NCBI GenBank assembly: GCA_900320865.1
Contig: ONTT01000018.1
Span: 1-33,956 of the forward strand
Length of the DNA: 33,956 nt
Direction: 5' to 3'
Source: an uncultured Bacteroidales bacterium
Lineage (GTDB): Bacteria; Bacteroidota; Bacteroidia; Bacteroidales; Paludibacteraceae
In this document: piece by piece, positions 1-33,956 of the stretch
Numbering within the stretch: the first letter of the stretch is position 1
How the letters are laid out: each line of letters starts with the position of its first letter
Notes under the pieces: model-generated
Database searches by the model: none
What the model was told of the DNA's origin: nothing
Seen by the model: only the letters and a program-made list of their open reading frames with translations
Program-made: the position numbers and the translations under genes

Positions 1-44
1 TGTCGCTAGCGTTCATCCTGAGCCAGGATCAAACTCTTCGTTGT
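1..44 (-). rRNA. rrs: 16S ribosomal RNA, 5' end only
   Basis: The reverse strand carries the conserved bacterial 16S start, including AGAGTTTGATCCTGGCTCAG followed by GATGAACGCTAGCG, the form typical of Bacteroidota. By comparison with the E. coli 5' end the mature molecule should start near position 44. Only the first ~44 nt are present; the rest of the gene and the operon lie beyond the left edge. The exact mature end cannot be fixed from sequence alone. Confidence 0.96.
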
Positions 45-269
45 AAAAGAAATTTATAAGATAGCTCAGAATAATCGATTTATCAAGTGTAGAATTTTTT
101 CGGGAACCTATTTCAGTTCTTGTACTACACTAATTGTATCAATCTTTCAATTTGCTTGTCTATCCTTCAGTTTGGCGCAAAAAAATTAGGTCCTCCAAAG
201 AGAATCTGATTTTTAATGTCCGGGCCTCCGGTAGAAAATAGAAACACGTTTGTTTCTCAAAAGCGGATG

Positions 270-301
270 CAAAAGTACTGCTTTTTTTTGATATGACCAA
301 A
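270..301 (-). promoter_or_regulatory. rRNA operon promoter (Bacteroidota type)
   Basis: Read on the minus strand, the -33 element TTTG (298-301) is followed after 20 bp by a perfect -7 element TACTTTTG (270-277, consensus TAnnTTTG). Transcription would begin near 262 and give a leader of roughly 220 nt before 16S. A small inverted repeat, GAAACA/TGTTTC with a 4-nt loop (241-256), lies at the start of that leader. Confidence 0.8.
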
Positions 302-435
302 TATTTTTGAAAAAAAATGCAAGAAAAAATGCATTTTCTCTGTAACTTGCTGAAAATCAGCACTTTCTATTTTGGCCATTTTTTGCCTATTTTTGGCGGT
401 TTTGGCCCAAAGTAGGGAATTTGCGGGTTTTGCCT

Positions 436-490
436 CACGTACGCATATGCGCTACGCGTATTATAAGGAACGCGCGCACACGCGTATATA
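436..490. repeat. alternating purine-pyrimidine tract (Z-DNA-prone)
   Basis: Strict pyrimidine-purine alternation runs over 436-452 and again over 470-490, rich in CG, CA and TA steps, with a partly alternating CG/TA stretch between. It lies between the rRNA promoter and the terminator of the converging-in operon. The alternation is visible in the sequence; the structural consequence is inferred. Confidence 0.6.
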
Positions 491-500
491 AAGGGGAAAC

Positions 501-540
501 GCGCTAAAAAGTCCTAAAAAGTCCTAAAAAGTCCTAAAAA
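501..540. repeat. decamer tandem repeat
   Basis: Three perfect copies of GTCCTAAAAA (511-540) follow one degenerate copy, GCGCTAAAAA (501-510). On the minus strand each unit reads TTTTTAGGAC, so the array is a series of T5 tracts placed just past the hairpin terminator of the operon that ends at 599. Confidence 0.8.
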
Positions 541-572
541 CACCAAAAGCCTCCCCCGAAGGAAAGGCTTTT
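535..572 (-). terminator. intrinsic terminator of the aldo/keto reductase-secreted protein-peptide operon
   Basis: On the minus strand AAAAGCCT and AGGCTTTT pair, extended by TTCC/GGGG (two wobble pairs), with a UUCG tetraloop (545-572). The hairpin is followed by GGTGTTTTTAGG. It starts 27 nt past the stop codon at 599, which supports the small gene there being the last of the transcript. Confidence 0.8.
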
Positions 573-598
573 GACTATTTAAGGTATGATAAGATGCA

Positions 599-799
599 CT
601 AATACGGTTCTGTATTGCTATTGCGTGCAGGAGCATGCATAATACCACCACCGCCGCCGCCTTTGTTGGTAGAGACAGAAAACATTAAGTTCTCTGTGCG
701 AACTTCAAAAATCTCTGTTATCGGTTGACTATAACTCATTTTCTTAGCAATTTTAGCATTATTAACCACGTCCTTCATAATTCTAATCTTTTTTTTCAT
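599..799 (-). CDS. small glycine-rich peptide, 66 aa, coupled to the upstream secreted protein
   Basis: Function unknown. The ATG overlaps the TAA of the 1376-aa gene by one base (TAATG), a usual sign of translational coupling, and a terminator follows 27 nt after the stop. The N-terminus is Lys-rich (KKKIRIMKDVV). A middle segment, YSQPITEIFEVRTENLM, resembles a pattern I recall from many short Bacteroidales peptides (Y..P.i.v..v..e.lm..S). It is followed by SVSTNKG, a run of six Gly (GGC GGC GGC GGT GGT GGT), and a tail rich in Ala, Asn and Pro. There is no hydrophobic signal peptide and no cysteine. An internal Met at residue 21 (MSYSQP) is an alternative start that would give a 46-aa product. 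Position and signals make it likely to be real; the role is open. Confidence 0.6.
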   Translation of the reverse strand: MKKKIRIMKDVVNNAKIAKKMSYSQPITEIFEVRTENLMFSVSTNKGGGGGGIMHAPARNSNTEPY

Positions 800-3700
800 T
801 ATTTCACAAGGCTACCGGTAACATCGTACATCTTCTCACCACGAAGAATAAACAACTTACCATCGATAATTACTTTAACCGGAGTTTCAGATGCATTGAG
901 TTCGTCCACACCCGTTGTGGTATTCGGTCCATGAACATCCATGTAAACGAAGCGTCTTCCCGGAACCGGTGCAGGAGATATCTCTACTACCTCATCCAAC
1001 TTCACATAAGCACGGTTAGCAATAACATTCAACTCCGTCAAATCATCACAACTCCATAATGCATGTCCGGCGAAATAATAAACGTTATCCAAGTCGTACA
1101 AGGTATAGCTCGTAAACGAGCCCTTCATAGCACCGCTGTTATCAGGTTCTACAGCAGGAGTCTCAGCCGTATAATAGAACTTCATTGCATTGCTCTTTGC
1201 CTCGAACAAGTACGGTTTACCCGGAGCCATTGCGTTGTTCGGAACGGTCGAGAAGACGATCTTGCCAATATCGTTCATTCCGACCAACTCATAGAGATCG
1301 CCTCCTGTTGCAACAGCACCTTGCGGAATACAGATAGTACCCAACTCACCCGGAGCCATCCAATCATCATCACGAACAAGTTCAGGATCTTTGTAGAAGT
1401 AGACATTATCTATAGCCACATTGCAATTCGTTGTGCTGAACGGATGGAATTTGAGCCAGCGTACATTTTGCCGGTCTGCCAGCGCCACGCCTGTAATATC
1501 TACATCAAACGACACCCATTCACCTGCAATAGTACGGGCTGTTGGTATAGATACTGCTTGGTCATTGATATTAACCGTATTCAACTGATTAGCCACATCG
1601 CACCAGACATCAAAGTGGATGTATTTCATTTCGGAAACGTCCAAGCCCGGGGTTGTTCCGTGTGTATGGCCACTTACACCATCAATATTACCATGCCCCG
1701 CATTACCATCATTATTTCCCCAGACAATGACATTTGATCTCATAGCGTAAAGGATATAATTTGATTCTATTTCCACTGGAGCACTACCCCAATTGGATTT
1801 ATTAAATGATGCAGCTACTGCCGGAGTGTATTCGCTATACACGGACAAAACAGCTACTGCGTCGTGAGTCGGTTTAGGAGCGGCTGGCGGAAGCGCTTTA
1901 GTAGATGCGGCTACCATAACCGGCTCCGCCTCATGACCAGCTTCATCAAAAGCAATCACGCTAAAGTTATAATTAGTATTTGGTGTAAGACCAGTTAGTG
2001 ATATGGTAATAGCAGAACCAGACGCAGTTAGGACATCCGATACCAATTCAGAAGAACCATTCAACACTTTGAAGTGAACAACGCCACTATCATCATTTGC
2101 TTGAGCACTAAGATTAACAGAAGCATATCTTTCTTCGATTACGCTTGCCGTAACATCCGTAGGAGCATATTCATCTGTCGCAGGAGGCGTTGTGCGATAG
2201 AAATAGACATTATCTACATATACTTCGTTAACAGTGGAATTATCTAACTTAAACTGGAATATACTCGAGAAATTCAAACCTGCAAAATCCGTCTGCAAAT
2301 CCAAATCTATACTATTCCATATTTGACCGGATAGATTAATAGTTTTTCTATGATTGTCATCTGTACTTAAACCAGCACCACCATAAATTGGAACAACACC
2401 CAGAGAGCCATCATTCTCTACCCATATATCCAGATGTAATTTTTCCATAGTGAGCGCATCATATGGTTCACCCGAAGTAATATACCAACCTGCAAAGTCA
2501 AATGCGGTATAATGCAGCATATGGTTTTCTCCTATTGCCGGGTCTGGGTTTGTCTTCGCCGTTGTACCTCCCCAAGGAGCTCTAAATTCCCATGTCGCAG
2601 GAGCTGTATAACTATCACTGTAGAATGAAATGACCTGGTCACTCGGCCATGTAGGATCTGCCGCAGCTGCAGCAGGTGCTGTCAAATGGGCATCTGTCGT
2701 TACATTTACAACTTTATTATTAGCAGATTCATTTCCGAAGAAATCAACTGCCGTTATAACAAATGAATACTCAGTTGCCGCCGTTAATCCTGTTATGGTT
2801 ATCTTTCCTTCCTCAGCACTCAGACTTTCGTTAATACTATGAGTAGTTTCAACAACATGATACGACGCTATTCCCTTATTATCAGTTGCAGCCACATTGA
2901 TTACAACTTGATTGTTTGTTTTGCTTTCCAAAGTCGCAGATGTCATAACCGGTTTCTCAGTATCTATATCTGCAAAACCAGAACCGAATACACGGAACTC
3001 TTTCATGCGTATCAGATTGACATTCGAACGAGCTAACGAGTGGATACGTACGTATCGTCCAGCGGCAGTAATATTGTTGGATTTAACAGCGCTTGCCGTA
3101 GCATCCGTTACTGTAGCAACCGTTGTCCACGCTTCATCATTTGCACGATCCGCAACTGTCGGCTCTTCAATACGAGTTTGAAGGATATAGTTCGTAGAAT
3201 AATCGCCTCCCCACAAGATTGAGATATTCGTTAGATTATAGACGTGCAACAAATCCACATACCACCATTCTTCTGAAGCCGGGCGATTGGCCCAAGTTGT
3301 CCATTCAGAACCCTCATTACCATCATTGGCCTTAGACGGAACTTCTCCTGGATCACTCGGAGTATAACCTGCTACTACCGGCTTCTTCAAAGCTATATTA
3401 AGTGATTCATAACAACTCTCGTCATCCGCCGTCTTATACAGATACACGTTTGCCAAATAATATGTCTCGCGCGCTAGGGAAGAAAAGAAGAGGAACGTGG
3501 TGTTCACATCTTTTGGATCGTGAAAACCTGTTATATCCAACTCTACCGACTTCCAAGCACCCGCGGTTGTTGTAATGTTCTGCTTAGTTCCATGTGTAAC
3601 AGCATTGATACATAATTCAACACCTATCTCTCTTGCCGCATCGGTCCAAATATCAAAATGCAGTTTGTCGTACTCGTTGATGTTTTTAGATGGATATTGA

Positions 3701-4929
3701 ATATTAGCAGTTGTACCTGCTGTAGTAAAATAAGCGTCCTTGCCGTCAATTTTACCTGTCATGAATGATTTCGCCCCATCCCAAGCTTCAGCATGTGTAG
3801 CATTCGTAACAAATCCTTCAGTTCCAAAAATAGAGAACACTTGGCAGTCGTTCTTATCGTCCGGAGCGGCAGGTACCGTTGCCGGATAAGTAGAATTTTC
3901 ACAATCATGAGATTTGTAGTAAGTACATTGCGGGTTCGACAGACTTACAGCCCCATCAGCCGTAATCTCACGGCCAGCGCCAAGCGATTCCAAACCGTAA
4001 TAGAATTGGATAGCCATTTCCGTACCTGCAGCAGGCGCATTTTGGAACCATATTGCTACTCCATCCGTTATGCCCAAACTACCGGACACTCCTTCGGTTG
4101 TACGAATCTCCAGATAGTTTAGCACCTCCGTATTGTATCCATGTACCGTATATTTGATTTTGTCAATAACCGGGAAATACTCAATTGAATAACTGATACG
4201 TTTAGTAGCCGGTACAGCCCAGTGACCTAAATCGCCACTACATTCGCTTGGTCGCGCAAGAGTGGTAAATGATTCAACATCAAAGGCAGAAGACTCATTG
4301 TTACAGCCGTCTTTTGTAATCACTTTTATATTGTTATAGGTAGTACCTGCTGTAAGTCCGGTTACTGTAATCGGGCTGGTAGCGAAACTGGCTATTTGCG
4401 TGTCACCGTTCTTGACAATATAGCTAGCAATACCTGTGCCTCCATCATTATCGGCTGCCGTTACCGTCAGTACAATCGAGTTATGGGTAATATCACTCTT
4501 TGCAACAGCTGTTACTGTCGGAGCCGTCTCATCAGTACAAGAACCACCAGGCGTGCCATTTTTGTAATAAACTGCAAAATGGTATGTAATACTAGCATCT
4601 GTTGTTACCTCAACAGGGGTTTCCTGATTTGAAAAATTGCTCAATGACATCCACAATCCACCGCCTTGTACTCCGTAAGATGTAAGAGAACAGGATACGA
4701 TGCCATTGGGGAAGGTAACATAAATTCCTGTTTTTTCTGCAGACCCAGCATTTTGAATGTTTACAACAGCTGGATAAGAAGCATTCTCAGACGAAGGAGA
4801 TACTTTATACGTTTCAGTCAAGGCTCCAGCTTGCAGACCGTCCTCAACCCAACCAATTCCACTCCAATCAATGGCAAATCCCATTACACTCACGCATAAA
4901 AGCGCGAGAAGAAAAGTAATTTTTCTCAT
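799..4929 (-). CDS. large secreted multidomain protein (Fn3-like, discoidin-like, carbohydrate-binding-like modules), 1376 aa
   Basis: Residues 1-19 form a signal peptide (MRKITFLLALLCVSVMGFA). The body is a chain of beta-rich modules. There are three fibronectin-III-like units beginning with 'D..(A/K)P.(V/D).(A/S)' and containing 'ITGLTA.T.Y.F.V.A.D', near residues 130-225, 660-750 and 930-1020. A discoidin/F5-8C-like domain spans about 515-655 (ends 'RYVRIHSLARSNVNLIRMKEFRVFG'-like). Three repeats carry a 'lHfDiW' signature with 'vDNVYFY' ends and are probably jelly-roll glycan-binding modules. The C-terminus is a short tail with GEKMYDVTGSLVK instead of a full ~80-aa T9SS domain. No catalytic motif was recognised. 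Its ATG overlaps the stop of the aldo/keto reductase gene (ATGA), so it has no promoter of its own that I can see. Likely surface-exposed or secreted; ligand unknown. Confidence 0.85.
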   Translation of the reverse strand: MRKITFLLALLCVSVMGFAIDWSGIGWVEDGLQAGALTETYKVSPSSENASYPAVVNIQNAGSAEKTGIYVTFPNGIVSCSLTSYGVQGGGLWMSLSNFSNQETPVEVTTDASITYHFAVYYKNGTPGGSCTDETAPTVTAVAKSDITHNSIVLTVTAADNDGGTGIASYIVKNGDTQIASFATSPITVTGLTAGTTYNNIKVITKDGCNNESSAFDVESFTTLARPSECSGDLGHWAVPATKRISYSIEYFPVIDKIKYTVHGYNTEVLNYLEIRTTEGVSGSLGITDGVAIWFQNAPAAGTEMAIQFYYGLESLGAGREITADGAVSLSNPQCTYYKSHDCENSTYPATVPAAPDDKNDCQVFSIFGTEGFVTNATHAEAWDGAKSFMTGKIDGKDAYFTTAGTTANIQYPSKNINEYDKLHFDIWTDAAREIGVELCINAVTHGTKQNITTTAGAWKSVELDITGFHDPKDVNTTFLFFSSLARETYYLANVYLYKTADDESCYESLNIALKKPVVAGYTPSDPGEVPSKANDGNEGSEWTTWANRPASEEWWYVDLLHVYNLTNISILWGGDYSTNYILQTRIEEPTVADRANDEAWTTVATVTDATASAVKSNNITAAGRYVRIHSLARSNVNLIRMKEFRVFGSGFADIDTEKPVMTSATLESKTNNQVVINVAATDNKGIASYHVVETTHSINESLSAEEGKITITGLTAATEYSFVITAVDFFGNESANNKVVNVTTDAHLTAPAAAAADPTWPSDQVISFYSDSYTAPATWEFRAPWGGTTAKTNPDPAIGENHMLHYTAFDFAGWYITSGEPYDALTMEKLHLDIWVENDGSLGVVPIYGGAGLSTDDNHRKTINLSGQIWNSIDLDLQTDFAGLNFSSIFQFKLDNSTVNEVYVDNVYFYRTTPPATDEYAPTDVTASVIEERYASVNLSAQANDDSGVVHFKVLNGSSELVSDVLTASGSAITISLTGLTPNTNYNFSVIAFDEAGHEAEPVMVAASTKALPPAAPKPTHDAVAVLSVYSEYTPAVAASFNKSNWGSAPVEIESNYILYAMRSNVIVWGNNDGNAGHGNIDGVSGHTHGTTPGLDVSEMKYIHFDVWCDVANQLNTVNINDQAVSIPTARTIAGEWVSFDVDITGVALADRQNVRWLKFHPFSTTNCNVAIDNVYFYKDPELVRDDDWMAPGELGTICIPQGAVATGGDLYELVGMNDIGKIVFSTVPNNAMAPGKPYLFEAKSNAMKFYYTAETPAVEPDNSGAMKGSFTSYTLYDLDNVYYFAGHALWSCDDLTELNVIANRAYVKLDEVVEISPAPVPGRRFVYMDVHGPNTTTGVDELNASETPVKVIIDGKLFILRGEKMYDVTGSLVK

Positions 4930-5870
4930 GATATAATTGTATTAATGTTATTTTTCAATTGTTCTACACTGCTGGCGCCGACAAGGACGGAAGTGACGCC
5001 GGGTTGATCAAGCACCCAGTTCAATGCCTCTTGTGCAATAGAGCGGTTGGAGGTTTTTGCTTTTGCTTCAAGTTGATGCAGGTACTCCAAGAGTTCCGGG
5101 GTACGGCGATCGGACTTGAGGAAATGTTCCTTGGCCATGCGGCTGTCCGCGGGGATGCCGTTCAGATAGCGGTCGGTCAACAGACCCTGCGCCAGAGGTG
5201 AATAAGCGATAAAGCCTATGCCTTCTTCGCGACAGAAATCAAGAATACCTTGTTCGATGGGTTCGCGATTCAGCATATTGAGCCGTCCTTGATAAATCAA
5301 TAAAGGCACGTCACGTTCGCGCAGGTATTGCGTAGCGGCTTTGAGAGGTTCGAGCGGCCAGTTGGAGATACCGACATACAGCGCCTTGCCTGCACGAACG
5401 ATATCTACGAGAGCCTGCAAGGTCTCCTCGATAGGTGTGTTGGGATCATAGCGATGCGAGTAGAACAGATCCACATAATCAAGCCTCATCCGTTTGAGCG
5501 ATTGGTCGAGACTGGACATAAGATACTTGCGGCTACCCCACTCTCCGTAAGGGCCGTCCCACATCAGATAACCTGCCTTGGTGGAGATAAAGAGCTCATC
5601 CCGGTACGGACGGAAATCTTCGTCCATCAGACGTCCGAAGTTCGCTTCCGCACTACCAGCCGGCACACCGTAGTTGTTCGCAAAATCAAAATGCGTCACA
5701 CCGTGGTCAAACGCATAACGACAGATAGCACGACTGCGCTCAAAAGGCGCATCGTCTCCGAAATTATGCCAGAAGCCCAAACTGACTTTCGGCAACAGAA
5801 CTCCGCTTCGACCGCAACGATTATAGATCGTTGTCGAGGCTGTATATCTTTCAGGGGATGCGTTGTACAT
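4926..5870 (-). CDS. aldo/keto reductase, YghZ/L-glyceraldehyde-3-phosphate reductase type, 314 aa
   Basis: A TIM-barrel NADPH-dependent oxidoreductase. With the start at 5870 the catalytic set is Asp62 and Tyr67 (DFANNYG), Lys98 (STKAGY) and His139 (FYSHRYD). The strings GFWHNFGD, GSAEANFGRLM and SLKRMRLDYVDLFYSHR resemble E. coli YghZ, known to reduce L-glyceraldehyde 3-phosphate; the substrate here is inferred. The C-terminal GASSVEQLKNN is the cofactor-phosphate site of the family. The frame is open to an ATG at 5957, but that ATG lies upstream of the promoter -7 element (5920-5927), so 5870 is chosen. It is the first gene of the minus-strand operon and overlaps the next by ATGA. Confidence 0.88.
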   Translation of the reverse strand: MYNASPERYTASTTIYNRCGRSGVLLPKVSLGFWHNFGDDAPFERSRAICRYAFDHGVTHFDFANNYGVPAGSAEANFGRLMDEDFRPYRDELFISTKAGYLMWDGPYGEWGSRKYLMSSLDQSLKRMRLDYVDLFYSHRYDPNTPIEETLQALVDIVRAGKALYVGISNWPLEPLKAATQYLRERDVPLLIYQGRLNMLNREPIEQGILDFCREEGIGFIAYSPLAQGLLTDRYLNGIPADSRMAKEHFLKSDRRTPELLEYLHQLEAKAKTSNRSIAQEALNWVLDQPGVTSVLVGASSVEQLKNNINTIIS

Positions 5871-5919
5871 GGTATTTACAATTTGAATAAATGATTTCGT
5901 TGGGGTGATAAATCGTCGC

Positions 5920-5949
5920 AAAGTTACATTATTTATTTTATACCCGCAA
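5920..5949 (-). promoter_or_regulatory. promoter of the aldo/keto reductase operon
   Basis: On the minus strand a -33 TTG (5947-5949) and a perfect -7 TAACTTTG (5920-5927) are separated by 19 bp. The predicted transcript begins near 5913, about 43 nt ahead of the ATG at 5870. Confidence 0.7.
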
Positions 5950-6054
5950 TCGCACATGCGCGCAAAGTACAGCGAAAGTACCTATAAGTACCACTTATTT
6001 TACACTATATCAGACGGTTAAGTTATTTTCATACCTAAAAAAAGTACGAAAAAA

Positions 6055-6086
6055 TTTGCATATGTCAAATAAATTTACTAATTTTG
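6055..6086 (+). promoter_or_regulatory. promoter of the DUF6377 regulator gene
   Basis: -33 TTTG (6055-6058, context TTTGCATATG), a 20-bp spacer, and -7 TAATTTTG (6079-6086). The ATG follows at 6106, so the leader is short (about 14 nt). It is divergent from the aldo/keto reductase promoter. Confidence 0.8.
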
Positions 6087-6105
6087 CGCCAAATTTTGCA
6101 CATAT

Positions 6106-7629
6106 ATGGTTAAACGACTTATTCTCTTAGGCGCCTTTATGGCCGTTTCGTTCTTCGCTACGGCAGAGCGCACATTGGACTCTCTCTTTACCGTTTTAGA
6201 TAAGGAGGTAGCGCAAGCGGATATCTATATCACGCGTCGGCAAGCGATGATTGATTCGCTGCGTGCTGTTCGTCCGATGACAGATGCGGTGCGATTGCAG
6301 ATCGCCGAGGAATATCAGCATTTCCAGAGCGACTCTTCGCGCGCAGGGTATCTGAAGCTGCTAAATGCAGAACCGGCCATTCGTAAGGAAGCTTGTATCC
6401 GCATGGTGCGACTGCTCGCTTCATCCGGTCACTACAGCAATGCCATCGCTGTATGGGAGAAAGAGGACCCGGAGACATTCAAGAGTTCGGAGGGATATAA
6501 GTCAGCATGGTTATTATACAGCGATGTAGCATCGAATGCGCAGATACCCATCATGCAGGAGGAAGCGAAGGCGAAAACGCAGCAGTACTACGACTCGATG
6601 ATGGTGGAGCTGGAGCACGAAGCCGCTTATTCCGAAGAGAGTGCACTTTGGTTAGCCTCCTATCGTGCGCAAGACCGACATGACTGGAATGAGGCGATAT
6701 ACTATAACGAGCAGTTGATGAATCGCTATTCGCCAAACGACAACCAATATGCCATCTTAGCCTACGGTCAGGCTATGCTCTACGAGCAAATGGGAAATCA
6801 GGAGAAACGAATGGAATGGCTCGTTCGCTCCGCTATATGCGATGTGCGCTGCGGAATCACGGACAACGGTTCATCCTGGGTGATTGCGCAAGACTGCTTC
6901 GAAGCGGGAGATATCCGGCGTGCATATAAGCTGAGCGATTACTCGCTAACGAATGCAACGTTCTTCAATGCCCCTACCCGTTTCATTCAGAACTTCACAC
7001 CGGGTCACCTCATTGCTTTGCGTTACGAACATGAGCACCGGCAAGCCACTATTCGACTATCGATAGCGCTGGGACTGTTTGGTTTGGCTCTTATCGCCGC
7101 TATCATCATCGCCGCTCACAGCCGGCGTCAGAACCGGAAGCTTCACCAACTGAATGCCCAGTTATCCGCCATCAATGCGCAGTTGAAAGAGGCCGATAAA
7201 GTAAAAGAGCAGTATATCTGCCGCTATCTGGAGGTTTATAGCGATTATATCCGTCGGTTAACGACCATGGCGCGTAAGGCGGGAGAGAAAGACTCTGCGG
7301 CATTCATGGATCGGGAGATGGAGAACTTCTATCGTTCGTTTGACGACACCTTCCTCTCGCTCTACGGTTCCTTTGTACAGGACTTCAACGCGCTGCTGAA
7401 ACCTGAACTGCGTATCACTCCCAAACCGGGAGAACGAATGACGGTTGAGTTACGCATCTTCGCCCTGATTCTGCTGGGTATCACCAGTAGCGCAAAGATA
7501 GCCGACTTGCTTTGCTACAGCCCGAATACCATCAGTAACTACCGCGTAAAAATGAAAAACGGTGCCCTCGGAGACCGGGACACCTTTGAGCAACGCGTGC
7601 AGCAGATTAGGAACTCGTTTAACGTTTAG
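6106..7629 (+). CDS. DUF6377-type membrane-anchored HTH regulator, 507 aa
   Basis: Residues 1-20 are a signal peptide (VKRLILLGAFMAVSFFATA). About residues 21-310 form a helical repeat (TPR-like) sensor region presumably outside the cytoplasmic membrane. A transmembrane helix (IALGLFGLALIAAIIIA) sits near 315-338 and is followed by an amphipathic coiled coil of about 30 residues (NRKLHQLNAQLSAINAQLKE). The C-terminal part ends in a LuxR-like helix-turn-helix near 460-490 (SAKIADLLCYSPNTISNYRV). The order matches the Bacteroidota DUF6377 family, thought to be one-piece transmembrane regulators with no kinase domain. The target is unknown. It is monocistronic, and its TAG overlaps the convergent peptidase stop by four bases. 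Confidence 0.85.
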   Translation: MVKRLILLGAFMAVSFFATAERTLDSLFTVLDKEVAQADIYITRRQAMIDSLRAVRPMTDAVRLQIAEEYQHFQSDSSRAGYLKLLNAEPAIRKEACIRMVRLLASSGHYSNAIAVWEKEDPETFKSSEGYKSAWLLYSDVASNAQIPIMQEEAKAKTQQYYDSMMVELEHEAAYSEESALWLASYRAQDRHDWNEAIYYNEQLMNRYSPNDNQYAILAYGQAMLYEQMGNQEKRMEWLVRSAICDVRCGITDNGSSWVIAQDCFEAGDIRRAYKLSDYSLTNATFFNAPTRFIQNFTPGHLIALRYEHEHRQATIRLSIALGLFGLALIAAIIIAAHSRRQNRKLHQLNAQLSAINAQLKEADKVKEQYICRYLEVYSDYIRRLTTMARKAGEKDSAAFMDREMENFYRSFDDTFLSLYGSFVQDFNALLKPELRITPKPGERMTVELRIFALILLGITSSAKIADLLCYSPNTISNYRVKMKNGALGDRDTFEQRVQQIRNSFNV

Positions 7630-7644
7630 GGTTTAACGATTTTA
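7617..7644. repeat. period-7 repeat across two convergent stop codons
   Basis: Four heptamers in phase: GTTTAAC, GTTTAGG, GTTTAAC, GATTTTA. They encode the last residues of both the DUF6377 protein (SFNV) and, on the other strand, the peptidase (KIVKP), and contain both stop codons. No hairpin terminator is visible between the two genes. Confidence 0.6.
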
Positions 7645-9617
7645 TCTACGGCACGGAGGATGGGTTCAATAGAGGGCGCTTCTCCTACAGCTTGAATCAT
7701 CCATTGCTTCGGCGTCAAACGTCCTAAACGATAGATACGCGCGTATTCGTTAGCAAACTCCTCCTGCGTCTTATACTGCGCCAGATGTTCCTCCAATTGG
7801 TACTGCACGATATGGCCGAGCGGATAGTTCGGCAAGTACATCGGAGCATTCACCATATGGCTATAAACCGCCAGTAAAATACAGTCATGTTCGCCCAAGA
7901 CGGGTTCGTAATAACGATTCCAAATCTCTTTCGCGATCTGTTGCGTAGCTTCGCATAGTTCTTTCGGCGTAGCCTTCGGATGCGCATAGATCCATTTCCA
8001 CATCTGCATATCTACCAGACTGACTCCCATGATCTCGTACATGGACCAGAACTGGTCGAAGACTTCGTCTTGCGACATCTCAGATTTTTGATTGGTGATT
8101 GGTGATTGGGGTAATAACTGCAGGTCGCGGTGTTGCCAGAGGAAAGCAGATGCTTCCGTATAAGCCGTATTGGGTACACCGGAGAGCATATAATGGTCAA
8201 TCTCGTACATATCCAGCACCTGCTCCACGCAATGGCCGAACTCATGCACGGCGATGTTATATCCCTTATAATCCATACCTGACGCGGGTATACGTGTGCG
8301 CAAACGCGCTTCTTCCTTTCGCCCCAAAGACGGCCATGCATGACCGGAACCGCGGGCAGGTTCCACCACGATATGGCTTGCAATAGATTGCGCTTCCTTT
8401 GCATCAAAACCCATCTTCTGCAACAGACGCGGCATGTCTTTCTCAAACGCCTCTGCATCCGGATAGAGTACACGCGTGGTAGCGGTCAACGCATCCTCGT
8501 CCATCGAAGCACGGGCTTTGAACCCATCGAACCAGATATCGTACGGACGAAGGTCACGACCCAAACGAGCACGGATAACGTCCGCCACTTCTTTCACCTG
8601 CTCCGAACCCACCAAAGCGCGGAAGAGACTATCCAACTCCGCCGCAGGAAACTCCATTCCCTCTTCGAAATTACGGATGATACCTGTTGGCGCCGTCGGG
8701 CAGTATGGATCTTCTTCGAAATAGGCGTGCGCCACTTCCAGAATACGCTCATAACGCGTGTAGGGTTCCGGATTATTTGTGATTTGTGATTCTTGATTTT
8801 TGATTTGGTTGCAATAAGGATGCCAGAGGTATTCGCCGTTATTGATCACCGCTTGCGGGATGGTCTGGTTCACAATACGTTGCATCACCTTATAGATCAT
8901 CTCTTGCTTCTCCTGTCCATCTTCAGCCGCATACTGCGCCTTGAGTTCGTCGCGCAGGTTCCAGTGACTCAACAGCACTTTATCTTCCGGCCAGAGTTGA
9001 CGACCGTCTTCCGTACGCAGCGAACCCATGTAGATATTATAATCCGCGATATAATTCTCTGCATTCGCCATCGCCTGCGCCATGCGGGCTTTTGTAGCCG
9101 CCGGAACACGCGTGGTGAACACATCGCCCATACGAGCAAAAGCCCACTGCTGACGATTCCAATCCGCTCCCAAACGATTCTTCTGATCCAGCGTATAATG
9201 CGGGAAATTGAGGATGGTGATGAACGCCAGTTGGTTGGCGAACATATCATCGGAGAAATGCGCTAAGGGGCTATAAGCGGACATGATCCAATCGGGTGTC
9301 TGCGGTTCCGCCGCATTGGTGAGTTGGGTAGGACGGAGCAGTTCGACCGTCAACATATCGGCCGACTGGAAACAATTCTCCAGGATTCGGCTGAGCGACT
9401 CATACAGCGCTACCCTTTCGCTATCAGTAGCGCAGGTATATTCTTGCGCGAGTTGCTCGAAGTCCGTTTGCGAACCATCGATAGCGGTCCACAGCGCTTG
9501 GGCTTGTTGCACGCCGCAAGGGGCATCGGAGTTATTCACTTGCATAGGGGCTTGATCCGTGCGGGCACAGGCGCATAACAGCCCTACCGCACAAAGAATA
9601 AATATCGATTTTTTCAT
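7626..9617 (-). CDS. M3-like zinc metallopeptidase lipoprotein, 663 aa
   Basis: The signal sequence ends in a lipobox-like LCAC with Cys17, so it is probably a periplasmic or outer-membrane lipoprotein. The zinc site is HEFGH at residues 458-462, with Glu488 (YTEASAF) as the likely third ligand; the 29-residue spacing fits thimet-oligopeptidase-like M3 enzymes (clan MA). The helical N-terminal half also fits the M3 fold. The overall sequence is divergent and the substrate, probably oligopeptides, is inferred. Two short Asn/Gln-rich segments, around residues 271-282 (QIKNQESQITNN) and 503-512 (SPITNQKS), are encoded by period-7 DNA repeats and look like later insertions. It lies 31 nt after the OmpA-like gene, probably in one transcript. 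Confidence 0.82.
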   Translation of the reverse strand: MKKSIFILCAVGLLCACARTDQAPMQVNNSDAPCGVQQAQALWTAIDGSQTDFEQLAQEYTCATDSERVALYESLSRILENCFQSADMLTVELLRPTQLTNAAEPQTPDWIMSAYSPLAHFSDDMFANQLAFITILNFPHYTLDQKNRLGADWNRQQWAFARMGDVFTTRVPAATKARMAQAMANAENYIADYNIYMGSLRTEDGRQLWPEDKVLLSHWNLRDELKAQYAAEDGQEKQEMIYKVMQRIVNQTIPQAVINNGEYLWHPYCNQIKNQESQITNNPEPYTRYERILEVAHAYFEEDPYCPTAPTGIIRNFEEGMEFPAAELDSLFRALVGSEQVKEVADVIRARLGRDLRPYDIWFDGFKARASMDEDALTATTRVLYPDAEAFEKDMPRLLQKMGFDAKEAQSIASHIVVEPARGSGHAWPSLGRKEEARLRTRIPASGMDYKGYNIAVHEFGHCVEQVLDMYEIDHYMLSGVPNTAYTEASAFLWQHRDLQLLPQSPITNQKSEMSQDEVFDQFWSMYEIMGVSLVDMQMWKWIYAHPKATPKELCEATQQIAKEIWNRYYEPVLGEHDCILLAVYSHMVNAPMYLPNYPLGHIVQYQLEEHLAQYKTQEEFANEYARIYRLGRLTPKQWMIQAVGEAPSIEPILRAVDKIVKP
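8083..8110. repeat. in-frame heptamer array inside the peptidase gene (GATTGGT type)
   Basis: Four consecutive 7-mers on the plus strand: GATTTTT, GATTGGT, GATTGGT, GATTGGG. Read on the minus strand they encode SPITNQKS. The reading frame is kept through the array. It lies about 15 codons after the third zinc ligand. Confidence 0.8.
8772..8806. repeat. in-frame heptamer array inside the peptidase gene (TTGATTT type)
   Basis: Five 7-mers on the plus strand: ATTATTT, GTGATTT, GTGATTC, TTGATTT, TTGATTT. On the minus strand they encode part of NQIKNQESQITNN. The unit is close to the TGATTTA/TGATTTC units found between rpoA, rplQ and aspS. Confidence 0.8.
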
Positions 9618-9648
9618 AGGAGTACTATCTCTATAAGAGCTCTATTCT

Positions 9649-10752
9649 TTACAGAAGTACGATCTCGACACGCCTATTCATCTGGCGATGTTCATCCGAG
9701 TCATTGGGCATAATCGGGTCGCGTTCTCCGCGTCCGCTGATCTCGATGCGTTCCGGCGCTATACCACGTTCTATCATCGCGCGTTTCACCTCCTCGCAAC
9801 GTCCTTCAGAGAGAATCTGGTTCGAGCGATCGGAACCGATGTTATCGGTATGTCCGACAATGCGGATGCGCTGGTCCGGACGGGTTACCAGATATTCGTA
9901 CAACTCGCGAAGTGCAGGTTCGGAAGTCTCTAAGATACGCGTCTTGCCGGTAGCGAAATAGATATTATGCAGCAGGAACGACTTGATCTCACGCGGCATC
10001 ATCTTCACGCCTCGATAGAAAGTAAAGTCAGCAATGGTGTCATGGAAGGGGTAATAGGTAGGGGCCGTAGCCTCAATCGTATAGAACGGCACACGATCGT
10101 CGAGCAGGACAGCCAAGAGTGAACGCAAGGAATCGGAAGTCGTCTGCAGGATGCGTTGCTGCTGTGCATTATAGACGATGATATTTGCCGCAACCGGACG
10201 GGAAGTCATCGAATCAGTAACGGTAAACGTCAGACGCGTCTCGGGATAAAGGTAGAGACGTACCGTATCCTCATCTTCGCGATGGGTAAAGAAAACCGTG
10301 TCGGAATGGAAATAACCGGTGCGCGCTGCTGCAGCCCAGTATTTACCTTCCGGCAGACCTTTGGATACACGGGAACGTTTGACATCCGTCTCTTTGCTCA
10401 GACGCGGTTTTTTGGCAGGCAATGCATGGATATCCTGCACCGTGACATGGGCTTCCGGCAACGGATCACCTGTGCGCTTATCGAAGGAATAGACGTAGAG
10501 CAGCGGTTTACCCTCTTTGATGCGTTTGCGCTTCGCCTCGCGGTGTTTCTTCTCCGCCGCTTTGCGTCGTTTCTCAGCCGCCTTACGTCGCGCTGCATCG
10601 CGTTTGCGTTTCTCTGCCTCCCGTTTCTTCTGCGCCGCATCTTTCTTTCTCTGCGCACTCGTAGTCGCAGCAGGTTCAGGCGCAGCGTACAAGGGCTCTC
10701 CAACGATAGAGAGAACAAAGACCGAAAGCAGTATGAACCAAAGACGTCTCAT
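9649..10752 (-). CDS. OmpA-like protein with basic coiled-coil region, 367 aa
   Basis: Residues 1-23 are a signal peptide (ends LYA-AP). Residues about 34-82 are almost wholly Lys, Arg, Ala and Glu (KKREAEKRKRDAARRKAAEK and similar), a predicted charged helix. Next come two beta-rich repeats of carboxypeptidase-regulatory type (YSFDKRTGDPLPEAHVTV, VTDSMTSRPVAANIIVY). An OmpA peptidoglycan-binding domain occupies about 255-367, with the NIYFATGKTRI, GHTDNIGSD and NRRVEI signatures. It should sit in the periplasm bound to peptidoglycan. It follows the tRNA gene by 48 nt and precedes the peptidase by 31 nt on the same strand. The basic helix is unusual for this family; its partner is unknown. 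Confidence 0.85.
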   Translation of the reverse strand: MRRLWFILLSVFVLSIVGEPLYAAPEPAATTSAQRKKDAAQKKREAEKRKRDAARRKAAEKRRKAAEKKHREAKRKRIKEGKPLLYVYSFDKRTGDPLPEAHVTVQDIHALPAKKPRLSKETDVKRSRVSKGLPEGKYWAAAARTGYFHSDTVFFTHREDEDTVRLYLYPETRLTFTVTDSMTSRPVAANIIVYNAQQQRILQTTSDSLRSLLAVLLDDRVPFYTIEATAPTYYPFHDTIADFTFYRGVKMMPREIKSFLLHNIYFATGKTRILETSEPALRELYEYLVTRPDQRIRIVGHTDNIGSDRSNQILSEGRCEEVKRAMIERGIAPERIEISGRGERDPIMPNDSDEHRQMNRRVEIVLL

Positions 10753-10765
10753 TGTTTTTATAAGA

Positions 10766-10797
10766 ACAGGAGGGTAGTCGCGGGACTATCCTCCTGT
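10766..10797 (-). terminator. long perfect hairpin just 3' of the tRNA gene
   Basis: A 14-bp stem (10766-10779 with 10784-10797, one G-T pair) closes a 4-nt loop. It starts 3 nt past the tRNA discriminator base and ends 14 nt before the ATG of the next OmpA-like gene. No clean T-run follows (TCTTATAAAAAC on the minus strand). It could therefore be a weak terminator/attenuator, or a processing or stability element that protects the tRNA 3' end. Confidence 0.6.
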
Positions 10798-10799
10798 CG

Positions 10800-10874
10800 T
10801 GGTCCCACTTGGGCTTGAACCAAGGACCCCCTGATTATGAGTCAGGTGCTACTAACCAACTGAGCTATAGGACC
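10800..10874 (-). tRNA. tRNA with CAT anticodon (Met, or Ile2 after lysidine modification)
   Basis: A full cloverleaf is visible on the minus strand: acceptor GGTCCTA/TGGGACC with discriminator A, anticodon arm CCTGA-CTCATAA-TCAGG, variable loop GGGTC, and T arm CTTGG-TTCAAGC-CCAAG. CCA is not encoded. It is not the initiator, since the three G-C pairs in the anticodon stem are absent. C4-G69 and C5-G68 would suit TilS recognition (Ile2), while the D and variable loops look like elongator Met, so the amino acid is left open. The D arm carries one extra T (GGTTAGTAGC where GGTTAGAGC is usual), leaving a mismatch or bulge. Confidence 0.9.
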
Positions 10875-10900
10875 AGGCCCCATTTAGGAGGGGATTCCTC

Positions 10901-10922
10901 AGGAAGGGGTTAGTACCTTCCT
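10901..10922 (-). terminator. hairpin after the OmpA-LysM gene
   Basis: AGGAAGG and CCTTCCT pair around an 8-nt loop, 4 nt past the stop codon at 10927. No T-run follows, so read-through into the tRNA, 27 nt further on, is possible. It could be a processing site rather than a terminator. Confidence 0.45.
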
Positions 10923-10926
10923 ATTG

Positions 10927-12525
10927 TTATTTGCCGCTGCGAACGCTGTTGTAGAGGCGGAGACTTGCGTCCTTATAGATGCGGGTCTCTTCCTCCGTCA
11001 GTTCCGGAATAATCAACTCAGTACCCGGCTTCAACGCATTCGGGTTCTTGATACGATCCATGTTAGCGATGTAGATGTATACCCAGCAATAGGTGTTGTT
11101 GTAGTATTTACGTGCTAACTTAGACAGCGTCGTTGAATTATCCGTAACAACCGTTTCGCTTTCGCGTTGCTTGTATTCGTTTACTTTCACCGGACGCGCG
11201 GTCTCCGAGAGCGACAAGGTCTGAACCGGCGCTTGCGTTTGTTGCTCCGGACGACTATCATGTTTCTCATCCAGATCCGCTTTCATTCGCTCGAAGGTCT
11301 CTTTGTCGACGAGACGGATAGCGGCGCGGCGGTTCGGACCGTAAGCAGCTGTGCTACGACGACCAACTACCTTACCCAGACCCATTGCATAGAGGTGCTC
11401 CGGATCAATACCATGCTCAGCACGCAACTCATCCACTACGTTCTCCGCACGCTTGTCACCCAATGCATAGTTGAGCGAAGCCGAGCCGGTGTTATCGCAA
11501 TAACCGGTAACGACAGCGTAGAGCTCATCATCCTCCTGCATTCGATCAGCCACTTGCTGGATAGTAACCAGGGCGCGATCGTTGAGGTTAGACTTGTTGT
11601 TATCGAAGTATACGTAATAGTAAATCGAGTTATCATGCTCCACCACGCTTGCCGTAGCCGTTTGTTGAATCGTCTCACGAATGATAACTGTATCATGACG
11701 GATAATGACTGTATCATGCGCCACTAACTTATCCTCCCAAGGACCGAAGTTGGAGATATTGCGCACGTGGGTCTTCGAAACGGCCATGAGCTTAAAGCGC
11801 ATATTCAGCGTCACGTCTACGATACCATCGTTGTTCTTCGAAGCCACCGCATTCATACCCGAGTAACCACGACCATCGATATAGTCATTGATGAAATAGT
11901 TATAGGTAGCACGAACGCCGAGCGCCATGGTACGGTTGAGGTTGAACTCAAGACCCAAACCCGCCTGGAGATATAACTCGCCGTTATAACCCGTCATGCT
12001 CATCGGCGTCTGGCTAGCCGTATGACCACGTCCGTGGGCATCGTCATCCGGATAGTAAGTCTTTGACTTATACCATGCATAGCCACCACCAAGAATCGCA
12101 TTAGCAGAGAAGATCTTCTTCTGCGCCTTCGGGAAGAACAGGTTCATAAAGTCCATCGAGACATACAAACCCGCCTTATGCATGTTACCGTTAAGCAGGG
12201 TATCCGCATTATCAAAACCAGGCTTACCGGTCACGGTATACATGTCATACATGTACGACAGACCAAGACCCCAAACCGGATTGAACGAATACTCAAGATC
12301 CAAACCCGCATTCGGAATGGCCACCGCGTGCTTCATCTCCGAATTAAAGTCACCATCGAAGTAGTTGAAGCCCACATGCGGCGTCAACGACCAATGCGAA
12401 AACTCACCCGCAGCATTCTTATTCTCCTCCACTTTATACGGGTGGGCACCCTTAACCTCCTGCTCCTGCGCCATTAACAAACCTGAGAGGCATAGGAATG
12501 ATAATATAAATAATCCTTTTTTCAT
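10927..12525 (-). CDS. OmpA-family outer-membrane protein with C-terminal LysM-like domain, 532 aa
   Basis: Residues 1-19 are a signal peptide (MKKGLFILSFLCLSGLLMA-Q). Residues about 35-270 look like an 8-stranded outer-membrane barrel with alternating aromatic strands (WSLTPHVGFNYFDGDF, GLGLSYMYDMY). A linker with paired HDTVIIR repeats follows, then an OmpA domain at about 300-405 (YVYFDNNKSNLND, TGYCDNTGSASLN, GPNRRAAI). The C-terminus (about 455-520) is LysM-like (TTLSKLARKYYNN, NPNALKPGTELIIPE). Two peptidoglycan-binding modules on one barrel suggest an envelope-anchoring role. The start at 12525 is chosen over an upstream in-frame ATG (12555) because it begins the signal peptide. A strong promoter precedes it. 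Confidence 0.9.
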   Translation of the reverse strand: MKKGLFILSFLCLSGLLMAQEQEVKGAHPYKVEENKNAAGEFSHWSLTPHVGFNYFDGDFNSEMKHAVAIPNAGLDLEYSFNPVWGLGLSYMYDMYTVTGKPGFDNADTLLNGNMHKAGLYVSMDFMNLFFPKAQKKIFSANAILGGGYAWYKSKTYYPDDDAHGRGHTASQTPMSMTGYNGELYLQAGLGLEFNLNRTMALGVRATYNYFINDYIDGRGYSGMNAVASKNNDGIVDVTLNMRFKLMAVSKTHVRNISNFGPWEDKLVAHDTVIIRHDTVIIRETIQQTATASVVEHDNSIYYYVYFDNNKSNLNDRALVTIQQVADRMQEDDELYAVVTGYCDNTGSASLNYALGDKRAENVVDELRAEHGIDPEHLYAMGLGKVVGRRSTAAYGPNRRAAIRLVDKETFERMKADLDEKHDSRPEQQTQAPVQTLSLSETARPVKVNEYKQRESETVVTDNSTTLSKLARKYYNNTYCWVYIYIANMDRIKNPNALKPGTELIIPELTEEETRIYKDASLRLYNSVRSGK

Positions 12526-12566
12526 AAAAAGAGACTGTTTGTTTACAACAATCACAATTCAGGCCG

Positions 12567-12598
12567 CAAAATTACTACTTTTTTTTGACATATGCAAA
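12567..12598 (-). promoter_or_regulatory. promoter of the OmpA-LysM gene
   Basis: On the minus strand: -33 TTTG (12595-12598, context TTTGCATATG), 20-bp spacer, -7 TAATTTTG (12567-12574). The predicted leader is about 35 nt to the ATG at 12525. Confidence 0.8.
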
Positions 12599-12634
12599 TA
12601 TTTTGGCGAAAAAAAAGTTTTTTTACATCAAGTA

Positions 12635-12665
12635 TTGCACATGTGGTTTTTTTTTTGTACTTTTG
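12635..12665 (+). promoter_or_regulatory. promoter of the pta-ackA operon
   Basis: -33 TTG (12635-12637, context TATTGCACATG), 20-bp spacer containing a T10 run, and -7 TACTTTTG (12658-12665). The ATG of pta follows at 12704. It is divergent from the OmpA-LysM promoter. Confidence 0.75.
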
Positions 12666-12703
12666 TGCCATATTTCAAGTGATTAATTAAATTTACTATT
12701 CAT

Positions 12704-13702
12704 ATGGATATTTTGGAACAAATGATCGCGCGTGCGAAGGCAAATCCGCAGCGCATTGTATTGCCGGAAGGCGATGAACCCCGTACGCTGGAAGCAGCGA
12801 ATATTCTGCTTCGCGATAAGATCGCGCACATCATCCTGATCGGTGATCCGAAGAAGATCGGTCAGATGGCCGCAGAGAAGGGTTATGAGTTTATTCAAGA
12901 GGCCAAAATCGTAGATCCGTTGAACGATCCGAAGATGCCGGAATATGCAAACCTGCTCTTTGAGTTGCGTAAAGCAAAAGGCATGACGGAGGAGGAGGCG
13001 AAGAAGAAAGCGCAAGATCCTTTGTACTTGGGTTGCTTGATGATCAAGGCCGGCGATGCGGACGGCGAGTTAGCCGGTGCGCGTGGTACGACAGCGGACA
13101 CGATTCGTCCTGCTTTCCAGATTCTGAAGACTCGTCCCGGATGCTCGATTGTAAGCGGTGCATTCTTGATGTTCACTCCGGCTAAACAGCTGGGCGAAAA
13201 CGGTTTCCTGCTCTTCGCAGATTGCGCTGTAAACCCGAATCCGGATGCCAAACAATTAGCGGAGATCGCTGTTTCGACAGCCGAGACTGCACGCGCTATT
13301 GCGGGCATCGAGCCGCGCGTAGCGATGTTGAGTTTCAGCACGAAGGGAAGTGCAAAACACGAGTTGGTAGATAAGGTAGCCGAGGCTACAAAACTGGCGA
13401 AAGAGATGGCTCCGGATGTACAGATTGACGGTGAGTTACAGGCTGATGCAGCGCTCATCGAGAGCGTAGCCAAGACCAAAGCGCCGGGTAGTCCGGTTGC
13501 CGGTAAAGCAAACGTATTGGTCTTCCCGGACCTGCAAGCCGGTAATATCGGATACAAACTCGTAGAGCGTTTCTCGGGTGCCGATGCAGTAGGACCGATT
13601 CTGCAGGGTATCGCAGCACCGGTAAATGACCTGAGCCGTGGCTGCAAAGTACAAGACATCGTGCAGATGGTAGTTATCACAGCGAATCAAGCAATTCGCT
13701 AA
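12704..13702 (+). CDS. pta: phosphate acetyltransferase, 332 aa
   Basis: Converts acetyl-CoA and phosphate to acetyl phosphate and CoA in the cytoplasm, the first step of acetate fermentation. It is the short form, without the N-terminal DRTGG/BioD-like domains of E. coli Pta. Family strings include RIVLPEGDEPRTLEAA at the N-terminus, GAVRGT-like ELAGARGTTADTIRPAFQI, SGAFLM, FADCAVNPNPDAKQLAEIA, and PGSPVAGKANVLVFPDLQAGNIGYKLVER near the C-terminus (seen in pieces). The length fits the ~330-aa family. It is first in the operon, with ackA starting 53 nt downstream across a heptamer repeat array. Confidence 0.96.
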   Translation: MDILEQMIARAKANPQRIVLPEGDEPRTLEAANILLRDKIAHIILIGDPKKIGQMAAEKGYEFIQEAKIVDPLNDPKMPEYANLLFELRKAKGMTEEEAKKKAQDPLYLGCLMIKAGDADGELAGARGTTADTIRPAFQILKTRPGCSIVSGAFLMFTPAKQLGENGFLLFADCAVNPNPDAKQLAEIAVSTAETARAIAGIEPRVAMLSFSTKGSAKHELVDKVAEATKLAKEMAPDVQIDGELQADAALIESVAKTKAPGSPVAGKANVLVFPDLQAGNIGYKLVERFSGADAVGPILQGIAAPVNDLSRGCKVQDIVQMVVITANQAIR

Positions 13703-13751
13703 GCTGAAAGTTGAAAGTTTAAAGTTTAAAGTAGAAAGTTTAAAGTTACAA
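13703..13751 (+). repeat. seven-unit heptamer array between pta and ackA
   Basis: It begins at the base after the pta stop codon and runs to 4 nt before the ackA ATG. Units in order: GCTGAAA, GTTGAAA, GTTTAAA, GTTTAAA, GTAGAAA, GTTTAAA, GTTACAA. It fills the whole intergenic gap and contains no hairpin that I can see. Confidence 0.85.
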
Positions 13752-13755
13752 TATC

Positions 13756-14946
13756 ATGAAAATCTTAGTTTTAAACTGCGGAAGTAGCAGTATCAAGTAC
13801 AAGCTCTTTGAGATGGAGAGCAAGAAAGTAATGGCACAAGGCGGAATCGAGAAGATCGGTTTGCCGGACTCGTTCCTGTTGGTTAAACTGCCCAACGGCG
13901 AGAAGGTGAAATTCGAGAAACCGATGCCTGAACATACCGTGGGTATTGAATTGATTTTGGAGAAACTGGTGGATCCGGAGATTGGTTGCATCAAAGATCT
14001 CAAGGAGATCAACGCCGTAGGTCACCGCGTAGTGCATGGTGGCGAGAAGTTCAACAAATCCGTGCTCATTACTCCGGAGGTAAAGGCCGAGATCATCAAG
14101 TGCGTGGACTTGGCTCCGCTGCATAACCCCGCTAACCTGAAGGGTATCGATGCGATTGAGAAGATCTTACCGAGCGTTCCGCAAGTAGCTGTCTTCGACA
14201 CCGCTTTCCATCAGACGATGCCGGATTACGCATACATGTACGCCATTCCGTACGAGCTCTACGAGAAATATGCCATCCGTCGTTACGGTTTCCACGGAAC
14301 CAGTCACCGTTACGTAAGCGCTCGCGTTTGCGAGTTCCTGGGCGTTGATCCGAAGAAGCAGAAGATCGTTACCGCTCATATCGGAGGTGGTGGCAGTTGC
14401 GCCGCTATATTGAACGGCCAATGCGTAGACACCAGTATGGGTCTGACGCCTGTGGAAGGTCTGGTAATGGGTACACGTGCCGGTGACCTCGACTTGGGTG
14501 CTGCTACCTTTATCATGGATAAAGAGCACCTGAACACAGCGCAGTTTAACGAACTCGTGAATAAGAAATCCGGTTTGCTCGGCGTAAGCGGTGTATCGAG
14601 TGACTGCCGTGATATCGAGGCAGCTATCAAAGCCGGCAACAAACGGGCTGATTTGGCACGTAAGATGTTTATCTATCGCACCGTGAAATATATCGGCGCA
14701 TACGCAGCAGCCATGAACGGTTTGGATATTCTGGTCTTCACAGCCGGTATTGGCGAGAACGATCCGTATATCCGCGCGCAAATCATGAAGGGACTCAGCT
14801 TCCTCGGCATCGAGGTGGATGAAGAGGCCAACAACGTACGCGGCGAAGAGCGTATCATCTCTACCCCGAATTCAAAGGTAAAAGTATGCCTCATCCCGAC
14901 GGACGAAGAACTGATGATCGCTTCGGACACCGAAGCGCTGATCTAA
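13756..14946 (+). CDS. ackA: acetate kinase, 396 aa
   Basis: Transfers phosphate from acetyl phosphate to ADP, giving acetate and ATP, and completes the Pta-AckA route. ASKHA-fold signatures are complete: Asn7 in VLNCGSSSIKY, GHRVVHGGEKF, FDTAFHQTMP, RRYGFHGTSHRYV, the phosphate loop HIGGGGSCAAI, MGLTPVEGLVMGTRAGDLD, and FTAGIGENDP. The length is as usual for the family. It lies directly downstream of pta, so the two form an ATP-yielding acetate operon. The GH13 gene follows 35 nt later. Confidence 0.97.
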   Translation: MKILVLNCGSSSIKYKLFEMESKKVMAQGGIEKIGLPDSFLLVKLPNGEKVKFEKPMPEHTVGIELILEKLVDPEIGCIKDLKEINAVGHRVVHGGEKFNKSVLITPEVKAEIIKCVDLAPLHNPANLKGIDAIEKILPSVPQVAVFDTAFHQTMPDYAYMYAIPYELYEKYAIRRYGFHGTSHRYVSARVCEFLGVDPKKQKIVTAHIGGGGSCAAILNGQCVDTSMGLTPVEGLVMGTRAGDLDLGAATFIMDKEHLNTAQFNELVNKKSGLLGVSGVSSDCRDIEAAIKAGNKRADLARKMFIYRTVKYIGAYAAAMNGLDILVFTAGIGENDPYIRAQIMKGLSFLGIEVDEEANNVRGEERIISTPNSKVKVCLIPTDEELMIASDTEALI

Positions 14947-14980
14947 GATTTTGAGATTATAGATTTGATATTTCGTATTT
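14946..14980 (+). repeat. degenerate heptamer array between ackA and the GH13 gene
   Basis: Five 7-nt units starting on the last base of the ackA stop: AGATTTT, GAGATTA, TAGATTT, GATATTT, CGTATTT. The next base begins AATG, the start of the GH13 gene, so the array fills the intergenic gap. Confidence 0.6.
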
Positions 14981-14981
14981 A

Positions 14982-16622
14982 ATGAGCAAAACTATTATCT
15001 ATCAGCTCTTCCCTCGTTATTTTGCGAATTACAACGAGACACGTGCGTATAACGGAAGCAAAGAAGAGAACGGCTGTGGACGATTTGCGGATATCAACGA
15101 GCGTGCGCTCAAGTCGATTGTAGACCTGGGTGCTACGCATGTTTGGTACACCGGCGTCATCCGCCATGCGACAGCGCAGTATAACAACCCTGCGATCACC
15201 AAAGGCAAAGCCGGTTCTCCCTATGCAATCACCGATTATTACGACGTGGATCCGGATCTGGCGAAGAACGAGAGCAAACGAATGCAGGAATTCGAGGCGC
15301 TGGTTAAACGCACACATGAAGCCGGTTTGGGTGTACTGATTGATTTTGTGCCGAACCATGTAGCGCGTGAGTATAAGAGCGTCTGCAAACCCGCGGGCGT
15401 AGAAGACTTGGGCGAGAACGATCATCCCGAATGGGCTTTCTCTCCGCTCAATAACTTTTACTATCTCCCGGGAGAGCGCTTCACGATGGACAAAGACCTG
15501 CAAGGCTACGAAGAGTTTCCGGCAAAAGTAACCGGTAACGACTGCTTCACGAGTCACCCGAGCGAGAACGATTGGTACGAAACGGTCAAACTGAACTACG
15601 GCGTCTTCTATCAAGGTGGCCGAGAGAAGCAGTTTGATCCGATTCCGTCCACTTGGACCAAGATGCGCGATATCTTGCTCTTCTGGGCCGATAAAGGCAT
15701 TGACGGCGTACGCGTTGATATGGCCGAGATGGTTCCTGTGGAGTTCTTCCAATGGGCGATTGCGGCAGTGAAGAAGAAACATAAGAAATTCCTCTTCATC
15801 GGCGAATGTTACGATCCGAACCAATATGACAGTTACCTGGCGGCTGGTTTCGATTACCTATATGACAAGGTAGGTATGTACGATTACCTGCGCGGCGTAA
15901 CGAGCAAGGGTTGGCCCGCATCCGGTATTACCTCGCAGTGGATGCAACATGGCGAAGAGCGACTGAACCATATGTTGTATTTCCTCGAGAACCATGACGA
16001 GCAACGTATCGCCAGCGGATTCTTCTGCGGTAGCGGACGATGCGCCGAACCGGCGATGATCGTAGCTACGATGCTGAACCAATGTCCGGTCATGATCTAT
16101 TCGGGTCAGGAACTGGGTGAGCGAGGCATGGATATGGAGGGCTTCAGCGGCATCGACGGACGATCGACGATCTTCGATTATTGGGGACTGAAGAGCATTC
16201 AGGCATGGGCGAACAAAGGTAAGTTCGACGGCGCTAAGATGAACGAGGCGCAACAGGAGTTACACGAGTTCTATAGCCGATTACTCACGATCGCACGAGA
16301 CGACAAAGCCGTTCAGAAAGGTAAGATGTACGATATCACCTATGCGCAGGGAGAGGGATTTGACAAACAGCAGCATTTCGCCTTCCTTCGTTATATCAAG
16401 GGTGAGACACTGTTAGTGGTTGTGAATTTCCACGACCGCGAACAGCAGATGCGCGTACAGATTCCAAACGATGCGTTTGTATATCTGGACCTGGAAGGCA
16501 AGACGAACGCTACCGGCAAAGACCTGCTTTTCGGAAAGACATACAACTTGGATTTCGTTCCTGATGGCGTATTGGACATTGTGCTTCCGGCTTGGAAGGG
16601 AGTTATTCTGAAAATCAAGTAG
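14982..16622 (+). CDS. GH13 alpha-amylase-family enzyme, cytoplasmic, 546 aa
   Basis: A glycoside hydrolase of the alpha-amylase clan. Conserved regions appear in order: region I DFVPNH (121-126), region II GVRVDMAE with nucleophile Asp246, region III FIGECY with acid/base Glu275, and region IV FLENHDEQR with His338 and Asp339. The C-terminal ~100 residues form a beta domain (LLVVVNFHDREQQMRVQIP). There is no signal peptide, so it should act on maltodextrins, glycogen or trehalose-like substrates inside the cell; the exact substrate cannot be read. It follows pta-ackA, linking sugar release to the acetate ATP-forming steps. The downstream prenyltransferase gene follows or overlaps its end. 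Confidence 0.9.
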   Translation: MSKTIIYQLFPRYFANYNETRAYNGSKEENGCGRFADINERALKSIVDLGATHVWYTGVIRHATAQYNNPAITKGKAGSPYAITDYYDVDPDLAKNESKRMQEFEALVKRTHEAGLGVLIDFVPNHVAREYKSVCKPAGVEDLGENDHPEWAFSPLNNFYYLPGERFTMDKDLQGYEEFPAKVTGNDCFTSHPSENDWYETVKLNYGVFYQGGREKQFDPIPSTWTKMRDILLFWADKGIDGVRVDMAEMVPVEFFQWAIAAVKKKHKKFLFIGECYDPNQYDSYLAAGFDYLYDKVGMYDYLRGVTSKGWPASGITSQWMQHGEERLNHMLYFLENHDEQRIASGFFCGSGRCAEPAMIVATMLNQCPVMIYSGQELGERGMDMEGFSGIDGRSTIFDYWGLKSIQAWANKGKFDGAKMNEAQQELHEFYSRLLTIARDDKAVQKGKMYDITYAQGEGFDKQQHFAFLRYIKGETLLVVVNFHDREQQMRVQIPNDAFVYLDLEGKTNATGKDLLFGKTYNLDFVPDGVLDIVLPAWKGVILKIK

Positions 16623-16645
16623 ATTTGGAACTGTTTAAGGACATA

Positions 16646-17587
16646 ATGCGTTTGGTTCGGTGGAGCAACCTGTTGTTTCTCGGCGCCTTGGTATGGGTGA
16701 TGGAGAAATGGGTAGCTGTGCCGATACTCAATGCGGCGGCTTATGGCGAACAGATGCCGTGGTATATCTTGCTATTGCTGGAGATTGCGGTGATCCTGAT
16801 TGCGGCAGGAGGCTATGTGATCAATGATTACTTTGATGTAAAGATTGACCGTATCAACCGTCCGGATGCCGTGATCGTGACGCGAACGATCAGTAAGCCC
16901 GCAGCGATGCGGCTGAGTATCTGCCTCAGCGCTGCAGGCGCTGCGTGCGGTATTCTTGAAGCCATTCTGCTGCGCAGTATGACGATTGGAATCCTCTTCG
17001 TCATCGTGCCCGGATTGCTATGGTTCTACTCGAGCAGTTACAAACGTCTCTTTATGATCGGCAACCTGACGATAGCTCTCTTGGCGGCCGTAACGCCAAT
17101 GCTCGTAGCGATGACCAATGTAGCGATACTGCAACTGCGTTTCGAGACCATCCTACCCTATATCTCGCTTCCGCACGACCTATATGCCTGGTTAGGCGGA
17201 TTTGCACTCTTTGCTTTCCTTCTCACCTGGATTCGCGAGATCATCAAAGATATGCAGGATCAGATGGGAGATCGGGAATTGGAATGCCACTCGATGCCGG
17301 TAGTATGGGGCGATTTATGGACCAAAGTGTTCGTTACTGCTCTCATCGTTCTGACCTTAGCTATCATCGGCCATATCTGGTATCACCTGCTTCCCTTCCC
17401 TATCGGTTGGACCAGCCTCAGCACGCGTTATATCGCTTTAGGTATTGTCGTTCCGCTGCTGAGTGCAATCTGGCTGCTATGGTCGGCAAAGATCCCCAGC
17501 GACTACAAGAGTTGCCAGCAAGTGATTAAATTCGCGATGCTGATCGGAATGCTTTATGGCTACGTGATTATGAGACTATACGTATAA
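16646..17587 (+). CDS. UbiA-family prenyltransferase (probably geranylgeranylglycerol-phosphate geranylgeranyltransferase-like), 313 aa
   Basis: An integral membrane protein with about eight hydrophobic helices. The first Asp-rich motif is NDYFDVKIDRINRPD (residues 60-74) and the second is KDMQDQMGDRE near 210, both binding Mg-prenyl diphosphate in UbiA enzymes. The N-terminus (LVRWSNLLFL) and the neighbouring maf gene match a Bacteroidota group usually annotated as geranylgeranylglycerol-phosphate geranylgeranyltransferase; the acceptor is not certain (MenA-like is the alternative). The ATG at 16646 is chosen because AAGGA precedes it and homologues start near LxRWxNLL. An in-frame ATG at 16592, inside the GH13 gene, is possible and would add 18 residues. 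Confidence 0.85.
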   Translation: MRLVRWSNLLFLGALVWVMEKWVAVPILNAAAYGEQMPWYILLLLEIAVILIAAGGYVINDYFDVKIDRINRPDAVIVTRTISKPAAMRLSICLSAAGAACGILEAILLRSMTIGILFVIVPGLLWFYSSSYKRLFMIGNLTIALLAAVTPMLVAMTNVAILQLRFETILPYISLPHDLYAWLGGFALFAFLLTWIREIIKDMQDQMGDRELECHSMPVVWGDLWTKVFVTALIVLTLAIIGHIWYHLLPFPIGWTSLSTRYIALGIVVPLLSAIWLLWSAKIPSDYKSCQQVIKFAMLIGMLYGYVIMRLYV

Positions 17588-17606
17588 CGTATAGCGCCTA
17601 TAGAAA

Positions 17607-17642
17607 GAAAAATCGAGACATTAGACGATGCCTCGATTTTTT
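17607..17642. terminator. bidirectional intrinsic terminator between the prenyltransferase gene and maf
   Basis: AAAAATCGAG (17608-17617) pairs with CTCGATTTTT (17632-17641) around a 14-nt loop, giving A/T tracts on both flanks, so it can act in both directions. The maf stop codon (17621-17623) lies in the loop, and the last codons of maf (KNRGIV) form one arm. Confidence 0.85.
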
Positions 17643-18190
17643 AATTCCCGATAAACGAGATGGACTGGGAAGCCCATAACGTTGAAATACGAGCCGTGCA
17701 TGGACGTGCAGGCGATATAGCCGATCCACTCTTGTACGCCATAGGAACCCGCTTTATCGAAGGGTTTATAACGAGTTACATAGTGCGCAATCTCTTCTTC
17801 AGAGAGATCCCCGAATGTCACATCCGTGCAATCGACAATCGTCTTCAAATCTCTTCCTCTCTGCGCAAAAGTAACGGCGGTATATACCTGGTGCGTCTTA
17901 TTACGCAGCGCCTGCAGCATCTCAACAGCCTCGGCTTCATCATGCGGTTTACCTAACATCCGCCCCTCTAACCAAACAATGGTGTCGGCAGTGATGAGCA
18001 ATTGATTCTCCTTCAACGCCGCCTCGTATGCATGCGCTTTCGCGCGCGAGATATAATAAGGTATATCGCCGGCCTGCAGGTCCGCAGGATAGGTCTCATC
18101 GGCATCAATAGAGATAGCCGTAAATGGCAGGTCTAAACCTGCCATTAGCTCTCGTCTGCGAGGAGATTGACTGCCTAAGATGATTTCCAT
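17621..18190 (-). CDS. maf: Maf-family nucleoside triphosphate pyrophosphatase, 189 aa
   Basis: Hydrolyses modified or canonical NTPs (dTTP/UTP type in the YhdE group) to monophosphates, a housecleaning role. The N-terminal LGSQSPRRRELM is the family S-x-x-R-R-x-L-L phosphate site. DADETYP, the TADTIVW loop, GKPHDEAEA and KAGSYGVQEW are the other conserved blocks. The length is typical. Its ATG overlaps the parC TAA by one base (TAATG), so translation is coupled. The end of the gene is built into a terminator hairpin. Confidence 0.93.
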   Translation of the reverse strand: MEIILGSQSPRRRELMAGLDLPFTAISIDADETYPADLQAGDIPYYISRAKAHAYEAALKENQLLITADTIVWLEGRMLGKPHDEAEAVEMLQALRNKTHQVYTAVTFAQRGRDLKTIVDCTDVTFGDLSEEEIAHYVTRYKPFDKAGSYGVQEWIGYIACTSMHGSYFNVMGFPVHLVYRELKNRGIV

Positions 18191-20832
18191 TAGAATAAAT
18201 CGAGTTGTGTATCAGCGGGTTTTTCGAAGGTCATCTTGACGCCCTCTACTTCGATGGACTGATCAGAAGATTCCGATGCCTCAGTCTCTTCCGTAGTTTC
18301 TTCCGTATCCGTCTCCGGCTCTTCTATACCCTCTTCCTCTTCCGGTTCTTCAATCACCGGTTCGGGCGTGATATCTTCAATAGAAGCTACCTCAAGCGTC
18401 GTCACGCGTTTACCCTTTGCCTTCGCCGATTTCTCATCGATAAAATCCGCCATGAGGATCTCAATCGGTTCATGCTTCTCGTCCGCGAAGGTGATACGGA
18501 AAGTAGCGTCCTCCCGATCAGAGAGTACAGCGATGCGGGAGTCTTTATCATCGCCTAACATCGATTGCACTTTCGCATTGGCATCATCGAGTTTGAAGCG
18601 TTTGCCGTAGTAGTATTTCAGCTCGCCATTCCATTGGATAAGCGACCATACTTTCTCGGCATCCAACTTCTCAATACGCCAGATATTATCTTCGAAATGG
18701 GCAGTAAGGTCGAACGAAGTGGTATAATAAGTACCATCGTTATTGATGACAAGGATACGATCTTCATCCCAGAACTCACCCAGATAGATACCATGCTCGT
18801 CATAGTTGACACGCAGCACGTCGGCATCGAACCAAACCTTACGTCCGCCCAACGTAGAATGACCTTTCTGCTTCAAAGTGATATTCTTCACGTCGAACTT
18901 CGTCAACACGTTTCCACGCGCCGTACGCGATTTGACGGCCAGTTCGGAAAGATCCTTGCAAACCTCCAGTTTCTTCAGATGCAACTGCGGCTTGAGTACC
19001 ACGCGAATCACTTCCGCTTCTCCGTTGGGGTTCGCCGTGAAGTACACAATCTTCGAACCCGGTTTTCCTTGCGTGAGATCGTATTCTTTATCTTTCGCCA
19101 CACCGGTGACGTTGAAGCGCTTCATGAAATACGTGCCCTTCTTACCATCGCGATAAACGACGTTATACACCGTTCGTTCGTCGCCACGCTGGAAGACAGC
19201 AATATGAAGAATATCGGTTCCGACGAACAGTTTCTCCGCCACCTTCATCACCTTGTATTTACCGTCCTTGTGGAAGACAATGATATCATCGATATCGGAG
19301 CAGTTGAAGAGGAACTCGTCTTTCTTGAGACCCGTTCCCACGAAGCCTTCCTCGCGGTTAATATAGAGTTTCTCGTTGTTCTCTACGACGGCTTTGACAT
19401 TGATCGCGCCGAAGTTACGCACCTCCGTACGACGCGGATATGCCTCGCCGTATTTCTTCTTCAGCATCTCGAACCAAGCGATGGTATAGTCCGTCAGATG
19501 GTTGAGGTTCTTCTCGCAAGCTTTGATCTTCTTCTCGAGATCCTTCATTAGTTCGTCCGCTTTCTTGGAGTCGAACTTGGTGATACGGATCATTCGGATC
19601 TCGAAGAGTTTTTCAATATCCTCGGTGCGTACCTCGCGGATGAGTTGGGGCTTAAACGGCGTGAGGGCTTCATCCACGTACTCGATGAGTTTCTCTTTAG
19701 AAGTGGCGTTTTCGTATCCCTCTTGCTTATAAATACGATTCTCAATGAAAATCTTCTCCAGCGAGGTATAGAAATATTTCTCTTCCAGTTCGCCTTTCTC
19801 GATCTCCAATTCCCATTTAAGCAGGGCTTTGGTGTTATCGGTAGAGAGGCGGAGGAGATTGCTGACCGAAGTGAAGATCGGTTTCTTATTCTCCACCACG
19901 CAGCAGTTGGGACTGATGTTCACTTCGCAATCGGTGAACGCATAGAGGGCGTCGATGGCTTTGTCGGACGACGAACCGGGTGCCAGTTGCACCACAATAC
20001 GCGCCTGATCAGCCGTAAAGTCATCAATCTTACGAATCTTAATCTTTCCCTTTTGGTTCGCCTTAAGAATAGTCTCGATGATTTTCGAAGTGGTAGTTCC
20101 GAACGGAATCTCGGTGATGATAAGCGTCTTGTTGTCGTCCGCCTTTTGAATACGAGCACGAATCTTCACCGAACCGCCCCGTTCACCATCGTTATACTTC
20201 GTTACGTCGATCACGCCGCCCGTCGGGAAATCCGGGAAGAGCTGGAACTCTTCATTGCGCAGGTACGCCAAAGAAGCATCGCAAAGCTCATTGAAGTTAT
20301 GCGGCAGAATCTTCGAGTTCAAACCGACCGCGATACCTTCTACACCTTGCGCCAGCAGCAGCGGGAACTTAATCGGCAGGTGAATCGGCTCGTTTTTACG
20401 TCCGTCGTAGGACTTCATCCACTCGGTCGTCTTCGCATTAAAGACCGTCTCCAGCGCAAACTTAGAGAGGCGCGCCTCGATATAACGAGGAGCTGCAGCG
20501 CCATCCCCCGTAAGGATGTTTCCCCAGTTACCCTGGCAATCAATCAGCAGATCTTTCTGCCCCAATTGGACGAGTGCATCGCCGATAGAAGCATCGCCGT
20601 GAGGGTGGTATTGCATTGTCTGGCCGACGATATTGGCAACCTTGTTGTACTTACCGTCGTCCACCGTCTTCATGGCATGCAAAATACGACGCTGCACAGG
20701 CTTGAGACCATCCTCAATAGCCGGCACAGCGCGCTCGAGTATCACATACGAAGCATAATCCAGGAACCAGTCCTGGTACATGCCCGTCAAATGATACTTC
20801 ACACCGCCACTAAATCCACCCTGAGCAGACAT
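18190..20832 (-). CDS. parC: DNA topoisomerase IV / gyrase-type subunit A, 880 aa
   Basis: A type IIA topoisomerase breakage-reunion subunit. Catalytic Tyr117 lies in APRYIEARLS. The helix-turn-helix with GLKPVQRRILHAM and the quinolone-pocket region YHPHGDASIGDA are intact, as is FPDFPTGG. The C-terminal part has beta-pinwheel-like repeats (e.g. TLGGRKVWFDADVLRV) but no GyrA box that I can see, favouring ParC. The last ~60 residues are Glu-rich (EEPEEEEGIEEPETDTEETTEE) and end TQLDLF. The ATP-binding partner ParE is not in the window. It sits between a 55-aa membrane protein gene (3-nt gap) and maf (TAATG overlap). Confidence 0.92.
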   Translation of the reverse strand: MSAQGGFSGGVKYHLTGMYQDWFLDYASYVILERAVPAIEDGLKPVQRRILHAMKTVDDGKYNKVANIVGQTMQYHPHGDASIGDALVQLGQKDLLIDCQGNWGNILTGDGAAAPRYIEARLSKFALETVFNAKTTEWMKSYDGRKNEPIHLPIKFPLLLAQGVEGIAVGLNSKILPHNFNELCDASLAYLRNEEFQLFPDFPTGGVIDVTKYNDGERGGSVKIRARIQKADDNKTLIITEIPFGTTTSKIIETILKANQKGKIKIRKIDDFTADQARIVVQLAPGSSSDKAIDALYAFTDCEVNISPNCCVVENKKPIFTSVSNLLRLSTDNTKALLKWELEIEKGELEEKYFYTSLEKIFIENRIYKQEGYENATSKEKLIEYVDEALTPFKPQLIREVRTEDIEKLFEIRMIRITKFDSKKADELMKDLEKKIKACEKNLNHLTDYTIAWFEMLKKKYGEAYPRRTEVRNFGAINVKAVVENNEKLYINREEGFVGTGLKKDEFLFNCSDIDDIIVFHKDGKYKVMKVAEKLFVGTDILHIAVFQRGDERTVYNVVYRDGKKGTYFMKRFNVTGVAKDKEYDLTQGKPGSKIVYFTANPNGEAEVIRVVLKPQLHLKKLEVCKDLSELAVKSRTARGNVLTKFDVKNITLKQKGHSTLGGRKVWFDADVLRVNYDEHGIYLGEFWDEDRILVINNDGTYYTTSFDLTAHFEDNIWRIEKLDAEKVWSLIQWNGELKYYYGKRFKLDDANAKVQSMLGDDKDSRIAVLSDREDATFRITFADEKHEPIEILMADFIDEKSAKAKGKRVTTLEVASIEDITPEPVIEEPEEEEGIEEPETDTEETTEETEASESSDQSIEVEGVKMTFEKPADTQLDLF

Positions 20833-20835
20833 CGA

Positions 20836-21003
20836 TTAACGCAGGGCTTTGTTGATAAAGATAAAAGCGAGAATGCCGCTTACCTCGAGCACCATGCTAG
20901 CAATCAGAAGGCCGTTCACAGGGCAAGCGTATCTATATACAATAAGGCATACCACGCCCAAAAGCAGGAGTACAACTCCCAGATACTTCAGAAAATCATT
21001 CAT
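20836..21003 (-). CDS. small two-helix membrane protein, 55 aa
   Basis: Two hydrophobic helices are separated by a short polar turn: LKYLGVVLLLLGVVCLIVYRY (seen as one span, residues 5-24) and LLIASMVLEVSGILAFIFI (about 32-50), with a basic end NKALR. The size and pattern match a small Bacteroidota inner-membrane protein group of unknown function that I recall beside housekeeping genes. It starts about 30 nt after a strong promoter and ends 3 nt before parC, so it leads the parC-maf transcript. It is below the length cutoff of most gene finders but has full promoter and operon support. Confidence 0.75.
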   Translation of the reverse strand: MNDFLKYLGVVLLLLGVVCLIVYRYACPVNGLLIASMVLEVSGILAFIFINKALR

Positions 21004-21031
21004 AAAAAACGCGTTTTTTTAATTGCGGGTG

Positions 21032-21063
21032 CAAAGGTACAAAAAAATTTGCATTTATGCAAA
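21032..21063 (-). promoter_or_regulatory. promoter of the 55-aa protein-parC-maf operon
   Basis: On the minus strand: -33 TTTG (21060-21063, context TTTGCATAAA), 20-bp spacer, -7 TACCTTTG (21032-21039). The ATG of the 55-aa gene follows at 21003. Confidence 0.8.
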
Positions 21064-21083
21064 TAAAAATGCATTTTTTACTC

Positions 21084-21106
21084 GTTTAAGGTTTAAAGAG
21101 TGGTGA
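21084..21106. repeat. short heptamer array 3' of dprA
   Basis: GTTTAAG and GTTTAAA in phase, followed by the weaker units GAGTGGT and the first bases of GATTAGC. It abuts the dprA stop (21107-21109) on its 3' side. GTTTAAA is the same unit as in the pta-ackA array. Confidence 0.45.
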
Positions 21107-22183
21107 TTAGCGCGAAGAAAAGCGGTAAATGCCGCCGGGAAGAGAGCGAACAAGGCCTTGGAGTTCCAAGAGCATCAAATCGGACGAGACGTCGCTATAA
21201 GGCAACTCCAATTCCATAACGAGGAGGTTGATATGCATACCTTCTTCCGCCTCTTGGAGTTTGGTAAGAATGGTTTGTTGGGTAGGCGTCAGATCGTCCA
21301 TCAAACCTATCAGTTGGGTTTGAACGGGCTGCGAGACTTCGGTGCGTGTCTTCCATCCCATCGCCGCAATCAGGTCTTCCGCGCCATCAATAAGTTGCGC
21401 TTTATGACGATTAATCAATTGGTTGCAACCCAACGAAGAAGGATCAGACGGTCTGCCGGGAAAAGCGAACAGATCACGACTATAATCCGCCGCCATCTGC
21501 GCCGTAATCAGACTACCGCCTCGTTCACGCGACTCTACCACCACCACGGCATCCGCCAATCCGGCTACAATCCGATTACGCTGTACAAAATATGCCGCGA
21601 TGGGTTCCGTTTCCGAAGGAAACTCAGTCAGCAAACCGCCATGTTCCAACGAAGCAACAGCCTCCGGACGATGATTATAGGGGTAGATGCGATCCAGTCC
21701 ATGCGCCGGAACGATAATCGTAGGTATGCCCTCTTTGATTGCCGTACGATGCGCCGTGATATCAATCCCATAGGCTCCGCCGCTCACGATCGTGACGGAC
21801 TCCAATCGATCATGCAGATCATGCACCAATCGCTGGGTGAGTTCCACACCTCGTTCCGTAGGACGACGTGTACCGACGATAGAAACGATATGCCCGTCAG
21901 ACGGCCGCACATTGCCTTTGGAGTACAGCAGCACAGGTCGATCCGGGCACTGCCTCAGGCGATAGGGATATGCCTCATCGGCCAAAGTCCAGATACGAAT
22001 ACCATGCGCTTCGGCCCATTCCATTTCCCGCTCCGCACGCTCCCAACTGCTCTGCATATTGGGTTCATCCAGATGTTTCCATGCTTCCTCAGCAGAACCG
22101 TAATGATCCAGCAACGCGAGGTTCTTTCGCAAACGGGTGCGATAAAGAAACGACAGGGCAATATCGTATAACGGGGCACTCAA
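21107..22183 (-). CDS. dprA: DNA processing protein DprA, 358 aa, TTG start
   Basis: Loads RecA onto incoming single-stranded DNA during natural transformation. The Rossmann-like core is complete: VSIVGTRRPTERG, TIVSGGAYGIDITAHRTA, GLDRIYPYNHR, GGLLTEFPSETEP, FVQRNRIVAGLADAVVVVE, and RGGSLITAQMAA, with FAFPGRP. The C-terminal winged-helix domain (about 290-358) ends with GLVRSLPGGIYRF. The start is taken as the TTG at 22183, which overlaps the VanZ stop as TTGA and puts the N-terminus (SAPLYDIALSFL) where family members begin. The only upstream ATG (22384) would add a basic, Cys-rich segment that is just the VanZ gene read in another frame. It is last of an operon with upp. Confidence 0.88.
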   Translation of the reverse strand: MSAPLYDIALSFLYRTRLRKNLALLDHYGSAEEAWKHLDEPNMQSSWERAEREMEWAEAHGIRIWTLADEAYPYRLRQCPDRPVLLYSKGNVRPSDGHIVSIVGTRRPTERGVELTQRLVHDLHDRLESVTIVSGGAYGIDITAHRTAIKEGIPTIIVPAHGLDRIYPYNHRPEAVASLEHGGLLTEFPSETEPIAAYFVQRNRIVAGLADAVVVVESRERGGSLITAQMAADYSRDLFAFPGRPSDPSSLGCNQLINRHKAQLIDGAEDLIAAMGWKTRTEVSQPVQTQLIGLMDDLTPTQQTILTKLQEAEEGMHINLLVMELELPYSDVSSDLMLLELQGLVRSLPGGIYRFSSR

Positions 22184-22596
22184 CGGGAAGGGGTTGTTTT
22201 TTGCTTTTTCTTCGTCAGGAAATGGCGAATTAAGACGAGGACGAGACAGATGACAAGTCCGCCCAGCGCCCCGATAGCGTCGGCATATACATCTGCCATC
22301 TCGCCTGTTCGGGTGAGGGTACAAAAGCGCTGCAGCATCTCCATCAGAACGCCGTATGCCGTCACGCAAGCCCAGACCGTGCAATAGGTAAGAAGGAGGA
22401 GTTTACGCTTGCAAAGGTGCACCTGGATCGGCGCTAACCAGACGACAGCCAGACACATGTACATCAGCCCATGGACAATCTTATCATCCGCCGCTATCGA
22501 AGGAGGCAGTTGCGGATTCTCCCATAGACTGAGTAAAGCAATGCCTGCTGTCACCAAGACAGCAGGCATGAAAGATATGATCGTTTTTTTAGTCAC
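22180..22596 (-). CDS. VanZ-like membrane protein, 138 aa, probable GTG start
   Basis: A small integral membrane protein with four predicted helices: SFMPAVLVTAGIALLSLW, HGLMYMCLAVVWLAPI, LLLTYCTVWACVTAYGVLME and GALGGLVICLVLVLIRHFL. VanZ-family hallmarks are the DK-V-H-ahead-of-helix-2 motif (DDKIVHG) and E-x-x-Q in YGVLMEMLQRF, followed by R-x-x-x-x-x-D-x-x-x-D (RTGEMADVYADAIGA). The biochemical role is unknown. The GTG at 22596 overlaps the upp stop by 8 nt and is preferred over the ATG at 22569, which would cut into helix 1, and over an ATG at 22644 well inside upp. Confidence 0.82.
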   Translation of the reverse strand: MTKKTIISFMPAVLVTAGIALLSLWENPQLPPSIAADDKIVHGLMYMCLAVVWLAPIQVHLCKRKLLLLTYCTVWACVTAYGVLMEMLQRFCTLTRTGEMADVYADAIGALGGLVICLVLVLIRHFLTKKKQKTTPSR

Positions 22597-23263
22597 GGTC
22601 AGAGAGATGAATCTTAATTCCGTAACATAAATCGCCTGCATCACCCAAACCGGGAACGATATATTTCTTCTCGTTCAAAACCGGGTCAACCGCAGCGCAC
22701 CACAAGGTCACATCCGGACTATCGTTGAGCGACTTACGCAGCGTCTCGATCGCTTGCGGCGTACCGATCGCGGAGCATAAATGCGTGTGTTTGGGTTTGC
22801 CATGACGAAGCAAAGCAAGATAACCCACCTCCATCGACATACCGGTAGCTAACATCGGGTCGGCAATAATCAGCGTCTTGCCTTCAATAGAAGGAGCTGC
22901 CATATACTCCGCCACAATCTCCAGTTTTCCCTCTTTATTAACGCGGCGATAAGCACTCAAGAAAGCGTTCTCGGCGCGATCGAAGATATTGAGGAACCCT
23001 TGATGCAAGGGCAGACCTGCACGCAAGACAGTAGCTAACACCAATTGATCGCTGATCGTATTGACTGTAGTGGTAGCCAGCGGAGTCTGCACTTCTGTGG
23101 GCTGATAGTTCAGCGCCTTGCTGACTTCGATAGCCATATACTCGCCGATACGCTCAATGTTTCTACGGAAACGAAGCGGATCCGATTGGATATTCACATC
23201 GCGTATCTCGCGAAGGAATTGATTGAGCACACTGTTTTGCTCAGATAAATTAACTACTCTCAT
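22589..23263 (-). CDS. upp: uracil phosphoribosyltransferase, 224 aa
   Basis: Salvages uracil with PRPP to UMP in the cytoplasm. The PRPP-binding loop is LIIADPMLATGMSM. Other family blocks are VLRAGLPLHQGFL (flexible loop), and PGLGDAGDLCYG near the C-terminus, the uracil site. The length is close to the usual 208-217. It starts 22 nt after the coiled-coil gene and overlaps the VanZ gene, so it lies in the middle of a four-gene minus-strand transcript. Confidence 0.95.
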   Translation of the reverse strand: MRVVNLSEQNSVLNQFLREIRDVNIQSDPLRFRRNIERIGEYMAIEVSKALNYQPTEVQTPLATTTVNTISDQLVLATVLRAGLPLHQGFLNIFDRAENAFLSAYRRVNKEGKLEIVAEYMAAPSIEGKTLIIADPMLATGMSMEVGYLALLRHGKPKHTHLCSAIGTPQAIETLRKSLNDSPDVTLWCAAVDPVLNEKKYIVPGLGDAGDLCYGIKIHLSDRD

Positions 23264-23285
23264 AAAGGTATGTTGTTATGGATTT

Positions 23286-23927
23286 TTACTGGAGTCCTTT
23301 TGCCGCTTTCTTCTCAGCCTTTACCGTGGTCATGCGGGTCTTGAGTTCCGTCTCAATCTGAACCAAAGAAGCCGTTTTCTGGGTAATCTCCTGCTGGAAG
23401 TTCTGCAACTGACCTTGCGTGGTCTGAACATATGTCTCCAGATCGGTGATAGCACGCTGACGATCAGCCACTTCACGCAGCGAGTAACTCAACTCTTTCT
23501 GCTCGTTCTCCAAGAACAGGTTATAGCTATCGCGTGTGTCTTGGTTCAGATCTTTTTGCTTGGCAAACGACTTCTGCTGTTTGTCTACCGTCTTCTGCAT
23601 TGCTTTCAACTCTGCTTCCTCTTTGCTATAGAGTTTCTTCATCGCAGCAGTCATCTTCGAAGCCACTTTCAACGAATTAGCCAACTCTTTCGCATGATTC
23701 TGCTCGGCCTTAATCTCCTTTTTTACCAGCGCAACTGCATCCAATTGCTTCTGAACATTCTGCTCGAGTACCTCCAGCGAAGCACGATACATCGTCGGCT
23801 CGGCGCTATACAGCGTACGAAGAGAATCCAAGTTAAAGTTACCCAACTCGATGGTCAATGGATTAACTGTCTGGGCTGAAACAGCCAAACTCATCACCAA
23901 AAATGCAAGTACAAAACCTTTTTTCAT
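23286..23927 (-). CDS. exported coiled-coil protein of unknown function, 213 aa
   Basis: Residues 1-19 are a signal peptide (MKKGFVLAFLVMSLAVSA-Q). The rest is one long predicted coiled coil (about 45-210) rich in Lys, Glu, Gln and Ala with heptad spacing (for example EVLEQNVQKQLDAVALVKK and RQRAITDLETYVQTTQGQL). No enzyme motif and no membrane anchor are visible, so it is probably periplasmic. The frame is open up to 24065, but that start would lie across the divergent promoter region and lacks a signal peptide. It leads the operon with upp, VanZ and dprA; a functional link to them is not evident. Confidence 0.78.
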   Translation of the reverse strand: MKKGFVLAFLVMSLAVSAQTVNPLTIELGNFNLDSLRTLYSAEPTMYRASLEVLEQNVQKQLDAVALVKKEIKAEQNHAKELANSLKVASKMTAAMKKLYSKEEAELKAMQKTVDKQQKSFAKQKDLNQDTRDSYNLFLENEQKELSYSLREVADRQRAITDLETYVQTTQGQLQNFQQEITQKTASLVQIETELKTRMTTVKAEKKAAKGLQ

Positions 23928-23951
23928 ATCAATAAGAATTAAAAAACGGTG

Positions 23952-23982
23952 CAAAGTTACACATTTTTTTGCATATTTCAAA
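23952..23982 (-). promoter_or_regulatory. promoter of the coiled-coil-upp-vanZ-dprA operon
   Basis: On the minus strand: -33 TTTG (23979-23982), 19-bp spacer, -7 TAACTTTG (23952-23959). The ATG follows at 23927. It overlaps the divergent promoter at 23968-23999. Confidence 0.75.
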
Positions 23983-23999
23983 ATTTTTCTATATCTTTG
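23968..23999 (+). promoter_or_regulatory. promoter of the DUF5063-exonuclease-phosphatase operon
   Basis: -33 TTTG (23968-23971, context TTTGCATATT), 20-bp spacer, -7 TATCTTTG (23992-23999). The ATG of the DUF5063 gene follows at 24023. The -33 boxes of the two divergent promoters interleave, so both may not be occupied at once. Confidence 0.75.
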
Positions 24000-24022
24000 C
24001 ATGTTTTTTATTAAAATGAAGT

Positions 24023-24574
24023 ATGGAGAACGACTTCGGTCAGGGTTCCGGGAACCCGAAATCATTCATTTATAAGGATAGTACGATTGCTTTTGTGACC
24101 GCGGCTGTACAGGCTTGTCTGCTGATGGAGAAATGCAGCGAATACGAGGTAGAGGAATGGCGTGAACAGATGTTACGCCTATTGCCTGTGCTGTATCTGC
24201 GGACGCGCCTGGTAGAGCAGGAAGAACCGATGCTGGACGAAGAGCCGCAGCGGTTTGTGACGGAGGAGGATTATAACTACGCGTTGGCAGGTATTCGTAA
24301 CCTATTGGGCCAAGACGATGCCTATCTGGATGTGTTTGTAGATCGGGGTATTTATACCGACGAAGTGCAGACGGCTTATATCTCCGAAGGACTGGCCGAT
24401 ATCTATCAGGAATTAAAAGACATGGCGGCGGCTTTCCAAACCGGGCAAGAATCCATTATGCATGATGCGGTGATCGCCTGTCGCACTGGGTTTGAAGAGC
24501 ACTGGGGACAGAAACTGCTGGCTGTTCTCCGCGCGCTGCACGCGCTAGCGCATAACGAATCAGACAACTTCTAA
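24023..24574 (+). CDS. DUF5063-family protein, 183 aa
   Basis: An all-helical acidic protein with no signal peptide and no membrane segment. The segments SFIYKDSTIAFVTAAVQACLL-like (split here: TIAFVTAAVQACLLMEK), LLPVLYLRTRLVE and HWGQKLLAVLRALHALAHN match what I recall of DUF5063, a Bacteroidota family often found beside the exonuclease gene seen here. The function is unknown; pairing with a 3'-5' exonuclease hints at a nucleic-acid-related accessory role. It starts 23 nt after the -7 element and ends 11 nt before the exonuclease gene. Confidence 0.8.
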   Translation: MENDFGQGSGNPKSFIYKDSTIAFVTAAVQACLLMEKCSEYEVEEWREQMLRLLPVLYLRTRLVEQEEPMLDEEPQRFVTEEDYNYALAGIRNLLGQDDAYLDVFVDRGIYTDEVQTAYISEGLADIYQELKDMAAAFQTGQESIMHDAVIACRTGFEEHWGQKLLAVLRALHALAHNESDNF

Positions 24575-24585
24575 TTGTTAAGACC

Positions 24586-25422
24586 TTGCTACCCAATCAC
24601 TACCCGCATAGAATCAGTAAGGAGCTGCTGCAGTGGATGCCGTTAGCAGCGTTTGAAGGCGAAGTCATCGTGGTGGATAAACCGGAGATGGTAGCCGATG
24701 CGGTGGCTTATCTGCGTTCGCAAAGAGTGATCGGAGTTGATACGGAGGCTCGTCCTAGTTTTCAGCGAGGCACACACTACCCTACAGCGCTGGTACAGAT
24801 TGCTACGCACGAGCGCTGTTATCTTTTCCGACTCACGCACGTAGGCTTGCCGCAGGAGTTAGCCGACATCTTCGCTAATCCGAAGATCTGCAAGGTCGGT
24901 CTCGCTTTCCGCGATGACATCAACGGTCTGAGGCGAAGACGTAATTTCACGCCGACTAACTGCGTAGATATCCAAGCGATGGTTGCCCAATACGGTATTC
25001 TGGATCTGGGACTACAGAAGATCTTCGCGATCTGCTTTGGTAAGAAGATATCGAAAACGCAGCAGTTAACCAATTGGGAGAACAGTCATCTCACGCCCGA
25101 ACAGGCGCGCTATGCCTCCACGGATGCATGGGCTACGCTCCTGATTTACGAAGATCTGCTGGAGCATGAGCCACTTCCCATGAAAGAGGTGCAAGCGCTG
25201 ATGCGCGAAGACAAAGAACGGATGATCGAACATCAGCAGCAGATTCAGGACCAGCGGCTTATTGAACAGGGCATTGAACCGCCGCCTCATATGACGCCCG
25301 AAGAGCGCGAGGCACACCAGGCCGAAAAACGCCGTGAGGCGCGCAAACGCAAACGCCATCGTCAGGCGGAGCGGAAAAGGCAGGCCGCGAATAGCGAAAA
25401 GAAATCAACGAACCAACAATAA
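24586..25422 (+). CDS. DEDDy 3'-5' exonuclease (RNase D-like), 278 aa, TTG start
   Basis: Likely trims RNA or DNA 3' ends in the cytoplasm. DEDDy residues: Asp52 and Glu54 (VIGVDTEARPSF), Asp110 or Asp111 (GLAFRDDINGL), Tyr176 and Asp180 (YASTDAW). There is no HRDC domain, unlike true RNase D. The last ~50 residues are a highly basic tail (KRREARKRKRHRQAERKR), plausibly for RNA binding. The TTG at 24586 is the only start that keeps the N-terminal LPNHYPHRISKE block typical of relatives. The next ATG (24634) would remove it. It sits between DUF5063 (11-nt gap) and the phosphatase (4-nt gap). Confidence 0.87.
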   Translation: MLPNHYPHRISKELLQWMPLAAFEGEVIVVDKPEMVADAVAYLRSQRVIGVDTEARPSFQRGTHYPTALVQIATHERCYLFRLTHVGLPQELADIFANPKICKVGLAFRDDINGLRRRRNFTPTNCVDIQAMVAQYGILDLGLQKIFAICFGKKISKTQQLTNWENSHLTPEQARYASTDAWATLLIYEDLLEHEPLPMKEVQALMREDKERMIEHQQQIQDQRLIEQGIEPPPHMTPEEREAHQAEKRREARKRKRHRQAERKRQAANSEKKSTNQQ

Positions 25423-25426
25423 TCTT

Positions 25427-26827
25427 ATGAAACGAATCTTACTTATTTGGTGCGCTGTACTTTGTACACTGTACTCTTTCGGCGAACTCAAGTACGTCTT
25501 CTATTTCATTGGAGACGGGATGGGTAGCAATCAGGTGTTAGGCGCAGAGATGTATCGTTCGGCATTGCAGGGCCAACCGCTCGGGCGTGTACAGACGCTC
25601 ATGACGACTTTCCCGTATTCGGGTAGCGCTTCTTCGTATTCGAAGAGCAATGGTATCACAGACTCTGCTGCCGCAGGTACGTGTCTGGCGACCGGAAAAA
25701 AGACCAAAAACGGTATGCTGGGTCTGGATCAGGACTCCGCTTTTATCCCTACGATCGCAGAGGAACTGAAGGCGCAGGGATGGGGAATCGGCATCATGAC
25801 GACGGTTGCTATCGACCATGCTACGCCGGCTGCCTTCTACGCGCACGTGCCCAAGCGCAATAAATATTATAGAATAGGAGAGCAATTGATTGAGAGTAAG
25901 TTCGATTTCTTCGGCGGGGCAGGATTCCATCATCCGCAAGGCAAACACGACGACAAGAAGGTGAACCTCTACCGGGCAGCAGAAAAGCAAGGTTACGTGA
26001 TTGCACATGGGTACGAAGAAGCCGTCAGTCTTCAGAAGTCAGATATCAGTAAGATGATTCTGGTTCAGAAAGACGATGACCAGGGAGCCAAGCACGGCGA
26101 TAACTTACGCCAGGCCATTGACCGGAAAGCAGGCGACCTGACCTTAAAACAGATTGTCAGTACGGCCATCCCGTTTCTGAACTCCCGTTATGACCGATTC
26201 TTTATGATGGTAGAAGGCGGAATGATCGACTATGCTTGCCATGGCGACGATGCGGCTACAGCGTTCGGCGAAGTATGGGATATGGACGAAGCGATGCGCG
26301 TGGCATACGATTTCTATCTGGCGCATCCGGACGAGACACTGATTGTAGTAACGGCTGACCATGAAACGGGCGGAATGGCATTGGGCAACAGCGACTACAC
26401 CTTGCATCTCGATTTGCTGCATAACCAGAAGTGTTCCCAATGGATCATCAGCGACCTTTTCTCGCAACTATTCAAAGACAACAAGAAACCCACTTGGGAG
26501 CAGGTACAGACCATCTACCGCGAGCAGTTAGGTTTCTGGGAGTCCGTAGAGATCACAAGCGACGAAGAGAAGGAACTGAAAGCGCTTTATAAAGCAGCCT
26601 GTGCCAAGAAGACCAAAGACACCAAAACGATGTATAAAAGCATCAACAAACTGGGAGAAGCCGGAGTGGCATTGCTCAATAAGAAAGCCCATGTCGGTTG
26701 GACTACCTTCGCGCATACTGCGCACTCCGTTCCGATCTTCTCTACCGGCGTGAATGCAGCGCTCTTCTCCGGATGGCACGATAATACGGAGATCGCTCCG
26801 CTGATATTGAAAGCGATTAAGGAGTGA
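25427..26827 (+). CDS. alkaline phosphatase, PhoA family, 466 aa
   Basis: A secreted phosphomonoesterase with signal peptide 1-19 (MKRILLIWCAVLCTLYSFG). Metal ligand Asp30 is in YFIGDGMGSNQ, and nucleophile Ser80 in GITDSAAAGTCLATGKKT. Other metal sites are DHATPAAFYAH, MMVEGGMIDYACHGDD, VTADHETGG and the late His in VGWTTFAHTAHSVPIF. It is expected in the periplasm with two Zn and one Mg. It probably shares a transcript with the DUF5063 and exonuclease genes (4-nt gap). The upstream in-frame ATG at 25334 lies inside the exonuclease gene and is rejected because it hides the signal peptide. Confidence 0.92.
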   Translation: MKRILLIWCAVLCTLYSFGELKYVFYFIGDGMGSNQVLGAEMYRSALQGQPLGRVQTLMTTFPYSGSASSYSKSNGITDSAAAGTCLATGKKTKNGMLGLDQDSAFIPTIAEELKAQGWGIGIMTTVAIDHATPAAFYAHVPKRNKYYRIGEQLIESKFDFFGGAGFHHPQGKHDDKKVNLYRAAEKQGYVIAHGYEEAVSLQKSDISKMILVQKDDDQGAKHGDNLRQAIDRKAGDLTLKQIVSTAIPFLNSRYDRFFMMVEGGMIDYACHGDDAATAFGEVWDMDEAMRVAYDFYLAHPDETLIVVTADHETGGMALGNSDYTLHLDLLHNQKCSQWIISDLFSQLFKDNKKPTWEQVQTIYREQLGFWESVEITSDEEKELKALYKAACAKKTKDTKTMYKSINKLGEAGVALLNKKAHVGWTTFAHTAHSVPIFSTGVNAALFSGWHDNTEIAPLILKAIKE

Positions 26828-26851
26828 CAGAATGAAAGAGTGAAAGAAAAA
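26824..26851. repeat. weak heptamer run 3' of the phosphatase gene
   Basis: GTGACAG, AATGAAA, GAGTGAA, AGAAAAA in phase from the phosphatase stop codon to the terminator. The units are diverged, so this is the least certain of the period-7 stretches. Confidence 0.3.
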
Positions 26852-26880
26852 GAGGGGCGCCGAAGCGTCCCTCTCTTTCG
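26845..26880. terminator. terminator between convergent phosphatase and secreted-protein genes
   Basis: GAGGGGCGC (26852-26860) pairs with GCGTCCCTC (26865-26873) with one wobble pair. Read on the minus strand the loop is the stable UUCG tetraloop and the stem is followed by TTTTTCTTTC, a good terminator for the 1070-aa gene. In the plus direction CTCTCTTTCG follows, a weaker tract for the phosphatase operon. Confidence 0.85.
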
Positions 26881-26895
26881 TATTCACTATTCCAT

Positions 26896-29800
26896 CTATT
26901 CAACCAGAATTCCTAGTGCATTATAGGTCTTCTCGCCCTTGATGATCAGGATCTGACCATTGCGGAGCACTTTGATTGCCTGAACACCATCGTTGGTGAT
27001 GTTGATATCCACCGTGCTGGTCGGGACCACATACAGGCATCCTGCGAACCAATCTTCGCCGCCTTGGTAATCCGGACGGAAATAGATGGTAGTAGCACCT
27101 GCGTGGTTGGCATCTACACCGTAGTTATCTCCCTCGGCGGGGAACCATGTAGTAATTACATCGTCCGCTACATAAACCACTTTCAGCGAGTCTTCAACAG
27201 CCAGCGTAATGTTCAACTGATATTCTTTGTCGTTTTCGGGATTTACAGCAAACAACTTCGCTGCGGACAGGTCTTCAACAGACCAAGCATCCACGCCGCT
27301 GAACTTACCTACGAGATAGTAACCGTCTGCCAATTTCGGTTCCGGTTTATCCGGGAAGGTAATTCCGATGGAGTCGTTAGCAAACGTCCAAGTGAACAAG
27401 TACTTACCCGCTACATCGGCCGTAACTTTCAAGTTCTCGGTCGCTTCGTCTACGACTCCTGCTACGCCCGGCCATGTACGATGCAGACCATAAGGCTCAC
27501 CTCCGTTCGCCTTGGTGATCCACTTGCCATCCTTGATGAGTTTAAATTCATAATCACCCTTCTCAAGCGACACCTCATAGGTAGCGGTCAACGAGTCTGC
27601 TGCGAGTACCATGTTATTTACAATCCAGTTCTCGCCTTCCATATCCCACTGACCTGCGATCTGCATTACCGGGAACGGTTTGATATACTTACCAACTACC
27701 GTTGCAACCAATGTACTATCTTCCGGATTGAAGCTGAAGTATGCTGTGTCTTTTTCCGCAACACCAGCAATCTCGGCAAAGTACTTACCGTTACCTTCTG
27801 CTGCACTATGAATATTCATACCGCCGCCATAGTAAACGATTGTGTCGGTCAGCCACTTGCCTTCCTTCTCGGTCAGCAACTTCCAGTTCCACTCACCGGC
27901 CTTGTCAGCGTATTTCGCATAGTACTTCGTATCCGGTTTCGGGATTACAACGCTTACTATCAGCTGATCTTCCTTGATAACCAAGGTTACAGGATAATCA
28001 CCTTCTTTCGTCGTCTGCAGGCCAACATTCTTTTGGTTCTTTTCGCCTTCTGACTTATAGATATACCAACCGGTACTATTGCCATACTCCATCGTAACAT
28101 CGCCATCGAGACCATACCAAGCAGTATCCGTTCCTTGTACGCGCACAATCTTATAGAGATAGAGGCTGTCTGCTTTGAGGTTCAACGCCACACCGAGGCT
28201 GTCGGTCTTCTCCTCCAACGGAAGGAGTTCAACCATCTCGTCTTTCCAGTTAGTCATCGTACCTGCCACGTAGTAATGGATAGCAGGAGCAACATACTTG
28301 CTGATGAGCGATACGTTCAGCGTCGTGTCAACCGGATTGAAGCTGAACTGAACGGTGTCAAGTTCGGCAATCTCATCACCTGCGATCGGACGTACACCTT
28401 CTTCCTCAACGGTGTTACTGAAGAACATGTTACCTTCATCGGATGCCTTCACATTGATATTAACGCCAATACCCGCATATACAATCGTGTCGGTCAGCCA
28501 CTTGCCTTCCTTCTCGATCAACTGTGCCCACTCCCAGTTCGGTGCGTATTTAGCATAGTAACGAGCCGGGATGGTAACGCTTACCTCCAGATGGTCTTCT
28601 TTTACTTTCAGTACGAACGGATAAACCGCTTCTTTCGTCGTCTGCAGGCCAACATTCTTTTGGTTCTTTTCGCCTTCTGACTTATAGATATACCAACCGG
28701 TACTGTTGCCATACTCCATCGTAGCCTCTCCATCGAGACCATACCAAGCAGTATCCGTTCCTTGTACGCGTACAATCTTATAGAGATAGAGGCTGTCTGC
28801 TTTCAGATTGAGCGCCACGCCGAGGCTGTCGGTCTTCTCCTCCAACGGAAGGAGTTCAACCATCTCGTCTTTCCAGTTAGTCATCGTACCAGCAATGAAA
28901 TAATGAGGAATCTCAACAACGAAGTTACCTACCAATTTGAAGACTGGAGTCTCGCCGTCTTTGTATATAACCTGAACATCACCTGCCTCGTTCAACTTGA
29001 AGCCGATGTTGTGGTCATTGCTGATATCCTTCAAACCTGGGGTCTTCTCCGTCAACTCATTGTAACCCTTTATGTTGTTTTCGCCTACCCATGTGCCGTT
29101 CAGCGTCAGTTTCAAGATATACTCCTGACCGGCTTTCAGGTTCTTCAACGTGAATGTATCGGTCTCCGACTTAATTGCATCGGGATTCCATGCCTTACCC
29201 GGAGCACCGGCATCGGTTACCAACGCAGAGTCACCTGTGATATAGAATTTCGCAGGAATGACTGGTTCTCCATGCTTCGACCAAGTACCGTTACACTCGC
29301 TTCCCGTACCGCCGGAAGTTACCGTAAACCAGTCATTGTCATTCGTTGGAGCGGTCAGATCTACCGTCTGACTCCATTTATTAGAATCCCAAGCCGGAGC
29401 TGTCGCTTCACTATTAAAACGGACAAAGATCAACTTGTCATAACCCGCAGGAATAGTTCCAATATAGGTATTGCCCTCTTCGGGAACGGCCGTCATGAAC
29501 TCCGACCATCCGTTCTGAGTGTTATCGGAACTCTTAAAATAGTAGATTGCATACTTCGCAGGCCAACCAGCCCAGTCCGAACTCAACGTCAGATAATACG
29601 TCTTCGTAGTAGAAGCCTCTGCCTCTTCGTAAGTTACTACAACTGACTTTACATACAAAGCCTTTTTCGCAGAAGCTGCTTTAGCAAGACGCACTACGAT
29701 TTCGCCACTGGCACTACCCTCAAAGGTGTAGTCTGTTGCGGAAGCTGAAACTGCTGCAGTAGTCTCGCTCTCACATGTGAACGCATCCTCGCCCACAGTG

Positions 29801-30108
29801 ACAGAAACACTTGCAGAAACGCCAGATGCAGCACTTGCGTTTACGACCACACTTGTAATCGTACCTGCAATGTCGCTGGTCGAGAGTTGAATGTAACCTA
29901 CAGCAGCACTACCCGTACCATAGTGGATACCTTTGGTAGCATCGTAGGCAGACTCCGTGCCATCGGAAGTAATTGTCCATGCTGCTTCATCATCGGCTGT
30001 TCCTGTACCGCCACATGCAGCTGTAAACGTCAAAGTTGACGTTGACGGAGTTGCAAATAATACTCCGGCAAACAGCACAGCCATCAAAATAGAAAAGATT
30101 TTTTTCAT
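26896..30108 (-). CDS. large secreted modular protein, possibly glycan-binding, 1070 aa
   Basis: Signal peptide 1-19 (MKKIFSILMAVLFAGVLFA). Residues about 20-160 form a Thr/Ser/Ala-rich beta domain. Later modules carry YFIAGTMTNWKDEM-type starts and tail strands resembling starch-binding (CBM48/SusE-F-like) Ig folds; this is a structural guess. Two modules (about 404-612 and 613-820) are nearly identical over 87 residues and descend from a 627-bp duplication. Further modules start with MQIAGQWDMEGENW and YYLVGKFSGVDAW. The C-terminus (KVLRNGQILIIKGEKTYNAL) matches the tail of the 1376-aa protein. No enzyme motif was seen. It is monocistronic with its own promoter and terminator. Likely cell-surface or secreted. 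Confidence 0.85.
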   Translation of the reverse strand: MKKIFSILMAVLFAGVLFATPSTSTLTFTAACGGTGTADDEAAWTITSDGTESAYDATKGIHYGTGSAAVGYIQLSTSDIAGTITSVVVNASAASGVSASVSVTVGEDAFTCESETTAAVSASATDYTFEGSASGEIVVRLAKAASAKKALYVKSVVVTYEEAEASTTKTYYLTLSSDWAGWPAKYAIYYFKSSDNTQNGWSEFMTAVPEEGNTYIGTIPAGYDKLIFVRFNSEATAPAWDSNKWSQTVDLTAPTNDNDWFTVTSGGTGSECNGTWSKHGEPVIPAKFYITGDSALVTDAGAPGKAWNPDAIKSETDTFTLKNLKAGQEYILKLTLNGTWVGENNIKGYNELTEKTPGLKDISNDHNIGFKLNEAGDVQVIYKDGETPVFKLVGNFVVEIPHYFIAGTMTNWKDEMVELLPLEEKTDSLGVALNLKADSLYLYKIVRVQGTDTAWYGLDGEATMEYGNSTGWYIYKSEGEKNQKNVGLQTTKEAVYPFVLKVKEDHLEVSVTIPARYYAKYAPNWEWAQLIEKEGKWLTDTIVYAGIGVNINVKASDEGNMFFSNTVEEEGVRPIAGDEIAELDTVQFSFNPVDTTLNVSLISKYVAPAIHYYVAGTMTNWKDEMVELLPLEEKTDSLGVALNLKADSLYLYKIVRVQGTDTAWYGLDGDVTMEYGNSTGWYIYKSEGEKNQKNVGLQTTKEGDYPVTLVIKEDQLIVSVVIPKPDTKYYAKYADKAGEWNWKLLTEKEGKWLTDTIVYYGGGMNIHSAAEGNGKYFAEIAGVAEKDTAYFSFNPEDSTLVATVVGKYIKPFPVMQIAGQWDMEGENWIVNNMVLAADSLTATYEVSLEKGDYEFKLIKDGKWITKANGGEPYGLHRTWPGVAGVVDEATENLKVTADVAGKYLFTWTFANDSIGITFPDKPEPKLADGYYLVGKFSGVDAWSVEDLSAAKLFAVNPENDKEYQLNITLAVEDSLKVVYVADDVITTWFPAEGDNYGVDANHAGATTIYFRPDYQGGEDWFAGCLYVVPTSTVDINITNDGVQAIKVLRNGQILIIKGEKTYNALGILVE
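28002..28263. repeat. direct repeat copy A within the 1070-aa gene
   Basis: A 262-bp stretch matched by 28629-28890 at an offset of exactly 627 bp (209 codons). By eye the two copies differ at about a dozen positions, clustered in two short patches. It encodes the carboxy-proximal copy, starting YYVAGTMTNWKDEM. Confidence 0.9.
28629..28890. repeat. direct repeat copy B within the 1070-aa gene
   Basis: Partner of 28002-28263. It encodes the amino-proximal copy, starting YFIAGTMTNWKDEM. The protein on either side of the repeat (YYAKYA...EGKWLTDTIVY) is only moderately conserved between the two modules. Confidence 0.9.
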
Positions 30109-30171
30109 GATAGAAAAGATTTTTGGTTAATTATTCCGTTAATTATGTTGAGTTATACTCATTTTGCGCCG

Positions 30172-30203
30172 CAAATTTACAACAAAAAATGCACATATGC
30201 AAA
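30172..30203 (-). promoter_or_regulatory. promoter of the 1070-aa secreted protein gene
   Basis: On the minus strand: -33 TTTG (30200-30203, context TTTGCATATG), 20-bp spacer, -7 TAAATTTG (30172-30179). The leader is about 57 nt to the ATG at 30108. Confidence 0.8.
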
Positions 30204-30396
30204 CATTCGCACATTTTTTTTAAAATAAAATGAAATTTTATTCATTTTGCGTAGATAAATCAACTTCTTTGCTTTCGACAAGCAATCACTATTGTCTTTG
30301 CTATTTGTGGGATGATTATCCTGTATTTCATTGCGCATTCATGTGTCATTTACGTTACCACATAGTGACCACTAAATAACGTCATTTCCCCATACA

Positions 30397-30433
30397 ACAA
30401 AAAACAGCAAACCCACCGGAATGGTGGGCTTGC
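30397..30433 (-). terminator. terminator of the ribosomal protein-aspS operon
   Basis: On the minus strand GCAAGCCCACC pairs with GGTGGGTTTGC (one mismatch) around a 5-nt loop (30407-30433), followed by TGTTTTTTGTT. It begins 13 nt past the aspS stop at 30446. Confidence 0.88.
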
Positions 30434-30445
30434 GATGATTTTCTT

Positions 30446-31822
30446 TTACGGCGCTACGCGATTGATGTCGCGTGGGAACATCGAACATTCTTTGACGTTG
30501 GCGATGCCTAAGAAACATGCCGTGATACGCTCCAGACCGATAGCAAAACCACCGTGAGGAGGCATGCCGTTCTTGAAGGTATCGAGGTAGAAATGGAATG
30601 CATCGGGGTTCATACCACGACGGATCATCTTCTCGCGATAATCGGCTTCTTTATGCATACGCTGACCGCCGGAAGTGATCTCCAGTCCGCGCATGAGGAG
30701 GTCGAAACTCAACGTGAGCGACGGGTCCTCGGGGTCGTCCATCGCGTAGAAAGCGCGGTGCTCGGACGGGAAATGGGTAACGAACACGAAGTCCGAACCG
30801 TATTTCTCGAAGGCGTACTTGCAGATAGCACGTTCTTCCTCGGGAGCGAGGTCGTCTTCACCACGGTGATCTGCTTCGCAGAGATGATTTTCAAAGAGGA
30901 TCTCATGCACCTCAGAGAGTTTCCAAGCCGGAACCTGCTCAGGCAATACGGGGTTCACCGCATTGAGCAGTTGCAGCTCGTGCGCACAATCGCGTTCTAC
31001 GACGGCGATGATATGGCGGAGCAAAGCTGCCTCGAGCGTCATGACATCTTCCTGACCTTTGATGAAGCCCATCTCCACATCGAGGGAGATATACTCGTTG
31101 AGGTGACGACTCGTCGCATGTTTCTCTGCGCGATAGGCCGGAGCGATCTCGAAGACACGCTCGTAAACGCCCACGCCAATCTGTTTGTAGAACTGCGGCG
31201 ATTGCGCGAGGTACACCTGCTTGCCGAAATAATCCATCTTGAAGACGTTCGCGCCGCCTTCTGCTCCTTCGCTCACGATCTTCGGAGTGAAGATCTGGGT
31301 GAAGCCGTTGGCGCTGAGGAACTCACCGAAAGCACGTGCGATGGTCGATTGTACCTTGAGGATCGCCATATCACGCGGATTACGGAGAGTGACCTGACGG
31401 TTATCGAACTTATAACGCAGCAGTGTCTCTTCGTCGCCGAATTTCAGGGCGTTCATGTCCACTACCTCTGCGGTTGTCGGACGCGAGAGTACGCGAACCT
31501 CGGAGACAGCGATCTCAATGGTGTTGTAGAAGGCTGCAGGGTCTTTGATCTTCGCCTCGTTAACCGTTCCGGTGAGGGTGATTGCCATCTCGCGGCAGAG
31601 GTCGTTCATGGCTATCTCTGCGCCTGTCTCGTCGAAGAACTTAGAGGTCTCGTTGGAGACAACGGCTTGGAGCAGACCACGCGATTTGCGGAGGACGATG
31701 AAACCACCCCACTTCGTGACGCGGACGTTATGGATCATACCGGAAACGGAAACAGATTCGCCAACCTTGCAGTTGGCGAGATCTGTAACGTTTTCGTTAT
31801 GTTTGGTAGCATCTAGAAACAT
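30446..31822 (-). CDS. aspS: aspartyl-tRNA synthetase, archaeal type (aspartate--tRNA(Asp/Asn) ligase), 458 aa
   Basis: A class IIb synthetase charging tRNA-Asp, perhaps also tRNA-Asn, with aspartate. The N-terminal OB fold covers about 20-110 (VSGMIHNVRVTKWGGFIVLR). Catalytic-core strings are archaeal-AspRS-like: SEGAEGGANVFKMDYFG, LAQSPQFYKQ, FEIAPAYRAEKHATSRHLNE (motif 2), and the C-terminal RGLEITSGGQRMH, GMPPHGGFAIGLER (motif 3) and FPRDINR. AsnRS is less likely, since the LAQSPQFYKQ and EITSGGQR forms are those of AspRS. There is no bacterial-type GAD insertion and the length is ~460 rather than ~590. It follows rplQ by 36 nt across a heptamer array, so it is probably transcribed with the ribosomal genes. 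Confidence 0.88.
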   Translation of the reverse strand: MFLDATKHNENVTDLANCKVGESVSVSGMIHNVRVTKWGGFIVLRKSRGLLQAVVSNETSKFFDETGAEIAMNDLCREMAITLTGTVNEAKIKDPAAFYNTIEIAVSEVRVLSRPTTAEVVDMNALKFGDEETLLRYKFDNRQVTLRNPRDMAILKVQSTIARAFGEFLSANGFTQIFTPKIVSEGAEGGANVFKMDYFGKQVYLAQSPQFYKQIGVGVYERVFEIAPAYRAEKHATSRHLNEYISLDVEMGFIKGQEDVMTLEAALLRHIIAVVERDCAHELQLLNAVNPVLPEQVPAWKLSEVHEILFENHLCEADHRGEDDLAPEEERAICKYAFEKYGSDFVFVTHFPSEHRAFYAMDDPEDPSLTLSFDLLMRGLEITSGGQRMHKEADYREKMIRRGMNPDAFHFYLDTFKNGMPPHGGFAIGLERITACFLGIANVKECSMFPRDINRVAP

Positions 31823-31826
31823 AACT

Positions 31827-31861
31827 CAATTTGAGATTTATGATTTCAAATTTATGATTTA
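31827..31861. repeat. heptamer array between rplQ and aspS
   Basis: Five plus-strand units: CAATTTG, AGATTTA, TGATTTC, AAATTTA, TGATTTA. It fills the gap and ends in the rplQ stop codon. Twenty of the 21 bases at 31841-31861 match 32371-32391 in the rpoA-rplQ gap. Confidence 0.8.
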
Positions 31862-32353
31862 TGCCTCTGCTGCTTCCTCAGCCTTCGGAGCCTCAGCTAC
31901 TACTTCTGCTTCCTCTACGGCCTCTTTAACGGCCTTCTTGCCTGCGCGGCGGGTAGCTTTCTTAGTTGCTTTCTTGGTCTCCTTGAGCATGTTCTCATTG
32001 TAATCTACGAGCTCGATGATACACATCTCAGCAGCATCGCCCAGACGGAATCCGGTGCGGAGGATACGAGTGTAACCACCCGGACGGTTAGCGATCTTCT
32101 CGCCTACATTCTGGAAGAGTTCGGTAACGACCTCTTTCTGCTTGAGCAGGGAGAAAGCCAAACGACGGTTGTTCATGTTGTCCTCTTTCGCGCGGGTGAG
32201 GATCGGCTCTACGTAGATACGGAGCGCTTTAGCCTTAGCAAGGGTCGTGCTGATACGCTTGTGCATGATCAGCGAGCAAGCCATGTTGCTCAGCATCGCT
32301 GCGCGATGGTTGGCCTTGCGGCTAAGGTGGTTGAATTTCTTATTATGACGCAT
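31859..32353 (-). CDS. rplQ: 50S ribosomal protein L17, 164 aa
   Basis: A large-subunit protein near the peptide exit tunnel. The N-terminal [20 protein letters not shown] and the segment [20 protein letters not shown] are diagnostic, as is [22 protein letters not shown]. The core covers about residues 1-120. A C-terminal tail of about 40 residues is low-complexity, basic then acidic ([19 protein letters not shown] followed by a Glu/Ala run), common in Bacteroidota L17. It lies between rpoA and aspS, each gap filled by a heptamer array. Confidence 0.97.
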
Positions 32354-32363
32354 AATAATAAAT

Positions 32364-32398
32364 CAATTTATGATTTCAAATTTATAATTTATGATTTA
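32364..32398. repeat. heptamer array between rpoA and rplQ
   Basis: Five plus-strand units: CAATTTA, TGATTTC, AAATTTA, TAATTTA, TGATTTA. It occupies almost the whole 46-nt gap and abuts the rpoA stop. It is nearly the same as the array between rplQ and aspS. Confidence 0.8.
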
Positions 32399-32399
32399 A

Positions 32400-33392
32400 T
32401 TAATCCAGCGCACGATAGCGCGAGATGTCCATACCAAAGGCGAGGCCGTTGCGCTCGAGCAGTTCGTCGAGTTCGGTGAGGGATTTCTTACCGAAGTTAC
32501 GGAACTTGAGCAGGTCAGCGCGGTGGTACTTAACGAGTTCGCCAAGAGTCTCTACTTCAGCAGCCTTCAAGCAGTTGAGAGCACGCACGGAGAGGTCCAT
32601 GTCTTGCAGTTTCTGGTTGAGGAGTTGACGCATACGGAGGATTTCCTCGTCGAGTGCGTTGCTGTTCTTCTTGGTCTCCTCTTCGAGAACGATACGCTCG
32701 TCAGAGAAGAGCATGAAGTGGTAGATGAGGATCTTAGCGGCTTCGGTGAGTGCCTGTTGCGGGGCAATCGAGCCGTCCGTAGTAATCTCAATGGTCAGCT
32801 TCTCGTAGTCGGTACGTTGCTCGACACGATACTGGTCAACCGAAATCATGACGTTACGGATAGGCGTGTAGATGGAGTCGATAGCGAGCGTTCCAATCGG
32901 ATCGTCTTTCTTACGATTCTCATCACCGGGCACGTATCCGCGACCCTTGTTGATCGTAATCTCAATCTCAAAATCCGCTGAGTCGTCCATCTCTGCGAGC
33001 TGGAGATCGGGGTTGAGCACCTCGAAGTTCTGCAGGGCAGCGTTGAACTCACCGGCGAGGAAGGCTTTCTGCTTGTGGACATGGAGTTTGACTGTTTCAG
33101 TCTCCTCTTCGATGCCCTCTTTGTGGAGGAAGCGAACCTGCTTGAGGTTGAGGATAAGGTTAGTAACGTCAGTGATTACACCGGGGATCGTAGCAAATTC
33201 ATGATCAATACCACTGATCTTGACAGAGCAGATGGCATAGCCTTCAAGGCTGCCAAGCAGTACGCGACGAATCGCGTTGCCTATCGTGATTCCATACCCC
33301 GGCTCGAGTGGGCGAAACTCAAAGATACCTTTGTTCGCACTCGAATCCAACATTATAACCTTGTCAGGTTTGATGAAATTTAATATTGCCAT
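32400..33392 (-). CDS. rpoA: DNA-directed RNA polymerase subunit alpha, 330 aa
   Basis: Dimerises to seed RNA polymerase assembly and contacts activators and UP elements through its C-terminal domain. The N-terminal domain shows [20 protein letters not shown] and [15 protein letters not shown], and the middle [12 protein letters not shown]. The C-terminal domain (about 250-320) has [22 protein letters not shown] and [16 protein letters not shown] with the usual helix-hairpin-helix. The length is normal. rpsD lies 11 nt upstream and rplQ 46 nt downstream, the standard bacterial order. Confidence 0.98.
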
Positions 33393-33403
33393 GAATTTAA
33401 TGA

Positions 33404-33956
33404 TTATTTAGAGTACAACTCAACGATTAATTGCTCCTTGATGTTCTCCGGAATCTCAGCGCGAGCGGGAACATTGAGCAGCTTACCAGCCTTGTCGGCC
33501 TCGTTCCATTCGAGCCAACCGTACTTAGCGTGGTTGAAGCCCTGAAGGGACTCATTGATGACCTCAAGCGATTTCGCTTTTTCGCGAACAGCAACAACCA
33601 TTCCGGGTTTCACCTCGAAGGAAGGGATGTTCACTACTTTGCCGTCCACAGTGATGTGACGGTGGCTAACGAGTTGACGAGCAGCAGCACGAGTAGGAGC
33701 CATACCAAGACGATAAACGATATTGTCGAGGCGGCACTCGAGAAGCTGGATCAGGATCTCACCGGTAATACCTTTGGTACGAGCAGCTTTGGCGAAGAGA
33801 AGACGGAACTGACGCTCGAGTACACCATAGGTGTATTTAGCTTTCTGCTTCTCAGCAAGCTGAGTACCATACTCAGAGTTTTTCTTACGACGGTTAACGC
33901 CGTGTTGTCCGGGTGCGTACGGACGTTTTGCAAGCACCTTATCCTCGCCGAAGATA
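33404..33956 (-). CDS. rpsD: 30S ribosomal protein S4, 5' end beyond the window
   Basis: Binds 16S rRNA early in small-subunit assembly. The visible part runs from [19 protein letters not shown] to the C-terminus VELYSK, about 184 residues; the first ~20 (usually MARYTGPK...) lie past the right edge. The S4 RNA-binding domain is intact ([38 protein letters not shown]). The GTG at 33937 is internal, not the start. No zinc-type Cys cluster is seen. It is first in the visible rpsD-rpoA-rplQ-aspS run. Confidence 0.97.

Follow-up and report, generated by a model that had tools for sequence, protein, structure and literature searches.

The pta-ackA locus and its heptamer arrays

The window, the whole stretch of 33,956 nucleotides analyzed here, is one complete contig (C20) of a draft genome of 1.97 Mb (65 contigs, 82.65% completeness). 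It encodes phosphate acetyltransferase and acetate kinase in tandem, and the closest relatives of the acetate kinase (93 to 96% identity) are from uncultured Bacteroidales or Paludibacteraceae bacteria, several of them from rumen or reticulum. The gap between pta and ackA is filled by heptamers (lag-7 score of 25 over positions 13700 to 13755; P = 0.0005), as the first-pass annotation of this DNA had described (Table 1). The null for every place in the window was 2,000 dinucleotide shuffles of its own stretch, compared by lag-7 score.

The same annotation had listed period-7 runs at seven places, each next to a stop codon. Those after pta and rpoA and across the convergent stops hold, and the signals 3' of ackA, dprA, and rplQ are marginal, losing significance once corrected for seven tests. 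The run 3' of the phosphatase gene (26825 to 26895) instead has a period of 8 (lag-8 score of 10, lag-7 score of 5, P = 0.056), and Tandem Repeats Finder likewise gives period 8. Two strong arrays absent from that list lie in frame within a single gene. The array at 8083 to 8109 is missing in most orthologs of this gene, another heptamer occupying the site in one of them, and the second variable loop carries an AAAGTCG array in one ortholog. A tblastn search with the host protein against 80 acetate kinase loci gave no match.

Elsewhere in the window, a perfect 10-nt tandem repeat (CTAAAAAGTC, 3.7 copies) occupies positions 504 to 540, between the contig end and a gene at 799; the contig end beside it resembles the beginning of a minus-strand 16S rRNA gene. 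A tRNA-Met gene (anticodon cat) lies between two OmpA-family genes (10799 to 10874, minus strand), and a 1,070-aa open reading frame (26896 to 30108) has no Pfam match at 1e-5.

Table 1. Genes and heptamer arrays of the window
Feature	Positions	Strand	Evidence or remark
pta, phosphate acetyltransferase family	12704..13702	+	PF01515
ackA, acetate kinase	13756..14946	+	PF00871
Heptamer array, AAAGTTT/AAAGTTG type, pta-ackA gap	13701..13747	+	Tandem Repeats Finder, 6.7 copies
Weak heptamer array, GATTTNN type, gap from ackA to alpha-amylase-like gene	14947..14981	+	P = 0.020
Heptamer array, AAATCAT/AAATTAT type (sense strand), rpoA-rplQ gap	32354..32399	-	P = 0.0025 (32354-32402)
Weak heptamer array, rplQ to asparaginyl/aspartyl/lysyl-type tRNA synthetase gene	31823..31858	-	P = 0.047
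Short heptamer array, CGTTTAA, across two overlapping convergent stops	7616..7638	.	P = 0.0025 (7605-7650)
Marginal heptamer signal 3' of dprA	21081..21106	-	P = 0.018
Host gene of two in-frame arrays, 663-aa protein with HEFGH motif	7626..9617	-	no Pfam match at 0.001
In-gene array, AATCACC, in frame, encodes PQSPITNQKS	8083..8109	-	P = 0.0005
In-gene array, AAATCAA/AAATCAC, in frame, second variable loop	8775..8807	-	P = 0.0005

Period 7 across the genome

The genome was sampled from 41 sources totaling 703,924 bases (704 kb, 36% of the window's genome), taken at round coordinates and including several long contigs already known from earlier sequence matches. A simple codon-usage script, which missed some genes and starts, called 476 genes in this sample. 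At a lower cut-off, period-7 arrays number 159 in the 704 kb, against 0 to 20 for each of seven other periods. At a score of ≥14, period 7 yields 83 intergenic and 44 in-gene arrays, and any other lag from 4 to 21 yields at most 9 and 10, respectively.

Tandem 7-nt units exceed chance, as in heptanucleotide simple sequence repeats. The 288 gaps of ≥21 nt contain 62 arrays, compared with 0 to 2 in 20 dinucleotide-shuffled sets, which rules out a chance origin and bears out the earlier expectation of a genome-wide excess over shuffled gaps. In co-directional gaps of 15 to 59 nt (n = 108), self-match at lag 7 is 0.554 versus 0.327 expected, with echoes at lags 14 (0.528), 21 (0.500), and 28 (0.450). 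The DNA 3' of convergent genes shows 0.307 versus 0.262 expected, a second count of convergent gaps gives 0.335 versus 0.260, and the DNA upstream of divergent genes in the sample has no lag-7 excess (0.290 versus 0.297). Array densities per kilobase follow the same order: 1.96 in ++ gaps, 1.00 in -- gaps, 0.57 in convergent gaps, and 0.18 in divergent (-+) gaps.

Placement and folding of gap arrays

The period-7 arrays are a real, genome-wide signal, and placement 3' of stop codons is part of the pattern. Of the 82 arrays in co-directional gaps, 62 start between -15 and +6 nt relative to the end of the stop codon, and in 47 the far end lies between -9 and +12 nt relative to the next start codon. 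The arrays therefore run from stop to start and fill gaps rather than being tied to the stop alone, and the enrichment at stop codons arises because the co-directional gaps that they fill begin there. The association with stops that was proposed at first sight thus stands, and a stop-specific placement does not.

Array gaps fold weakly, with a mean minimum free energy (MFE) of -0.043 per nt (n = 42) versus -0.109 in 62 other gaps. They fold like their own dinucleotide shuffles, however (mean z of -0.12, n = 42), and selection for unstructured leaders was rejected on this ground. The pta array alone folds somewhat better than its shuffles (-7.2 versus -4.1, standard deviation [SD] of 1.8). The statement that the arrays form no hairpins agrees with the folding of array gaps overall, with the pta array as a partial exception, and the weak mean folding of the 42 array gaps speaks against the stable G+C-rich hairpin before a T run that marks an intrinsic terminator.

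Repeat units and stop codons

The 159 arrays fall into 61 canonical units, where random 7-mers drawn from gaps would give approximately 132. The commonest are AATCACC (14 arrays), AAAAATC (12), AAAGTTG (11), and AATTACC (11), and gap arrays show flavors as diverse as AAAGTTT, AAAGGTG, GATTTTA, AAATCAT, AATTGGT, AATCACC, CTGAATA, and GGTTAGA. Arrays occur in both orientations. That units differ between loci had been recognized from the window. In a sample of the genome of UBA3653 (G006; L129 to L133 and L331 to L350), 101 arrays of period 7, 29 of period 8, and 28 of period 11 were found.

Nearly all arrays (152 of 159) have units with no more than three G or C letters. Among the 103 units with at least two, 74 lack either G or C altogether in the window's genome, with 37 expected. 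UBA3653 shows this bias weakly (38 of 84, 29 expected) and HUN156 not at all (21 of 49, 22 expected), and G- or C-free units were rejected as a general rule. Variation within units of the window's genome is somewhat clustered at neighboring positions (436 of 512 mismatch cells versus 413, SD of 7, in phase permutations). A step with a four-base anchor and a three-base extension was considered in this connection and not retained: the effect is modest in the window's genome, weak in UBA3653 (203 versus 196.5, SD of 4.4), and absent in HUN156 (144 versus 148).

A repeated heptamer that contains a stop codon presents a stop in all three frames within 21 nt and so ends any frame that enters it. Some gap units carry a stop on one strand alone; the ratio of sense-strand to antisense-strand cases is 36 to 15 in the window's genome, 17 to 9 in UBA3653, and 11 to 15 in HUN156. 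In-gene units reverse this relationship (9 to 28 in the window's genome and 2 to 25 in UBA3653), and units of arrays lying fully within a gene are stop-free on the sense strand in 38 of 49 cases in the window's genome, 47 of 49 in UBA3653, and 9 of 14 in HUN156. The idea that arrays guard gene ends as frame-independent stop cassettes draws on the strand bias of gap units in the first two genomes and is barely credible: the bias fails in HUN156, 20 of the 82 gap arrays of the window's genome have no sense-strand stop, and many arrays lie inside genes.

Arrays within protein-coding genes

One-third of the arrays (54 of 159) are in called genes; the 44 in-gene arrays that score ≥14 lie mostly within them, four running over the gene's stop. 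In-gene arrays are 26 to 59 nt long. All 19 array-bearing proteins chosen from the list of in-gene arrays have Pfam matches, including SUFBD core (SufB type), Aminotran_5 (cysteine desulfurase, SufS type), UPF0004/Radical SAM/TRAM (MiaB type), Flavoprotein/DFP (CoaBC type), Dus, a branching enzyme-type amylase, RlmN_N/Radical SAM, and others. The encoded peptides are hydrophilic, for example, KSPITNHQSQIAN in the SufB-type protein and SQKSKVESRK in the SufS-type protein. At the array site, 14 residues are missing from the best solved SufS structure (5vpr) and 12 from the best solved MiaB structure (7mjv).

Orthologs of four array-bearing genes were collected from the same genus and from more distant genomes, and 83 of 86 were examined, three SufB frames being too short. 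These 83 orthologs (119 kb of coding sequence) contain 14 arrays, 11 of which occupy the same loop as the array of the window's genome, mostly with other heptamers; 8 of the 11 were flagged by script, and 3, in two SufS genes, abut the SufS loop in the alignment. The SufB loop has AATCACC in the window's genome and AACAGCC in G186. The SufS loop has AAAGTCG, AAATCTC, and AACTATC in the window's genome, G197, and G189, respectively. The MiaB loop has AAATCTC/AAATCAA in the window's genome, AATCACC in G177, an AAGAGCC type in G186, and TCAACGC in G188. The MiaB arrays of G174 and G175 share an AAATC core with that of the window's genome and may be inherited. The remaining three ortholog arrays are near MiaB residue 225 in two genomes and near SufS residue 101 in one. 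In most other orthologs, the array site is an ordinary loop of short length.

Turnover in orthologous gaps

Gap arrays turn over between related species. Of 19 species, 6 carry a period-7 array in the pta-ackA gap, with six different units. Pairs of orthologous co-directional gaps were drawn, not independently of one another, from the neighborhoods of 20 sources (the window and 19 relatives): 262 pairs have no array, 98 have one, 19 have two arrays with different units, and 2 have the same unit, so that the unit differs in 19 of the 21 pairs in which both gaps bear arrays. Only 7 of 11 array-bearing gaps exceed in length the median of their array-free orthologs, which makes replacement as likely as insertion.

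One array departs from this pattern. The first 78 nt after the ackA stop, in 7/8-nt steps with a non-repeat tail (ATAGAAAGACAC), are 90 to 100% identical in four species (L031, L041, L042, and L044) whose ackA third positions are only 59 to 74% identical; between L031 and L042, the values are 100% over 78 nt and 60%, respectively. Identity so far above that of ackA third positions is not explained by vertical neutral descent, and this array may have been either put to use, with a conserved function, or recently exchanged. Between L031 and L042, the identity looks like constraint on one array and counts against a filler model.

Dispersal within and among genomes

Units are characteristic of genomes. 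The probability that two arrays from one genome have a common unit is 0.031 in the window's genome, 0.037 in UBA3653, and 0.071 in HUN156, and sharing between these genomes is 0.007 to 0.011. Overall within-genome sharing is 0.036 versus a mean of 0.020 and a maximum of 0.023 in 1,000 permutations of labels (324 arrays, three genomes). Longer sequences are also shared: in the window's genome, one 31-nt stretch is common to three genes, and 109 unlinked pairs of arrays share ≥21 exact nt, more than in any of eight unit-order shuffles (42 to 92). The same test gave no excess in UBA3653 (51 versus 36 to 60) or HUN156 (30 versus 36 to 62), so that signs of copying between loci are not seen everywhere.

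A composite family, defined by an 80-base array of 7/8-nt steps from the 3' side of ackA in another species, has at least 42 matches in G003 (one genome with G206, as the places of the matches are identical), at least 48 in UBA3653, at least 36 in G007, and at least 58 in G232; among the matches listed, 3 are in the window's genome and 4 to 13 are in each of five others. Twenty copies fetched from UBA3653 are in both orientations and at unrelated places, mostly gene ends, with one in a called gene. Step order, judged by eye, is kept in approximately 17 of the 20 (L222 and L226 lack the third step, and L229 ends in it), an agreement due in part to the copies having been selected by similarity.

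Array density is uneven and the trait is therefore patchy, even within the genus. Densities per 100 kb are 19.6 in the window's genome, 16.7 in G206, 15.0 in G201, 14.0 in UBA3653 (first 100 kb), 10.0 in HUN156, 8.6 and 3.9 at Paludibacteraceae loci, 6.2 in G177, 6.0 in G185, 1.2 in G173, and 0.7 at Bacteroides-type loci. No arrays were found in two other families of the class or in an Escherichia coli control of 50 kb. One genome was compared per species, and the smaller comparison sets hold few gaps (13, 9, 9, 15, and 4). Among 148 genomes sampled across the phylum, 32 have a second flavor pattern. The record of HUN156 is not titled as a metagenome-assembled genome and carries arrays, which speaks against a binning artifact. 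The draft genome of the window also holds second copies of SufB-type (in pieces, C21:330-1898) and SufS-type (C45:101-1297) genes, with 75 to 84% identity, which may derive from a related species whose DNA entered the bin.

Origin of the arrays

The arrays are most plausibly a heptanucleotide filler that disperses and turns over quickly and that selection restricts to permissive sites, a reading to which we assign a probability of approximately 0.55. Slippage during replication or repair would lengthen and shorten arrays in steps of 7 nt, a length that, according to the available text of PMC4679880, Mrazek (2007) considered suited to polymerase slippage. Arrays may in addition be copied from one locus to another, unlinked one; microhomology-guided template switching at breaks is one possible route. 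Purifying selection would act as a sieve, eliminating harmful arrays so that those in protein loops and operon gaps persist. Placement next to stop codons would follow, as the permissive gap begins there and stop-bearing units end any frame, and no regulatory role would be needed. The first-pass annotation had offered slippage-prone spacers, a selfish micro-repeat, and RNA-processing or protein-binding sites as readings. Slippage and a selfish repeat fit best because of the in-gene loops, both orientations, turnover, and genome-specific flavors; a processing or binding site should keep its sequence in place, which arrays mostly do not, the four-species array 3' of ackA being the exception. The excess of G-free and C-free units, which a filler model does not predict, counts against it, as does the lag-7 excess in convergent gaps.

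A more far-reaching form of this reading, which we put forward tentatively, is molecular drive in some Bacteroidales: active, lineage-specific writing in 7-nt steps and copying between loci may continually convert unconstrained DNA to heptamer arrays, overwriting operon gaps and surface loops of essential enzymes, and sister species would for this reason differ in the heptamer-coded peptide at a given loop. If true, protein loops could evolve by this route, and the arrays would provide a natural map of tolerated genome change.

Arrays may instead have arisen locally, each by slippage from a chance 7-mer seed and with no copying, the flavors reflecting a genome-specific mutation or slippage bias. 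The lack of a unit-order excess in two of three genomes is in line with such an origin, a biased process could give the clustered within-unit variation, and among long repeats, heptamers are the most frequent class in several unrelated bacteria (Mrazek 2007, as cited in the available text of PMC4679880). Local slippage accounts poorly, however, for the small number of units relative to random gap 7-mers, for unit sharing that is genome specific, for the excess of long exact matches between unlinked arrays in the window's genome, and for a composite family dispersed in four other species, and we regard it as rather unlikely.

Selection might also keep operon-gap arrays as spacers, either as unstructured leaders or as RNA-processing or protein-binding sites. 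Open leaders may matter in Bacteroidetes, which generally lack Shine-Dalgarno sequences (PMC3155529, available text), and the weak folding of array gaps per nucleotide and the strong conservation of the ackA 3' array in four species agree with this. Yet dinucleotide shuffles fold just as weakly, arrays also lie within coding genes, no lag-7 excess exists upstream of divergent genes in the window's genome, and sequence, strand, and presence vary between related species. A selected spacer is therefore improbable.

Insertion by a dedicated mobile element, driven by a transposase or reverse transcriptase and resembling a MITE or a Rickettsia palindromic element, would suit the high copy number of the composite family in four genomes, its scattering in both orientations in UBA3653, and in-frame placement within genes, as described for Rickettsia elements in the available text of PMC10969869. 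It is very improbable: inspection of the 20 fetched copies by eye showed neither inverted termini nor constant ends, the flavors are many and unrelated, and a search of 2.9 million viral contigs gave only 9 stretches with the AATCACC array pattern, a result that also led us to reject carriage by phages. An analogy to DNA uptake sequences was rejected in view of the many flavors per genome.

Relationship to other repeats

According to the available text of PMC4692102, heptameric repeats lie near stops between aligned open reading frames (ORFs) in Xanthomonas (GGGAATC) and Nostoc (GGGGA(C/T)T); each has one G-rich consensus capable of forming G-quadruplexes, with four units preferred and underrepresentation in coding regions. 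The arrays described here share the preference for aligned over divergent ORFs. Unlike those repeats, they have no single G-rich unit and are made up of many A/T-rich flavors, with a third of them in called genes.

The first-pass annotation knew of no name for this class in Bacteroidota, which is not quite right. TAACTGA direct repeats have been reported from Beggiatoaceae, cyanobacteria, and five Bacteroidetes, including Paludibacter propionicigenes; in the main genome of that study, they are mostly just upstream of start codons, and related heptamers are rare as repeats (PMC4679880, available text). They resemble the present arrays as intergenic heptamer direct repeats, and two tandem TAACTGA units occur in a single gap of the window's genome (L119:3410-3453). 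They differ from the cloud of related units found here, led by AATCACC, AAAAATC, AAAGTTG, and AATTACC.

Rickettsia palindromic elements are selfish insertions of approximately 150 bp, in frame and with a conserved peptide per family (Ogata 2000, 2002, as cited in the available text of PMC10969869). Both systems place short, dispersed DNA in frame within unrelated metabolic genes; the present arrays are weakly folded tandem heptamers of few units rather than palindromes of that length.

The ingredients of the system are thus known separately, and what looks new is their combination: many flavors, dispersal specific to species, and enzyme loops that were occupied independently more than once. 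In the open-license literature, we found no description of multi-flavor heptamer arrays inside housekeeping genes of Bacteroidota. The tandem heptanucleotides of Calothrix are named STRR. Several heptamer flavors occur in one Calothrix genome, as cited in the available text of PMC4692102, and the likeness to the present arrays is one of description alone.

If the filler reading is right, a repeat process, and not functional selection, has written some of the operon spacers and enzyme loops of these gut bacteria, and such spacers should be taken for regulatory sites only with caution. The arrays would also offer a testable case for the recurrence of 7-nt repeats in unrelated bacteria and a natural experiment in which the SufS-, SufB-, and MiaB-type enzymes of related species carry different repeat peptides at one loop. 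The MiaB loop has a further occupant: a dispersed repeat with longer, G+C-richer units around GAAGCGGTC is present there in L267, L268, and L271 and, as its reverse complement, in the pta-ackA gap of L046.
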